Origin: Deltaproteobacteria bacterium
GTDB taxonomy: Bacteria > Myxococcota_A > UBA9160 > UBA4427
DNA length: 64,000 bases
NCBI GenBank assembly: GCA_029261855.1
Contig: JAJDAN010000021.1
Location: 257,923-321,922, forward strand
Direction: 5' to 3'
Position numbers and translations under genes: made by a program. The notes beneath the pieces are model-generated. The model made no database searches. It saw nothing but the letters and a program-made list of their open reading frames with translations, and was not told the DNA's origin. Positions 1-64,000 of the stretch are shown here, piece after piece (within the stretch, counting starts at the first letter, position 1; the number at the start of each line of letters is the position of its first letter).

Positions 1-1
1 G

Positions 2-229
2 TTCATGCAGGACGACATCGCCACGGTCGAACGCATCTACGCGCTGGCCGATCTGCCCATGACCGCCGATGCGCGCGGCCGGCTCGACCGCTACCTCGAA
101 GCCAACCCCCGCGGCAAGCACGGACGCATCCTGTACGACCTGCAGGCCGACTTCGGCGTCGACCCGGAAGCCCTGCGGGAGCGATTCGCCTTCTACTACG
201 AACGCTTCCCGGTTCGGAGGGAGAGCTGA
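2..229 (+). CDS. C-terminal part of a sulfotransferase-family protein (5' truncated by window edge)
   Basis: Open frame from the window edge; tail 'RLDRYLEANPRGKHGRILYDLQADFGVDPEALRERFAFYYERF' resembles sulfotransferase-family C-termini. Confidence 0.55.
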   Translation, partial: FMQDDIATVERIYALADLPMTADARGRLDRYLEANPRGKHGRILYDLQADFGVDPEALRERFAFYYERFPVRRES

Positions 230-239
230 GGGGCGTTCG

Positions 240-1673
240 TCAGTCCTCGACGGTAAGGACCCGGATCATGTCGGTGCTGCCCGACTGGTGGGAGAGACCG
301 GCGGTCACGATCACCACGTCGCCGAGGTCGACGATGTCGAGCTCGCGGGCTCGCTCGATGGCGAAGGCGATCTTGTATTCGTCACCCCCGTCGTCGTCGT
401 AGCGGATGGCGCGCACCCCCCAATTCATGCACAGGCGCCGCTCGACCTTCTCGGAGGACGTGATCGCCAGGATCGGACACGGCGGCCGGTACTTCGAGAT
501 CATGCGGGACGTGAAGCCACTCTCGGTGAGCGTGATGATGGCCGCTGCGTTCAGGTGCCCAGCCATGGTATTCGCGGCCTGGCTGACGGCCTCGCTCACC
601 TTGTTTCCCGGGTCCGGGTTGACCTTCTGCAGGTGTCCGTATTCCTCGAGGGAGGCTTCCGCCCGGCGCGCCAGCGCCGCGATGGTCCGCACGGATTCCA
701 CGGGATAGGACCCCACGGCGGTCTCGCCCGAGAGCATCACCGCGGAGGTGCCGTCGAAGATCGCGTTGGCCACGTCGCTCGCCTCGGCCCGGGTCGGTCG
801 GGGATTTCGTTCCATCGAGTCGAGCATCTGGGTGGCGGTGATCACGGGCTTTCCGTTCATCACGGTCGTCCCGATGATCTTCTTCTGAACGGCCGGCACC
901 TCTTCGACGGGAAGCTCGACCCCCAGGTCGCCGCGCGCCACCATCGTGCCATTCGACGCCTGGACGATCTCATCGAGATTCGTCACTGCGGAACGGCTCT
1001 CGATCTTGGCGATGATCGGAATGTCGGAACCGTGGCGGCGGAGCACTTCGCGCAGCTCCTCGACGTCCCCAGCGTGGCGGACGAAGGACGCGGCCACGTA
1101 GTCCATGTCATGCTCGGCGGCGAACACGAGGTCTTCCTCGTTCTCGATCCCCATGGAACCGAACTGCAGCTCCGTGTGAGGCAGGTTCATGCCCTTGCGG
1201 CTGCGCAGCGGACCCCCGCGCTCGACTTCACATACCACGGCATCGCCGTCGACCTCGGCGACCGCGAGGCCGATGCTGCCGTCGTCGATCAGGATCGGGT
1301 CGCCGACGGCAACGGCACGGGCCAATCCGGGGTAAGTGATCTCGATGCCCGGGCGACCGTCCGCGCGGCCCTCTGGAAAGAACACGAAACGGTCACCCGG
1401 CGCGAGATCGATGAGGCCGCCCGGCACCTCCATCACGCGCACCTCGATGCCCCGGGTGTCCAGCATGGTCGCGACCGTGCGACCCGTGCGCCGGCTCGCC
1501 TCGGCCAGGCGCGCCAGGCGTGCTTCGTGGTCCTCGGCCTTGCCGTGGGAGAAGTTGAGCCGGGCGACGTTCATGCCCGCCTCGATCATCGCGCACAACA
1601 CGTTCAGGTCGTCGCACGCCGGGCCCAGGGTGGCGATGACCTTCGTCTTGCGGATGTGAGAGTTGGTCGACAA
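240..1673 (-). CDS. pyk: Pyruvate kinase
   Basis: 477 aa; 'KTKVIATLGPACDD', 'ARLNFSHG', 'ARGDLGVELPVEEVPAVQKK', 'MLDSMERNPRPTRAEASDVANAIFDGTSAVMLSGETAVGSYP'. Confidence 0.97.
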   Translation of the reverse strand: MSTNSHIRKTKVIATLGPACDDLNVLCAMIEAGMNVARLNFSHGKAEDHEARLARLAEASRRTGRTVATMLDTRGIEVRVMEVPGGLIDLAPGDRFVFFPEGRADGRPGIEITYPGLARAVAVGDPILIDDGSIGLAVAEVDGDAVVCEVERGGPLRSRKGMNLPHTELQFGSMGIENEEDLVFAAEHDMDYVAASFVRHAGDVEELREVLRRHGSDIPIIAKIESRSAVTNLDEIVQASNGTMVARGDLGVELPVEEVPAVQKKIIGTTVMNGKPVITATQMLDSMERNPRPTRAEASDVANAIFDGTSAVMLSGETAVGSYPVESVRTIAALARRAEASLEEYGHLQKVNPDPGNKVSEAVSQAANTMAGHLNAAAIITLTESGFTSRMISKYRPPCPILAITSSEKVERRLCMNWGVRAIRYDDDGGDEYKIAFAIERARELDIVDLGDVVIVTAGLSHQSGSTDMIRVLTVED

Positions 1674-1800
1674 GTCCGTCCTTCCGGGTGGAGCGGGTGG
1701 TAGCGATCTGCCGCGAGGCGGTCAACCGACGCGACCACCGGGCCGGACGACGGACGGGATCCGCACTATCGTCGACAGCGTTCGCGACGGAGGGACCGAC

Positions 1801-2343
1801 ATGAAGCCGGCAGATTGCGTCCTGTTCAGCGGCGCGGCCCAGGGCGCCGAGGCGGTGTTCGGCGAGGCGGCCGAGGGTCGAGGCATTGAAGAGGTCAACT
1901 TTACCTTCGAAGGCCACAGCGACGCCCGCCGGCGCGGCATCCGGGTGCTGACCCAGAGCGAGCTCACCCAGGGCGACGTCAGTCTCGCCTATGTGAGCAA
2001 GCTCATGAACCGCCGCTATCGCGATACGCCGCTGTTCAAGAAGGTGCTGCAGAGCATCTGGCACCAGGTGAACGCCGGCCAGGAGATCTACGTCGTCGGC
2101 AAGATCCAGGAAGACGACACGGTCAAGGGCGGCACCGGCTGGGGCGCCGAGTTCGCGAAGCTGTGCAACAAGCCGCTGTTCGTGTTCGACCAGGAACGCA
2201 GTGGCTGGTTCGGCTGGACGGGCGGTGCCTGGACCGAGACGACCCCAACCATCAGCCATCCCCACTTCACCGGGACGGGCACGCGCTTCATCGAAGACAA
2301 CGGACGCGAGGCCGTCGAAGCCCTGTTCGACCGGTCCTTCTGA
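1801..2343 (+). CDS. Hypothetical protein, SLOG/Rossmann-like
   Basis: ORF 1663-2343, ATG at 1801; Gly-rich N-term 'LFSGAAQGAEAVFGEAAEGRG', later 'GGTGWGAEFAK..KPLFVFDQE' and 'GTGTRFIEDNGREAVEALF'. Confidence 0.6.
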   Translation: MKPADCVLFSGAAQGAEAVFGEAAEGRGIEEVNFTFEGHSDARRRGIRVLTQSELTQGDVSLAYVSKLMNRRYRDTPLFKKVLQSIWHQVNAGQEIYVVGKIQEDDTVKGGTGWGAEFAKLCNKPLFVFDQERSGWFGWTGGAWTETTPTISHPHFTGTGTRFIEDNGREAVEALFDRSF

Positions 2344-2400
2344 CTCTGGCTCTCACTCTGGCCTCTCACTCTGGCCTCTGACTCTGGCCTCTGACCCCGG
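2341..2400. repeat. Short intergenic tandem repeat, about 13-bp unit (TCACTCTGGCCTC and variants), about 4.5 copies
   Basis: tgactctggctc/tcactctggcctc/tcactctggcctc/tgactctggcctc/tgaccccggctc read directly. Confidence 0.85.
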
Positions 2401-2418
2401 CTCTTTCGGAACGACGCG

Positions 2419-2769
2419 ATGGATCTCTACCACGTCTGGTGCAACCTGCGGCCCGGTGTCTCGGACGTCGAGTTCGCCGATCGGATCGGGCGCTATCTGG
2501 GCGAGCTGCGGGACGCCGAACGCATCGAGGGCTTCCGCGTCACGCGGCGCAAGCTCGGGCTCGGCCCCGCGGATCTCGGCGAGTTCCACATCGCGATCGA
2601 GGCACGCGACCTGGCGCAGCTCGACCAGGCCTTTCGGGCGGTGTCGACACGAGCCGGGCCCCTCGAAGACCTGCACGCGGCGGTGAACCAGTCCGCTCGC
2701 GACCTGCGCTTCGCGCTCTATCGCGACTTCCCCGACCCCCACCGGGAGCGCGGTAGCGAGAAGTTCTGA
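2419..2769 (+). CDS. DUF6614-like protein
   Basis: 116 aa 'MDLYHVWCNLRPGVSDVEF...FRVTRRKLGLGP..LGEFHIAIE...ALYRDFPDPHRERGSEKF'. Confidence 0.65.
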   Translation: MDLYHVWCNLRPGVSDVEFADRIGRYLGELRDAERIEGFRVTRRKLGLGPADLGEFHIAIEARDLAQLDQAFRAVSTRAGPLEDLHAAVNQSARDLRFALYRDFPDPHRERGSEKF

Positions 2770-2779
2770 AGCCCGGCGG

Positions 2780-4132
2780 TCAGTGACCGAAGGCCCCGAA
2801 CGCCCCCTGCTCGAAGTCGTTCAGCTGCACGACCACCCGCGCCTCGCTCGAGCGCAGGTTCGGCACGTTCAGGGTCCGCGTCGCGTCGACGTCACCTCTC
2901 GGGACCGTCAGGACCGACACCGTGCCCGGCGGATCCGTCGGGATGAAGAGATCCGCGCCGGTCAGGAAGCCGAGAAACGCGAATGGGAACGGAACGCTCG
3001 TCAGGTCGTCCATCCCGTTCAGGTCTGCGTCGAACAGGAAGACTGCCGACGAGGCCGCCCCGACGGCGCCGGAAGGAGCCGTCGTCGGATTCATGACGTC
3101 GGTCCCGTTGATGGCGAGCACGTCGTTCTCGGCACCGCGGTCTCCCCAGAATTCCTTGAAGCGGACCACCGTCAGGGCCGTGAAGTCGTCGCTCTCGGGA
3201 ATGAACGGCGCGAGCCCGAGCGCCACGTTGAGCCGCACCAGATGGTCGCTGTGGAAGAACGGCTCGTAGTAGTAGCTGAGCGACACGTCTGACTCTTCCC
3301 GGGTTACGGCAAACTCGTAGCGGCGTCCGATCAGGCTGTGAAAGGGACCGAAGTCCCCGTCCGGACCGATGTCGTAGCTGGCGCGGGGCCGGTGGCCGAT
3401 GCGCTCGCCGTCCCCATCGACCCGCCAGACCTCGAGGGTGCCGCCGTCGAGACCGGTGTTCTCGGGGAACGAGGTCACGCGACCAGAGATCTGAAGAAGG
3501 AACTCGGGCAGGATCTTCGAGGTCAGAGGCGCGTGCCCCCGAAAGAAGTCGTACATCTCGATGAACGCCTCTTCCGAGGTGGCGGCTTCGATGTGCTCCT
3601 GGTTGGCGAGGGTCACGTTGATGCCGCCGACGATCTCCGGCCCGGGATCACCCCGGTCGATCGCACCCGCCCAGAGTGCCAGGGTCGGGACGCCGCCCGG
3701 GAGCGCGTCCGCGGGGCGGCCATCGATGTTCACGTAGTGGGCCACGTCCGCCGCGCGATCCGGCGATGAGAGATAGGTCTGGGAGACGAAGGTGCCTAGC
3801 GAGTGCCCCAGCAGGTCCACCTGGTCGCGGCCCGTCTCTTCCTGCAGCTCGTCGATCAGGTCGTCGAGCCGCGTCAGGACCTCGGGAAGGATGTCCCCGA
3901 TCGAGGATGAGTCGTACTCGAGCACGCGGACGTGACTCGCCGGGTATCCGTTGCTCGTGAAGCGCATGGCCTGGGACTCGAACTGGGCGCCGGACCCGGA
4001 TCCGCCGTGGACGAAGATGATCGGGTTGATGCCCTTCCGCTCGCAGGAGCCGTGTCCCATCAGGAGCGGCAGGAACAGCGCCAGCAGGGTCCATCGCAGT
4101 GCCACGAAGACGCGTCGTCGATCTCTCGTCAT
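2780..4132 (-). CDS. Secreted alpha/beta hydrolase (lipase-like)
   Basis: 'PIIFVHGGSGSGAQFESQAMRF' and nucleophile elbow 'LLGHSLGTFVSQTYL'; hydrophobic N-term; start chosen at MTRDRRRV. Confidence 0.8.
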   Translation of the reverse strand: MTRDRRRVFVALRWTLLALFLPLLMGHGSCERKGINPIIFVHGGSGSGAQFESQAMRFTSNGYPASHVRVLEYDSSSIGDILPEVLTRLDDLIDELQEETGRDQVDLLGHSLGTFVSQTYLSSPDRAADVAHYVNIDGRPADALPGGVPTLALWAGAIDRGDPGPEIVGGINVTLANQEHIEAATSEEAFIEMYDFFRGHAPLTSKILPEFLLQISGRVTSFPENTGLDGGTLEVWRVDGDGERIGHRPRASYDIGPDGDFGPFHSLIGRRYEFAVTREESDVSLSYYYEPFFHSDHLVRLNVALGLAPFIPESDDFTALTVVRFKEFWGDRGAENDVLAINGTDVMNPTTAPSGAVGAASSAVFLFDADLNGMDDLTSVPFPFAFLGFLTGADLFIPTDPPGTVSVLTVPRGDVDATRTLNVPNLRSSEARVVVQLNDFEQGAFGAFGH

Positions 4133-4212
4133 TGGAATGACCTCCGCGGACCACACTGCCCGAAAACCCGGCCTCTTCCACATGGATTCTTGTGATAGCG
4201 TTCATTCACACC

Positions 4213-5133
4213 ATGAATATTCGGTCCATGGATCTCAATCTGCTCGTCGCCCTCGACGCGCTGGTTGCCGAACGCAGCGTCACCCGCGCCAGCCAGCGCG
4301 TGGGCCTCAGCCAGCCCGCCATGAGCAACGCCCTGCGACGCTTGCGACAGGCGCTCGACGATCCGGTGCTGGTGCGGTCCTCCCAGGGCATGGTGCCGAC
4401 CCGGCTCGCCACCGAGCTCGCCGGCCCCGTCGCAGAGCTGCTCGCCGAGCTCGACCGCGTGCTTGCTGGGGACGAGCCCTTCGACGCCGCCCGCACCGAC
4501 CACGTCTTCCGGCTCGCCGCCGTCGACCACGCCTGGGTGACCCTGGTGCCGCACCTTGCGGAGCGCCTGGCCGAGCTCGCTCCCGGTGCTCGTCTCGATT
4601 TCTCGCCGTACGCCGAGACGACCCGCGACGATCTCGAGAGCGGGGCCATCGACGCGGCAATCCTCGTCGGAGACGTCATGAGCAAGGGCGCCGGACTCCG
4701 CCGGGACCGCCTCTACGACGACCACTTCGATTGCATCGTTCGTCGCGGGCATCCGCGCGTCGGGCGCCGGCTCACGCTCGCGCGCTACCTCGAGCTGGGC
4801 CACGTCCTGGCCTCGCCGCGAAGTCGACGCGGAGGACTGGTCGATCGCGCCCTCCAGCATGAGGGGCTCACCCGACGGGTTCAGGTCATCGTGCCGCACT
4901 TCATGGCGGCCCCGTTCGTGGTGGCGCAGACGGACCTCGTCGCCACGATCCCGCGCGGTGTCGCTCGCCCGCTGGCGGCCATGCTCGACCTGCAGGTCTT
5001 TCCGCCGCCGATCCGTTTCGAAGGAGGCCCGTGGTACCTGGTGTGGCACGAGCGCCTGCTACGCGCGCCGGCTCATGCCTGGCTGCGACAGCAGGTCCTC
5101 GAGGTGAGCGAGGGCCTGCGCGGCACGACCTAG
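4213..5133 (+). CDS. LysR-family transcriptional regulator
   Basis: 'MDLNLLVALDALVAERSVTRASQRVGLSQPAMSNALRRLRQALDDPVLVR' HTH; substrate-binding domain follows; start may be 4213 or 4228. Confidence 0.93.
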   Translation: MNIRSMDLNLLVALDALVAERSVTRASQRVGLSQPAMSNALRRLRQALDDPVLVRSSQGMVPTRLATELAGPVAELLAELDRVLAGDEPFDAARTDHVFRLAAVDHAWVTLVPHLAERLAELAPGARLDFSPYAETTRDDLESGAIDAAILVGDVMSKGAGLRRDRLYDDHFDCIVRRGHPRVGRRLTLARYLELGHVLASPRSRRGGLVDRALQHEGLTRRVQVIVPHFMAAPFVVAQTDLVATIPRGVARPLAAMLDLQVFPPPIRFEGGPWYLVWHERLLRAPAHAWLRQQVLEVSEGLRGTT

Positions 5134-5139
5134 TGCTCG

Positions 5140-5883
5140 CTACTGCGTGACGCTGCCCGCGTGCAGCTCGAGGACACCCGGCGGGACGCCGGCGCGGCGC
5201 GCGGCTTCGACCACGCGCGGAAGCCTGGCCTGCTCGGCCGCCAACCGCTGCTTGGCGGTGTCGCGACTGTCGATGAGCTTCTGGCGCGCTTCCCCGCGCG
5301 GGTAGTCGGACTGGATCATGTCGGCGTAGCTCTGGTCCCAGACCTCGACGGTGGCTTCCGCGACATCGACCCGGTGCTTGGCCATGTCGATCCGGGTCGT
5401 CCACAGTCCCCAGCGGTCGCCGGCCGACTCGGACGCGGCCGGCGCGTCGGGGTCGGCGGCGGCGGGCGCGGCATTGGCGCGAGACTGATGCTGCGCGTGG
5501 CGCGCGCGGGCCGCCGCGAGCTTGGCGCGGGCGGCTGTGAGCCGTTGGTCCGCGGTCTCGGGGAGGTGACCCATGCCCGTGAGCCGCTCCGAGTTGACCA
5601 CCCGACCGCGCATCGTCTCACTGCCTTCCTCGTGGTCGTCGATGTTCTCTGCGCTCGCCTCGTGGTTGTCGATGTTCTCGGTGCGACCTTCGTGGTTGTC
5701 GATGTTCTCGGTGTGGCCTTCGTGGTTCTCGATATTCTCGGTGTGTCCCTCGTGGTTCTGGATCTGCTCGCTGGTCGTGATGACCGCGTCGGTCTCCTGG
5801 GGATCGAGGATGGCGTCCTGGGCCAGGGCCATGCCCGACGGCAGCAGGACGAGGGCGACGAGAAGACGAAGGTGCAAGATCAT
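5140..5883 (-). CDS. Secreted hypothetical protein with decapeptide (NHEGHTENIE/D) tandem repeats and coiled-coil C-terminal region
   Basis: Signal-like 'MILHLRLLVALVLLPSGMALAQD' followed by NHEGHTENIE-NHEGHTENID-NHEGRTENID-NHEASAENID; alternative start 5898. Confidence 0.7.
   Translation of the reverse strand: MILHLRLLVALVLLPSGMALAQDAILDPQETDAVITTSEQIQNHEGHTENIENHEGHTENIDNHEGRTENIDNHEASAENIDDHEEGSETMRGRVVNSERLTGMGHLPETADQRLTAARAKLAAARARHAQHQSRANAAPAAADPDAPAASESAGDRWGLWTTRIDMAKHRVDVAEATVEVWDQSYADMIQSDYPRGEARQKLIDSRDTAKQRLAAEQARLPRVVEAARRAGVPPGVLELHAGSVTQ
5631..5760 (-). repeat. In-frame 30-bp tandem repeat, about 4.3 copies
   Basis: Units at 5631-5660, 5661-5690, 5691-5720, 5721-5750 and partial 5751-5760; core cgtggttgtcgatgttctcggtg. 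Confidence 0.92.
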
Positions 5884-6066
5884 GATCGGGGCTCCCATGC
5901 GTGGCCGGAGACGCGAGGTGAAGGCTCGCCATCGCTGGGTCGGCCGCACGCAAGCTGCACTTGAGCCGATTCGCGTGCCAGCGGAACGGTGGCAGCGTGA
6001 GCCGATCGCCCGTCTCCCCGAGCCCCGGTCGTCGGCCCCGGAGCGCGCCCTGCTACGGTTGCCCCG

Positions 6067-7035
6067 ATGAAAGCCGAAGCCCTGCCCCGCCAAATCGTAT
6101 GCGGCCTCGCCTGCCAGGTGTCCGAGGCGGATGGCCGCATCCGACTCGCCGAGACCGATCGCCACACGACGCGGCAGGCCATCGACCTCGCCAGCCGCGC
6201 CAATCTCGGCAGCTCGTCCGGCCACTCGCAGACCAGCGTCGTCTTCGTCCACGTCGTCGACTGGCTGACCGAACGCGCCGCACAGGACGGGCCCGACATC
6301 GTCGAAGCCGTTCGCAGCGAGCTCGCGCCCGACCTCGACGAGATCAGCGCCCACGCCGCCGAGCGCGAGGTGTCGATCCGCCACGAGATGAAGCTGGGAA
6401 GGCCCTGGCGGGAGCTGCTCAAGGTCGCCGATTCCGAGAACGCGGACGTCATCGTCATCAGCCCGCGACGCCAGCGCCAGTCACTCGGCAGCCGCATCTT
6501 CCGCGGGCAGACCGCGACGCGCATCCTGAAGGAATCGACTTGTCCGGTGTGGGTGGTCGAGCCGGAATGCGGGCCCCCGAGGCGAATTCTCTCACTTCTC
6601 GACCTCAGTCCCGTGAGCGAGATGGTCGTCACGGCCGCGCGCGCCCTCGGCGGCCTGTACGGGGCCGAGCTGTACGGGCTGTGCTGTCTCGACTATCCGA
6701 GCGACATCTCCCTGCATCGGCTTCCCAAGGCGCGGGAGGCCATGCAGGCCTACCACCGCGAAGTCCGGACCGATGCCCTCGCCAAGCTCGAGCAACTCAC
6801 GGCAGGCGAAACCAAGTGGAAGCTCCTGCTCGGCGAGGACTGGGTCGGGCGGTTGGCGCCACGGGTCATCGACGAGAAGAAGATCGACCTGGTCGTGATG
6901 GGGGGCGTTTCGAAGCCGCGCCTCGCGGGCGCGCTACTGGGAACGACCGCGCAACGACTGCTCGATCACGTTGCGGTCTCGACGTGGGTGGTCCGGCCCG
7001 AACGCCAGGGCCCCCCACCCCACCGGGACGACTGA
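6067..7035 (+). CDS. Universal stress protein family, tandem Usp domains
   Basis: 'ADVIVISPRRQRQSLGSRIFRGQTATRILKESTCPVWVVEPE' and 'DLVVMGGVSKPRLAGALLGTTAQRLLDHVAVSTWVVRPE'. Confidence 0.85.
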   Translation: MKAEALPRQIVCGLACQVSEADGRIRLAETDRHTTRQAIDLASRANLGSSSGHSQTSVVFVHVVDWLTERAAQDGPDIVEAVRSELAPDLDEISAHAAEREVSIRHEMKLGRPWRELLKVADSENADVIVISPRRQRQSLGSRIFRGQTATRILKESTCPVWVVEPECGPPRRILSLLDLSPVSEMVVTAARALGGLYGAELYGLCCLDYPSDISLHRLPKAREAMQAYHREVRTDALAKLEQLTAGETKWKLLLGEDWVGRLAPRVIDEKKIDLVVMGGVSKPRLAGALLGTTAQRLLDHVAVSTWVVRPERQGPPPHRDD

Positions 7036-9378
7036 GGCGCGCGTCCCGTCCGGGCCAGACGAGCTCGACGAGACACTCGGCACGGACGAGACGGAAGAGA
7101 CCACCGAGCCCGAAGCCGGACGCCAGGCCAGGTAGGAGCAGAGCGCCGGCGTCACCAGTACGTCGACCCCCCAGGCGAAGAACAGCGTCGCCGAGCCGAG
7201 CGCCCCGAACTGCGCCTGGCTGACGAGGTCGCTGGTCGTCAGCACCAGCAACCCGAGGCACAGGGCCGCGGTGGTCCAGGTCACCGGACGACCGACCTGC
7301 GCGAGGGCCGCGGCTGCCGCCGCCCGCGGATCCGTCATCCGCCGGGCGCACTCGCGATGGCGGGAAACGAAGTGCAGCGTGTCGTCGATGGCGATCCCGA
7401 GCACCACGCAGCCGAGCAGCGCGGTCGCGTTGTTCAGGGGGATCCCCGTCACACCGAGCGCGCCGAAGTAGACGGCCACGGGCAGCGCGTTCAGCAGGAC
7501 CGTGAGCGCCGCGAAGCGAAGCGATCGGAACGCGAACGCGAGGATCACGCCGATCAGCGCGAAGGCGACGACGAGGCTGCGCGCCTGGTCGCGCGAGACG
7601 TCGTCGATGGCCCGGGTCAGTAGCGCGCTCCCGCCGGTCACGGTGCCCTCGAGGCGGGTGCCCCCGCGACCCAGGTGCGCTTCGATGCCCGCGACCAGGT
7701 CTCCGACCTCGCGCGACGATGTCGCACGCGAGCGCACGAGCACGACCGTCGCCTGACGCGAACGGTCGAGGATCGGATCGACCGCCTCTCCATCGGCGAG
7801 CCACAACAGCTGGGCGACCAGAGCTCGATTCGATGCGGCCGAGAGCGGCGACGGCCCACCCATCGCGCGGCCGCTGGCTTCGAGATAGTCGACGATGGAC
7901 GTCGTGCCGCCGACCTCGGGACGCGCCTCGAGCCAGCGTTGCAGGGCCGCCACCTCCCGCAGGTTCTCGGGGGAGAGCAGGCTTCCGGGCGTCGGGCCTT
8001 CGAGCCCGACGAACAGCACGTCGGCCCCGTCGAGGCGGTCGTTCAGGCGTTCGTAGCTCTGACGCACCAACGACTCGCCCTTGAAGTTCTCGACGATGCG
8101 CGTGTCGACCTGGATCCGGGTCGCCGCCGCGAGCGATCCGAGAAAGAGCGCAGCCGCCACGGCGAGGATCGGCACCCGATGGCGCAAGGAGAAGGCACCG
8201 AGCCACTCGAAGCCGCGGTCGATCCGGCCCTCGCGCGCCTCGATGGCTGGGGGGAGTCGCATGGGGGAGATTGCCAGTACCGCCGGCGTGAAGGTCAGGG
8301 CCGCGAGCAGGGACGCCATCACCCCCGCCGCACCGAAGGCGCCGAATTCGCGGATCGCGGCATGGGCGCTGATCCCGAGCGACAGGAACCCCGCCGCAGT
8401 CGTGACGGCAGTCAGGGCGATGGGGAACGCGATGGCGGCGAGTCCCGTCGCGTGCGCCCCCGCGCGTCCGCGGCGTGCCAGGGTCTGGGCCTCGGCGACC
8501 ACGTGGATCGTGTACGCGAAGCCCACCACCAGGATCAGCGGTGGCACGATGCTCGTCACGATGTTGATCGGCCGCCCGGCCCAGCCCATCGCGCCGAGGG
8601 TCCAGACGAGGGCCAGCGCGATGGTCGCGACGGGCAGCCAGGCGCCGGTTGCCGTGCGGAAGACCGCGAACGACACGAGCATCATGATCGCGAGCACCAG
8701 TGGCACCTGACTCGCGAGCTCGCTGTTGAGGATGCGGTTCATCTCGGCCTTGAGGAACGGAGCGCCGGCGATCCACACGGGCCAACCCGGGGCAGCATCG
8801 CGCGCCACGGCCTCCATGCGCCTTCCGAGATCTGCCTCGAGCAGCTCGATCTCGCCGATGGGCTCGAGGGACACGTGAAGCGCGGCGAGGCCGCCGTCCG
8901 GCGACACGAGAACGCCCCGGTAGAGCGGGTCCCCAGTGATCGCCCGGCGGGCGCGGTCGAGCGGTCCTTCGCCGCGGCGGGCCTCGTCGAGCAGGGAGCT
9001 CGCGAGCAGCTCGTCTTCCGGGCCGCCCGCGAGCGGGACGCTGGCGATGCTCCGCACCGATGCGACTTCGGGGATCTCCCGCAGGCGCGCCTCGAGCTGC
9101 GCGATGACGCCGAGGGCCTCGAGAGAGAAGACGCCACCCGGCGGCTCGACGGCCACGATGAACGACTCGCCGGTGTCGAAGCGCGCCTGCAGTGCCTCGT
9201 ACTCGAGGCGGCCCGCATCGTCCTCCGGCAGCAGCTTCTCGAAGGACGGGTCGATGCGGAGCCGGGGCGCCCCGGTCCAGGGGTCGACCAGCCCGCAGAT
9301 CGCGAGCCCGGTCAGCGCGACCACGCCGGCGAGCACGCTGCGCGGGTAGCGGGTACTGAAGAGAACCAGTCGCGTCAC
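6934..9378 (-). CDS. MMPL/RND-family transporter
   Basis: 814 aa, duplicated TM domains, 'LFSTRYPRSVLAGVVALTGLAI', 'FEKLLPEDDAGRLEYEALQARFDTGESFIVAV', two large periplasmic loops. Confidence 0.9.
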   Translation of the reverse strand: MTRLVLFSTRYPRSVLAGVVALTGLAICGLVDPWTGAPRLRIDPSFEKLLPEDDAGRLEYEALQARFDTGESFIVAVEPPGGVFSLEALGVIAQLEARLREIPEVASVRSIASVPLAGGPEDELLASSLLDEARRGEGPLDRARRAITGDPLYRGVLVSPDGGLAALHVSLEPIGEIELLEADLGRRMEAVARDAAPGWPVWIAGAPFLKAEMNRILNSELASQVPLVLAIMMLVSFAVFRTATGAWLPVATIALALVWTLGAMGWAGRPINIVTSIVPPLILVVGFAYTIHVVAEAQTLARRGRAGAHATGLAAIAFPIALTAVTTAAGFLSLGISAHAAIREFGAFGAAGVMASLLAALTFTPAVLAISPMRLPPAIEAREGRIDRGFEWLGAFSLRHRVPILAVAAALFLGSLAAATRIQVDTRIVENFKGESLVRQSYERLNDRLDGADVLFVGLEGPTPGSLLSPENLREVAALQRWLEARPEVGGTTSIVDYLEASGRAMGGPSPLSAASNRALVAQLLWLADGEAVDPILDRSRQATVVLVRSRATSSREVGDLVAGIEAHLGRGGTRLEGTVTGGSALLTRAIDDVSRDQARSLVVAFALIGVILAFAFRSLRFAALTVLLNALPVAVYFGALGVTGIPLNNATALLGCVVLGIAIDDTLHFVSRHRECARRMTDPRAAAAAALAQVGRPVTWTTAALCLGLLVLTTSDLVSQAQFGALGSATLFFAWGVDVLVTPALCSYLAWRPASGSVVSSVSSVPSVSSSSSGPDGTRASVVPVGWGALAFGPDHPRRDRNVIEQSLRGRSQ

Positions 9379-10235
9379 GAGCCCGGGCTCGACTCCCGCG
9401 ACGCCGGGCGCCCGAGGCGCGCCGGATCGAAGCTCGCCCGGACGGGCGGCGACGAGAGGTCGAGAGAAGTCACGTCGATCCGGGTCTCGGTCTCACCGGG
9501 CACGTCGTGGACCACCAGGAAGCTCGGCACGAAGGCGCCGGGCTCGGCTCGTGTCGCCTGCACAGGCTGCTGCGACACCTCGACCCAACGCGACAGCCGC
9601 CCGCGTTCGTCCGACACCTCGGTGCGCAGCGGAACGCAGCGCTCGCGGTCGAGCCAGGTGACCACGGTGTCCCGGCCGTCGCGCGTCAACAGCTTCCACA
9701 CCGGCCGCCCCTCGAAGTCCGCTTCGCTCCAGGCGTCGGGGCCCGCGGCGTCGACGAGTCGTCGCATGCGCTCGAGGTCGACGTAGCGCAGGTTGGTGCC
9801 GAAGAGCGGCTGGTTCAGGTGACGGCCACCGACCCGGCGGACCTTCTGGATCTCCGGAAGCCACGCCCACACTTCGGCGGGCTCGCCCGAGCGTTCGACC
9901 AGCAGCAACGCGCTGCCCGCGATCTCCGCCGGCGCCAGCATCTCGAGGCGCACCCGCACCTCGGGGCCGCTCCCCGCGTCAGCGCTCGACCAGGTCAGAC
10001 GCGCGCGGGACTTCGACGTGCCGCCGTCCCGGCCGCGCGACGCAATGTCGAGAGAGGCGGAGCCCGCAGCCAACGCGTCGCCCTCCTCGAGGCACGCCTC
10101 GAAGGGACGATCGCTGGTGAAATCCCTCGCTTCCGCCACGTCCGCTGCGCCCCCGGCAAGGACGCGCGTGGCATGGCCCAGCAGCGCGATCCCGCAGACC
10201 AGCCACAGCAGACCGGACAAGACACGTCGCGGCAC
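9375..10235 (-). CDS. Outer-membrane lipoprotein-sorting protein (LolA-like)
   Basis: Signal peptide; 'RLEMLAPAEIAGSALLLVERSGEPAEVWAWLPEIQKVRRVGGRHLNQPLFGTNLRYVDLE'; 4-bp overlap with the RND gene; GTG start inferred. Confidence 0.8.
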   Translation of the reverse strand: MPRRVLSGLLWLVCGIALLGHATRVLAGGAADVAEARDFTSDRPFEACLEEGDALAAGSASLDIASRGRDGGTSKSRARLTWSSADAGSGPEVRVRLEMLAPAEIAGSALLLVERSGEPAEVWAWLPEIQKVRRVGGRHLNQPLFGTNLRYVDLERMRRLVDAAGPDAWSEADFEGRPVWKLLTRDGRDTVVTWLDRERCVPLRTEVSDERGRLSRWVEVSQQPVQATRAEPGAFVPSFLVVHDVPGETETRIDVTSLDLSSPPVRASFDPARLGRPASRESSPGS

Positions 10236-10326
10236 GGCTCCCCCCTTTCGCGCGACAGGCGGATGCCAACATCGGACGGAAGTCGCGGCCCAGCAACGCC
10301 GTTCGTCGGACCCCGCCTGCCCCCGG

Positions 10327-10340
10327 GTCCGATATCGGAC
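10327..10340. promoter_or_regulatory. Perfect 14-bp palindrome GTCCGATATCGGAC upstream of the lolA-like/RND operon
   Basis: Self-complementary sequence; further TCGGAC half-sites at 10272-10277 and 10306-10311. Confidence 0.5.
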
Positions 10341-10404
10341 TCCGCGTCCCTTGGAGTCATAGAGACCCCGACGCAAAGGCTCTGGGGCGTTCGCCCGCCT
10401 GGGA

Positions 10405-12639
10405 TCAGGCTGTATCGGCGATCCCGGACCAGTTGTCCTCAGCGCGCGGCCCAGCGGCGGGAGTCACTTCCACCGGGATGCCGGTCAAATGCGCCATGCC
10501 GGAGATGGCCTCGATCTCATCGGGACCGTCCGCTGCCAGCAGGTTCACGTTCACGCCCTGGGTCCGGCTGGCGACCGAGAGCCCGCTCGCGTGCTGATGC
10601 CCCCAGCCGTGGGGCAGTGCGACGGTTCCCGGCATCAGGTCGGCGAGCAATCTCACGGGCACGCGCACGGTGGCGGTGCGGGATTGCACGTCGACCACCT
10701 CGCCGTCTTCGATGCCCGCCTTGGTCGCGTCCTCGGGATGCATGTACAGGTGGTTCGTTCGGCGCTCGCCGCTGACGAACTCCTCGATGTTGTGCGTCCA
10801 GGAGTTGTGCGTCTCGTGCGAGCGCTTGCTGATCAGACGCAGACCCGAGTTGGCGAGCTGCTGCCGGAACGCCGCGTCGAGTCCGTTCGCCTGGGCGACC
10901 AGGTCGTCGGGCGCGAGATGCACCTTCTTGTCCTCGGTAACGATGCGCTCTCCCAGAAAGGCGCCTCCACCAGACGTCTCGCGCGGGCGTCCGTCCGGCG
11001 CGCCGAGCAGCTTCCGGAAGCTGCCCTGGCGTCCGAGGCGCAGCAGCAGGGACAGGATCCATTCCTGGGGAAGACCCGGGATGCCTCCGCGCCCGGTCCG
11101 CCGACGCCGATCGAAGCGCCGCAGACCCTGCAGGATGCGCTGGGCGATTCGCGACCCGAAGAGCGGCGCGGCCGCGGCCTCGCAGAGGTCGAGGTAGATG
11201 CTCGCCTCGTCGCGCTGCTCGCCCCGCGGCGCATGCACCGGCTCGGTCGCCTGAAGATAGGGACGCGATTGCATGCCCATCAGCAACGGGAACGCGAAGA
11301 GCACGTCCGGACGTTCGAACGGGCTCGTGCACGGCAGGGTGTAGTGGGCGAGCGAGCCGGTCTCGTTGCGATAGATGTCGAGGGTCACCAGCAGCTCGAG
11401 CTCGCCGAACGCGCGCTTCAGCCGCCCGGCGTTCGCCATGGTGATGAGGGGATTGCCGCCGGTCACGAACAGCGCCCGCAGCTGCCCTTCCCCTTCGGTG
11501 AGGATCTCGTCCGCCATCACGCCGCCCGGGAAGGCGTCGTTCACCGCCGAGAAGCCGCCGATGCGGCTGCGGTTGTCGCTGACGAACATCCCCGACCGCA
11601 CACCGAAGCGCGCGAAGTCGACGATGCCCTCACCCATCAAGGTGCCGCCCGGGCGATCGAGATTGCCCGAGACCGTGTTGATGACTTCCTGCAGCCAGAA
11701 GCAGAGTGCGCCATGCCCGCCCATGTTGACGCCGGTCGAGCTGTACAGGGCCGCGCCGTCCGCCTCGCGGTAATCGCGCACCATGGCGCGCAGGGTCTCG
11801 GGCGCAATCTGGGTGAGCTCGGCGCTGCGTTCGGCGGGCCATTCCCGGGCCAGCTTCTCGACCACAGCGAAGCCCGTCGTGTGCCGTTCGACGCGCTCCC
11901 GGTCCACGCCGCCCTGGGCGATCAGCTCGGCCAGGAACGAGAGATAGAAGAAGACGTCGCTGTTCGGGCGGATGAAGACGTGCTCACCCGCGACCTTGGC
12001 GGTTTCCGTGCGACGCGGATCCACGACCCACACGCTTCCGCCCCTGGACTGGATCTCACGCAGTCGCTTGATGGGGTTCGGGACCTGCAGGAAGCTCCAC
12101 TTCGAGACCACCGGGTTGGCGCCCACGATGATCAGACACTGGGTGCGGTCGACGTCCGGGTAGGGCTGCGAGAACGGGAAGCCGTAGACCCGGTGGGCGA
12201 CAGCGAACTTGTTCGAGCAGTCCTGGGTGGCTGACGCGTAGAGGCTCTTCGACCCGAGGCCCTGCATGAAGCCCTGGGCGAAGATCGGGTGCAGCATGCT
12301 GAAGCCCGCGGCCGTACCGACGTACATCCCGATGGAGTCGGCACCGTGGTCCCGACGCAGGCTCTTCAGCTTGGCGCCGATCTCCGAGAGCGCCTGGTCC
12401 CAGGAAATCGACACCCAGCGGTCCCCGACCCGCTTCTCGGGTGTCTGCAGACGATCCGGTGAGTCGTAGAGCTTGTGCTGGTTCAGCCCCTTGAGGCAGG
12501 CGAAGCCACTGGTCGCGATGTGATCGGCGTTGGGGCGGATGCGAGTGATGGTTTCGGAGCCAGCGCCCGTCTCGACGTCGACCTTGAGGCCGCAGAGCGA
12601 CTCGCAGATCCGGCAGAAGGTGTCCCGGGTCTCTTGCAC
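10405..12639 (-). CDS. Molybdopterin-dependent oxidoreductase (DMSO reductase/formate dehydrogenase-like)
   Basis: 744 aa; 'CRICESLCGLKVDVE' Fe-S motif, 'GFACLKGLNQHKLYDSPDRLQTP', 'VWVVDPRRTETA', C-terminal Mo-binding domain. Confidence 0.95.
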   Translation of the reverse strand: MQETRDTFCRICESLCGLKVDVETGAGSETITRIRPNADHIATSGFACLKGLNQHKLYDSPDRLQTPEKRVGDRWVSISWDQALSEIGAKLKSLRRDHGADSIGMYVGTAAGFSMLHPIFAQGFMQGLGSKSLYASATQDCSNKFAVAHRVYGFPFSQPYPDVDRTQCLIIVGANPVVSKWSFLQVPNPIKRLREIQSRGGSVWVVDPRRTETAKVAGEHVFIRPNSDVFFYLSFLAELIAQGGVDRERVERHTTGFAVVEKLAREWPAERSAELTQIAPETLRAMVRDYREADGAALYSSTGVNMGGHGALCFWLQEVINTVSGNLDRPGGTLMGEGIVDFARFGVRSGMFVSDNRSRIGGFSAVNDAFPGGVMADEILTEGEGQLRALFVTGGNPLITMANAGRLKRAFGELELLVTLDIYRNETGSLAHYTLPCTSPFERPDVLFAFPLLMGMQSRPYLQATEPVHAPRGEQRDEASIYLDLCEAAAAPLFGSRIAQRILQGLRRFDRRRRTGRGGIPGLPQEWILSLLLRLGRQGSFRKLLGAPDGRPRETSGGGAFLGERIVTEDKKVHLAPDDLVAQANGLDAAFRQQLANSGLRLISKRSHETHNSWTHNIEEFVSGERRTNHLYMHPEDATKAGIEDGEVVDVQSRTATVRVPVRLLADLMPGTVALPHGWGHQHASGLSVASRTQGVNVNLLAADGPDEIEAISGMAHLTGIPVEVTPAAGPRAEDNWSGIADTA

Positions 12640-12660
12640 GGTATCCCCCGACTTACAGGC

Positions 12661-13905
12661 TCAGGCGCTGGGGCGCAGACGGTATCGGATCGGCATGCGC
12701 TTGACGCCGCCCAGGAAGCTCGACCGCATGCGGTCGACGGGCCCCGCCAGCTCGACGGCTTCCATGCGTTCGGCGAGCTGCTGGAAGATCACTCGCAGCT
12801 CGAGGCGGGCGAGATTCGCGCCCAGACAGAAGTGCTCGCCGATCCCGAAGCCCAGGTGGGGGTTGGGGCGGCGGTCCACCCGAAAACGTTCGGGCTCGTC
12901 GAAGTGCTTCTCGTCCCGGTTGGCGGCGGGGTAGAACAGACAGAACGCGTCGCCGGCGGGGATCTTCTGTCCGTGCATCTCCACGTCCTCGACGGTGGTG
13001 CGGCAGAACTGGATGACCGGAGCCGTCCAGCGCACGATCTCCTCGACGGCGGTGTCGACGTCCGGCTGCTTTCGCAGCTTGTCGAATTCGGCGGGGTTCT
13101 CGATCAGGGCGAGCAGTCCCCCGCTCGCCGCGTTGCGGGTGGTCTCGTTGCCTGCCACCACGAGCAGCAGGAAGTAGGACAACAGCTCGAGGGGCGGGAG
13201 CGGGGACCCGTCGATGCGGGCATGGGTCAGGACGCTGGTGATGTCGTCCTGGGGGTTCTTCAGTCGGTCCGCCGCCAGCTCGGCGAAGTAGCGGAAGAGA
13301 TTGTCCCGGGCCGCGCCGACCTGCTGTTGGGGGTTGTCGCTGGTCTGGTATTCCGGGTCCGACGAGCCGGCGATGGCGTTCGTCCATTCGAACATCAGGC
13401 GCCAGTCTTCGCGCGGGACGCCCAGCATGTCGGCCAGCACCGCCAGGGTGAGCGGCGCGGTCAGATCGCCGACGAAGTCGGCCTCGCGGGTCTCGCCGTC
13501 GCCGGCCATCTCGTCGAGCAGGTCCCGGGTGATGCGCTCGACCTCGCTGTGGCGCGCGCGGATGGCGCGCGGTGTGAACCAGTGGCTGGCCGCCCCGCGG
13601 AACGCACCGTGCTCGGGCGGGTCCATGTTGAGCAGCTGGCGGACGGCGCTGCGGTCGGCCACGGGCCCGCCGCGTTCGAAGACCGCCAGACGGGGCGCAT
13701 TGATGAAGCGCATGGGCTGCTTGGAAAGCCACACGATGTCGGCGCGACGCACGACCGACCAGAACCCGACCCCGCCCTCGAGATCGAACCAGCGGATCGG
13801 CGCCTCGTCCCGCAGCCGCTTCCAGGCTTCGTGGGGGTAGCCGTTCTGCGCGTAGTCGTCGGGCCCGACGACGTCGAGCCAGGTGAGGTCGGCTGCATCT
13901 CGCAT
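12661..13905 (-). CDS. Cytochrome P450
   Basis: 'LLLVVAGNETTRNAASGGLLAL' I-helix, ExxR region, heme loop 'HLGFGIGEHFCLGANLARLELRVIF'. Confidence 0.97.
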   Translation of the reverse strand: MRDAADLTWLDVVGPDDYAQNGYPHEAWKRLRDEAPIRWFDLEGGVGFWSVVRRADIVWLSKQPMRFINAPRLAVFERGGPVADRSAVRQLLNMDPPEHGAFRGAASHWFTPRAIRARHSEVERITRDLLDEMAGDGETREADFVGDLTAPLTLAVLADMLGVPREDWRLMFEWTNAIAGSSDPEYQTSDNPQQQVGAARDNLFRYFAELAADRLKNPQDDITSVLTHARIDGSPLPPLELLSYFLLLVVAGNETTRNAASGGLLALIENPAEFDKLRKQPDVDTAVEEIVRWTAPVIQFCRTTVEDVEMHGQKIPAGDAFCLFYPAANRDEKHFDEPERFRVDRRPNPHLGFGIGEHFCLGANLARLELRVIFQQLAERMEAVELAGPVDRMRSSFLGGVKRMPIRYRLRPSA

Positions 13906-13960
13906 TTCGGTAGGGTATCGCCTACGAACCCGGACACCACGCAATGGGAGGCGCCCCTTC

Positions 13961-14386
13961 TTGCCGGACACTTCTCTCGGCACCCAGCTCGACGCGCGGC
14001 TCGACGCCCTGCTCGCATGGCTCACGCGAAATCTTCGCTGGCTGGGGCTTTTCGGGGTCTTCCTGTGCGTCGCCACCTGGGCGCTGGATCTGGCGGGACT
14101 CGTGCACCCCTGCGTCTACTGCCGCACCCAGCGCACCGCCATCGGTTTCGCGGGGCTCGTGATGATGTTCCCCGACCCGCGGCGCTGGCTGTTCCGCTAC
14201 GGGGTGGTCGTGATCTGCTTCTTCGGGGCCAACATCTCGGTCGCCCAGCTCTTCCTGATCGTGAAGTCGATCAATGCGGGCGAGCCGTTCGGCGGCCTCA
14301 ATCTCTTCATGGCCAGCGGCGCCCTGTTCACCTTGATCGGCCAGGCGCTGCTGCTCTTCGTACCGGAGAAATCGAACGATGGCTGA
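13961..14386 (+). CDS. Small 4-TM membrane protein, DsbB/VKOR-like (CxxC after TM1)
   Basis: 'LFGVFLCVATWALDLAGLVHPCVYCRTQRTAIGFAGLVMM' resembles the DsbB 'PCxLCxxxR' motif; start uncertain (TTG 13961; ORF opens at 13883). Confidence 0.6.
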   Translation: MPDTSLGTQLDARLDALLAWLTRNLRWLGLFGVFLCVATWALDLAGLVHPCVYCRTQRTAIGFAGLVMMFPDPRRWLFRYGVVVICFFGANISVAQLFLIVKSINAGEPFGGLNLFMASGALFTLIGQALLLFVPEKSNDG

Positions 14387-15452
14387 AGCATCCCCGCCCT
14401 ACCGCGTGCTGCTCACGGGTGGTGGGGGCTTCCTGGGCGCCGCGATCCTGCGCGAGCTGGCTAAGCCGGAAAGCGGAGTCTCCCACGTGCGCGTCCTCGA
14501 CCTCGACGTCTCACGCGTGACGCCCGGCCCGGCGATCGAAGTCGTCGTCGGCGACGTGGCCGATGAGGACTGCGTACGGCGTGCCTGCCAGGACGTGGAC
14601 GTGGTGATCCACGCCGCTTCCCTCGTCGACTGGGGGCAGGCGACGCCCGAGCGCCTGGAACAGGTGAACGTCGGCGGCACCGAGAACGTGGTCCGGGCCT
14701 GCCGCGAAGCCGGGGTCCGCGGCCTCGTCTACACGAGTACCATGGACGTGATCTGCGGCTCCGATCCGGTGGTCGACGCGGACGAGACGACGCCCTTCCC
14801 TGCGACCTTTACCAACGAGTACGCGCGCACCAAGGCCCTGGCGGAACGGGTGGCATTGGGCGCCAACGATGCCCAGCTGCGGACCTGCGCGGTGAGACCC
14901 TGCGGCATGTACGGCGAGGGCGACCCCTACCACGTCGCCAACGTGCTGCGGATCGTCAAGGAGGGCAGTCTTCCCTTCCGTCCCGGCGACGGCAGCGCGC
15001 GTTTCGAGCACGTGTACGTCGGCAACGTCGCCCACGCTCACGTGCTCGCGATGCAGCACCTGCTCGACCCGACTCTTCCTCCCGGCGAGGCGGTCGACGG
15101 CGAGGCCTGGTTCATCACCGACGACACGCCGGCGGTGAACTTCTTCGACTTCATGGATCCCATCCTCGAAGCCCTCGGGTACGCGCTACCGCCGCGCTCG
15201 CGGCGCATGCCCTACGGCGTGATGCTGGCTCTCGGCGCCGGCGTGGAGGCCTTTGCGTTCCTGGCCCGGCCCTTCGCTCGCATCCAGCCGACGCTCACGC
15301 GGTCGAGCGTGCGCTTCGTGTGCCACACCCACACCTTCGACGGCAGCAAGGCCCGAAGACAGTTGGGCTACGCGCCCCTCTACAAGGAACCCGAGGCCCT
15401 CGAACGCACGATCGCCTGGTGGCGCGAGCAGGAAGGACCCCCCGGTCAATAG
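14379..15452 (+). CDS. NAD-dependent epimerase/dehydratase (3-beta-HSD/SDR family)
   Basis: 'RVLLTGGGGFLGAAILREL', 'VYTSTMDVICG', 'YARTKALAE'. Confidence 0.92.
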   Translation: MAEASPPYRVLLTGGGGFLGAAILRELAKPESGVSHVRVLDLDVSRVTPGPAIEVVVGDVADEDCVRRACQDVDVVIHAASLVDWGQATPERLEQVNVGGTENVVRACREAGVRGLVYTSTMDVICGSDPVVDADETTPFPATFTNEYARTKALAERVALGANDAQLRTCAVRPCGMYGEGDPYHVANVLRIVKEGSLPFRPGDGSARFEHVYVGNVAHAHVLAMQHLLDPTLPPGEAVDGEAWFITDDTPAVNFFDFMDPILEALGYALPPRSRRMPYGVMLALGAGVEAFAFLARPFARIQPTLTRSSVRFVCHTHTFDGSKARRQLGYAPLYKEPEALERTIAWWREQEGPPGQ

Positions 15453-15467
15453 AGCTACGCTCGCGAG

Positions 15468-16583
15468 ATGCCTCTATCGAGCCAAGCACAGGTGAAGCCT
15501 CTATCGAGCCGCGCTCCGCGAAAGCCTCTTCGCGTCGTCGTCTGGGGACCTGGCAACGTCGGCGCCCCCGCCATCCGCAGTGTCGTCCGGAACCCCGCTC
15601 TCGAGTTGGCCGGCGTCATCGTCCACAGCCCTGAAAAGGAAGGCCGCGACGCCGGTGAGCTCGCGGGCATGGAGCCGGTGGGCGTCGCCGCGACGCGGGA
15701 CGCCGAGGCCGTCCTTGCCTCCGGGCCCGACGCGCTCGTCTACGCGGTCAACGGAGACTTCCGTCCGATCGAGTCCCAGAAGGAATGCTGCGACGCCCTG
15801 CGTGCGGGCATCGACGTGGTGAGCGCCGGCATGTATGGCCTGCTGCATCCGCCGAGCGCGCCGGAAGACCTGCGCGCGGCCTTCCAGGACGCCTGCCTCG
15901 AAGGCGACAGCTCGTTCCTGTCCTCGGGCATCGACCCGGGCTTCGCCATCGACCTGCTGCCCGTGGTGCTGTCCGGCTGCTGCCAGGAGATCCACGAGAT
16001 CCGCATCGTCGAGAACTTCAACTACGCCCATTACGACCAGCCAGACGCCGTGCGAAACCTCGTCGGCATGGGCAGCCCGATGGACGCGACCCCGCCCATG
16101 CTGCTGCCCTTCGCCCTCGAAGGCGTCTGGGGCGGCGCACTGCGCGCCCTCGCCGAAGCGCTGGGGCTCGCCGTCGACGAAATCCGCAGCCAGGTCGAGA
16201 AGCACGCGCTCGAACGCGACGTCGAGAACGCCATGGGGCACTTCGCGAAGGGCAGCCAGGGAGGCTTCCGCTTCGAGGTCCAGGCCATCGTCGAAGGCCA
16301 GGCCAAGCTGGTGCTCGAGCACATCACCCGCATCGACGACGACACGGCGCCTCAATGGCCCCGGCCCAGCAAGCAGGGCTACCACCAGATCCGCATCAGC
16401 GGCCACCCGAACCTGGTCGTCACCGTCGAATGCGAAGACGCCGAGGGCAACCACGCGGGCGGCGGCAACAGCGCCGCCGCCGCCCGGATCGTGAACGCCA
16501 TCCCGGCACTCGCGGAAGCCCCGGCCGGCCTGCTGTGCGCGACCGACCTGCCCCTGATTTCGGGGCGCGGGCTCGTCCGGTAG
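15468..16583 (+). CDS. DapB-like NAD(P)-dependent dehydrogenase
   Basis: 'LRVVVWGPGNVGAPAIRSVVRNPALELAGVIVHSPEKEGRDAGELAG', 'GIDPGFAIDLLPVVLSGCCQEIHEIRIVENFNY'. Confidence 0.8.
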   Translation: MPLSSQAQVKPLSSRAPRKPLRVVVWGPGNVGAPAIRSVVRNPALELAGVIVHSPEKEGRDAGELAGMEPVGVAATRDAEAVLASGPDALVYAVNGDFRPIESQKECCDALRAGIDVVSAGMYGLLHPPSAPEDLRAAFQDACLEGDSSFLSSGIDPGFAIDLLPVVLSGCCQEIHEIRIVENFNYAHYDQPDAVRNLVGMGSPMDATPPMLLPFALEGVWGGALRALAEALGLAVDEIRSQVEKHALERDVENAMGHFAKGSQGGFRFEVQAIVEGQAKLVLEHITRIDDDTAPQWPRPSKQGYHQIRISGHPNLVVTVECEDAEGNHAGGGNSAAAARIVNAIPALAEAPAGLLCATDLPLISGRGLVR

Positions 16584-16592
16584 CCGGCCGAC

Positions 16593-17021
16593 TCAGACCG
16601 GCATCTCGGCTGCCGGTGGCATCTGCTCGAAGCTGGCGCCAACCTCGAAGCGCCCGCCCCACGACGGTCGCGAGGCCGTGTAGACCTCCATCGCGGGCTG
16701 GAACTGCTCCGGGTCGTCGAGGTGGATGCCGCGCAGGAAGATCATGCCGGGCATGGCGTCGTTGGTGGAATGCGTCCCGCAGCCGCACACGGCGCAGAAG
16801 TGGCGATGGACGACGTTGCCGCTGTCCGCGGGTCGCGCATACGAGCGCGTCTCGCCTGCGATCTCGACGCCGTCCGCAGACAGCGCCAGCTGGGTGGCAT
16901 GACTTGCCCCGCTCGCCATCTGGCAATCGCGGCAGTGGCAGACGCCCATGATCGCGGGCTCGTTGTTGACGGTGAACCGCACGGCGCCACACAGGCAGCC
17001 GCCCTTCTGGGGAAGATCCAT
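16593..17021 (-). CDS. GFA/CENP-V family zinc protein
   Basis: 'GGCLCGAVRFTV', 'CHCRDCQMASGAS', 'HRHFCAVCGCGTHS'. Confidence 0.93.
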   Translation of the reverse strand: MDLPQKGGCLCGAVRFTVNNEPAIMGVCHCRDCQMASGASHATQLALSADGVEIAGETRSYARPADSGNVVHRHFCAVCGCGTHSTNDAMPGMIFLRGIHLDDPEQFQPAMEVYTASRPSWGGRFEVGASFEQMPPAAEMPV

Positions 17022-17041
17022 CGAGGTACTCCTTCTCGTTG

Positions 17042-17058
17042 CTGCAAGTAACTTGCAG
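17042..17058. promoter_or_regulatory. 17-bp perfect palindrome CTGCAAGTAACTTGCAG, candidate HxlR operator
   Basis: 8-bp arms around a single A in the divergent GFA/HxlR intergenic region; further half-sites gcaagt (17062-) and ttgcaagt (about 17097-17104). Confidence 0.7.
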
Positions 17059-17132
17059 AAGGCAAGTCTCACGCACGATACGGGCGTGAATTGCGAATTG
17101 CAAGTCAGAATCGAAAGGACTATCTCCTGGTC

Positions 17133-17531
17133 ATGTCGACGGAGAACCGATCGGGCTGCCCCATCGCCAGCGCCCTGGACCTGCTGGGCGACCGCTGGAC
17201 CCTGGTGGTGCTGCGAGACCTGCTGACCGGCAAGCGCATCTACAAAGAGTTCCTCGAGAGCCCCGAGGGCATCTCGACCAACATCCTGGCGGACCGCCTG
17301 CGCCGACTCGAGGAATGCGGCCTCGTCGAACGGGTCCTCTACTGCGACCGCCCGGCCCGCTACCGCTATGCCCCCACCCGCAAGGGCGCCGATCTCCTGC
17401 CCACGCTCCAGGCGCTGTGCCGCTGGAGCAACCGCTACGACGGGGAGACCTGGACCCCGCCCACGGACTTCATGCGCGACACCCCGAGCCAGAGACTGCA
17501 GAAGCTCCGACGGCAAGCCCAGCCGGGCTGA
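17133..17531 (+). CDS. HxlR-family winged-helix transcriptional regulator
   Basis: 'CPIASALDLLGDRWTLVVLRDLLTGKRIYKEFLESPEGISTNILADRLRRLEECGLVER'. Confidence 0.96.
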   Translation: MSTENRSGCPIASALDLLGDRWTLVVLRDLLTGKRIYKEFLESPEGISTNILADRLRRLEECGLVERVLYCDRPARYRYAPTRKGADLLPTLQALCRWSNRYDGETWTPPTDFMRDTPSQRLQKLRRQAQPG

Positions 17532-17605
17532 GCGTCCAGATTGAGCCCAGGCGAACGGCCAGAAGGTCTATCCTGGTTGGCGTCCCACGACCGGCGGAGC
17601 CCCCC

Positions 17606-18766
17606 ATGCCCGACCTCTTCGACCGCTACCGCGTCATCGACGTCGACAGTCACGTCTCCGAGCCCGCGGATGTCTGGACGTCGCGGGTCTCTTCGAAGTG
17701 GGGCGACGCCGTTCCCCACATCGAACGCCACGGCGGCAAGGACATCTGGTTCGTGGGCGGCGAGCTGGTGCTGCCCATCGGCACCACCGCCATCGCCGGC
17801 TTCGACGGCACCCTGCCCGACTGCCCGGACACCATGGACGACATCCCGAAGGGCGCCCACGACGCGAAGGCACGCCTCGCCTATCTCGATGCCGAAGGCA
17901 TCCACGCCCAGGTCCTCTATCCGAACGTGGGCGGCTTCGGGTCCGGCGCCTTCCTGAAGCTGAAAGATCCCGCGCTCATGCTCGAGTGCGTGCGGGCCTA
18001 CAACGACTTCCTGGCGGAATGGGCGTCCGCCGACCCGAACCGGCTGCTGCCCGTGATGGCCCTGCCGTTCTGGGACGTCCCGGCAGCCGTCGAGGAGATC
18101 GAACGCGGCGCCGCCCGCGGTCACCGCGGCGTGCTGTTCGGCAGCCGCCCGCGCGAGTTCGGCGAGGCCCACCTGGCGAGCCCGCATTGGGACCCGATCT
18201 GGGCCGCCGCCCAGGACGCCGGCCTGCCCATCAGCTTCCACATCGGGTCCGGCGCGGCCTGGGACATGGACGGCGCCGACGTCATGGGCCTGCGCGCGAA
18301 CTTCGCCAAGCTCGGCGCCAACGCCTTCATGGACAACGAGAAGTGCCTGGCCGACATCCTGTTCGGCGGCGTCTGCCACCGCTTCCCGAAGCTCGACTTC
18401 GTGTCCGTCGAGAGCGGCGTCGGCTGGGTGACCTTCGCCCTGGAAGCCTTTGACTGGCAGTGGCAGAACGCGGGCATCACGAAGGAGCACCCGGAATACG
18501 ACCTGCTCCCGAGCGAGTACTTCGAGCGCCAGATCTACGCCTGCTTCTGGTTCGAAGAGAGCGGCCTCGACAAGGCGCTGGAGCTGTACCCGAACAACAT
18601 CCTCTTCGAGACCGACTACCCCCACCCGACGTCCATGTCCGTCGGCCCCGCCTCGACGGCCGTCCACCCGCGCGAGTACGCGCAGAAGGTGCTCGGCGGC
18701 CTGCCCGAGGAGACCGTCGCGAGCGTGCTACACGGCAGCGCAGCGAGGCTGTACGGTGTTGCGTAG
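17606..18766 (+). CDS. Amidohydrolase family protein
   Basis: 'YRVIDVDSHVSEPADVW', 'LPISFHIGSGAAWDMDG', 'ILFETDYPHPTSM'. Confidence 0.93.
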   Translation: MPDLFDRYRVIDVDSHVSEPADVWTSRVSSKWGDAVPHIERHGGKDIWFVGGELVLPIGTTAIAGFDGTLPDCPDTMDDIPKGAHDAKARLAYLDAEGIHAQVLYPNVGGFGSGAFLKLKDPALMLECVRAYNDFLAEWASADPNRLLPVMALPFWDVPAAVEEIERGAARGHRGVLFGSRPREFGEAHLASPHWDPIWAAAQDAGLPISFHIGSGAAWDMDGADVMGLRANFAKLGANAFMDNEKCLADILFGGVCHRFPKLDFVSVESGVGWVTFALEAFDWQWQNAGITKEHPEYDLLPSEYFERQIYACFWFEESGLDKALELYPNNILFETDYPHPTSMSVGPASTAVHPREYAQKVLGGLPEETVASVLHGSAARLYGVA

Positions 18767-18767
18767 G

Positions 18768-18783
18768 GCTCGGGGCCCCGAGC
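18768..18783. terminator. Palindromic hairpin GCTCGGGGCCCCGAGC directly after the amidohydrolase stop
   Basis: 16-bp perfect palindrome 1 bp downstream of the stop codon; no clear T-tract. Confidence 0.45.
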
Positions 18784-18843
18784 GGCTACTACCGCAGCTC
18801 GACCGGAAAGATTGCGGCCCGACTCAAGGAGTGCGGCAGGCAG

Positions 18844-19893
18844 ATGGCTGATCGCAGGTGTATAGCCTGTTCTGAATCGATTCCTGGAGACGCATCCCTG
18901 TGCAAGGAGTGCGGCAGCTATCAGCGGGCATGGAGGAACGAACTCAGATACGCATCGACGACGATCGGGGTAGTCGTCGTATCTGCGTCGTTTCTCCTCT
19001 TCGCTACCGACGCATTCCTAGGGATCCGGACGAACCTGTGGCCCCATACACACATCCGAGTCTTAGAACTGGACTCTCGCCGCACGCTGGCGATCGGGAA
19101 CTTCGGCGACACCCCGATCCATGTCGATGTCCTAACGCTCCAGACTCAAACCAGGCCACATTGGCGCAGTCTACGCATTGATGTTGCTCAATCCATCCCA
19201 GTCGGAACGGTTCTCGCGCATGACCTGACACCGACCGAGGCGAGCGGCGCATCGGGCATCCCGAGGGGCCTGACACAAGAAGAGTACGAGCGAATCCGCA
19301 GAGAGCTCCTATCTGAATCCAGCCCTTGCTACTTCTTGGTCTTCTACCCCGCTGAGAGCAGGGCCATCTCGGAGCTAGACGCTCAGATTGGATCGGACCG
19401 CCTTGAGTTCGAAGCGGCCGGATCGCTTACGTACTATGACACGGATGGATCACGTGGCACTCTGAAGGTTTCCGCAACTGCAGTTGTCTATTTCAAGATC
19501 CAGGACGGTTGCAGGAACTGGGAGCGAGTCCGCATCGAGCGTCTGAAGCAGAGTGAACAGCTCGGCGAAAGCACCAACAAGTCATCACCGCCGACCACTC
19601 CATTCGACATCATCGAGACGAGACACGATGCGGAGAGAGCTCATAACCTGCCCCGGCTCCGGCTGACTGACAAAGCAACCTCAGCCGGCCCGGTCCGGAC
19701 CACGATAGGAAGCCTGCGGCGAGTCGATCCGGACCGCCAGATAGGGGTGGACTTCGACGGCGCGCACTTCGTATCGAGCAGCCTCCCCGGCACGTTCTCC
19801 TCCGGGCTTGGCCAGCCACGCCTTGAGTCAGCGATCACCCTGCAAGGAGCCTCGCTTACTGTAAGCCAGGTGGCACACAGAGCGATCAGTTAG
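18844..19893 (+). CDS. Hypothetical membrane protein with N-terminal zinc ribbon
   Basis: 'CIACSESIPGDASLCKECG' (CxxC..CxxC) then TM 'ASTTIGVVVVSASFLLFATDAFLG'; no recognised domain beyond. Confidence 0.6.
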   Translation: MADRRCIACSESIPGDASLCKECGSYQRAWRNELRYASTTIGVVVVSASFLLFATDAFLGIRTNLWPHTHIRVLELDSRRTLAIGNFGDTPIHVDVLTLQTQTRPHWRSLRIDVAQSIPVGTVLAHDLTPTEASGASGIPRGLTQEEYERIRRELLSESSPCYFLVFYPAESRAISELDAQIGSDRLEFEAAGSLTYYDTDGSRGTLKVSATAVVYFKIQDGCRNWERVRIERLKQSEQLGESTNKSSPPTTPFDIIETRHDAERAHNLPRLRLTDKATSAGPVRTTIGSLRRVDPDRQIGVDFDGAHFVSSSLPGTFSSGLGQPRLESAITLQGASLTVSQVAHRAIS

Positions 19894-19983
19894 CGAGGGG
19901 GCCTCTAGCGCGGCGACCAAGGCAGCTCGGCCGCCTTCGGACCGCGCCCATTCGTGCCAAACAGCGCCCTCCAGGCCGAACGA

Positions 19984-20265
19984 ATGCATCCTACCCTGCA
20001 CAGGTTCTCTCTCGCATACTCACTCTCGACCGCCATTGCCCTGGGCTGCGCCTGCAGCGGGCCCAGCTTCATCGATGAGGAGTGCATCAAGGGCCGCATC
20101 TCGCAGGAGCAGGCGGACGAGATCAACAAAGGCCCCTGGGAGCACCTTCCCAGCTACAACCGCAACGCCGACGGCAAGTGCAAGGACTGCGCGGAAGAGA
20201 AGGACCGCATCCTGTCCGCGAAGTGCTCGCAGTTCATCAAGGAAGCAACGCTTCACGATCTCTAG
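19984..20265 (+). CDS. Small hypothetical lipoprotein
   Basis: 'MHPTLHRFSLAYSLSTAIALGCACSGPS' with a lipobox-like LGC; Cys/Lys-rich remainder. Confidence 0.45.
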   Translation: MHPTLHRFSLAYSLSTAIALGCACSGPSFIDEECIKGRISQEQADEINKGPWEHLPSYNRNADGKCKDCAEEKDRILSAKCSQFIKEATLHDL

Positions 20266-20534
20266 CCACCCCCATCCAGGGACATCCACCCGATCCGCGC
20301 GGAGCCTCGCGTGAGTGGCGAAGAGGGGAGTTGCTTTGAACGGGGCATGGCGAGTTCGCACTAGCCAAGCAACACCCGCCCGGCACTCCGGTCGCGGTGT
20401 GGTGACCGCTCGCGCGAGCCGATGATTGCCCGCCTCCCTCGTAGGGCCCCTATGGCAAACAGCTTCGCTCTCGCTCTTCAGTCCGTGCGAATGATACTGT
20501 TGACGACTCGCGCTGCACGCATGGGAGCAATCGC

Positions 20535-21575
20535 ATGCCTCTAAGGCACGTCTGTCATCCAGAACGCTGGCCGCAATCTGCGCGAAAGCTGATGGACTTC
20601 CTGGGGCTCCGCTACATCTGGCTGAAGTTCTTTCCCGGTCGTGACCTGCCAGGGCTCGCGCCTCAACCTGCAACCGGGGTCCTATGGTTCCTCACGATCA
20701 ACACTGCGCTCTTCGGGTTGGCGTCTCAACGGTACGAGAGCGATCTGGACCAGATCGAGAATCGGCAAAATGGGCTGCTGGCAGCAAGCTCAATCGCCGC
20801 GCTGGAGCGAGTTCCCGAGGCCCAGAAGCTCGCTAGGGCCCAGAAACCACAGCTACTCTACCTGCCTGCAACGATTCGTTCCCTGTTTGGCGCCAAGGTC
20901 CCGGACGCCGACAACGTGCGCGTTCTCGCGGAGGTGGTAGAGAGCTACAAGCACCTATTCACCGCGACCGATGCAGGCGCTGGCGGTGATCGCCCCCGCA
21001 GGCTACCCGGTCTGGACTGGAGGGACATCAGACTCGCCGGCGTTGACCTGTCGGGATGGAACCTCCGAAAAGCCGACCTACAAGGGGCGACTCTCAGCGG
21101 CGCGAATCTCGAGGGCGCGATGCTACAGGGAGCCAGGCTTCAGCGTGCTGACTTGCGCGGAGCAAGTCTAAGCGGGGCGAACCTGTTCCATGCGAGGCTG
21201 AACGAGGCGCAGCTAGCTCCGGTCCGCTGCCTGCCTTCGGACGACGCCGACGGATCTCACGCACGACATGTGCCGGCCGGACTCGTCGATGCGAATCTCC
21301 AGAATGCCGATCTCACGAGGGCCAATCTCTGCAATGCGAGCCTATCGGGTGCAAGCCTCTCAGGGGCGATACTTGCGGATACCAATCTGTCTGGTGCGGA
21401 CCTTCGGCCCATGTTCGAAACGCCGACAGTGATTAGCCAGTACCAGCTGGATGCTGCCTGCGCCGCACCCGAGCTCCCTCCCCTCCTGCCCAAAGGTCTT
21501 CACCCTCCGCACAGGTCCTGCGCATCCGACTGCACCCTCCCAAGAGAAGATGACGGGAGTCTGTGCGCACGCTAG
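20535..21575 (+). CDS. Pentapeptide-repeat protein with N-terminal membrane-like segment
   Basis: 'GVDLSGWNLRKADLQGATLSGANLEGAMLQGARLQRADLRGASLSGANLFHARL' and 'DANLQNADLTRANLCNASLSGASLSGAILADTNLSGADL'. Confidence 0.85.
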   Translation: MPLRHVCHPERWPQSARKLMDFLGLRYIWLKFFPGRDLPGLAPQPATGVLWFLTINTALFGLASQRYESDLDQIENRQNGLLAASSIAALERVPEAQKLARAQKPQLLYLPATIRSLFGAKVPDADNVRVLAEVVESYKHLFTATDAGAGGDRPRRLPGLDWRDIRLAGVDLSGWNLRKADLQGATLSGANLEGAMLQGARLQRADLRGASLSGANLFHARLNEAQLAPVRCLPSDDADGSHARHVPAGLVDANLQNADLTRANLCNASLSGASLSGAILADTNLSGADLRPMFETPTVISQYQLDAACAAPELPPLLPKGLHPPHRSCASDCTLPREDDGSLCAR

Positions 21576-21618
21576 GCGCCTCGCATTCCATGTACCGCAA
21601 GGTAAGGAAGGATCCGGC

Positions 21619-22485
21619 ATGTTGTCATCCGAAGCGGCGCTACGCGGAGCCAGGCAGGTTCGAACAAGGTTCAATTCCCGCACGAGCGCGGGGTCCCTAT
21701 GGGGGGTTCGCTTATCCATCGCTTGGTGCGCACAGTGCCTCTTCAGCATCGCGCCTGTGAGTGCCTTCGAGATAGAGCACCGAATCAGGGAGGAGAAGGC
21801 CGTCTACTCGGCAGGCGATACGGTCGTGGTCGATCTCTTTCTCGACGCCGATCCGAACCTCTCTCGTTTCTCCGTTGCCGTACTCGGCGAGAGCAAGGCC
21901 CTGAGCTACGACGCCGCCTCATCTGCACAGCTTCCGATCAAGTACCCCGCGCCTGCGCCCGCCTACGGCACAACTGGGGCTCGGCCGGCGTATATCCTCT
22001 ACGGTGGAGGTAAGCCCGCAACCCTTCTCCGCCCACATCCCGAAGCCCAGAAGGCGTTCCGCGTATGGCCGAAGCCAGTGCCGGGGAAGCTGCAAGTCAA
22101 TATCCAGTTCGCCGAGCCGAACGGAAGAAGCGCTACCGCGGGCGGCAGGGAAGTCTGGATAGCCTCACTCTTCTTCAAGCTTGTTGAGCCCGCCGCTGAC
22201 ACGAAGATTCACCTCTCACTGTCTGCGGACGGAACAGGGTTCGAGACGAGAAGTGGGACCGATCCCCCGATCGACATCGCAAGCGAGGTCAAACTCGCGC
22301 CGCCGCTAGTTCTCAAGAGCGCGCCCGTCTGCAGCTGCGCGGCCGAGCTCTGTGTTCACTGGATCTGCGAAGCGGGATCAGAAGCGAGCTGCGACGACTC
22401 GTTCGACAACGATGGAGACGCTTCAGTGGATTGCGAGGACTCGGACTGCAAGCGCAAATCTGAGTGCAGGGGGGCTCCGCGTTGA
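21619..22485 (+). CDS. Secreted hypothetical protein with C-terminal Cys-rich D-N-D-G-D motif
   Basis: N-terminal hydrophobic segment; 'SCDDSFDNDGDASVDCEDSDCKRKSEC' tail typical of secreted proteins of deltaproteobacteria/Myxococcota. Confidence 0.5.
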   Translation: MLSSEAALRGARQVRTRFNSRTSAGSLWGVRLSIAWCAQCLFSIAPVSAFEIEHRIREEKAVYSAGDTVVVDLFLDADPNLSRFSVAVLGESKALSYDAASSAQLPIKYPAPAPAYGTTGARPAYILYGGGKPATLLRPHPEAQKAFRVWPKPVPGKLQVNIQFAEPNGRSATAGGREVWIASLFFKLVEPAADTKIHLSLSADGTGFETRSGTDPPIDIASEVKLAPPLVLKSAPVCSCAAELCVHWICEAGSEASCDDSFDNDGDASVDCEDSDCKRKSECRGAPR

Positions 22486-22558
22486 GCAGGTGTCCAATCC
22501 ACCGGCCCTCAGGATGGGTAGGTCGCGCGCGTTCAGGAACCCGGAAGGGAGCGAGGAT

Positions 22559-22634
22559 TGGAGCGCGAGACGAGGTTCGAACTCGCGACCCCGAGCTTGG
22601 GAAGCTCGTGCTCTACCAACTGAGCTACTCGCGC
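22559..22634 (-). tRNA. tRNA-Gly(CCC)
   Basis: Cloverleaf on the minus strand: GCGCGAG TA GCTC AGTTGGTA GAGC A CGAGC TTCCCAA GCTCG GGGTC GCGAG TTCGAAC CTCGT CTCGCGC T CCA; 7-bp acceptor, U73, encoded CCA. Confidence 0.95.
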
Positions 22635-22654
22635 ATCCGGGGCGCAGGCTAGCA
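22594..22654. repeat. 61-bp direct repeat, copy 1 (tRNA-Gly 5' part plus upstream flank)
   Basis: About 57/61 identical to 23994-24054 by eye. Confidence 0.9.
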
Positions 22655-22758
22655 AACGGACGGCCCTCGCGGCTCCTCCTTGCGTCTCGAGCCTTCACTT
22701 TCGTCGCACCTTCGCTACCCTCCCCGAACCCCATGGCCCCGGTCCCGAGGGCCGCACA

Positions 22759-23943
22759 ATGACCGACCGTCCCCTTCCGGACCGCGCCGACGCGCAGAGC
22801 CTGGCACCTGCGCCCAGCCACCCGTCGGCCCGCGACACCTTCCCGAACCCGCCTTTCCGGGACTACTGGCCGGCCGTCGAGGCCCATCTCCGCTTCACCA
22901 CCCAGGACACCGGCAGCGTCGAGAACTACGTCGTCTGCTGGCGCGAGGTCGAAGCCCTCGACGACCCGCTCTTCGGCCGGCTCGGCGACCTGCCCCTGCG
23001 CGCCTGGACCCGCACCACTGCCGTTCGGACGCTTGCCGCCCTGTCCGACAAGACGGGCGGCGAGCCGCGTTCGCTCTCGACGTTGTCCTGCAAGGTCAAC
23101 GCCATGGCCGCGGTCTTCCGCCGCGCGTCCCACGACCGGCATCCCCTCACCGACGAGCCGCTCTTCTCCCGCCCGAATCCCTTCCGCGCCAAGATGACGC
23201 TGCTGCGCGAGGTGTTCGGGAATCGCGAGCTGATCGCCCGCACGTCTCCACACGAGGTGCGCCCGTACACGCGCGACGAGCTCAACCGCCTGCTCGCGAT
23301 CACGCGCAACCGCAGCCGCTGCGATCATCTGATCCTGCTTCTGTGCGCGCGCTGTGGCTTGCGACGATCGGAGGCGATCGGGCTTTGCTGGGACGATCTC
23401 AATGCGACAGCGCGCAGCCTGTCGGTCCGGCGCAAGGCCAGCAAACCGCGCAACGTCGCCGTACGCGTGTCGAGCCAACTCAAGACCGAGAACTCGCGCC
23501 GCACCCTGCCCGTCCCGTCCGACGCCTGGCAGGGAGTCCTGCTGTGGCAGGAGCACTGCGTCCTCCAGGCATCGCTAGGCGCCAGTCCCTATACCCGCTA
23601 CCAGCAGCCGAGCCGGCGAACGGCGCCCCACGAGCCGAGTCCGTACTTGTTTCCGCCGCGCCGGCCGGCGAACACGACGGCACCAGTGCTCGACCCCGAC
23701 GCCTGGGCGGGACGCCTCAAGACCGATCTCGCGAAGGCCGGCATCGACCTCGCCGGCCGGCGGCACTTCGCCCACAACCTGCGCCACACCTACGCGAGCG
23801 ATCTCCTCGCGCGCGGTGCCGATCTCGTCCAGGTCGCGAAGCTCCTCGGCGATACGCTGGCCGTCGCAGAGGAGTGCTATGCCCACCTCGTCCAGAGCAC
23901 CAGGCTGCGCGAACTCGCAGACAGCCTGTCGGAAGACATCTGA
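22759..23943 (+). CDS. Tyrosine recombinase/integrase
   Basis: 394 aa; 'CARCGLRRSEAIGLCWDDL' and 'HNLRHTYASDLLARGADLVQVAKLLGDTLAVAEECYAHL' (R..HxxR..Y catalytic pattern). Confidence 0.95.
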   Translation: MTDRPLPDRADAQSLAPAPSHPSARDTFPNPPFRDYWPAVEAHLRFTTQDTGSVENYVVCWREVEALDDPLFGRLGDLPLRAWTRTTAVRTLAALSDKTGGEPRSLSTLSCKVNAMAAVFRRASHDRHPLTDEPLFSRPNPFRAKMTLLREVFGNRELIARTSPHEVRPYTRDELNRLLAITRNRSRCDHLILLLCARCGLRRSEAIGLCWDDLNATARSLSVRRKASKPRNVAVRVSSQLKTENSRRTLPVPSDAWQGVLLWQEHCVLQASLGASPYTRYQQPSRRTAPHEPSPYLFPPRRPANTTAPVLDPDAWAGRLKTDLAKAGIDLAGRRHFAHNLRHTYASDLLARGADLVQVAKLLGDTLAVAEECYAHLVQSTRLRELADSLSEDI

Positions 23944-23973
23944 TGCGAGCGACGCCAGCAGCGAAAGCGCGTG

Positions 23974-24034
23974 GGTGCGAGTGTTCAACCAGAAGCTTGG
24001 GAAGCTGATGCTCTACCAACTGAGCTACTCGCGC
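23974..24034 (-). pseudogene. Degenerate tRNA-Gly copy (T-arm deleted)
   Basis: D-arm and anticodon loop (TTCCCAA) identical to the tRNA at 22559; about 12 nt missing in the T-arm, mispaired anticodon stem, no proper discriminator. Confidence 0.75.
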
Positions 24035-24054
24035 ATCCGCGGCGCAAGCTAGCA
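23994..24054. repeat. 61-bp direct repeat, copy 2
   Basis: agcttgggaagctgatgctctaccaactgagctactcgcgcatccgcggcgcaagctagca, exactly 1400 bp from copy 1. Confidence 0.9.
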
Positions 24055-24100
24055 CACGCCTCTCGGTGCAACAGACGAGGCCTGGCGGCTAGGAGGCCGA

Positions 24101-24119
24101 CCCAAGACACCGTCTTGGG
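24101..24119 (-). terminator. Hairpin CCCAAGAC-ACC-GTCTTGGG
   Basis: 8-bp perfect stem downstream of the minus-strand PEP-CTERM gene; a second 7-bp hairpin GCGAAGC-CTAC-GCTTCGC lies at 24139-24156. Confidence 0.5.
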
Positions 24120-24159
24120 ATCTCGGCTTCCGTCGCAAGCGAAGCCTACGCTTCGCCAG

Positions 24160-24570
24160 CTAGCGCCGGCGGCGAAGCCGCCAGATCAGGACGCCGACGC
24201 CTGAGAGAAACAAGCCGATGGCCCCGGGCTCGGGGATCGCGGTGGCGACTCGCCGGGGCTGCGTGCCCGGCGCGGCTCGTCCGGCGGATTGGATCTCCAG
24301 CGGGGCTCCCGGCGGGACTTCGGTGACAGGAGTCCCGCCGGCGGCGGATGCCAGCACCGACGTCTCGAGCGCGGCATGCACGACCTCGATCGAATCGGGC
24401 CCGGCTCCGGTGCCGCCCGTTCCGCCAGACACGCGCGTGTCGACGACGACGACGACCTCCGACCCGTCGTTGTCCTTCTTCTTCGTGTCGCCGGTGGAAA
24501 AGCGGCAGGTCGTGCCGCCGCAGAGCGCGACGGACGACAGCAAGACGAGGAAGACGAAGTAGCGAGGCAC
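24160..24570 (-). CDS. PEP-CTERM sorting-domain protein
   Basis: Signal peptide and C-terminal 'IPEPGAIGLFLSGVGVLIWRLRRRR'; GTG start. Confidence 0.85.
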   Translation of the reverse strand: MPRYFVFLVLLSSVALCGGTTCRFSTGDTKKKDNDGSEVVVVVDTRVSGGTGGTGAGPDSIEVVHAALETSVLASAAGGTPVTEVPPGAPLEIQSAGRAAPGTQPRRVATAIPEPGAIGLFLSGVGVLIWRLRRRR

Positions 24571-24686
24571 GGGCGAATTCTAACGCGAGGCTCGGCGACA
24601 CGCGGCCGGGGGCGGCCGTCGCGGGGCTTCAGCGAGGTGCAGCGGAGCCTGCAAGACGGGATGCACGCAACGAAAATGTCGCGCGG

Positions 24687-25955
24687 CTACTCCTCGATCA
24701 GCTCGACGAAGAGATCTTCGATCTCGTCGCCGGTACTCGAGATCTCGTCCGAGAAGGCGACGCGTGTCGCCTCGGCGGTGGTGGGCCGGGCGGAGTTCGA
24801 GGTCGCGAAGATCGGCAGGTCGTCTGTCAGGTCTCCCAGGCCCGAGTCGATCTCGGCGTCCAGGTTGCGTGCGCCGGCGGCGACGGGCGGGGCCTCGTCG
24901 TCCATGCTGATGACCGTCAGGTCGCCGTCGTCACCCCCCGAGTCGAGCAGCGAGCTGAGGTCGACGTCGTCTTCATCGCCGGGAGCGGCGACTGTCGACA
25001 GCTCCAACGCGGAGTCCTCGTTCGGATCGCTCGCGACACCCATGCGAGGGGCCGCCGACGCACTCGCAACGGGCGCCGCAGCAGCCGCCGCGGAGCCCGT
25101 GGGAATGCGCGCCTCGGGGATCTGCGAGTAGGTCGTCCCTGGGTCCGAGCCGACGCCCAGGTCTCCCGCCGACCGCTCGACGTGGACCGCATCCACCTGC
25201 TTCTGGCCCTCGAGGTAGGCCTCGAAGAGCGCGTTGTCGGCGAGGGTGTTCAGGAGGCGGGGCCGGCCGCGTCCCAGCTTGAAGAGCGCAGAGACAGCAG
25301 CCTCGCTGAAGAGGTCGGCGCTGCCGCCCACCACCGAGAGCCGGTGCGACAAATAGGCGCGGGTGTTCACCAGATCGAGGGGCGCCAGCTGGACCCGCAC
25401 GTCGACACGTGCACTGAGAGACGGGTCGTGGGACAAGGTGACGTCGAGCCCGGGCACCCCCACCAGCAGCAACGAGAGCAGGCGACGGTCTTCGTACTCG
25501 AGATTGAGCAGGCCGCAGACCTCCGCCATAGCCTCGCGCGAGAGGATGTGAGCGTCGTCGAGGATGAGCACCGTGTGGCGACCGTCTTCTCGCACGATCG
25601 CCAGCTGTTCGTAGAGCTGCGCAAGTAGCGACGAGCGGTCTTCGGACGGGTCGTCGACGCCGACCTGCCGCGCAAAGCGACCCAGCACGGACCGGGCGTC
25701 GGACGCGCCCGCGAGCATCACCATCAGGTTCGCGTCGAACATCTCCTCCTCGAGGCTGTCGAGGATGCGGCGCGCGAGCAGGGTCTTGCCCGTCCCGCCC
25801 TCCCCGGTGAGCACGCACAGGCCCTTGGCCTGGCGCAGGCCGCGCTCCATGCGCAGCTGGGCGTCCCGGTGATTGGCGCTGTCGACATAGAAGCGCAGGT
25901 CCGGCTCGTTCTGGAACGGATCCTGGTTCAAGTTGAAGTGATGCAGGTGCTCCAC
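24687..25955 (-). CDS. ExeA/GspA-like AAA ATPase
   Basis: 'FNLNQDPFQNEPDLRFYVDSANHRDAQLRMERGLRQAKGLCVLTGEGGTGKTLLARRIL' Walker A; 'VLILDDAH' Walker B; acidic C-terminal tail. Confidence 0.85.
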   Translation of the reverse strand: MEHLHHFNLNQDPFQNEPDLRFYVDSANHRDAQLRMERGLRQAKGLCVLTGEGGTGKTLLARRILDSLEEEMFDANLMVMLAGASDARSVLGRFARQVGVDDPSEDRSSLLAQLYEQLAIVREDGRHTVLILDDAHILSREAMAEVCGLLNLEYEDRRLLSLLLVGVPGLDVTLSHDPSLSARVDVRVQLAPLDLVNTRAYLSHRLSVVGGSADLFSEAAVSALFKLGRGRPRLLNTLADNALFEAYLEGQKQVDAVHVERSAGDLGVGSDPGTTYSQIPEARIPTGSAAAAAAPVASASAAPRMGVASDPNEDSALELSTVAAPGDEDDVDLSSLLDSGGDDGDLTVISMDDEAPPVAAGARNLDAEIDSGLGDLTDDLPIFATSNSARPTTAEATRVAFSDEISSTGDEIEDLFVELIEE

Positions 25956-25965
25956 GATGGCTTCC

Positions 25966-28900
25966 TCAGACGAACGAGATCTTCTTGTTTCGCTTCTTCT
26001 TCGGAGCGGGCTCGGGCGGAACCTCCGCGGCCGGCTCTGCCTCGAGGATCTCCTCGGCGTCCGCGATCTCCTCGTCCGGTGCTTCCGCCGCGGGAATGGC
26101 GGCCTCCACCTCGGTGATCACGTCATCGAAGGACTCGAAGGCTTCGGTCTGCTCGGTGGTGTCGTCTTCGTCGTCGTCCTGGGCCTCGGCGACGATGTCG
26201 TCGAAGGACTCGAAGGTCTCGCCTTCGTCCTCTGCGTCGAAGGCTTCGGCCGAGGCCTCCGAGGGGGTGCCGGCGTCGAGCGCCTCGATGCGCTCGAGGA
26301 TGCCCGGAATGTCCGGGTCGGCGTCGAGCGCCGCCTGGTACGAGCTACGCGCGCGCGCGAGGTCACCGACGACTTCGAGAGTTCGCCCCAGATCGAAATG
26401 GAGACCGGCCCTCTGCTCGGGCGGAAGATCGGGCGTCGCGAGGGCCTGCTCGAGGTGACTGGCGGCATCCTGAGAGCGTCCGAGGTCGAGTGCGCATAGC
26501 CCCATCATGTGGAGACTCGCGAGCTTCCAGCTCGGGCTGTCGAGACACATGCGGAACTCGCCAATGGCGTCCTCGAAGAGCTCCATCTCGCGATAGGCGA
26601 TGCCGAGGTCGTAGCGAGTCTCGTAGTCGTCCTCGGACAAGGTCGCGCTGACACCCTGCTTGAAGTCCGCGAAGATCGACTCGAAGCCGTCCTCGACGGT
26701 CGAGAGACCGGAACCAGATTCGGCGTTGGGGTCTTCGTCCTCCTCGATGACGTCGCGCAGCTCAGCTGCGAGATCGAAGCCGCCGTCCTCTTCTTCATCG
26801 TCTTCCGCGTCGCTTTCCTCTTCAGACACGTCGGGAAGCTCGCCGAGCGGCACGGTGTCGTCTGCGCGCGAAACGGAGGCCTCGGTTGCGCGGGGCGCGG
26901 GCGGCACGTCGATCTGCACCGCCGGCTCGTCGTCCTCCTCATCGTCGCCGAGGGACAGCTCGGCGACTTCGGTGGAATCCTCGCCTGGCGCCTCGGTCAC
27001 AAGGGCTTCGGGCTCCTCGGCCGCTGCTGCTTCGGGTACCTCGGCCACCGCTTCTTCCGGCGCCGGGGCGGCGGCTTCGCTCGCAGCCGTCGAAGCGGCG
27101 GCGGGATCGTCGCCCCTGGCGGCGGCCAGCTCGCCCAGACGCAGGAGCGCGCTCGGATGGTTGGGCGCGATCTTCAGGACCCGTCGGTAGATCGCCTCGG
27201 CTTCGTCGAAGAGCTCCTGTTGGCGGTAGAACTCGGCTTCCTCGAGGTCCTCGGCCACCTGCTGCGACGTCGTACTCGAGCTACCGCCTGCGCTCGCCGA
27301 CTTCGCCGCGACCTCGTCTTCGGCTTCAGAGGCGTCGTCGATCTCGACATCGAAGGCGTCGTCCTCGGCCTCTTCCTCTTCCTCGGCCGGGTCGGCGGCG
27401 GCGTCCGCCTCCTCCGCCGCATCGTCGTCGAAGTCGACATCGATATCGATCTCGAAGTCGTCGTCGGCCGCATCGGCAGCGGGGGCTTCTTCGAGGATCG
27501 CGGCAGGATCTTCACCGGAGACGTCGAGATCGAAGGCCGCATCGTCGTCAGCCTCGGCCTCCGGCTCGTCGGGCTCGTCGTCGTCACCGACGGACACGTC
27601 GATCTCGAAGTCGTCGTCGCCCGGATCGACCTCGACCTCGAAATCGGAATCGAGTGCCCCGCCCGCGCTCGGTCCTTCGAGGAGTCCGGCGGCATCGGCG
27701 TCGAGTGCCGCGATCCGATCGCGCAACACCTCGAAGCCTTCTGCATCTCCCTCGGCCGCTGCCCGCTCTGCGGCTCGGGTCCACACGGCGACCGCGGGCA
27801 CGTCGTCGCCACCCTCGGCATAGGCGTCGCCCAGGCGCTCGAGCGCCGCGCGGTGCCCCGGCTCCTGCTGGAGCACGGCCTGCAGACTGGCGATCGCCTG
27901 TTCGCGCTTGCCGTAGCGCAGGTAGACGCTGGCCTCGGCAAGTAGCTGCTCCGGGTCGCCTTCGGGAAGCGGGGCCGGCTCGTCGTCTGCCGCCTGCTCG
28001 TCCGCAGACGACTCGTCGTCGGGCAGCTCGAGCATCGGCTCTTCGTGATCGAGGACGAGCTCGTCGAGTCCGGCCTCGTCGTCGAGCTCGAGCTCGAGTT
28101 CGTCGTCTGCGCCAAGCTCGAGCCCTTTCGAGACGTCCTTCGATTCCGACGTGTCGCTGGCGAGGAACTCGTCGTCGAGCAGCTCGTCGTCGCTCAGGTA
28201 CGCGGACTCGGTCTCGTCGATCGCGGGCTTCGACGGGTTCTCTTCCCCCAGCTCGAGGCTGAGCGGAATGCGCTGGGCCAGCTCGCGCGCCTTGTCCTGG
28301 TCGCCGCGGTCTCGGTAGATCTTGGCGAGTGCACGCGTGTGTGTGGCGAGCTCGTCGTCGTTCCCGAGCGCCTTGTAGACGTCGATCGCCACTTCGAGGG
28401 TGTCCGCCTCCCCGGGGTCACACTGGACCGCTTTGCGAACGAAGGGCTCCGCACGCTCGGGCTTGCGAACCTCGATCAGGCGGCGGGCGACCTCCAGCAG
28501 GATTGCGGGCGCGTCGGGGCGCAGCTCGAGCATTCGCTCGAGCACGGGCAAGGTCTGCTCATGCGCGCCCTGGCGCTTGAGTTCGGCCACCACCTCCTGG
28601 TACTCGGCGACGGCATCGTCTTCCATGCCCTCCTGTCGCAGGAGCTCTGCCACCTTCAAGCGACTCGTCGTATTCGTCGGGTCGAGCGTCGCCATCTTGC
28701 GCAGCAGCTCGAGGGCGGCGGGTTTGTCGCCTTCCTTGTGGTAGCCGTCCGCGGCCGCTTGCAACGCACCCAGCGCTTCGGAGTCGAGACCCATGCGCTG
28801 GTACAGCTCGGACAACGACACGTACGCTGCGTAACGCTTGGGGTCGAGATTCAGGATCTGCTTGAAGACGGCGACCGAACGCGCGTCGAAGCCGTCGTCC

Positions 28901-29133
28901 TTGTACTGGTCGGCGACGCGCGCGTACTGGGTGATGGCCTCGTCGATCTGCCCCCAGCGGCGATAGCAGTCACCGATCTCGAGATGCAGCTTGGCATCGC
29001 GCGGATCCAGCTTCAGGAGGGTGTGATACTCCTTGAGCGCCTTCTCCTTGGCGCCCTTCTGCGCGTACTTCCGCGCAGCGTCCAGTACTTTCCGCTTGTT
29101 GACGGCCAAGGATCCCTCACGAAGTCGCGACAA
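25966..29133 (-). CDS. Large TPR protein with highly acidic linkers and basic C-terminal tail
   Basis: 1055 aa; N-terminal TPR arrays, acidic 'DDDFEIDIDVDFDDDAAEEADAAADPAEEEEEAEDD' stretches, C-terminal 'KKKRNKKISFV'; start may be internal TTG/GTG. Confidence 0.85.
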   Translation of the reverse strand: MSRLREGSLAVNKRKVLDAARKYAQKGAKEKALKEYHTLLKLDPRDAKLHLEIGDCYRRWGQIDEAITQYARVADQYKDDGFDARSVAVFKQILNLDPKRYAAYVSLSELYQRMGLDSEALGALQAAADGYHKEGDKPAALELLRKMATLDPTNTTSRLKVAELLRQEGMEDDAVAEYQEVVAELKRQGAHEQTLPVLERMLELRPDAPAILLEVARRLIEVRKPERAEPFVRKAVQCDPGEADTLEVAIDVYKALGNDDELATHTRALAKIYRDRGDQDKARELAQRIPLSLELGEENPSKPAIDETESAYLSDDELLDDEFLASDTSESKDVSKGLELGADDELELELDDEAGLDELVLDHEEPMLELPDDESSADEQAADDEPAPLPEGDPEQLLAEASVYLRYGKREQAIASLQAVLQQEPGHRAALERLGDAYAEGGDDVPAVAVWTRAAERAAAEGDAEGFEVLRDRIAALDADAAGLLEGPSAGGALDSDFEVEVDPGDDDFEIDVSVGDDDEPDEPEAEADDDAAFDLDVSGEDPAAILEEAPAADAADDDFEIDIDVDFDDDAAEEADAAADPAEEEEEAEDDAFDVEIDDASEAEDEVAAKSASAGGSSSTTSQQVAEDLEEAEFYRQQELFDEAEAIYRRVLKIAPNHPSALLRLGELAAARGDDPAAASTAASEAAAPAPEEAVAEVPEAAAAEEPEALVTEAPGEDSTEVAELSLGDDEEDDEPAVQIDVPPAPRATEASVSRADDTVPLGELPDVSEEESDAEDDEEEDGGFDLAAELRDVIEEDEDPNAESGSGLSTVEDGFESIFADFKQGVSATLSEDDYETRYDLGIAYREMELFEDAIGEFRMCLDSPSWKLASLHMMGLCALDLGRSQDAASHLEQALATPDLPPEQRAGLHFDLGRTLEVVGDLARARSSYQAALDADPDIPGILERIEALDAGTPSEASAEAFDAEDEGETFESFDDIVAEAQDDDEDDTTEQTEAFESFDDVITEVEAAIPAAEAPDEEIADAEEILEAEPAAEVPPEPAPKKKRNKKISFV

Positions 29134-29208
29134 GAGCAGGCAGGCGGGGCGCAGCCCCTCCCGACGTGTCTATCGGGACGACGCCGGACGCTCTTGAGGG
29201 GGTTTCCC

Positions 29209-30021
29209 CTACGACTTCAACGGAATTCGGGCCTCGGGCGCGTCCCGAAGATGGGACCCAGCTGCGGGCTCGGCGCGTCTCGCGCGGGCTCGCCGCAGCT
29301 CTTCGGGGTCGAGGGGGGCGGGTGACAGAGCGACCCCGAGACGGGATTCGAAGGCCCGTAAGCAGGCCTCGACGAGGTCTTCGCCGGCGACGGCATAGCC
29401 GCCCTCTTCGAGGCTCGTACCCCCGAGGCCGGTGCCGTCCGGGGCCACGGCGCGCACGACTTCCGGTGGGTCCGGACGCATCCGGATCGACCCGTGCTGC
29501 AGGAAGCCGTCTCCCACCCGTCGCTGTGCGCTTCCCGAAAGTTTGAGGCCACCGAGACAGATCTCGTCGGCGGCAGGCCGTTCGAAGCAGTCGAAGACAC
29601 CCGCCGCGGGCGCGCGCGAGCCCGGATCACTTCGACGCACGTCGACGGCGAGATCCGTGAGCGCCAGCAGCAGCGCGTCCGCGACCACGCCATACGACTC
29701 GCGCACGCCGCTCGGAAGCAGACCCTCCGGCGCGGCGATCGCGTAGGTGAGGTCGGCGCCGTGCAGGACCGCGCGGCCTCCCGTCACCCGGCGTACGAGG
29801 CCCACCCCAGCCTTCGCGAGACGCTCCCCTTGCCCCTCCTCCAGGGGCTGCGCATAGCCCACCGAGAGCCACGGACCGTCCCAGGTGTAGAAGCGCAGGC
29901 TCGGCAGGCCCGTCTCGAGCGCCGTCGCGAGCAGCGCCTCGTCGACCCCCATGTTGAAGGGTCCGGACGCGGGTGCATTGAGGACCCGGCGCCCCTCGTC
30001 GACCACGAGCCGGAAGCCCAT
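29209..30021 (-). CDS. Lipoate-protein ligase A family protein
   Basis: 'GPFNMGVDEALL', 'WLSVGYAQ', 'VRRVTGGRAVLHGADLTYAIA'. Confidence 0.88.
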   Translation of the reverse strand: MGFRLVVDEGRRVLNAPASGPFNMGVDEALLATALETGLPSLRFYTWDGPWLSVGYAQPLEEGQGERLAKAGVGLVRRVTGGRAVLHGADLTYAIAAPEGLLPSGVRESYGVVADALLLALTDLAVDVRRSDPGSRAPAAGVFDCFERPAADEICLGGLKLSGSAQRRVGDGFLQHGSIRMRPDPPEVVRAVAPDGTGLGGTSLEEGGYAVAGEDLVEACLRAFESRLGVALSPAPLDPEELRRARARRAEPAAGSHLRDAPEARIPLKS

Positions 30022-30025
30022 GCCC

Positions 30026-30505
30026 TCAGTCCTGGGCGTCTGAGACTGCCTCGGACTGCGCGTCGAGATGCGCGAGCAGCGCGTCCAGCCCGAGTCGGTA
30101 GCTGTGCGGGCCGAAGCCCGAGATCACGCCGACGGCGATACCCGACACGTACGAGTGGTGACGGAACGCCTCGCGCGCGAACACGTTCGACAGGTGGACC
30201 TCGACGACGGGAAGCTCGGTCGCCAGCAACGCGTCGCGTAGCGCCACGCTCGAATGGGTGAGACCAGCGGGGTTGATGAGGATCCCGTTGGCCCAGCTGC
30301 GGGCTTCCTGGATGCGGTCGATCAGCACGCCTTCGTGGTTCGACTGGCAGCACTCGACCTGGCAACCCAGCTGCTTGCCGGCCGCCTCGAGCTGGTCGTC
30401 GATCTCCTCGAGGGTGACCGATCCGTACACCTCGGGCTCACGAGTCCCCAGCAGGTTCAGGTTCGGGCCGTGCACCACGAGGATCGAAAGTGCTTCGGAT
30501 GACAT
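30026..30505 (-). CDS. aroQ: Type II 3-dehydroquinate dehydratase
   Basis: '[21 protein letters not shown]', '[16 protein letters not shown]', '[16 protein letters not shown]', '[17 protein letters not shown]'. Confidence 0.98.
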
Positions 30506-30533
30506 GGCGCAGAGCCTAGCAGGCCGACCCGGA

Positions 30534-30576
30534 GGGGCGGGTTGGGCGGGGGTCAGAGGGGCGGGGTTGGGCTGGG
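30534..30576 (+). other. Two tandem G-quadruplex-type G-tract clusters
   Basis: GGGGCGGGTTGGGCGGGGG (30534-30552) and GGGGCGGGGTTGGGCTGGG (30558-30576), each with four G-runs of at least 3 and 1-2 nt loops. Confidence 0.75.
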
Positions 30577-30577
30577 T

Positions 30578-30949
30578 TCAAAGCTCTTCGCGCAGCGCCA
30601 CCAGGTGACGCCGGACGAGATAGCGTGCCTTGCCCGGATTGCCGTCGTGCGCGATCGCGAGCACCAGGATGACGTCGTCGTCGACGCTGCGGAACAGCAG
30701 CTGGAAGGCCGCCAGATTGATCAGCGTCTCGCTCATCGGTCCGGCGTTCAGCGAATCCGACGCCTTCTGGATCTCGGACAGGATGCGCGCGAACTCGACG
30801 CCGGCGGTGCCGATGTCGTCGCCGACGGGATTGCCCGGCTTCTCGCTCGTGAGCTGGACGATCGGAATCCCATCGGACCCCATCAAGGCGATCCCCAGAC
30901 CGCCGCCACACTCGTTCAGGATCGTTTCGAGAATGCTCTCGAAGCTCAT
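30578..30949 (-). CDS. Roadblock/LC7-domain (MglB-like) protein
   Basis: 'ILETILNECGGGLGIALMGSDGIPIVQ...VGDDIGTAGVEFARILSEIQKASDSLNAGPMSETLINLAAFQLLFRSVDDDVILVLAIAHDGNPGKARYLVRR'. Confidence 0.85.
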   Translation of the reverse strand: MSFESILETILNECGGGLGIALMGSDGIPIVQLTSEKPGNPVGDDIGTAGVEFARILSEIQKASDSLNAGPMSETLINLAAFQLLFRSVDDDVILVLAIAHDGNPGKARYLVRRHLVALREEL

Positions 30950-31698
30950 GCCGCCCCCCCGGCTGCACCGCGACCTTGCGCCCGCGTGTTCTTGTTCCCG
31001 TTCCGCTTCAGGTTGTGGAGCCAACCCTCGAGGGTCGCGACCACGTGGAGCTGGCGCGCGTGGTCCGGCCCGAGACCGGCTGCACCCCAGGCCGGCGCCA
31101 GGTCCGAATCCGAAGCCAGTTCGAGATCCGGCTCTTCGAGGCTCGGCGATGCCTGGGTGTTGCGTCGTTCGGCTAGCACTTCGCGCAGAGCGGCCGCCTC
31201 GGCGCGGCGCCCCTGCTCGTCGAGCAGCATGGCCATGGATTCCGTCGCGTAGGTCGGATGACTCGTGAGGTCGAAGTCGGCTTCCGGCGCGTCGAGTTCC
31301 GCCGCGCGCAGGGTCTGCTCGACCACCCGGTTCGCGTCCATCATCTCGTCGGGATCGCTCTCGGCCAGGGCGAATGCCGTCTCGAGTTCGTCGTCCTCGA
31401 CCTCTCCGTCGAGGTCGAAGCCGGCAGCCGAGTCCACCGGGGCCCGAGCTTCGAGAGCGGCTGCCGAAGTGGGACGCGGGGTGGCACGGCTCGGCGCCAG
31501 CACTGCCGCCAGCTCGTCCCGCGCCTGGAGCACGTCACCGAGGTCGATTCGCGCCAGGGCCAGGGCGATCCGGCCCTTGAGATCGTCCGGCGTCCGCACC
31601 AGACCGGCCTCGGCGACTTCGATGGCGGCGACGGCATTGCCGTTCAGTCGCAGCTGCTCGGCATCGGCGGCGAAATCGGTACGCATCTGGGAACTCAC
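30946..31698 (-). CDS. Hypothetical TPR-like protein
   Basis: 'RLNGNAVAAIEVAEAGLVRTPDDLKGRIALALARIDLGDVLQARDELAAVL'; 4-bp overlaps with both neighbours. Confidence 0.7.
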   Translation of the reverse strand: MSSQMRTDFAADAEQLRLNGNAVAAIEVAEAGLVRTPDDLKGRIALALARIDLGDVLQARDELAAVLAPSRATPRPTSAAALEARAPVDSAAGFDLDGEVEDDELETAFALAESDPDEMMDANRVVEQTLRAAELDAPEADFDLTSHPTYATESMAMLLDEQGRRAEAAALREVLAERRNTQASPSLEEPDLELASDSDLAPAWGAAGLGPDHARQLHVVATLEGWLHNLKRNGNKNTRAQGRGAAGGAA

Positions 31699-32816
31699 GC
31701 GGATCTCCTCGCGGGCAGGATCTCGGCCGGAGAGAGCTCCACCGTCTCGGCCTCGCCGATCCGGCGCAGCACGACGTAGTGGATCTTCCGGCCCTCCTTC
31801 TTCTTATCGACCTTCATCGCCTCGAGATGAGCCCTGCGATCATACCGGGGGATCTCGGTCGGAAGCCCGAGCCGGAGCAGAAGATCCTCGATTCGAGGGG
31901 CTGTCCCCTCAGCGGCCAGCCCCAGTGCCTCGGAGCGACGGGCGGCGTGGACCATGCCGATGGCGACCGCCTCCCCGTGGAGGATCTCCTCGTATCCCAT
32001 CTGCTTCTCGATCGCGTGGGCGAGGGTATGGCCGAGATTCAGCAGCGCACGGACGCCCGTCTCCTCGCGCTCGTCCTGTGCGACCACCTCGGCCTTGATG
32101 CGGCAGGCGCGCTCGAGCACGGGGATCAGCGCGCCGGGCTCGAGGGCCATCAGGCGCTCGGCATCTCGCTCGAGACGGGCGAAGAAGCGGGCGTCCCAGA
32201 GCGCCCCGGCCTTCACCACTTCGGCCATCCCGGCCGCGCGTTCCCTGCGCGGCAGCGAGGCCAGGGTGCCGGTGTCGATCCACACCAGGGACGGTTGGTG
32301 GAAGGCGCCGATCAGGTTCTTGCCCTGGGGCAGGTTCACCGCTGTCTTGCCGCCGATACTGGCGTCGACCATGGAGAGGATCGTCGTCGGGATCTGGACG
32401 AAGGGGATGCCGCGCAGGTAGGTGGCGGCCGCGAAGCCCGTGAGATCACCCACCATGCCTCCGCCCAGGGCCACCAGAGCCGATTTCCGGTCCAGGCCCC
32501 GGGCCAGGAACGCGTCGTAGAGCTCTGCCAACTGGGCCAGATTCTTGCTGGCGTCACCGTCGGGCACGTCGATCCGGGTGACCCGCAACCCGGCTTCCCG
32601 CAACGACCGCATCACGGGGCCGGCATAGCGTCGCCCGACGCCGGGCACCGTGATGAGTGCGACCTGGTTGGCGCGGGTGCGCTTCACGACTTCGGCGCCG
32701 ACGCCGCCGAGGCCGTCCGACGCGATCCGGATCGGATAGCTGCGCTCGCCGAGCGACACCCGGACGACCCGCGGCCTCGCTTCGCTGCGGGCGATCTTCT
32801 TCGGACGCGCGCTCAC
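31695..32816 (-). CDS. aroB: 3-dehydroquinate synthase
   Basis: 'KSALVALGGGMVGDLTGFAAATYLRGIPFVQIPTTILSMVDASIGGKTAVNLPQGKNLIGAFHQP', 'LLNLGHTLAHAIEKQMGY'. Confidence 0.98.
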   Translation of the reverse strand: MSARPKKIARSEARPRVVRVSLGERSYPIRIASDGLGGVGAEVVKRTRANQVALITVPGVGRRYAGPVMRSLREAGLRVTRIDVPDGDASKNLAQLAELYDAFLARGLDRKSALVALGGGMVGDLTGFAAATYLRGIPFVQIPTTILSMVDASIGGKTAVNLPQGKNLIGAFHQPSLVWIDTGTLASLPRRERAAGMAEVVKAGALWDARFFARLERDAERLMALEPGALIPVLERACRIKAEVVAQDEREETGVRALLNLGHTLAHAIEKQMGYEEILHGEAVAIGMVHAARRSEALGLAAEGTAPRIEDLLLRLGLPTEIPRYDRRAHLEAMKVDKKKEGRKIHYVVLRRIGEAETVELSPAEILPARRSA

Positions 32817-33352
32817 GGCCCCTCCTCGTCGAGCGCGCGGACGATCGCGCGAGCCACGTCCTGCACGCTCATTCCGTCCGTCTCCACCATGATCTCCGCC
32901 GAGCGGTAGGCGTCTTCCCGGTCCGAGAGCATCTGCTCGATCCGCTCGCGCCGTTCGCGCTCCGTCAGGTGTGCGAGCAGCGGACGGCCCGCCGCGACAC
33001 CCACGCGCTCCATCAGCGCGTTCACCCCAGCCTGGAGATAGACCACCGTGCCCGTTTCCGCGAGCAGCTCGGGCGCGCCGGGCTGGGCGATGGCCCCACC
33101 TCCGAGCGCCACCACGGCGTCTCCCTGACCGGCCTCCCGGATCGCGCGAGCCTCGAGGGCCCGGAAGGCGGCCTCGCCCTCGCTCTCGAAGATCTCCGGG
33201 ATGCTCCGCCCAGCGATCTCCCGCACGCGATGGTCGTTGTCCACGAAGCGCCGGTGCAGCAGCCGGGCCAGCACGGGCCCGACGGTCGACTTCCCGGACG
33301 CCATCATGCCGACGAGCCAGATCGGGCCTGTACGAGTCTTCGGGCGCGTCAC
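32813..33352 (-). CDS. aroK: Shikimate kinase
   Basis: 'IWLVGMMASGKSTVGPVLARLLHRRFVDNDHRV', 'VVALGGGAIAQP'. Confidence 0.95.
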   Translation of the reverse strand: MTRPKTRTGPIWLVGMMASGKSTVGPVLARLLHRRFVDNDHRVREIAGRSIPEIFESEGEAAFRALEARAIREAGQGDAVVALGGGAIAQPGAPELLAETGTVVYLQAGVNALMERVGVAAGRPLLAHLTERERRERIEQMLSDREDAYRSAEIMVETDGMSVQDVARAIVRALDEEGP

Positions 33353-33513
33353 GGGCGGCAGTATAGGGGCCGCGACTGCCGGGGCTCGCCCAGGCAAGGG
33401 TCATCCGAATGAGGGAGGCCCGAAAAGGAGACGGGGGAGAAGCCGAAGCCCTCCCCCGTTCCATGGTGCGGATTCTGCGCGGCACTTCCGCGCGAGATCG
33501 TGTTCCTTGCGGC

Positions 33514-36500
33514 TCAGTTCCCCGCCAGCTCGGAGGCCAGCACGATCCGCGGCGTCACGAAGATCAGCAGTTCCTTGCGCTGATCGGTGACCTCGCGGCT
33601 CTTGAAGGCCGACCCGATGACCGGGATCCGGTGCAGGTAGGGCACGCGGCTCTCCCGCTCCGACTCGTTGACGGTGTAGATGCCGCCGATCACGAGAGTC
33701 TGGCCGTCCTTGACCAGGGTCTCGGTCCGGGCCTCGGCCCGGGCGATCGCCGGCGAACCGGTGGGCGTCGGCACCGAGTCGTCCGGCGCGTTCCGCGTCA
33801 CCTCCACCTGCATGATGATGGTCTTGTCCGAGGTCACGTGAGGCGTGACGAGCAGGGACAGCACCGCGTCGATGAACTCCAGCTTCGCATCGCCGTTCTC
33901 GAAGGTCTGGAAGGGAATCGACACACCCTGCTGGATCTCGGCTTCCCGGTTGTCCAGGGTCAGGACCCGCGGGCTCGAGATGACCTTGCCGTCACCCGTG
34001 GACTCCGCGGCCTGGATCTGGACGTTGACGTTGAAGTCTTCGTTCAGGACGAAGGCGTTCATGTTCAACAGACCGGTCGGCAGCGAGGTGATCGGGTTTC
34101 CGAAGATCACGTTGTTGGCGTCGTGGAAGCGGAAGTCGGGACCACCGAGATCGCGATTGGGCGCGTTCCCACTGAAGCCGTCCTCCAGCTGGTTCGTCCC
34201 GAGGGACCACACCGAACCGAGCTCGCGAGAGAAGTCGAGGGCAGCCTCGACGATCTTCGCTTCGATCAACACCTGAGGTGTCTCCGTGTCGATCGCCTTG
34301 ATGAGCGCGGTCGCCTCGTCGATCACCGAGGGGATGTCCTTGATGATCAGGGTGTTGGTCCGGACGTCGGTGTTGACCGTGCCGCGCGGCGTCAGCAGTC
34401 GCTTCACGAGCTGCGCCATGTCGGCGACGCTCGCGTAGTTGACCGGCTGCAGCTTGACGACCAGGTCTTCCAGAGTCTCCTTGTTACGGCGCTCCTGAAG
34501 CCGAAGCTCCTCCTCGGCCTTGATGATGTCCGCGGGCGCGATGCGAAGCACGTTGCCCACCCGGACGAAACCGAGTCCCTTCGTGAGAAGGATCACGTCG
34601 AGGGCCTGGTCCCAGGGAACGTCGACCAGTCGGATCGTGACGTTGCCGTCGACCTCGTCACCCGCGATCAGGTTGAGGTCGCTGACCTCGGCGATGAGGC
34701 GCAGCACGTCCGCCACCGGAACGTCCTTGAAGTCGAGCGAGATGCGACGGCCCTCGTACTCCTTGCCGTCGATCAGCCCTCCCTCTTCCAGGATGTCGGC
34801 GGCGGCCGGGGGCTCGAGGGCTCCCGGCGAGGCGACCGGAACCGCCCCTGCGGACAGATCATCCATGCCCATGTCTCCGCTATCGAAGTTCGGGGACGCA
34901 CTGTCCGAGAACTCCATCCCCGGCTCTTCGACCATGGTGCCGTCGTCGGTCACGGCCGGCGACGTCTGGCTGATCTCCAGAACGCTGCCGTCGTCTGCCT
35001 TGACTACCGTGTTCGAAACGGGCGCGGCAGGCGTGGTCCCGGCCAGGCCGGCATCGATCCACTCCTGCTCGGTTCGGAATGCCGGCGGAGCGGCAGCCAC
35101 GAGTCCGGTGTTGGGGAAGTCGACGAAGATCATCGACCCGCGGCGGATCACCTTGGGCGCGAGACCCGAGGCGCGCTTCACCACCACCCGCACCTCGGGC
35201 GTGGCCACGTCGGGCTGCTGGAAGGTCGAGATCAGCGAGATCGGCTTCCGCGGATGCGCGGTCACGCGACCCGTTGCTTCCGGCGCCACACGGGCGTCGC
35301 GGATGCTGATCACGACGGTCTCGGCGTCGGGCTCGAGCAGGTCGTAGTCCACGAGCGTGTCACTCAGGATGACCACCCGCTCGTACTCCTTCTTCGAGTC
35401 GTAGTGGATGCCATAGACCTGGGCGCTCGCGACCACCGGCGCACTCTCCGAGTCGGCCACGGCGACTGCAATGGCCGCCTCCTCGACGGGCGTCGCTTCG
35501 TCTTCCCAACCCATGTCCAAGGCGGCGGTCTCTTCCGTCTCGACCTGCGCAACGGCGACCGCGGTGGATGCACCGAGAGCATCCTCGAGAGCCATCTCCA
35601 GGTCTTCACCGCTACCGATCGCGAGGTACAGGCCACTGGACGCGGGAGAGATGCGTCGCTCGGCGAAGGCTCCCGCTGCGGTGCCGCCATCGATCACGAC
35701 CCGGACCTTGTCCGGATGGGCGCCCACGCGAACCTGGCTGACCTGATCGGTACCGATCGCCGTCTTGGCCGGCGCCTTGCTGCCGAGCCCGGGCATGTCG
35801 ATGACCAGGCGCGAGGGATCCTCGAGGGTAAAGGTCTCCATCGCACCGATCGTGCCGTCTGCCTCGAGATGCACGAGCACACCGTTTCCGGTCGCCTCAT
35901 GGGACACACCCGTGAGTGTCGTCGCGGGCGTAGCCGGCGGCGCCTCGAAGGCGGGCTCCATGTCGAACGGCTCCATCGCCGAGGGGTCCGAGTCCATGGA
36001 CTCCTCTGCAATGATGTCGGCGCTCGGGTCAGACCACGGGTCCACGTCACCCTCGGCGTCCGAAGCTTCCATCGCGGTCTCGTCCGCCATGGGCTCATCC
36101 GCGAAGGGATCGTCCCCGAAAGACTCGTCGCCAAAGGAATCGTCCGGCGTGGCCTCGCTGGTCCCGAGTTCGGTGGCCCAGGCGGTCTCGTCGGCAACGG
36201 CGTGATCGTCCGCGGTCTTTGCGGCCGCCATGCCATCCGCCGGCGACAGGGTCGCCTGCAGTCCGTCGGGCCCGCTCGAGATCTCGTAGCTCGCATCCTG
36301 CGAGAGCGCGATCTCGACACGGGTCAGCGACTCACCGCCGCTACCGCCGTAGGTCGAGACCGTCACGTTTTCCACGAGACCGTCGTAGACCATGACCAGG
36401 TCGTTGGGCGTCGCGATCTCCACGGACGCAATGTCGAGCACCAACGCCCTGGGCTCGGCGTGAAGGAACGCGGTATAGACCGGATCCCCCAGACCTTGCA

Positions 36501-36711
36501 GGGTGATGACGCTCCCCCCTCCACTGCTCTCCACGCGGACGTCGGTCAGACGTTCCGCCGACTCGGCAGAACCTCCAGACCCCGCCGCGCGCGAGGTCGT
36601 GGGTGTCGGCGACGAGGAGCATGCGATCACCCCCACCGTTGCCAACGCCACGACACAGAGCGCCGTGCGTGCAATCCAGCTTTCGCTTCTCGGAGCGACC
36701 ATCGAGCTCAC
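33514..36711 (-). CDS. pilQ: Type IV pilus secretin PilQ
   Basis: 1065 aa; AMIN-like N-terminal repeats, 'ISLDFKDVPVADVLRLIAEVSDLNLIAGDEVDGNVTIRLVDVPWDQALDVIL', secretin C-terminal domain 'VLIEAKIVEAALDFSRELGSVW'. Confidence 0.97.
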   Translation of the reverse strand: MSSMVAPRSESWIARTALCVVALATVGVIACSSSPTPTTSRAAGSGGSAESAERLTDVRVESSGGGSVITLQGLGDPVYTAFLHAEPRALVLDIASVEIATPNDLVMVYDGLVENVTVSTYGGSGGESLTRVEIALSQDASYEISSGPDGLQATLSPADGMAAAKTADDHAVADETAWATELGTSEATPDDSFGDESFGDDPFADEPMADETAMEASDAEGDVDPWSDPSADIIAEESMDSDPSAMEPFDMEPAFEAPPATPATTLTGVSHEATGNGVLVHLEADGTIGAMETFTLEDPSRLVIDMPGLGSKAPAKTAIGTDQVSQVRVGAHPDKVRVVIDGGTAAGAFAERRISPASSGLYLAIGSGEDLEMALEDALGASTAVAVAQVETEETAALDMGWEDEATPVEEAAIAVAVADSESAPVVASAQVYGIHYDSKKEYERVVILSDTLVDYDLLEPDAETVVISIRDARVAPEATGRVTAHPRKPISLISTFQQPDVATPEVRVVVKRASGLAPKVIRRGSMIFVDFPNTGLVAAAPPAFRTEQEWIDAGLAGTTPAAPVSNTVVKADDGSVLEISQTSPAVTDDGTMVEEPGMEFSDSASPNFDSGDMGMDDLSAGAVPVASPGALEPPAAADILEEGGLIDGKEYEGRRISLDFKDVPVADVLRLIAEVSDLNLIAGDEVDGNVTIRLVDVPWDQALDVILLTKGLGFVRVGNVLRIAPADIIKAEEELRLQERRNKETLEDLVVKLQPVNYASVADMAQLVKRLLTPRGTVNTDVRTNTLIIKDIPSVIDEATALIKAIDTETPQVLIEAKIVEAALDFSRELGSVWSLGTNQLEDGFSGNAPNRDLGGPDFRFHDANNVIFGNPITSLPTGLLNMNAFVLNEDFNVNVQIQAAESTGDGKVISSPRVLTLDNREAEIQQGVSIPFQTFENGDAKLEFIDAVLSLLVTPHVTSDKTIIMQVEVTRNAPDDSVPTPTGSPAIARAEARTETLVKDGQTLVIGGIYTVNESERESRVPYLHRIPVIGSAFKSREVTDQRKELLIFVTPRIVLASELAGN

Positions 36712-37280
36712 CCTCCCTGATTCCTGCGAATCCGCAACTCGACGTCGTTGGTCGTCATTTCGCCCGCGAAGTCGATGTACGTTTCCTTGACGAGGACCAT
36801 GTTGTCCCCGATGTGGATCACGAGGCCGTCGTTCTTACCGATCGGCGTCCCCTCTCTCACCACGTGCATGTCGCCACGAGGATCCGAGATCAGCGCCCTC
36901 GGATTTCCCGTGTCCCACACCACTGCAACCACCTGCAACTGCTCGAGCTCGTATGCCATGAGAGGGCCGCTGGCGTCTGCCTGCATGCCCTTGTTGTGGC
37001 GGTACGGCTTGAAGGGATCGCGCTTCCCCTTCTTGTCGTAGCTGTAGGTCGCTGCGACGGCTCCGAAGCCGCCCAGTGCAGAATCGGCGGGCCCTGCCTG
37101 TGCAGGCGCCTTCGCGACTCCGGACGGCGGCGTGGGCTTGTTCTTCTTCATCTTGGCCAGCAGGCGTTCCCGCTCGGCCTTGTAGTCCGCAGCCGAGGGC
37201 CCCGAGACGGTGTCGTCACCGCACGCCGTAGCGAAGATCGCCACGCAGGCCAGTACCGCGATTGCAGCAAGTCGTCTCAC
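36708..37280 (-). CDS. pilP: Type IV pilus lipoprotein PilP
   Basis: Lipobox 'FATACGDD', 'KGKRDPFKPY', position between pilO and pilQ. Confidence 0.92.
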   Translation of the reverse strand: MRRLAAIAVLACVAIFATACGDDTVSGPSAADYKAERERLLAKMKKNKPTPPSGVAKAPAQAGPADSALGGFGAVAATYSYDKKGKRDPFKPYRHNKGMQADASGPLMAYELEQLQVVAVVWDTGNPRALISDPRGDMHVVREGTPIGKNDGLVIHIGDNMVLVKETYIDFAGEMTTNDVELRIRRNQGG

Positions 37281-37289
37281 GATCGCCTC

Positions 37290-37898
37290 CTACGCCTGGT
37301 CCGCGTCTTCACTGAGGAAGCGGAAAGTCGTCGCCATACCCTCGACCCGAAGCTCGGTGCCCGACGCATTGTTGCGGTCGGCGGTGGACACCTTCATCGA
37401 TCCGATGTTCACGATCCGGGGCAACTTCGCGACGCGTTCGAAGAACATCGCGATGTTGTGGTAGTTGCCCTCCAGCTCGAGGGTGAACGGGACTTCCGCA
37501 TAGAAGTCGTGCTCGACTTCGCGCGTCCTCTCGATCGACTTGATCGACACCCCGACCTTCTTGCCGGCCGTGGTGATGTCCTGGAGCAGGTCCTCGAACT
37601 GCTTGCGGTTCGGCAGCTGCTTGAGGGCGATCTCGAGCTCACGCTCGAGAGTCGCCACTTCCTGCTCGAACTCACCCACGTTGTTCGCGACGGCGCGGAC
37701 GTTGGTGAGCTTGCGCTGCAGCTCCTGAGACCGGCCGCGCATGGCGTTCAAGCTCGCGCTCGCGTCCTGGTAGGCCAGGAAGTAGTAGCCGGCGGCGACG
37801 AGGACGAGAACTGCCCCGACCGCGCCGTAGCGAGCCGCCTTCGGGACCTTCCCGAGCTTCTCGAGCTGTTCCTCGAAATCGATGCTCTTCATGTCCAT
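37290..37898 (-). CDS. pilO: Type IV pilus protein PilO
   Basis: TM N-term, coiled coil, 'DLLQDITTAGKKVGVSIKSIE', synteny. Confidence 0.93.
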   Translation of the reverse strand: MDMKSIDFEEQLEKLGKVPKAARYGAVGAVLVLVAAGYYFLAYQDASASLNAMRGRSQELQRKLTNVRAVANNVGEFEQEVATLERELEIALKQLPNRKQFEDLLQDITTAGKKVGVSIKSIERTREVEHDFYAEVPFTLELEGNYHNIAMFFERVAKLPRIVNIGSMKVSTADRNNASGTELRVEGMATTFRFLSEDADQA

Positions 37899-37910
37899 GA
37901 TGGGGATCCT

Positions 37911-38495
37911 TTAGGCCTCTTCGGGAGAGGACTTGGCGTCCTCTTCCACATCCGGATCCGCCAGGGCGGCCGTGATGATGAAGTGCACGAGCTTCACGCC
38001 TTCGACCTGAGACCCGGACGAAGTCCGCTCCAGGTCCACCTCGGTGAAGTAGGGCGATGCGTTGAGGCTTCGCAGGAAGTCCGCGACCACGCCCGTGTCG
38101 AGGCTGTCGCCCTCCACGGTGATCTGGACTCCCTCGGTCGACAGCGAAGTCAGCCACAGACGATCCGGCGTGTTCTTGGACAACTCGTCCATGATCCGGA
38201 CCGGCCCGCTGCGTGCGCGGTCGAGCCCCTTGATCACGTCGAGCTTGTCCTCGAGCTCGCTGCGCTTGGCCTTGAACTTCTCGACCTGCTCCTGCTCGGG
38301 CTTGTATCGGGCGATGTCCGCCTCGAGTTGGCGAACGGTCGCTTCCGAAGACGCGATGTCGCCCTCGATCCCGCGATCGACCATCGCGATCCCGGCGCAA
38401 ACCACGACCAGGCCCAAGACGAGGATTCCCACCGTCTGCCGCAGGTCCGCCGCGCGTCTCGCTTCGCGGTGGGGAAGTAGATTGATCTCGATCAT
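37911..38495 (-). CDS. pilN: Type IV pilus protein PilN
   Basis: 'MIEINLLPHREARRA' start typical of PilN; synteny. Confidence 0.95.
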   Translation of the reverse strand: MIEINLLPHREARRAADLRQTVGILVLGLVVVCAGIAMVDRGIEGDIASSEATVRQLEADIARYKPEQEQVEKFKAKRSELEDKLDVIKGLDRARSGPVRIMDELSKNTPDRLWLTSLSTEGVQITVEGDSLDTGVVADFLRSLNASPYFTEVDLERTSSGSQVEGVKLVHFIITAALADPDVEEDAKSSPEEA

Positions 38496-39574
38496 TGGAC
38501 CTCCACCTTCCGACTCGCGAGCCCGATGCAGACGCCCAGCGACGAGCCCACGCTCGTCAGGTAGTCCGGATCGAAGCCCTTGCTCGGCAACATGCGCGCC
38601 AGCGGGTTCATCACTTCGACTTCGAGGCCACTCCGTTCCGCGAAGGAAGCGTCGAGGCCCGAGACACCGGCACCACCGCCCGAGAGCAGCACCCGGTTGA
38701 TTCGGCTCTCGGCCGCAGTGGCCGTGAAGAAGTCGAGAGAGCGTGCGATCTCACCGATCACGGTGTCCGTCACGGAGCGGATCGCGTGCTCCACCTCCTG
38801 CGGCACCACTTCCTGATTCTGGTCCGTGGAGTTGCCACCGAGCTTGATGCGCTCGGCTTCCTCGAACGAGATCGAGAGAGACTTCTGGATCTCCTCGGTG
38901 TATTGGTTGCCGCCAGTCGTGATGTCACGGGTAAAGGCCGGGATCCCGTTCTGGATCACGTTGATGTTGACCACCTGCGCCCCGATGTTGACCAGCGCCA
39001 CGACCTCGTCGGGCGGGGCCGTGTAGTTGATCTCGTAGGCGTTCTCGACGGCGAAGGCGGCGATGTCCACGCAGGCCGGCACCAGGCCGGCTTCCTGGAT
39101 CACCTGGACGTAGTCGTCTACCAGGTCGCGCTTGGCGGCGACCAGCAGTACGTCCATCTGTCCCTCGCCCTCGCTGGTGTCGAGGATCTGGAAGTCGAGG
39201 TGCACCTCATTGACGTCGAAGGGGATGTACTGCTCCGCCTCCCACTGGATCTGGTCCTCGAGCTCTTCCCGGGTCATGGCCGGCAGGCTGACCTTCTTCA
39301 CGATCACCGAGTGACCGGACACAGCGACGGCGACCTCTTTCGTCTTGATGCGGCCGACGTCGATCGCCTCGCCGATGGCATCGACGATGGCGCTCGAGTT
39401 GAGGAAGGCGCCCTGCACGATCGCCTCGTTCGGGAGCGATGCAATCCCGAGGCTGCGCAGCTCGAATCCCTTGTCTCGGCCCTTGATGTTGACCTCCACG
39501 GCCTTGACCGTGGAAGAGCCGATGTCGAGGCCCACCACACTGGCCTTTCCGAATCGCGGCATTGCAAGCTTCAT
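38492..39574 (-). CDS. pilM: Type IV pilus assembly protein PilM
   Basis: 'VVGLDIGSSTVKAVEVN', 'ALVNIGAQVVNINVIQNGIPAFTRDITTGGNQYTEEIQ', 'VLLSGGGAGVSGLD'. Confidence 0.97.
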   Translation of the reverse strand: MKLAMPRFGKASVVGLDIGSSTVKAVEVNIKGRDKGFELRSLGIASLPNEAIVQGAFLNSSAIVDAIGEAIDVGRIKTKEVAVAVSGHSVIVKKVSLPAMTREELEDQIQWEAEQYIPFDVNEVHLDFQILDTSEGEGQMDVLLVAAKRDLVDDYVQVIQEAGLVPACVDIAAFAVENAYEINYTAPPDEVVALVNIGAQVVNINVIQNGIPAFTRDITTGGNQYTEEIQKSLSISFEEAERIKLGGNSTDQNQEVVPQEVEHAIRSVTDTVIGEIARSLDFFTATAAESRINRVLLSGGGAGVSGLDASFAERSGLEVEVMNPLARMLPSKGFDPDYLTSVGSSLGVCIGLASRKVEVQ

Positions 39575-40011
39575 CGGGTGCTTTCTCCGTTTCCGGTGTT
39601 CGGTCCGATCCAGGCCGGCGACGACGCGGCGACGGGATCGGCACTGTGACTCGAGGGCGCGGGGTCAGGCGCGCGCATGGCGTCGGACGCGGCGAGGAGA
39701 TCGGCGTCGGAGTTGGGGCCGAAGAGCCGGTCCTTGTCCGATACCTTGAGACCGAGCGCGAGCAGGATCTTGCGCTTGGTATCGAGGCGGCACGGCCGAC
39801 CGGCTTCGACGCGGTCGATCGTGAGAGTGGAGAGCCCGGCCTTCCTGGCCAGCTCCGCCTTGCTCATCATGAGACCTTCTCTGAAGGTCTGAACGTTGTT
39901 GCTCGGCAACGGCAATTCCCTTCCGGCGACCCGCAGCGACGTCGCTGGCCACGGTGAGAGTCCTCGGGAGGTATCGGCCCCGTGTTTCAGGGACTTGAGT
40001 GCCCTGGCCAC
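39571..40011 (-). CDS. XRE-family HTH regulator, first gene of the pilMNOPQ operon
   Basis: 'NNVQTFREGLMMSKAELARKAGLSTLTIDRVEAGRPCRLDTKRKILLALGLK'; 4-bp overlap with pilM; start uncertain. Confidence 0.8.
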   Translation of the reverse strand: MARALKSLKHGADTSRGLSPWPATSLRVAGRELPLPSNNVQTFREGLMMSKAELARKAGLSTLTIDRVEAGRPCRLDTKRKILLALGLKVSDKDRLFGPNSDADLLAASDAMRAPDPAPSSHSADPVAASSPAWIGPNTGNGESTR

Positions 40012-40030
40012 CGCTTCCTTGAGTTGAATC

Positions 40031-40046
40031 TGTGCGGTGAATCACA
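40031..40046 (-). promoter_or_regulatory. CRP/FNR-like imperfect palindrome (minus strand TGTGATTCACCGCACA)
   Basis: TGTGA-N6-GCACA, one mismatch from TGTGA-N6-TCACA, upstream of XRE-pilM. Confidence 0.3.
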
Positions 40047-40258
40047 CATCCCCCGCCGGCAAGTAATGTGACGGGAATTCGCCCCGCATCAGGGGCGGCC
40101 ATCGGCCCGAAGTCCCCGCGGGTCGACCTCGTTCTCTATCTCTCCCGGCCTGGCTCAATTGCCCGGGCTGCGTCCGGGCTGCCGGCGCGCTCCCGGATTG
40201 GCCTCAGGTGAACGCGGCTATCCGGCCGATGAAGAACAGGAGGGAGAGGCACGCCCCG

Positions 40259-41617
40259 ATGGCACAACGCATCCTGATCGTCGACGACGACGAGGCCCTT
40301 CGAGAGAGCCTCGAGCTCGTGCTCGCGTCCGAGGGCTACGACGTGTCGGCGGCGGATTGCGGGGAAGCCGCCCTCGCCCGCATCGAAGAGCATCCCGTCG
40401 ACGTCGTGCTGTGTGACCTGCGCATGCCCGGCATCGACGGCTTCGAGCTGATGCCGCAGATCGGACGACAGCTTCCCGGCGTTCCCATCGTGCTGATGTC
40501 CGCCTACGGGACCGAAGATCTCGCCGTCGAAGCCATGCGCCGCGGTGCGTACGACTATCTCGCCAAGCCCTTCCAGCCCACAGAGGTCGTGCTGACGCTT
40601 CGCAAGGCCTACGAGCGCGAGAAGCTCCGCAAGGCCAACGAGCTGCTGCAACGAGACGTCCAACGCGCCGTCGGCGACCGCCCCATCGTCGCAGCGTCCA
40701 AGCCCATGATCGAGCTGCTCGAGCTGCTCGAACGAACCGCCGCCTACAAGACCACCGCGTTGCTGACGGGCGAAAGCGGTACGGGCAAGGAAGTGCTCGC
40801 CCGAGCGATCCACGCGCAGTCACCGCGCAGAGAAGAATCCTTCGTCGCGGTCAATTGCGGTGCGATCCCGGAGAACCTGCTCGAGAGCGAGCTGTTCGGG
40901 CACGCGAAGGGGGCGTTCACCGGCGCCGCACGCGCACGCCGTGGACTCTTCGTCGAGGCGAGCGGCGGCTCGATCTTCCTGGACGAGATCGGAGAGCTTC
41001 CCCAGGCGCTCCAGGTCAAGTTGCTGCGCGTCCTCCAGGAAGAAGAAGTCCGTCCGGTGGGCGAGAGCAAGGCCCAGCAGGTGGACGTCCGGGTCATCGC
41101 GGCCACCTCGCGGGACCTCGAGAGCGAGATCGCAGGCGGTCGTTTCCGAGAGGACCTCTACTACCGGCTCAACGTGATGCACCTGCAGGTCCCGCCCCTG
41201 CGCGAGCGCCGCGAGGACATCCCCCTCCTGACGGACCACTTCCTCGATCACTTCCGCACCCTTCTCGCCAAGCCGGTGCGGACGCTCACCGACGATGCCC
41301 TGGAACGCCTGTCCAGCTACGCCTGGCCGGGGAACGTGCGCGAACTCGAGAACGTCATCGAGCGCGCAGTGATCCTTGCGGATACGGACCGCATCACGCT
41401 CCAGAATCTCCCCGAGACCATCGTCTCCGCGATCGGCGAGCACGGCGGAGACCCGGCCTCCTTCTCCTTGAAGCGCGCGAAGCGCGCCGTGGAAGCCGAC
41501 ACCATCCGCCGCGCCCTGACCGCGACCGACGGAAACCGTACGCACGCAGCGAAGCTGCTCGAAATCAGTCACCGAGCTCTGCTCTACAAGATCAAGGAGT
41601 TCGGACTACGCGACTGA
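40259..41617 (+). CDS. Sigma-54-dependent response regulator (NtrC family)
   Basis: 'RILIVDDDEALRESLELVL', 'GESGTGKEVLARAIHAQS', 'ELFGHAKGAFTGA', C-terminal Fis HTH. Confidence 0.97.
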   Translation: MAQRILIVDDDEALRESLELVLASEGYDVSAADCGEAALARIEEHPVDVVLCDLRMPGIDGFELMPQIGRQLPGVPIVLMSAYGTEDLAVEAMRRGAYDYLAKPFQPTEVVLTLRKAYEREKLRKANELLQRDVQRAVGDRPIVAASKPMIELLELLERTAAYKTTALLTGESGTGKEVLARAIHAQSPRREESFVAVNCGAIPENLLESELFGHAKGAFTGAARARRGLFVEASGGSIFLDEIGELPQALQVKLLRVLQEEEVRPVGESKAQQVDVRVIAATSRDLESEIAGGRFREDLYYRLNVMHLQVPPLRERREDIPLLTDHFLDHFRTLLAKPVRTLTDDALERLSSYAWPGNVRELENVIERAVILADTDRITLQNLPETIVSAIGEHGGDPASFSLKRAKRAVEADTIRRALTATDGNRTHAAKLLEISHRALLYKIKEFGLRD

Positions 41618-41642
41618 TTCCGGGCCGCCCAGAGGCGCACGG

Positions 41643-42500
41643 ATGAACGCAAGAGCACGGCAATGGGAATGGGGCGATAGCTTGCTCTCCGGTCGCACCT
41701 GGACCGGGGTGATCGCCCTCCTCAGCGTCCTGGGCTTCGGAACCGCCGCTATCCCCGCCCTGCTCTCGCACCCGCTCCCGAGGCTCCCGGACCGCCCGGC
41801 AACCCCACCGGTCTCGTCGGCCGCTGCGGAGACGACTTCGACGCCAACGACGCGCAGCCCCGGTCCCGCGCCGAAACCACTCGCCGCACCTCCCCACGCC
41901 GAGCGACGTGCGCGACCCGGCAACCAGGCCCCCGTCGTGCGCCGCGCCGATTTCGCGACCCGCAGCATCACCACACAGGGCGACCTGCGGCTCCAGATCG
42001 AGGCCTGGGACCCGGACGGCGACCCCCTCACGATCCGTACGATCTGGCACCTGGGAAGCCGCGAGATCGAAACAGCCGCTCCCGTCCTGCCGCGCAGCGC
42101 GTTCGCGCGAGGCGACAGCTTGCGCGCCACCGTCGTGGTCCGCGACGGCACGGACGAGAGCCCCGCGTTCGAGACCGAGGCCGTCGTCGTCACGAACGCC
42201 CCGCCCACGATCACCACCTTCCCGAAGGGCTTCGATGCCACGGGCACCTTCGTGTACGCGCTGGGCGCGGTCGACCCCGATGGAGATCGCAACCTCGCCT
42301 TCCGGCTGCGCGAAGCCCCGGAAGGCATGCGCATCGAGGCCCACGAGGGAACGCTCACCTGGCGTCCGAGTGCGGGACAGGCAGGACGCCACCGCGTCGT
42401 CGTCGAGGTGGACGATGGCCTCGGCGGCCTCGAGTCCCAGGCGTTCGTGTTGCAGGTCCGACAACCGCGCGCCGCCCGTTCGGAACTGGCCGAGCGCTGA
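41643..42500 (+). CDS. Membrane-anchored Ig-like (putative-Ig/cadherin-like) protein
   Basis: N-terminal TM then 'DPDGDPLTIRTIWHLGSREIET...DPDGDRNLAFRLREAPEGMRIEAHEGTLTWRPSAGQAGRHRVVVEVDDGLGG'. Confidence 0.8.
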   Translation: MNARARQWEWGDSLLSGRTWTGVIALLSVLGFGTAAIPALLSHPLPRLPDRPATPPVSSAAAETTSTPTTRSPGPAPKPLAAPPHAERRARPGNQAPVVRRADFATRSITTQGDLRLQIEAWDPDGDPLTIRTIWHLGSREIETAAPVLPRSAFARGDSLRATVVVRDGTDESPAFETEAVVVTNAPPTITTFPKGFDATGTFVYALGAVDPDGDRNLAFRLREAPEGMRIEAHEGTLTWRPSAGQAGRHRVVVEVDDGLGGLESQAFVLQVRQPRAARSELAER

Positions 42501-42619
42501 TCCCGGCTGCGCACGCGCTTGCGGGGCTGCGCAAGGATCTGCGTAGCAAGCGGCGCACGCCGCCCGGCGGCCCGGCCCGAAAACTCAAGAAAGCCGAGGA
42601 GCTAGCCGATTCGCTGACT

Positions 42620-42634
42620 TGGCACGAGCCTTGC
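42620..42634 (+). promoter_or_regulatory. Sigma-54 promoter TGGCACG-AGCC-TTGC
   Basis: Exact consensus TGGCACG-N4-TTGC with GG/GC 12 bp apart, 94 bp upstream of the first minor pilin start. Confidence 0.9.
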
Positions 42635-42727
42635 GATTCCGCCTCCTCGGCGTGTTTGTTCGAGAGGCGGGCCCGGGGCCCGCGGAAGTGCCTGTCGACC
42701 AGCGAACGCTCCAGGGAGTCAAAGATC

Positions 42728-43393
42728 GTGGACCAGCGCCGAACGAGAGGCTTCAGCCTCACCGAGATCATGGTCGTCGTTGCCATCATCGGCATCGCTG
42801 CTGCGCTGACCGTTCCCACCTGGAACCGCATGCAGACGAACAACCGCGCGAAGACGACCGCGCGCAAGATCTCGAACGCCTTCCAGCTCGCCCGCGCACA
42901 GGCGATCATGACCGAGCAACAGCACGTCGTGATGTGGACGGCGCCCGGGGCCGTCGATGCCTGCGGCACCGCCCTGCCGAGTCCGATCGTCGTGCTCGCC
43001 GACGCCGACGGCGACTGCTGCATCGATGCGGCCGAGACGGTGATGAACGTCTCCTCGGACCCGAACTCGGACTTCCGGGACCTCAACTGGGGCGTCACCT
43101 TCGCCGGACTCGCCGTGCCCGAAGACGGCGGCGGCGGCGTATTCGGAACGGGCTCCTCGTTCAGCGACCAGTTCGGCGTACAGACGAATCGGGTGCTGTT
43201 CCGCAACGACGGTGTGCCCGTCGGCTTCACCAACGCATGCGTGACCGGGACCGTGGGCTCGGGGGCCGGCGGCGTGTACCTGACCAACGGCGGAGCCGCG
43301 GCAGGCGAGCGGGACTACGCGGTCGTGCTGTCCGCCCTGGGCGTCCCGAAGGTCTACGCGTGGGACGCGGCTTCCAATGCCTGGACGAACTGA
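42728..43393 (+). CDS. Minor prepilin, FimT/GspH family
   Basis: 'RGFSLTEIMVVVAIIGIAAALTVPTW' class III prepilin signal; GTG start. Confidence 0.93.
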   Translation: MDQRRTRGFSLTEIMVVVAIIGIAAALTVPTWNRMQTNNRAKTTARKISNAFQLARAQAIMTEQQHVVMWTAPGAVDACGTALPSPIVVLADADGDCCIDAAETVMNVSSDPNSDFRDLNWGVTFAGLAVPEDGGGGVFGTGSSFSDQFGVQTNRVLFRNDGVPVGFTNACVTGTVGSGAGGVYLTNGGAAAGERDYAVVLSALGVPKVYAWDAASNAWTN

Positions 43394-43409
43394 GGTGCGT
43401 GTGAAGCGA

Positions 43410-43841
43410 GCGATGAAGCGATGCGAACGACGGCGCGACGGCTTGACGCTGCTCGAGCTGCTCGTCGCCATGACGATCCTCGCCATCGGGTTGATCGGCC
43501 TGCTGGCCATGCAGACCCAGGCGCTACAAGGCTCTCGCCACGGCCGCCACGTGAGCGAAGCCGCGCGCGTCGCCGAGCAGCAGATGGAATTCGTGCAGCG
43601 TCAGCCCTGGGCGGCGATCCCGCCTTCGGCATGGAGCGCACCGCGCATCGTCAACGGCCCCACCAACGGCGCCGGTCCGAACGTGGCCCAGGCGTACTCG
43701 ATCATCTGGCGCATCCAGGCGGGCCCCGACCCGGCCTTGCGCCTCATCGACGTGCAGGTCAACTGGATCAGTCCTCAAGCTCCCGTCGGATCGCCTGGCA
43801 GTACGTACGCGATTTCCAGCGTCCGGCACAACGACCCGTGA
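43410..43841 (+). CDS. pilV: Type IV pilus minor pilin PilV
   Basis: 'RRDGLTLLELLVAMTILAIGLIGLLAMQTQALQGSRHGRHVSEAARVAEQQME'. Confidence 0.9.
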   Translation, partial: AMKRCERRRDGLTLLELLVAMTILAIGLIGLLAMQTQALQGSRHGRHVSEAARVAEQQMEFVQRQPWAAIPPSAWSAPRIVNGPTNGAGPNVAQAYSIIWRIQAGPDPALRLIDVQVNWISPQAPVGSPGSTYAISSVRHNDP

Positions 43842-44935
43842 GCCGTCTCATGAAACGTACGAGAGCATTCACGCTGGCCGAAGTCATGGTGTCCCTGGCC
43901 ATCCTGGGGATCGTGTCGGTCTTCCTGATGGACATGCTGGCCCGGCAAACGACGACCTATCAGGTCGTCGACCAGGTCTCGGAGGCGCAGACCAACCTCC
44001 GGGTGATCACGGATCTCGTCGAACGCGAGATGCGCGTCACTGGCTTCATGGTGCCCGAGGGCGGCGCCGTGTGCGCCGTGGACCAGATCAACGCACCGGA
44101 CATCCTCGTCGTCTCGGACGCGGCGGCCATCAACCCGACGAGCCAGGTGCTGAACGACCTCGCGGCGCAGATCACCGGCGGCTACGACGGTCTGAACCTC
44201 GACACCCTCGCACTCGCCGGGAACTCGACCGTCGATGGCAACCCGTTCTACGACAGCGATAGCAACGGCGTCCAGGACACGGACTTCGTCGATGTTCCGG
44301 CCCTCGGCCAGGTCGGCGGCGTGATCATCACGGACCGCAACAATCCCAGCCGCGGCAGCTCCTGCGGACAGATCCAGGCCGGCTCGCTCAACATCGGCGC
44401 GGCCGCTTCCCAGGTGCGCGTCGATTACGACTTCGGCGGCGCGGTCGGGAGCGTGCCGCTTCGCGCCCTGAACGCGGGCGACAACCCCGCCGACCTGGTG
44501 GCCATCCCCGCAACGGTCTACCGCGTGAACGCCGCCAATCAGCTCACCCGCAACGGCGTAGTCCTCTCGGAAGACGTCGAGGACATGCAGCTGGCGTTCT
44601 TCTTCGACCTCAACGACGACGGCGTGGTCGACGGGGATCCACAGCCTGCGCCGGCGCTTCCACCCTTCACGAGCAACGCCGAGTACCCGGGGTCGATCGC
44701 AGGCGGCACCCAATACACCAGCGGGGGCTGGGATCACAGCCTGCTGCGCGAGATCCGGTTGAGCGTGGTCATCCGAACCCGCGCCCAGGATGCAGCCGCC
44801 GCCGGCAACGCAAACCTCGCGAACAACACGTTCATCGCCATGGAAAACCGGGTCGCACCGGCACAGCCGCCGGACGGTTTCCGGCGCCGCGTCCTCACGA
44901 TGACCGTGAAGCCGCGGAACATCGGCCTGCGCTAG
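43838..44935 (+). CDS. pilW: Type IV pilus minor pilin PilW
   Basis: 'RAFTLAEVMVSLAILGIVSVFLMDMLARQTTTY'; alternative ATG at 43850. Confidence 0.9.
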   Translation: MSRLMKRTRAFTLAEVMVSLAILGIVSVFLMDMLARQTTTYQVVDQVSEAQTNLRVITDLVEREMRVTGFMVPEGGAVCAVDQINAPDILVVSDAAAINPTSQVLNDLAAQITGGYDGLNLDTLALAGNSTVDGNPFYDSDSNGVQDTDFVDVPALGQVGGVIITDRNNPSRGSSCGQIQAGSLNIGAAASQVRVDYDFGGAVGSVPLRALNAGDNPADLVAIPATVYRVNAANQLTRNGVVLSEDVEDMQLAFFFDLNDDGVVDGDPQPAPALPPFTSNAEYPGSIAGGTQYTSGGWDHSLLREIRLSVVIRTRAQDAAAAGNANLANNTFIAMENRVAPAQPPDGFRRRVLTMTVKPRNIGLR

Positions 44936-44960
44936 CGCCCGGACCGGCGGGAGGAAGACC

Positions 44961-45497
44961 ATGAACGCAACCCCCCAGATGAACACGCCGACCGATCGAC
45001 GAAGGTCCGGGTCCGCCATGCTCGTGGCGGTCATGATGCTGGTGCTGATGGGAATGCTCGGCGTCGCAGCCCTCGACACCTCGGGCAAGGACCAGCAGAT
45101 CGCGGGCCTGACGAATCGAAGCAAGTCTGCCTTCTATGCCGCAGAGGCGGGCGCCGCCCACGGTCGCCAGCTCATCGCCGGCGCCGATGGCCGAGGTGCC
45201 GCGCCGGTGCTCCCGGCAGTGAACCTCGGCGACGCCGCGCTCTATGCCCGCTACCAGGCGCAGCCTCGCTACTTCCCGGACCCCAATCCGCCGGGCGGCG
45301 GCGCGGCCATCCAGTACCTCGAGGACGGTGGCCCGGCCGAGGGCATGAACCTCGCGAACCCGCGCTACGTCAACACGATCTGGCGCATCAACGTGGTCGG
45401 CCAGAGCCCCGAGAATGCCGGCGGCCTATGGACCAACCGTGCGTCGACGTCGCGTATCGAAGTGCAGGAAACCAAGATCCTGTCGGCCGGCTACTAG
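44961..45497 (+). CDS. pilX: PilX-like pilus assembly protein
   Basis: 'RRSGSAMLVAVMMLVLMGMLGVAALDTSGKDQQIAGLTNRSKSAFYAAEAG' PilX N-terminal signature. Confidence 0.9.
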   Translation: MNATPQMNTPTDRRRSGSAMLVAVMMLVLMGMLGVAALDTSGKDQQIAGLTNRSKSAFYAAEAGAAHGRQLIAGADGRGAAPVLPAVNLGDAALYARYQAQPRYFPDPNPPGGGAAIQYLEDGGPAEGMNLANPRYVNTIWRINVVGQSPENAGGLWTNRASTSRIEVQETKILSAGY

Positions 45498-45520
45498 GCC
45501 GACGACCGCCCGGAGGGAAC

Positions 45521-46525
45521 ATGAGACGAATCGATACCGCCCTGTGGGCCGGCGCGTTGACCGCGTTGGCCCTGGCCTGCGGCGACACCCAGGGAACTGC
45601 GCCGGCGCCGACCGGCGCCTCGATGGCCACGCCCGGCGCCGAAGACTCGTCCGCTGCGAAGCAGCCGGGGATCGGGGACCCGGTCATCACCCGGGTTGCC
45701 CTCAGCCCTCCTGTGCTTGCCGCGGGAACCGAGATTCGCGCAGTCGTCGATGCCTCGGACCCGGACGGCGACGTCCTGCGCTTCGAGTACGTGTGGACCC
45801 ACAACGGCCGCGAAGTGCGGCGCGGTGAGAAGCCCGTGGTCTACCTCGTCGACCTGAAGCGAGGCGACCGGGTGGCGGTCACCGTCACCGCGACGGACGG
45901 CATGAACACGAGCGGGCCCGTTTCCGCCACGGCGAAGGCGGGCAACCGGCCGCCGGTCCTTTCCGCGGTGAGCCTCGAGCCCTTCGGTGACGTGCGTGCA
46001 GGCGAGAAGATCAGCGCCACTCCGCACGCATCCGACCCGGACAACGATTCGCTGCGCTTCCGCTACCGCTGGCTCGTCAACGGCGAGCCCAAGGGACGAG
46101 AGCGCAGCATCGACACCACCGGCATGAAGCGGGGGGACAAGCTGCAGGTCGAGGTCGTCGCGACCGACGGCGCAGAGGACAGCCGGGCCGAGCTCAGCCC
46201 GGTCCTGATGCTGGGCAACTCGCCGCCGATGATCACGCAGCTTCCCGCGACCCGTTCTGAGGACGGGAAGTTCACCTACACCTTCGTCGCGAAGGATCCC
46301 GACGGCGACCGCAACCTGCGCTTCTTCGTCGAGAAGGGCCCGAGCGGCATGCGCATGGACGCCATCACGGGCGTGCTGACGTGGACGCCCACCTCGACCC
46401 AGGGCGGCGTCCATCCCGTCGAGGTCGGCGTGAAGGACAGCCGCGGCGAGGGCAGCACCTTTACCTTCGAGCTGACCGTGGGCGTCCAGCAGCCCCAGGC
46501 GGCGCCGGCGGCCCGCGGATACTGA
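45521..46525 (+). CDS. Ig-like multi-domain lipoprotein
   Basis: 'TALALACGDTQG' lipobox; repeated 'DPDGDVLRFEYVWTHNGREVRRG', 'DPDNDSLRFRYRWLVNGEPKGRE', 'DPDGDRNLRFFVEKGPSGMRMDAITGVLTWTPTSTQGG'. Confidence 0.8.
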   Translation: MRRIDTALWAGALTALALACGDTQGTAPAPTGASMATPGAEDSSAAKQPGIGDPVITRVALSPPVLAAGTEIRAVVDASDPDGDVLRFEYVWTHNGREVRRGEKPVVYLVDLKRGDRVAVTVTATDGMNTSGPVSATAKAGNRPPVLSAVSLEPFGDVRAGEKISATPHASDPDNDSLRFRYRWLVNGEPKGRERSIDTTGMKRGDKLQVEVVATDGAEDSRAELSPVLMLGNSPPMITQLPATRSEDGKFTYTFVAKDPDGDRNLRFFVEKGPSGMRMDAITGVLTWTPTSTQGGVHPVEVGVKDSRGEGSTFTFELTVGVQQPQAAPAARGY

Positions 46526-46581
46526 ACCCAACCAAACCGAAGCCCGGGCCCAGCCCCGCAAAGAGCTTCGCAGTACGCAAG

Positions 46582-46616
46582 AAGATGCGGTCCCAGCGAG
46601 CGGGGGACCGCATCTT
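46582..46616 (+). terminator. Strong hairpin AAGATGCGGTCCC-N9-GGGACCGCATCTT
   Basis: 13-bp perfect stem, 9-nt loop, between the Ig-like gene and the pilY1 promoter. Confidence 0.7.
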
Positions 46617-46667
46617 GCGTTTCCGGAAAACCTCATTCTTTCCGATGTTTAGAGAGAGTTCAGCCGA

Positions 46668-46682
46668 TGGCACGGGGCTTGC
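46668..46682 (+). promoter_or_regulatory. Sigma-54 promoter TGGCACG-GGGC-TTGC
   Basis: Exact consensus, 58 bp upstream of the pilY1 ATG and downstream of the terminator. Confidence 0.9.
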
Positions 46683-46739
46683 GAACACATCCCCTGATCG
46701 GGGACTCGAACCCCGCGCTCGGAGATCCAGGAGAACGCC

Positions 46740-49700
46740 ATGACCTTCCTCAACCGCATCCGCATCGCCCTCGCCGCACTGGCTGTCGCCGGCTTCGCCC
46801 TGCCCGCAGCGGCGCAGAACGACGATACGGTCCTCTTCTCCACGATCGTCCCGCCCAACGTCATGATCATCATGGACAACTCGGGCTCGATGAATCACAT
46901 CGTGTGGCATCCCGCCTTCAACCCGAACGCGACGCCCACCTGCGGCTACTGGAGCAACACCCGCGACTACAACGTGACCACGAACAGCAGTGACAGCTTC
47001 CCGAGCGGCTCGACAGACACCTCGTTCCGATCCGGCACCTACAACATCTCCGGACGCAGCGGTGCGGGCGGCTGCGTGAACGCCAACGTCGAGATCTTCG
47101 TCGACCCGGCGGTGCAGTTCGACTACAACTCGACGCGCTGGGCCGGTCGCTACCTCAACTGGATGTTCAGCCCCGAGGCAAGCGCCTATCGCAGTGAGAT
47201 CGCGGCCAGCAACAACGGCACCTATTCCAGCTGCGTCGGCGGCGGCAGCTTCGACCTCTACCGACGCGCGCGGGTCAGCGCAGCCAAGCAGATCCTGCGC
47301 AAGGTCATCTGCGAGGTGAACGCGTCTGGCGCCGTGCGCTTCGGCCTGGCCCAGTTCCGCGGCGGATCCGACCCCCAGGGCGGCTACATCGTCGTCCCCG
47401 CCGACGACTACCTCGATGCGAGCGGCAACCCCAACGTCTACTCCCTGAACGGGGTCAGCCAGAGCCACGGCGCCCACCTCGACGACGCCATCGACGACCT
47501 CGAGGGCGAGACCTGGACGCCCCTCGGCGAGACCCTCTTCCAGGTCTACACCTACTTCATGAGCCGCGACAGCGGCGATCGACCCGTCTCCGGCGGCATC
47601 ACCTTCCCCGAGTACGAGTACCGCACCACCAGCGGGGGCTCCTACAACACCTCGGGTTCCCCGACGGTGCCCGACAGCCCCATCCAGCAGGCCTGTCAGC
47701 GCAACTTCGTCGTGATCATCACCGACGGCGAGCCCACCAAGGACACCTTCGTCTCGAGCACCGCCACCACGGACCAGGGCTTCGCAGACTTCCTGACCCT
47801 GATCGGCGACTACAACCCCGACGGCGAAGTCGAGCTGCCGATCGCTGCGCCCGATTGCGCCGGCGGCGCGACCGACCTGTGCGGCCGCTACCTCGACGAC
47901 ATCGCGAAGTTCATGCAGGACAACGATGCGCGGCCCGACATGGACCCGCACAACGGCTACGACCAGACCATCGACGTCTATACCGTGGGCTTCACCACAA
48001 ACGCCGCGGCCAACTCCCTGCTGCAGAAGACCGCCCAGGTCGGCAACGGCACCTTCTCGACCAGCAACGACGCCGACGCCCTGGCGACGGCCATCGTGGA
48101 CGCCATCAGCGACATCGTGCAGAAGTCGCAGTCCTTCACGGCGGCGACGGTGCCGGCCACCCGAACCTCCGAGGGCGGGCAGTTCTACACCAGCCTGTTC
48201 GTACCCTCGACGGAGACCGGCTACTGGACCGGTCGCCTCAAGTCGTGGACGATCACCCAGGCGGGTGAGATCCGGGACGCCAACGACAACTGCGCGCTCG
48301 CAGACCCGGGCGCTCCGGCCACCTGCGTCGCAGGCACCTTCCTCCAGACCGCGGTCCCCTTCTGGGACGCCGGCGAGCTGCTCGCGGTCCGCACGCCGGG
48401 ATCCCGCAACCTCGTCACGACCGTCCCGACGGCGTCTCCGGGCATCAGCCAGCTGACCTCCTTCGTGCGTCCGAACCTGACGCCGGCGCTGCTCGGCCTG
48501 ACGGCTGCCGACATCCCGAAGTACAACTACGGGCTGTACACGCCGCCCAGTGACGCCGACGAGCTGCGAGACGTCATCGTCGACAACCTGCGCGGCTGTG
48601 ATCTCGGCTCGGTCGGAGGTGGCTGCGTCGAGCGTCCCTGGAAGCTCGGCGACATCTTCCACTCGGACCCGGTCGTGGTCCCCGGACCCGCCTCCTTCGT
48701 CCGCGACCCGGACTACCAGGCCTTCGCCACCAACTACAAGACCCGCAAGCGCGTGATCGTGGCGGGCGCGAACGACGGCTTCCTGCGCTTCTTCGATGCC
48801 GGCACCTGGCAGACGGGCGCGACCCCGCCCACCTATGACAAGGGGACCGGCGCGGAGATCGTGGGCTTCATGCCCTACGCGACGCGTCAGGTCGCAAAGG
48901 ACATCCCGATCGATGCGGGTGGCCGCAACGTCTACGGCGTGGACAGCTCGGCCTCGGTCGCAGACGTCTGGTTCTATACCTCGGCTTCCGCCAACGGACC
49001 GTCGGACGGGACGGGCTGGCAGTCCTGGCGAACCATCGCCATGGGCGGCCTCCGCCAGGGCGGCAAGAGCTACTACGCCCTCGACATCACGAATCCGGGC
49101 TCGGTCACCTGCCCCTCACCTGCTAGCGGCGGCATGTACCCCTGCTACCTGTGGGAGTTCCCGCGCGAGGACGCAACCGGCGGCATCGTCGACTACATGG
49201 GCCAGACCTGGTCGGAGCCCGTCATTGTCAAGATCCGGGTCAACCCGACCATCAACAGCCCCAACGCGACCACTCCGGGCTACGACCGCTGGGTGGCGAT
49301 CGTCGGCCTCGGGTACTCACCCGAAAGCGACCCGAACGACGACGCTGCCTACGACGTCTTGGGCACCGAGGGCCGCGGCATCGCGATCATCGACCTGAAG
49401 ACCGGCCGTGTTCTGGCAGAGAAGAAGTTCGACCCGACGGGCAGCAATTCGAGCACGAACCCGGCGTCCTTCGTCTACTCCTCGTCGAATCCGGAACGGG
49501 CCATGCACTACGCCATGACCGCGAGCCCGGGCGTCTTCGATCTGGACTTCGACGGCTATGCGGACGTCATCTACATGCCCGATCTGGGCGGAAACATCTG
49601 GAAGTGGGTCATCAGCGAGATCGGACAGGACCCGATCAATGGCAGTGGGTCCGTCACCCAGCCGAACTGGCCCTTCCGCAAGATGTTCGCGGCCCCCACG

Positions 49701-50456
49701 CACTTCGTCGCGGGCCCGCCCGGCAAGACCTACTACAAGAGCATGTTCTTCACGCCGAGCGCCACGCTCAAGAACGGCAACCTGTGGTTGGTCATCGGAA
49801 CCGGCGAGCGCATGAACCTCCGGCAGGAGGGAGTCACGGGCACCACGCTCGAGAACAACCGGCTCTACACGCTGGTCGACTCGGACTCCTTCGACGAGTC
49901 GTCGCCCACCACAGTGACCCTCGAGAGCGATCTCGTCCAGCTTCCCCCGAATACGGGTTGCGCGGACACGTCGAGCTACAAGGGATACTTCTTCGTAGGC
50001 GAGGAAGCCGAGAAGTTCGTCACGGAATCCGACATCTTCTCCTACATCGTCCTGGCGGCCTCGTACATCCCGACCATCAGCGTCGACCCCTGCATCTCGA
50101 ACGGCATCGCGAAGCTGTACGCCTACAAGGTCTACTGTGGTGCCGGCGTCTTCGTCGAACCGGGGAGCGGCGGGACTCCGTCGATCAGTGTGAACCTCGG
50201 CAACGGCATGCCCACATCGCCGCAGATCACCATCAGCAGCGGTGGCTACACGGGCAGCTCGACGGATCCGAACCCGAACAAGGTGATCATCAACAACCAG
50301 GACGGCGAGGTGGTGGTACCGGGATCGGGTGATCTGGACGGCGATGGCGTGCCGGACTGCCCCGGTGCGGACTGCCCCTGCCCCAACTGGCCCAGCGACT
50401 GCCCGTTGCCCACGGGCGGAGGCGGCATCGGTCAGTTCTACTGGCGCGAGCTCTAG
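46740..50456 (+). CDS. pilY1: PilY1-like pilus tip protein (VWA and PilC beta-propeller)
   Basis: 1238 aa; 'NVMIIMDNSGSM' MIDAS motif, 'ITDGEPT', 'ANDGFLRFFDAG', propeller Ca loop 'DLDFDGYADVIYMPDLGGNIWKW'. Confidence 0.95.
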   Translation: MTFLNRIRIALAALAVAGFALPAAAQNDDTVLFSTIVPPNVMIIMDNSGSMNHIVWHPAFNPNATPTCGYWSNTRDYNVTTNSSDSFPSGSTDTSFRSGTYNISGRSGAGGCVNANVEIFVDPAVQFDYNSTRWAGRYLNWMFSPEASAYRSEIAASNNGTYSSCVGGGSFDLYRRARVSAAKQILRKVICEVNASGAVRFGLAQFRGGSDPQGGYIVVPADDYLDASGNPNVYSLNGVSQSHGAHLDDAIDDLEGETWTPLGETLFQVYTYFMSRDSGDRPVSGGITFPEYEYRTTSGGSYNTSGSPTVPDSPIQQACQRNFVVIITDGEPTKDTFVSSTATTDQGFADFLTLIGDYNPDGEVELPIAAPDCAGGATDLCGRYLDDIAKFMQDNDARPDMDPHNGYDQTIDVYTVGFTTNAAANSLLQKTAQVGNGTFSTSNDADALATAIVDAISDIVQKSQSFTAATVPATRTSEGGQFYTSLFVPSTETGYWTGRLKSWTITQAGEIRDANDNCALADPGAPATCVAGTFLQTAVPFWDAGELLAVRTPGSRNLVTTVPTASPGISQLTSFVRPNLTPALLGLTAADIPKYNYGLYTPPSDADELRDVIVDNLRGCDLGSVGGGCVERPWKLGDIFHSDPVVVPGPASFVRDPDYQAFATNYKTRKRVIVAGANDGFLRFFDAGTWQTGATPPTYDKGTGAEIVGFMPYATRQVAKDIPIDAGGRNVYGVDSSASVADVWFYTSASANGPSDGTGWQSWRTIAMGGLRQGGKSYYALDITNPGSVTCPSPASGGMYPCYLWEFPREDATGGIVDYMGQTWSEPVIVKIRVNPTINSPNATTPGYDRWVAIVGLGYSPESDPNDDAAYDVLGTEGRGIAIIDLKTGRVLAEKKFDPTGSNSSTNPASFVYSSSNPERAMHYAMTASPGVFDLDFDGYADVIYMPDLGGNIWKWVISEIGQDPINGSGSVTQPNWPFRKMFAAPTHFVAGPPGKTYYKSMFFTPSATLKNGNLWLVIGTGERMNLRQEGVTGTTLENNRLYTLVDSDSFDESSPTTVTLESDLVQLPPNTGCADTSSYKGYFFVGEEAEKFVTESDIFSYIVLAASYIPTISVDPCISNGIAKLYAYKVYCGAGVFVEPGSGGTPSISVNLGNGMPTSPQITISSGGYTGSSTDPNPNKVIINNQDGEVVVPGSGDLDGDGVPDCPGADCPCPNWPSDCPLPTGGGGIGQFYWREL

Positions 50457-50481
50457 CGAGCCCGCGTCTCGAGAAGAGACT

Positions 50482-50508
50482 GCTCCGGGCGGCAACACCG
50501 CCCGGAGC
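50482..50508 (+). terminator. Hairpin GCTCCGGGCGG-CAACA-CCGCCCGGAGC downstream of pilY1
   Basis: 11-bp perfect stem, 5-nt loop; no strong U-tract. Confidence 0.6.
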
Positions 50509-50527
50509 TCTTCAAGGAGACACGAAC

Positions 50528-50881
50528 ATGGAAGCATCCAACCGGCGCTCGGGAATCCTGCGAAAGGCGATCTCGTTCGCGGCCGCCACGGCTCTGGTCG
50601 TGGGATGGGTGGGCCTCGCGGGCGCCCAGGGTCGCAGCATGACCGGCAAAGATTTCCTCGAAGCGAAGAACGCCGATGCGATGACGCTGCAGATCGACGA
50701 CCTGGTCGTACACGTCACGGACGACACGCTCATCTACAACGGCGACGACAACAAGCGGATGAAGTTCGAGTCGATCCCCGACCCCGCCAAGGAATCGGTC
50801 GTCGTGGAGTACTCGGGCCGCGCATCCGGCAAGAACGAGATGATCGCCCGGCGCCTGGTGGTGAAGATCGCGCCTCGATAG
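50528..50881 (+). CDS. Small secreted hypothetical protein
   Basis: 117 aa with signal peptide 'ISFAAATALVVGWVGLAGAQG'; RBS-like aaggag upstream. Confidence 0.7.
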   Translation: MEASNRRSGILRKAISFAAATALVVGWVGLAGAQGRSMTGKDFLEAKNADAMTLQIDDLVVHVTDDTLIYNGDDNKRMKFESIPDPAKESVVVEYSGRASGKNEMIARRLVVKIAPR

Positions 50882-50912
50882 GCCCGGCAGCTCGGCGGCC
50901 CTCTCGTCAGCC

Positions 50913-52349
50913 CTAGACGGCGGCCCCGGACGCGGGCAGGTGCAGAACGAAGTTCGCACCTGTCAGGTGTCGGGGCCGTTGGCATTCGAGGCCACCGTTC
51001 ATTTCCTCCGCGAGTCGCAGGGCCGTGGCGAGCCCCAGGCCCGTACCCTCTCCGGGGGGCTTCGTGGTGAAGAACGGATCGAAGATCCGGCGGCGATCCT
51101 CGGGGTCCACCCCCGGTCCGTTGTCTTCGACCGAACAGACGACGGTCCCGGCTTCCTCTCCCGAACGCGCAGCCACAGTCAGCCGCACGCTGGGCGATTC
51201 GACCCGGGCCACGGCATCCGCCGCGTTCAGGACCAGATTCAACAGGATCTGACCGACGACACTCTCATCGGCGACGACCCGAGAGGACCCGGGCGCCCCC
51301 GCGGAGACGACTTCGAAGTCGATATCCGCATAGCGTTCCTGCGCCACCACCAGGGACACGGACTGCTCCGCGGCCTCGGCCAGATCGAATTCCGACGGCG
51401 TCGGCCGCGGGGGGCGGGAGAAGTCGAGCAGCTGGCCCAGGATGCGACGTACGCGTTGACACTGCTCCAGGGCGCGGCCGAGATAGCCGCGGGAACGCTC
51501 CGACAGATCCTCGTCGCGACCCACCAGGTCGAGAAAGGCCAGCACCGCACCCATGGGATTTCCGACCTCGTGCGCAACGCCCGCTGCCAGACGTCCCACC
51601 GAGGCGAGGCGTTCGGAGCGGTCCAGCCCGTCCTGGGCCCGTCGCAGGCTTGCGTTCGCCTCGCGTAGCTCGCTGACCGCCTTCTGCAAGTCGGTGGTCT
51701 GTCGTTCCAGGGCCTCGCTCATGTCGCTGAGCGCCTCGCCCACCTCGACGGCTTCCTGTACGCCGTCTACCGATACGCGCGGGCCGGGCCCATGCTCTTC
51801 GATCGCACGCGCGACCCGCGCCAACTCTCGCAGGGGCAGGACGACCCGCCGGCGAAGCAGGTACCCACCGAGCCAGCCGAAGACCAGCACGTCGACGGCG
51901 AGCAGACTGCAAAGCACCCAGGCCTCCATCGACGGTGGCAGCACGGCCACCGCGACGACGCCCGGCGCCGCGCCGGCAACCGGCTTCGCGAAGCGGATGG
52001 GCTGCCAGGGCCGTCCCGCTTGAAGCAGGGGCCGCTGCTGCAGGCGGGCCTGCACCGCGAGTGCGAGGGATTCCGCGTCGAGAGAGTCCCCGGTCATCGC
52101 ATGGGGAGCGGGCTCCCTGTCGGGCAGCACCCGGAACCAGACGGCCGAGCCGACACTGTCACCCAGCGCGACCGGAAGGGTCTCCGCCTCGGCTGCCAGC
52201 GCGCGCCCCAGGCTCGGAATCAACCGGTCGAGGTGCGCGGCATGGGCCTGCAGGAAGAAGGCCGCCAGGAGCCCGACCGCGGTGGCCATGGCCAGGGCAA
52301 GACTCACGAGGACCTCGGACTGGACGCCTCGTCCCCGCATGGCCCCCAC
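50913..52349 (-). CDS. Membrane sensor histidine kinase
   Basis: TM and HAMP, 'LAAGVAHEVGNPMGAVLAFLDLV', 'NLVLNAADAV', 'VEDNGPGVDPEDRRRIFDPFFTTKPPGEGTGLGLA'. Confidence 0.95.
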   Translation of the reverse strand: MGAMRGRGVQSEVLVSLALAMATAVGLLAAFFLQAHAAHLDRLIPSLGRALAAEAETLPVALGDSVGSAVWFRVLPDREPAPHAMTGDSLDAESLALAVQARLQQRPLLQAGRPWQPIRFAKPVAGAAPGVVAVAVLPPSMEAWVLCSLLAVDVLVFGWLGGYLLRRRVVLPLRELARVARAIEEHGPGPRVSVDGVQEAVEVGEALSDMSEALERQTTDLQKAVSELREANASLRRAQDGLDRSERLASVGRLAAGVAHEVGNPMGAVLAFLDLVGRDEDLSERSRGYLGRALEQCQRVRRILGQLLDFSRPPRPTPSEFDLAEAAEQSVSLVVAQERYADIDFEVVSAGAPGSSRVVADESVVGQILLNLVLNAADAVARVESPSVRLTVAARSGEEAGTVVCSVEDNGPGVDPEDRRRIFDPFFTTKPPGEGTGLGLATALRLAEEMNGGLECQRPRHLTGANFVLHLPASGAAV

Positions 52350-52354
52350 CCTGT

Positions 52355-53733
<1,379 letters not shown>

Positions 53734-53737
<4 letters not shown>

Positions 53738-55494
53738 CTTCCTGCCTCCACCTTCCCGGACGCCGCCTGCGCGACCTCCGGCATCGATACGCGGAACACG
53801 GTTCCCCGCCCCGGCTCGCTCTGTACCTGCAACATGCCTCCGTGGCTCTCGATGATCCGGTGCACCGTGGACAACCCCAATCCGGAGCCCTGCTTCTTCG
53901 TGGTGAAGAAGGGCTCGAAGATTTGATCCTGGACTTCGAAGGGGATGCCGACGCCGGTGTCCGACACGACGATTTCGACCCAGCGCGGCGCAGCTCCGCC
54001 GTGACGGGTCACCCCCCCATCTGCGTTTCGGCGGGATCCCGCACGCGCTTGAGGCAGCTCCCGGGACACCGCGGCGACGGACACCCGCAGCTCCCCGCCC
54101 TCGGGCATGGCCTGCACCCCATTCACGAACAGGTTCCACAGGACCTGCTTCAGCTGGTCCGGATCCACCTCGGCAACCCCATCCTGCGACAGGTCGAGCC
54201 GCAAGCGGACCGAGTCCGGCAAGGACGACTCGAAGAGCTTCACGACGTCCCCCACCAGGTCGCTCACCACGACCGACTGGGTGCACGGCGGGCGCGGACG
54301 GGCGAAGTGCAGGAAGTCCTGGATGAGATCTCCCAGCCGATGCGCCTCGCGTACGGCGATCCCCATCAGGCGTTCCCTCTCCGGATCCACCTCGTCGTCC
54401 TTCATCCCCGTCCGCAACACCTGGACGGACCCGGAGATGGCGGCCAGTGGATTGCGGATCTCGTGGGCCATCTTCGCGGCCAGCTCTCCCACCGCGGCGA
54501 GGCGCTCGGAACGTCGCAGCTGCCCTTCCATCTCAACGACTTCGGTGACGTCCTGGAAGATCAGGACATGCCCCGCTTCGGCGCCGTCCTCGTCCCACAG
54601 GATCGATCCGGCGAGTCCGAGATGGATCTCGTCCCCGGCCCGGTTCGTGAAGCGCATCCGGGCCCGCTGGGGCGCGTCACTCGCGCGCTCTTCCCGGGGC
54701 GCCATCGCGAGTTCTGCGACGCCGGGGATCAGCTCGTCCACGTGATGTCCGAGCGCTTCCGTGGCCGCGATGCCGGTGATCTGTTCGGCCTCGGGATTGA
54801 AGTAGGTGACGCAGCCCCGGCGGTCCGTCGTCGCGAGGCCGCTCATGATGCTCTCGACGGTGCGTTCGTGGAGATTCCGCAGCCGGATCAGGTCGTCGGT
54901 ACGGCGGCCCAGAGCCTCACCGGTGCGGTGCAGCTCGCGCGACAGCATGCTCGCGAGCGCGCCGACGAGGAACAGCGCACCGACATGAACGCCCCAGGTG
55001 GCGGCCAGGGTCTCTCCCGACGGCGCACCGCCCTGCTTCCAACCGACGACGAGAACCGCTCCGTAGCAGCACGCGCTGAGGGTCGCGGCACCGAAGGCGC
55101 CCCAACGTTCGAACAGCAGGGCGCCGTAGACGGTGACGAGCACGTACAGGAAGGCGAAGAGCGAGCCGTAGCCCCCCGAGAAGTGCACCAGGGCGGTCAC
55201 GATGCCCACGTCGAGCGCGATCTGGATGGTGGCGAAGCGACTCAGGGAACGCAGGCGACGCACCAGCGTCGCGGAGATGGCGGTCGCACCAAAGGCCAGC
55301 GCCACCGTCCAGAAGAGGCCGGTGAGCGCCTCCTCCGACATCTCACCGCTCGGCCCCTGGAGACCGGCGGCGATGCCGAAGCTGACCCCCGTCAACACGA
55401 AGCGCCCCAGCAACAACTGCTCGGCGCGACGCCGGGCCGGTTGGCCGAGCTCCGCCACGACTTCCGAGTCGCGCAGCCCTCCGCCGCCCGTCAC
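53734..55494 (-). CDS. pilS: Sensor histidine kinase PilS
   Basis: Multi-TM N-terminus, PAS, 'ELAAKMAHEIRNPLAAISGSVQVL', 'GSGLGLSTVHRIIESHGG'. Confidence 0.93.
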
Positions 55495-55513
55495 CCGATC
55501 TCCCTTGCGACGA

Positions 55514-56725
55514 TCAGCCGATGGTGTCGGCGATGGTGAAGATCGGCAGGTACATGGCGATCAGGATCGAGCCGATCGCGCCGCCCATGAAGACCATCAG
55601 CAGCGGCTCCATCATGGACGTGAGCGCCGCGACCGCCACATCGACTTCGTCGTCGTAGAAGTCGGCGATCTTGTTGAGCATCACCTCCATGTTGCCGGTC
55701 TCTTCACCGACGGAGATCATCTGCACCATCATGCCGGGGAAGACCTTCGATTCCTGCAGGGGCTCCGCGATCGTCTTGCCCTCGGAGATCGAAGCTCGGG
55801 TTTCCTGCAGCTCCTCCTCGATGATCATGTTTCCCGCCGTCTTCGCGACGATGTCGAGGGCATCGAGGATCGGCACACCGGAAGCGATCATCGTTCCCAG
55901 CGTCCGGGTGAAGCGCGCCACGGCCACCTTCTTGATGATGTTGCCGAAGAGTGGCAGATAGAGCTTGATCCGATCGGCCTGGTAGCGATACGCCTCACTC
56001 CGAGCCCGCGCTTGGGAATGCGAGATGACGATCGCCGTGATGATCGCGATGCAGTACAGGACGTTGGCCTGCATCCAGTCGGACAGGGAGATCACCATCT
56101 GGGTCGGGCCGGGCAAGGTGCCGCCGAAGTCCGCGAACATGTTGGCGAAGACCGGGATCACCTTGACCAGCAGCAAGACGACGACGCCGATGGCGATCGT
56201 ACTCACCGTGACCGGATAGACCATCGCGCCCTTGAACTGGCGCGCGAGCTTGTCTGCCTTCTCGAGCTGAATGGCCAGGCGGTTGAGGATCGTGTCGAGA
56301 ATACCGCCGACCTCGCCTGCCGCGACCAGGTTGACGTAGAGATCGTCGAAGATCTTCGGGTGCTTGCCCAGGGACTCGGCGAAGGTCGAGCCGGACTCGA
56401 CATCGTTCCGCACCTCGCGGATGACCCGCGCCAGGGTGGGATTTTCGGTCTGGTCCCCGAGGATCTGCAGGCACTGCACCAGGGGCAGACCGGCGTCGAT
56501 CATCACGGCGAACTGACGCGTGAAGATCACGAGGTCCTTGGTCTTCGCCTTCTTCTGCAGGAAGGTGAAGATCTCCTCCACGTCCTTCGGCTTCAGCTTG
56601 ACCTTGGTGGGCAGGATGCCCTGGGAACGCAGCTGCGCCGTGACGGCCGCCTCGTTCCCAGCCTCGAGGGCGCCCTTCTTCTTGGCGCCATCCCGCGTTC
56701 TGCCGGTCCAGTTGTAGATGGGCAT
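55514..56725 (-). CDS. pilC: Type IV pilus inner-membrane platform PilC
   Basis: 'YNWTGRTRDGAKKKGALEA', 'FTRQFAVMIDAGLPLVQCLQIL', T2SSF domains. Confidence 0.97.
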   Translation of the reverse strand: MPIYNWTGRTRDGAKKKGALEAGNEAAVTAQLRSQGILPTKVKLKPKDVEEIFTFLQKKAKTKDLVIFTRQFAVMIDAGLPLVQCLQILGDQTENPTLARVIREVRNDVESGSTFAESLGKHPKIFDDLYVNLVAAGEVGGILDTILNRLAIQLEKADKLARQFKGAMVYPVTVSTIAIGVVVLLLVKVIPVFANMFADFGGTLPGPTQMVISLSDWMQANVLYCIAIITAIVISHSQARARSEAYRYQADRIKLYLPLFGNIIKKVAVARFTRTLGTMIASGVPILDALDIVAKTAGNMIIEEELQETRASISEGKTIAEPLQESKVFPGMMVQMISVGEETGNMEVMLNKIADFYDDEVDVAVAALTSMMEPLLMVFMGGAIGSILIAMYLPIFTIADTIG

Positions 56726-56737
56726 GTTGGTCCCCTC

Positions 56738-57820
56738 TTACGACGCCGTGGCCCGCGGGCCCTGCGTGATCAGTGTCTTCAGCTCGTCGACGTCGGGGCT
56801 GCGTCCCATCGCGTCGTCGAGACTTACGAGTCGTCGTTGGACCAGGCCCGCCAGGGACTGGTTCATGGTCTGCATGCCGAACTTCGACTGACCCACCTGC
56901 ATCGACGAATAGAGCTGGTGGATCTTGTCCTCGCGAATCAGATTGCGGATCGCCTGGTTCGGCACCATGCACTCGATCGAGAGCACGCGGCCGGGCCCGT
57001 TGGCCCGCGGCATCAGCGCCTGGCACATCACCCCTTCGAGCACGAAGGAAAGCTGCTGTCGGATCTGCGACTGCTGATACGGCGGGAATACGTCGACGAT
57101 GCGGTTGATGGTCTGGACGGCGGAGTTGGTATGGAGCGTTGCGAACGCGAGGTGGCCGGTCTCGGCGACGGTCAACGCCGCCTCGATGGTCTCGAGGTCG
57201 CGGAGCTCGCCAATGAGCACGATGTCCGGGTCCTGGCGCAGGATGTACTTGAGCGCCGCCTTGAAGTTGTTGGTGTCCGCGCCGACCTCGCGCTGGTTCA
57301 CCACGCAGCCCTTGTGGGGGTGCAGGTACTCGATGGGGTCCTCGATCGTGACGATGTGCTCGTTGCGATCCGTGTTGATCCGGTCGATGATCGACGCCAG
57401 GGTCGTGGACTTGCCGGACCCGGTCGGTCCCGTAACGAGGATCAGACCGCGCGGCTTGCGAGAGAGCTCGGTCACCACCGGGGGCAGGTTCAGCTCTTCG
57501 AAGGTCAGGATCTTGAAGGGGATCGCCCGGAAGGCGCCTGCCACGTTCCCTCGTTGCACGAAGATGTTGCCCCGGAAGCGGGACAGCTTCTGCACGCTGA
57601 ACGAGAGATCGAGCTCGTTGGTTTCCTCGAAGCGGTGCTTCTGTGCGTCCGTCAGCACCGAATAGCAGAGCTGCTTCGTCTCCTGGGGCGACATCGGCGG
57701 CATCTTGAGCGGATGCAGCTTGCCGTCGATCCGGAGCTGGGGCGCCGTGCCCGTGGTGATGTGAAGGTCGCTCGCGCCCTTCTCGATCATCGCCTTGAGC
57801 AACTGGTGCATGTTGGCCAT
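56738..57820 (-). CDS. pilT: Type IV pilus retraction ATPase PilT
   Basis: 'GASDLHITTGTAPQLRIDGKL', 'LVTGPTGSGKSTTLASIIDRIN', 'AFATLHTNSAVQTINRI'. Confidence 0.98.
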   Translation of the reverse strand: MANMHQLLKAMIEKGASDLHITTGTAPQLRIDGKLHPLKMPPMSPQETKQLCYSVLTDAQKHRFEETNELDLSFSVQKLSRFRGNIFVQRGNVAGAFRAIPFKILTFEELNLPPVVTELSRKPRGLILVTGPTGSGKSTTLASIIDRINTDRNEHIVTIEDPIEYLHPHKGCVVNQREVGADTNNFKAALKYILRQDPDIVLIGELRDLETIEAALTVAETGHLAFATLHTNSAVQTINRIVDVFPPYQQSQIRQQLSFVLEGVMCQALMPRANGPGRVLSIECMVPNQAIRNLIREDKIHQLYSSMQVGQSKFGMQTMNQSLAGLVQRRLVSLDDAMGRSPDVDELKTLITQGPRATAS

Positions 57821-57840
57821 GGAACTGCTTCTCCGCCGCT

Positions 57841-59583
<1,743 letters not shown>

Positions 59584-59656
59584 AGCCGGCCGGCCCGAGG
59601 GCAGAAAAGCCTCGTAATCTCGACCAGATATCGGCCTGCCGCTGGGGGATCTTTAC

Positions 59657-59695
59657 CCGGGCGCCGGCACATCACGGGTGCGCAACGGCGCCCGG
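59657..59695. terminator. Hairpin CCGGGCGCCG-N19-CGGCGCCCGG between pilB and the flippase-like gene
   Basis: 10-bp perfect inverted repeat. Confidence 0.4.
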
Positions 59696-59719
59696 CAGGG
59701 CGCCGGGGCTGCTGGCGAA

Positions 59720-60865
59720 TCAGTCGCGCGGGGCTGCCACAAGGGTCTCGGGCACGCGCGCACCGCGGGTGAGATCGGAGAGGCTGGTTCCCCCCGCGCG
59801 CATCACGACGAGGCCTGCGGCGGTCAGCGTGACCCAGAATACGAACCAGACCAGCAGGCCCAGGGCGAGCGCCGTCGCCGACGGCACGCCGAACTGCTCG
59901 AGCACGGTCTTGAAGGCCAGCTGGTAGGTGCCGAAGAAACCGGGCGCCGAGGGAATCGCCACGGCCACGCCCACGGCGCCCAGGGCGATGTACGAGACGA
60001 CGATCATCCGGGTCATCGACCCCAGATCGATCCCGAATGCCAGAAAGCCGGCGAGCATCGGCAGCATCGAGAAGAGGATCCAGATCATCGCCGAGTGGAA
60101 CGCGATCCAGAAGAGGTGACGTCCGCCACTGAGGGCACCCAGCCCCTGGATGAAGTTCCGGAGCAGTCTGCCGACGAGCACCGAGATACGGTCCGGAAAG
60201 GGCCGCAAGAACCAGCCCGTCAGGCGGATCATCGTCTCGGGCGCGACGCGCAACAGGATCAGCCCGACCAGGGGGACCAGGGCTGCGGGCAGCAACAGGA
60301 TCGCGCCCCGCGAGAGGAACTGGCTCTCCGCCTGCCCCGCGCCCGCGAACGAGAGCGCACCAAATGCCAGCAGAACGACGGCAACGACATCGATCACGCG
60401 CTCGAGTACGACCGTCCCGAACAGCGCGGAAGCACTGACCCCGCTCTCCTTCGCGACGTACCAGGCGCGAACGACCTCACCGATGCGGAGCGGAACGAGG
60501 TTGTTGACCATGAAGCCGATCACGACGCCCCGCGCCAGCAGGCTGCGATCGACGGGAGCGATGGGATTCGTCAGATGACGCCAGCGAAGTCCGCGGAAGT
60601 AGACGGCGCCGAGATACGCGGGGATCGAGATGGCCAGCAGCACAGGCAGGTTGGCGTCGGCCATGGCGCGACCCACTTCACCGAGCGGAATCCCGCGCAC
60701 CGCGAACGCGAAGGCCACCACGGTGATCGCGAGACCGACCAGTACGCGCCAGTCGCGCCAGGCCGGGGTTCGACGGCGCGCCGGATCCGTCGCGCCCGGA
60801 GCAGCCCCGAGCACCACCTCCTCGACCAGGTCGGGGCGGTCTCGTGAATTCGGCGGCGGGCTCAC
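59720..60865 (-). CDS. Flippase-like / lysylphosphatidylglycerol synthase-TM family protein
   Basis: 'YFRGLRWRHLTNPIAPVDRSLLARGVVIGFMVNNLVPLRIGEVVRAWYVAKESGVSASALFGTVVLERVIDV'. Confidence 0.88.
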   Translation of the reverse strand: MSPPPNSRDRPDLVEEVVLGAAPGATDPARRRTPAWRDWRVLVGLAITVVAFAFAVRGIPLGEVGRAMADANLPVLLAISIPAYLGAVYFRGLRWRHLTNPIAPVDRSLLARGVVIGFMVNNLVPLRIGEVVRAWYVAKESGVSASALFGTVVLERVIDVVAVVLLAFGALSFAGAGQAESQFLSRGAILLLPAALVPLVGLILLRVAPETMIRLTGWFLRPFPDRISVLVGRLLRNFIQGLGALSGGRHLFWIAFHSAMIWILFSMLPMLAGFLAFGIDLGSMTRMIVVSYIALGAVGVAVAIPSAPGFFGTYQLAFKTVLEQFGVPSATALALGLLVWFVFWVTLTAAGLVVMRAGGTSLSDLTRGARVPETLVAAPRD

Positions 60866-61812
60866 TGGGATCCGAGCCAGCGCCGGGCCTCGGCCACGTC
60901 TCGCTGGATCTGCTCCTTGAGGGCGTCAGGCCCGTCGAACTTCTTCTCCGCCCGCAGTCGCCGTTCGAAGCTGAGATCGATGCAGCGTCCGTAGACGTCA
61001 CCCTCGAAATCGATCAGATGCGCCTCGGCGACGAAGCCCATGCCGTCTCCGAAGGTGGGGCGCATGCCGACGTTGGTGACCGTCGGGACCTCGCTGCCCC
61101 GACTCGGGTCCCCTTCGTCGACGAATCGGGTCCAGCCCGCATAGACGCCGGCCTCAGGCAGCACCTCGTTCTGGGGTGCGAGGTTCGCTGTCGGGAAGCC
61201 GAGAGTGCGGCCCCGCCGCTGGCCTGCCACCACCGTGCCCCGAACCCGGAAAGGACGGCCCAGGAGTCGGCCGGCTTCGACCACCTCGCCCTGCCCCACC
61301 AGCTCGCGGATCCGCGTCGAGTTGACGTCCCGGCCGTCGATGGTCACTTCGGGGAAGATCGTCACGGAGAAGCCGAGTCGCGGACCCGTTTCGGTCAGCA
61401 GCCGCATCGAGCCTTCCCGGTCGCGTCCAAAGTGGAAGTCGTAGCCCACGTAGACTTCCATCGGTCGGATCCGACGGTGGATGTACTCCCCGACGAAGGT
61501 CTTCGGTTCGAGCTCGGCGAACTCGCGGTCGAAGGGCTCGACGATGACCACGTCGATGCCCATCTCCTCGAGCAACTCGAGCTTCTGGTCCAGCGTCGTC
61601 AGCAGGCGCGGCGCGCTGTCGGGCTGCAGCACCTTTCGCGGATGCGGCTCGAAGGTGAAGACCACGGCTTCGCCGCCCAGATCCCGCGCCCGACCGAGGA
61701 CGGTCTTCATGATCGCCCGGTGTCCGACGTGCAAGCCGTCGAAGTTTCCGATGGTGAGAACGGGTCGGCGCAGCTCGCGTTTGAGCGCGGCGGTTCCGTG
61801 AACGGCTTCCAA
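60862..61812 (-). CDS. ribF: Bifunctional riboflavin kinase/FAD synthetase
   Basis: 'LTIGNFDGLHVGHRAIM', 'VGYDFHFGRDREGSM', 'GRTLGFPTANL', 'GVYAGW'. Confidence 0.97.
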   Translation of the reverse strand: MEAVHGTAALKRELRRPVLTIGNFDGLHVGHRAIMKTVLGRARDLGGEAVVFTFEPHPRKVLQPDSAPRLLTTLDQKLELLEEMGIDVVIVEPFDREFAELEPKTFVGEYIHRRIRPMEVYVGYDFHFGRDREGSMRLLTETGPRLGFSVTIFPEVTIDGRDVNSTRIRELVGQGEVVEAGRLLGRPFRVRGTVVAGQRRGRTLGFPTANLAPQNEVLPEAGVYAGWTRFVDEGDPSRGSEVPTVTNVGMRPTFGDGMGFVAEAHLIDFEGDVYGRCIDLSFERRLRAEKKFDGPDALKEQIQRDVAEARRWLGSQ

Positions 61813-61844
61813 AAGTGGAGACTCCCCCGTGCTAAGCTGCGCGC

Positions 61845-62930
61845 GTGCGCATCCTCACGCGCTACCTGGTCGCACGCTTCCTCGGCTTCTTCGCCGCCTT
61901 CTTCATCGTCTCGACCGTTACGATCGCCATCGTCGAGATGATGCTCAACCTCGGTGACATGTTGCGGGGTGACGGCGGACTGTCCGACATCTCCAGCTAC
62001 CTGCTTCTCCGCCTGCCCGCCTATTACCTGCGCGACCTCGTGCCCATCGTCGGCTTCGCTGCCGCCTTCTTCACGTTGGGAACCGCGGGTCGCTGGCTCG
62101 AGCTGCTGGCCGCCAAGGCCGGCGGTCTCTCGCCCCAACGCATGTCGGCCCCCCTGCTCGTCACGGCCCTGTTCCTGACGGTCGTCACCTTCTTCCTCAA
62201 CGAGACCTGGGTGCTCGATGCCAGCCGCCGCTGGGATCAACGCGACGAACTCAGCAACCCCATCCGCTTTCGAGAGGGCTCGTTCTGGTACCAGCGCGGA
62301 CGCACGATATACAACATCGCCGACGCTGACCGAGCCACGAACACCCTGCGGGGAGTGCGCATCTTCGAGCTCGACGAGCGCGGCCGCCTGATGCGGAGCA
62401 TCGAGGCGCCCACCGCCACCCTCGACGCGTCCGACCACTTCGTCTTCCAGGCGCCGCGAGTCCGCCGCTTCGACCCCGTCGACCGCGCCCGCGCGCCCGA
62501 CATCGAGGACCACCTCGAGGCCGCGTCCCTGTCGCTGCAGGACGAGAGCGGTGGAGCGCTCATGAACGCGGACCTGTCCACACTCTCGGTCCGCGAGCTG
62601 TCCCAGGTGATCGGCCAGCAGGCGGCCGCGGGCGAGCCCGCAGCGAGGCCGCGCGCTCTCCTGAGCGCGCGACTCGCCGAGCCCTGGGTGGTCCTGCTCT
62701 TCGTGCTCGTCGCCGTTCCGTTCGGTGTCCGCGCTGAACGCGGCGGTAGCCAGGGAATGACCGTCGGCGCGCTGTACGGGATGGCTGGGGTCACCGCCTT
62801 CTTCGCGCTGCGCAGCCTCGTCGGCACCCTGACGAGCAGCGGCCTGCTCCCTCCGGTGCCGGGCCCCTGGGTGCTTCTCGCCGTCTTCGGCGCGGCCGGC
62901 ACCTGGCGCTACGCGAGGATGCCCTCTTAG
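61845..62930 (+). CDS. LptF/LptG-family permease
   Basis: 'MRILTRYLVARFLGFFAAFFIVSTVTIAIVEMMLNLGDML', 'LGTAGRWLELLAAKAGGLSPQRM'. Confidence 0.88.
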   Translation: MRILTRYLVARFLGFFAAFFIVSTVTIAIVEMMLNLGDMLRGDGGLSDISSYLLLRLPAYYLRDLVPIVGFAAAFFTLGTAGRWLELLAAKAGGLSPQRMSAPLLVTALFLTVVTFFLNETWVLDASRRWDQRDELSNPIRFREGSFWYQRGRTIYNIADADRATNTLRGVRIFELDERGRLMRSIEAPTATLDASDHFVFQAPRVRRFDPVDRARAPDIEDHLEAASLSLQDESGGALMNADLSTLSVRELSQVIGQQAAAGEPAARPRALLSARLAEPWVVLLFVLVAVPFGVRAERGGSQGMTVGALYGMAGVTAFFALRSLVGTLTSSGLLPPVPGPWVLLAVFGAAGTWRYARMPS

Positions 62931-63026
62931 GACGGTACTCGTTCGGATGTAGGCTTGGGTGTAACCCTCGAGTCGGCATCGACATCGATTGCTTCGACCT
63001 GGCTCGAACAGTGGGAGCACCGCGCG

Positions 63027-64000
63027 ATGGCGCCCAGGAACCACAGGCTCGCGGTGGCGGAGGACTCGTGGACCCTTCGCCTCGGGGCGTTCCTGACCCT
63101 CTTCGGCATCCTGGCGGCTCACGCACTTCTCGAAACGGCACGGGACGCGCTGTTCCTCTCGAACATTCCCGCCGAGCGTCTGCCCTGGGTGTATCTGCTG
63201 ATCGCGGTCGTTGCCCTCGGGATCGCGAGGCTCTCGCATTCCGGTGCGGACAAGGGTCGCCACCGCGAGCGACTGACCGCCGTGCTGCTACTGGCCTCGC
63301 TCGTCACGCTCGCGTTCTGGTGGTGGACAGACCGCTCGGGTCCCTGGGTCTTCTACTCGCTCTACGTCTGGTCCGGGGTGATCTCGAGCATCATCGTCGT
63401 CAGCTTCTGGCTGCTGCTCGGCGAGCTGTTCACGATCACCGAGGCCAAGCGCTTCTATGCATCGATTGCCACGGGCGGATCCATCGGCGCCCTGGCGGGC
63501 TTCGGGCTCGCCACGGGACTGACCTTCTACATCGCCGCCGATTGGCTGCTGCTGGTATCCGCCTCCTTCTTTGCGGTGAGCGCCCTCGGCCCGGCCTTGC
63601 TGCTGCGCCCGTCTGGAACCACAGCGCCCACGACCGAGGCCGCGAAGCCGAGCGTCGCTCCGAGCGACTCCGACGCCGGCTCCAACAGCTTCTCGGCTGG
63701 CATCGCCGCGATCGCGTCTCATCCCTACGCGTGCCGTGTGGCCGTTCTCGTGGGACTGTCGACCCTGACGCTCACCTTCGCGGACTTCTTGTTCAAGAGC
63801 ACGATCGCGCACCAGGTCCCCGCAGACCGGCTCGGAACCTGGTTTGGCGGCATCTACCTCGCCCTCAACCTGGGCTCGTTGGGGATGCTCGTATTCGGCG
63901 TCACGCCGCTCATCCGTCGCCTCGGCATCCATCGGTCCCTCGCCGTACTGCCCGCTGCGATGGGGTTGGCGGCGGTCGGTTTGCTCGTCGGTGGCGCCCT
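63027..64000 (+). CDS. Multi-TM transporter, NTP/NDP translocase-like (3' truncated by window edge)
   Basis: My translation from ATG 63027 is open to the edge: 'LFGILAAHALLETARDALFLSNIPAERLPWVYLLIA...VVSFWLLLGELFTITEAKRFYASIATGGSIGALAG'; absent from the ORF track because it has no stop in the window. Confidence 0.7.
   Translation, partial: MAPRNHRLAVAEDSWTLRLGAFLTLFGILAAHALLETARDALFLSNIPAERLPWVYLLIAVVALGIARLSHSGADKGRHRERLTAVLLLASLVTLAFWWWTDRSGPWVFYSLYVWSGVISSIIVVSFWLLLGELFTITEAKRFYASIATGGSIGALAGFGLATGLTFYIAADWLLLVSASFFAVSALGPALLLRPSGTTAPTTEAAKPSVAPSDSDAGSNSFSAGIAAIASHPYACRVAVLVGLSTLTLTFADFLFKSTIAHQVPADRLGTWFGGIYLALNLGSLGMLVFGVTPLIRRLGIHRSLAVLPAAMGLAAVGLLVGGA

Follow-up and report, generated by a model that had tools for sequence, protein, structure and literature searches.

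How did a tyrosine recombinase gene come to lie between two direct copies of part of a tRNA-Gly(CCC) gene? The question is raised by a locus in the 64,000-nucleotide stretch of deltaproteobacterial DNA analyzed here (the window), for which an earlier note had proposed a minimal integrating unit, or else a remnant, that carries a replacement tRNA 5′ half. Our best explanation, which we consider very probable, is a reverse-polarity insertion of a tyrosine-recombinase element of ~1400 bp into the anticodon stem-loop of tRNA-Gly(CCC). Its parts would be the integrase gene, an att site, and, between the divergent genes, an intergenic region of 124 bp. By recombining with the anticodon stem-loop in reversed polarity, it would displace the host's own leader and 5′ half as a fragment beside the neighboring AAA-ATPase gene, and the 5′ half and leader that it supplies would make the tRNA gene whole again.

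The repeat, the two tRNA copies, and the integrase

The features of the locus, in window coordinates, are as follows.

22559–22634, minus strand: intact tRNA-Gly(CCC), anticodon stem CGAGC/GCTCG; 3′ flank host-like, 5′ half apparently element-derived
22594–22658: direct repeat copy 1 (core, tRNA 5′ half, and leader)
22597–22603, minus strand: anticodon loop TTCCCAA, the putative site of strand exchange at the element's tRNA end
22635–22758, minus strand: intergenic region brought by the element, from which the tRNA and integrase genes diverge; kept in the second carrier
22759–23943, plus strand: tyrosine recombinase (integrase), 394 aa, the element's only gene
23944–23993: spacer from the integrase stop to the second core; its counterpart in the other carrier measures 17 bp
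23994–24058: direct repeat copy 2
23994–24034, minus strand: displaced host tRNA-Gly 5′ half, with arm TCAGC and loop, then the element's GCTTC
24160–24570, minus strand: host flank, PEP-CTERM protein gene, with a homologue in the same-genus relative G001 (locus L024)
24687–25955, minus strand: host flank, AAA-ATPase gene, an order-wide conserved neighbor of tRNA-Gly(CCC)

The direct repeat had been described as 61 bp long with a period of exactly 1400 bp, and this holds, with 57 of the 61 positions identical (four mismatches). The full repeat extends to 65 bp, of which 60 are identical in an ungapped alignment at the same spacing of 1400, and it takes in the tRNA-Gly(CCC) leader and 5′ half. 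Against the loci the repeat gives a BLAST E-value of 2e-20, so the match is not a chance one; the 5′ half scores 40/40, and the maximum with shuffled queries is 15.

The intact tRNA-Gly(CCC) claimed at this locus is called by ARAGORN at 22559–22634 on the minus strand and is the sole tRNA called in the window. The second copy receives no ARAGORN call and barely passes the Rfam tRNA model (30.9 bits against a cut-off of 29). It had been taken for a T-arm-deleted tRNA, a description that has to be given up: The copy is a 5′-half fragment that ends at the anticodon stem-loop and whose 3′ side is not tRNA-like. In the window, tRNA similarity ends at the anticodon stem, where AAGCT is followed by TCTGG. 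We also rejected a full tRNA copy minus its T-arm because the corresponding fragment in the second carrier (L036) meets the integrase stop 17 bp past the core.

The fragment's leader in the window resembles the leader of G001 (CGTGTGCTAGC). The two leaders inside the window have three mismatches over the 24 bp of shared leader and are more alike to each other than the fragment's leader is to that of G001; the element therefore did not have a distant source, unless homogenization made the copies alike, and this weighs against our best explanation. Such similar leaders would also be expected if the tRNA 5′ half had been duplicated locally in tandem and an unrelated integrase lay between the copies by chance. 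This reading is already contradicted by a homologous integrase in the same arrangement in a second genome, and both parts are missing at empty sites; we regard it as exceedingly improbable.

The gene between the repeats encodes a tyrosine recombinase, as proposed (PF00589, E = 3e-15), and is present in a single copy in the 6.96-Mb genome. Its reading frame is full length and free of stops and ends 50 bp before the second core. The catalytic residues GLR202, H339-x-x-R342 (HNLR, 339–342), and Y374 align with those of XerD. The LGH motif of tyrosine recombinases holds the second catalytic His; in both known integrases of this kind LGD365 replaces it (window 23851–23853), with neither His nor Trp at the second active-site position, which also counts against our best explanation. 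An AlphaFold model built from the two sequences was too poor for use (mean pLDDT, 39.6). Among phages and plasmids there are no relatives of the integrase above ~32% identity, and a search of IMG/VR with a profile of the integrase pair returned none.

The integrase fills the interval from repeat to repeat, leaving no room for a further gene: We found no structural, relaxase, or replication genes inside the element, the genes by which a prophage, ICE, or IME would be recognized. The second carrier retains the intergenic region (TGCTAGCCT close to the tRNA), with a score of 83 against a shuffle maximum of 59.5. Sigma-70 and terminator scans gave no matches.

Empty sites and a second carrier

The AAA-ATPase gene has a homologue in 59 of 61 genomes and is therefore a good anchor for the site. 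In most relatives checked, one tRNA-Gly(CCC) lies downstream from this gene on the same strand, in some of them ~60–100 bp away. The same-genus relative G001 (L024) has, in order, the AAA gene, the PEP-CTERM gene, a membrane-protein gene, and a single tRNA-Gly(CCC), without the integrase. This is the empty site, with one tRNA-Gly and no insert, that the earlier note had proposed to look for in related genomes, and others are found across the order. The integrase was absent from all 60 relatives in a first search, and the element is missing from 89 of the 91 class genomes, among them the nearest relatives of each carrier; carriers make up two of the 91 class genomes and two of 377 in the phylum. 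No relative examined carries both tRNA copies minus the integrase, nor is the integrase a core gene with unrelated flanks, the two patterns that the note had set against its own reading. The nearest approach is G010, in which a much decayed 5′ fragment lies beside 11 kb of other genes.

A 5′-fragment search of 18 intervals between the AAA gene and the tRNA found only the two carriers and G010. The G010 fragment (L028, 11410–11446) is a decayed tRNA-Gly 5′ half of 37 nt with 84% identity, at a distance of 1.3 kb from the AAA gene; the intact tRNA follows after ~11 kb of genes, metabolic ones among them, and no integrase was found there. It is probably an older reverse-polarity insertion. In G029, 9 kb separates the AAA gene and the tRNA, with no 5′ fragment found. 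In G012 (L070, 3250–3555) and G053 (L080, 4988–5515), other integrase-like genes lie 3′ of this same tRNA. The 3′ side of a tRNA is where usual-polarity insertions would place integrase genes, and the tRNA-Gly(CCC) site looks like a hotspot for both polarities.

The second carrier, Myxococcota IP29b_bin.147 (G088, locus L036), belongs to another family of the same order. It was the single relative found in a pattern scan of 85,462 GTDB species genomes and was also found by the class search. Its locus contains the AAA gene, the 5′ tRNA fragment (7220–7260), the integrase (6025–7203), and the intact tRNA-Gly(CCC) (5827–5902), with a repeat spacing of 1358 and no gene besides the integrase, in the same place as the window element. 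The proposal of an integrating unit or remnant with a replacement tRNA 5′ half thus draws its support from the empty sites, from the rarity of carriers in the phylum, and from the same layout in a second family.

The two integrases are 73% identical over 392 aa. Between them dN is ~0.21 and dS ~1.05, which, for this pair of sequences, indicates that the integrase is under purifying selection. Nine syntenic host genes compared between the window genome and G088 are 39%–71% identical, all of them below the integrase, and transfer is therefore favored: On these identities, horizontal transfer appears more likely than shared descent. Under a single entry into the common ancestor of the order, followed by loss through clean excision almost everywhere, both carriers would be expected to hold the element at the same site, as they do, and the 73% of the integrase is close to the 71% of the best-conserved syntenic genes. 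However, it would take dozens of losses to account for the absences across the class, which extend to the nearest relatives of each carrier, and all nine syntenic genes fall short of the integrase; we judge such a vertical relic distinctly improbable.

We searched IMG/VR with a pattern for the predicted attP, GAGCACGAGCTTCCCAAGCTTG. It matched one contig, IMGVR_UViG_3300037071_006363 (L088), a phage contig with terminase genes whose site is the 5′ half of tRNA-Gly(CCC) with arms CGAGC-TTCCCAA-GCTTG. The site lies closely behind an integrase domain, on its C-terminal side and in the same orientation, an arrangement like that of the window element. In contrast to the window element, L088 is a phage, its integrase belongs to a different subfamily and shows no close kinship with the window integrase, and its reading frame crosses the site. 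This frame (15–1370) continues past the tRNA-Gly 5′-half site and encodes an HTH_17 (excisionase-like) domain beyond it, from which integration would separate the integrase. A broader pattern found 50 stretches, and among them T-arm-less 5′ halves in L088, L102, L106, L110, and L136. Contig IMGVR_UViG_3300034072_001527 has an intact tRNA-Gly(CCC) (L112, ~58–82) and 5′ halves at 40358–40382 (L136) and 50746–50770 (L102), all in the same orientation, which suggests a tandem array of two reverse-polarity elements of ~40 and 10 kb. Since viral contigs carry 5′ halves of tRNA-Gly(CCC), reverse-polarity use is not confined to the window.

These contigs also bear on whether the window element is a decayed remnant, in which a larger prophage or integrative element of reverse polarity would have lost everything except an integrase that now moves nothing. 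The hotspot character of the site (the decayed fragment and 11 kb in G010, the 9 kb in G029), the viral contigs with 5′ tRNA-Gly fragments, and the Asp in place of the second catalytic His would all fit such a history. Yet the carriers, in different families, are nearly equal in size (1400 and 1358 bp), each hold just this one gene, and agree in a conserved intergenic region, and the integrase is full length, stop-free, and under purifying selection. That both decayed independently to one minimal form is unlikely, although both could descend from an already reduced element. We treat a remnant as a serious contender, if on balance a doubtful one. Neither an excised circle nor an attP junction was observed; the element may still be able to excise and move.

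Polarity, probable crossover point, and the swapped anticodon stem

On the AAA side, the fragment has a host-like leader, arm TCAGC, loop TTCCCAA, and then GCTTC in the window or GCTTG in L036, with no tRNA sequence beyond; the intact copy reads CGAGC-TTCCCAA-GCTCG. Both displaced fragments share the TCAGC arm with non-carriers from the window's family, and in both the likeness to a tRNA stops after AAGCT. Since it stops at the anticodon stem-loop, we infer that the crossover took place there, most plausibly within the 7-bp loop TTCCCAA, which has AGC/GCT arms on either side. The excised site would read CGAGC-TTCCCAA-GCTT(C/G), preceded by the tRNA 5′ half and leader.

All non-carriers read in the window's family have the stem TCAGC/GCTGA or TTAGC/GCTAA, whereas both carriers have CGAGC/GCTCG. 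The CGAGC arm is explained by a loop crossover. The GCTCG arm is not: A simple loop crossover predicts CGAGC/GCTGA, so that the observed arm calls for either a longer exchange or a pair of compensatory changes afterwards. We rejected a crossover located upstream of the anticodon arm, in which the element would bring TCAGC; it fits G088 and its sister G089 and fails for the window because every non-carrier read in that family has TCAGC or TTAGC. A further point against our reading is that in G089 the CGAGC/GCTCG stem is present although integrase and fragment are both missing (L068, 10923–10998), which may be the scar of element loss via recombination between the repeats or an independent change.

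The mismatch at the GCTCG arm is where delivery of a whole tRNA has its appeal: The element could have borne a complete CGAGC/GCTCG tRNA-Gly(CCC), or the exchange could have extended deeper into the 3′ half. In neither arm of its anticodon stem does the intact tRNA match the same-genus type, and over its 76 nt it shares 97% identity with the tRNA of G089, 96% with that of G088, and 87% with that of G001. However, the sequence 3′ of the window tRNA is similar to the native flanks in relatives, a search for a host 3′ half left over found none, and T-stem variants like that of the window are present in its own family (G019). We think it unlikely that a whole tRNA arrived.

Returning to the loop insertion, a bolder extension would make the 1.36–1.40-kb integrase-only unit mobile in its own right, passing between families and rewriting the tRNA that it targets: It would bring the CGAGC arm, the host 3′ side would be selected to GCTCG, and later loss between the repeats would leave a swapped-stem scar, as in G089. 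This is speculative, and we rate it as rather improbable.

Known systems and what the element would mean

Reversed target orientation at tRNA genes was reportedly described by Zhao and Williams in 2002 (cited in PMC6563490). The sharing of a tRNA 5′ half, which the earlier note called unusual, does belong to a minority class; it is also already documented, in ~4% of mapped tRNA-gene islands. Out of 3919 islands in Islander, 3760 have 3′ and 159 have 5′ tDNA fragments, and 2083 have anticodon-centered sites; candidates <2 kb are rejected under a length filter of 2–200 kb (PMC4383910). Integration at the 5′ region is considerably rarer (PMC6563490). Like Islander-class 5′-fragment islands, the window locus has an intact tDNA, a 5′ fragment upstream in the same orientation, a tyrosine integrase between them, and empty sites in relatives. 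It differs in being 1.4 kb and cargo-free, outside a length range that reflects a database filter and not biology.

As with tyrosine integrases that use the anticodon loop (site A), the tRNA likeness of the two ends does not extend past the anticodon stem-loop, in which symmetric arms flank a loop of 7 bp; cleavage at the loop borders would be predicted for the window element, and the boundaries of similarity agree. Archaeal pTN3-like integrases use as att site a 41-bp 5′ half of tRNA-Leu and part the tRNA from its promoter; their gene is split by integration, and their active site is R..K..AxxR..Y (PMC5495485, PMC8371274). The window element likewise has a tRNA 5′ half as its att site and a restored tRNA without its original promoter. 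In contrast, it is bacterial, its integrase gene is unsplit and has HxxR (HNLR) in place of AxxR, and it has no plasmid cargo. We found no description of integrase-only units of ~1.4 kb at tRNA genes in the open literature, which is not proof of absence. What is new here is the integrase-only size, the recurrence in a second family, and the swapped anticodon stem in both carriers.

Integrase-only elements of ~1.4 kb fall out of the Islander survey because of its lower size limit. A unit of one gene and one att site would rank among the smallest integrating elements and would be a clean system for the minimal needs of a tyrosine recombinase for movement. Its reversed polarity places the tRNA under an element-borne leader, from which the tRNA is presumably expressed, and with the swapped anticodon stem in both carriers, the cost of such an insertion and its repair become testable.
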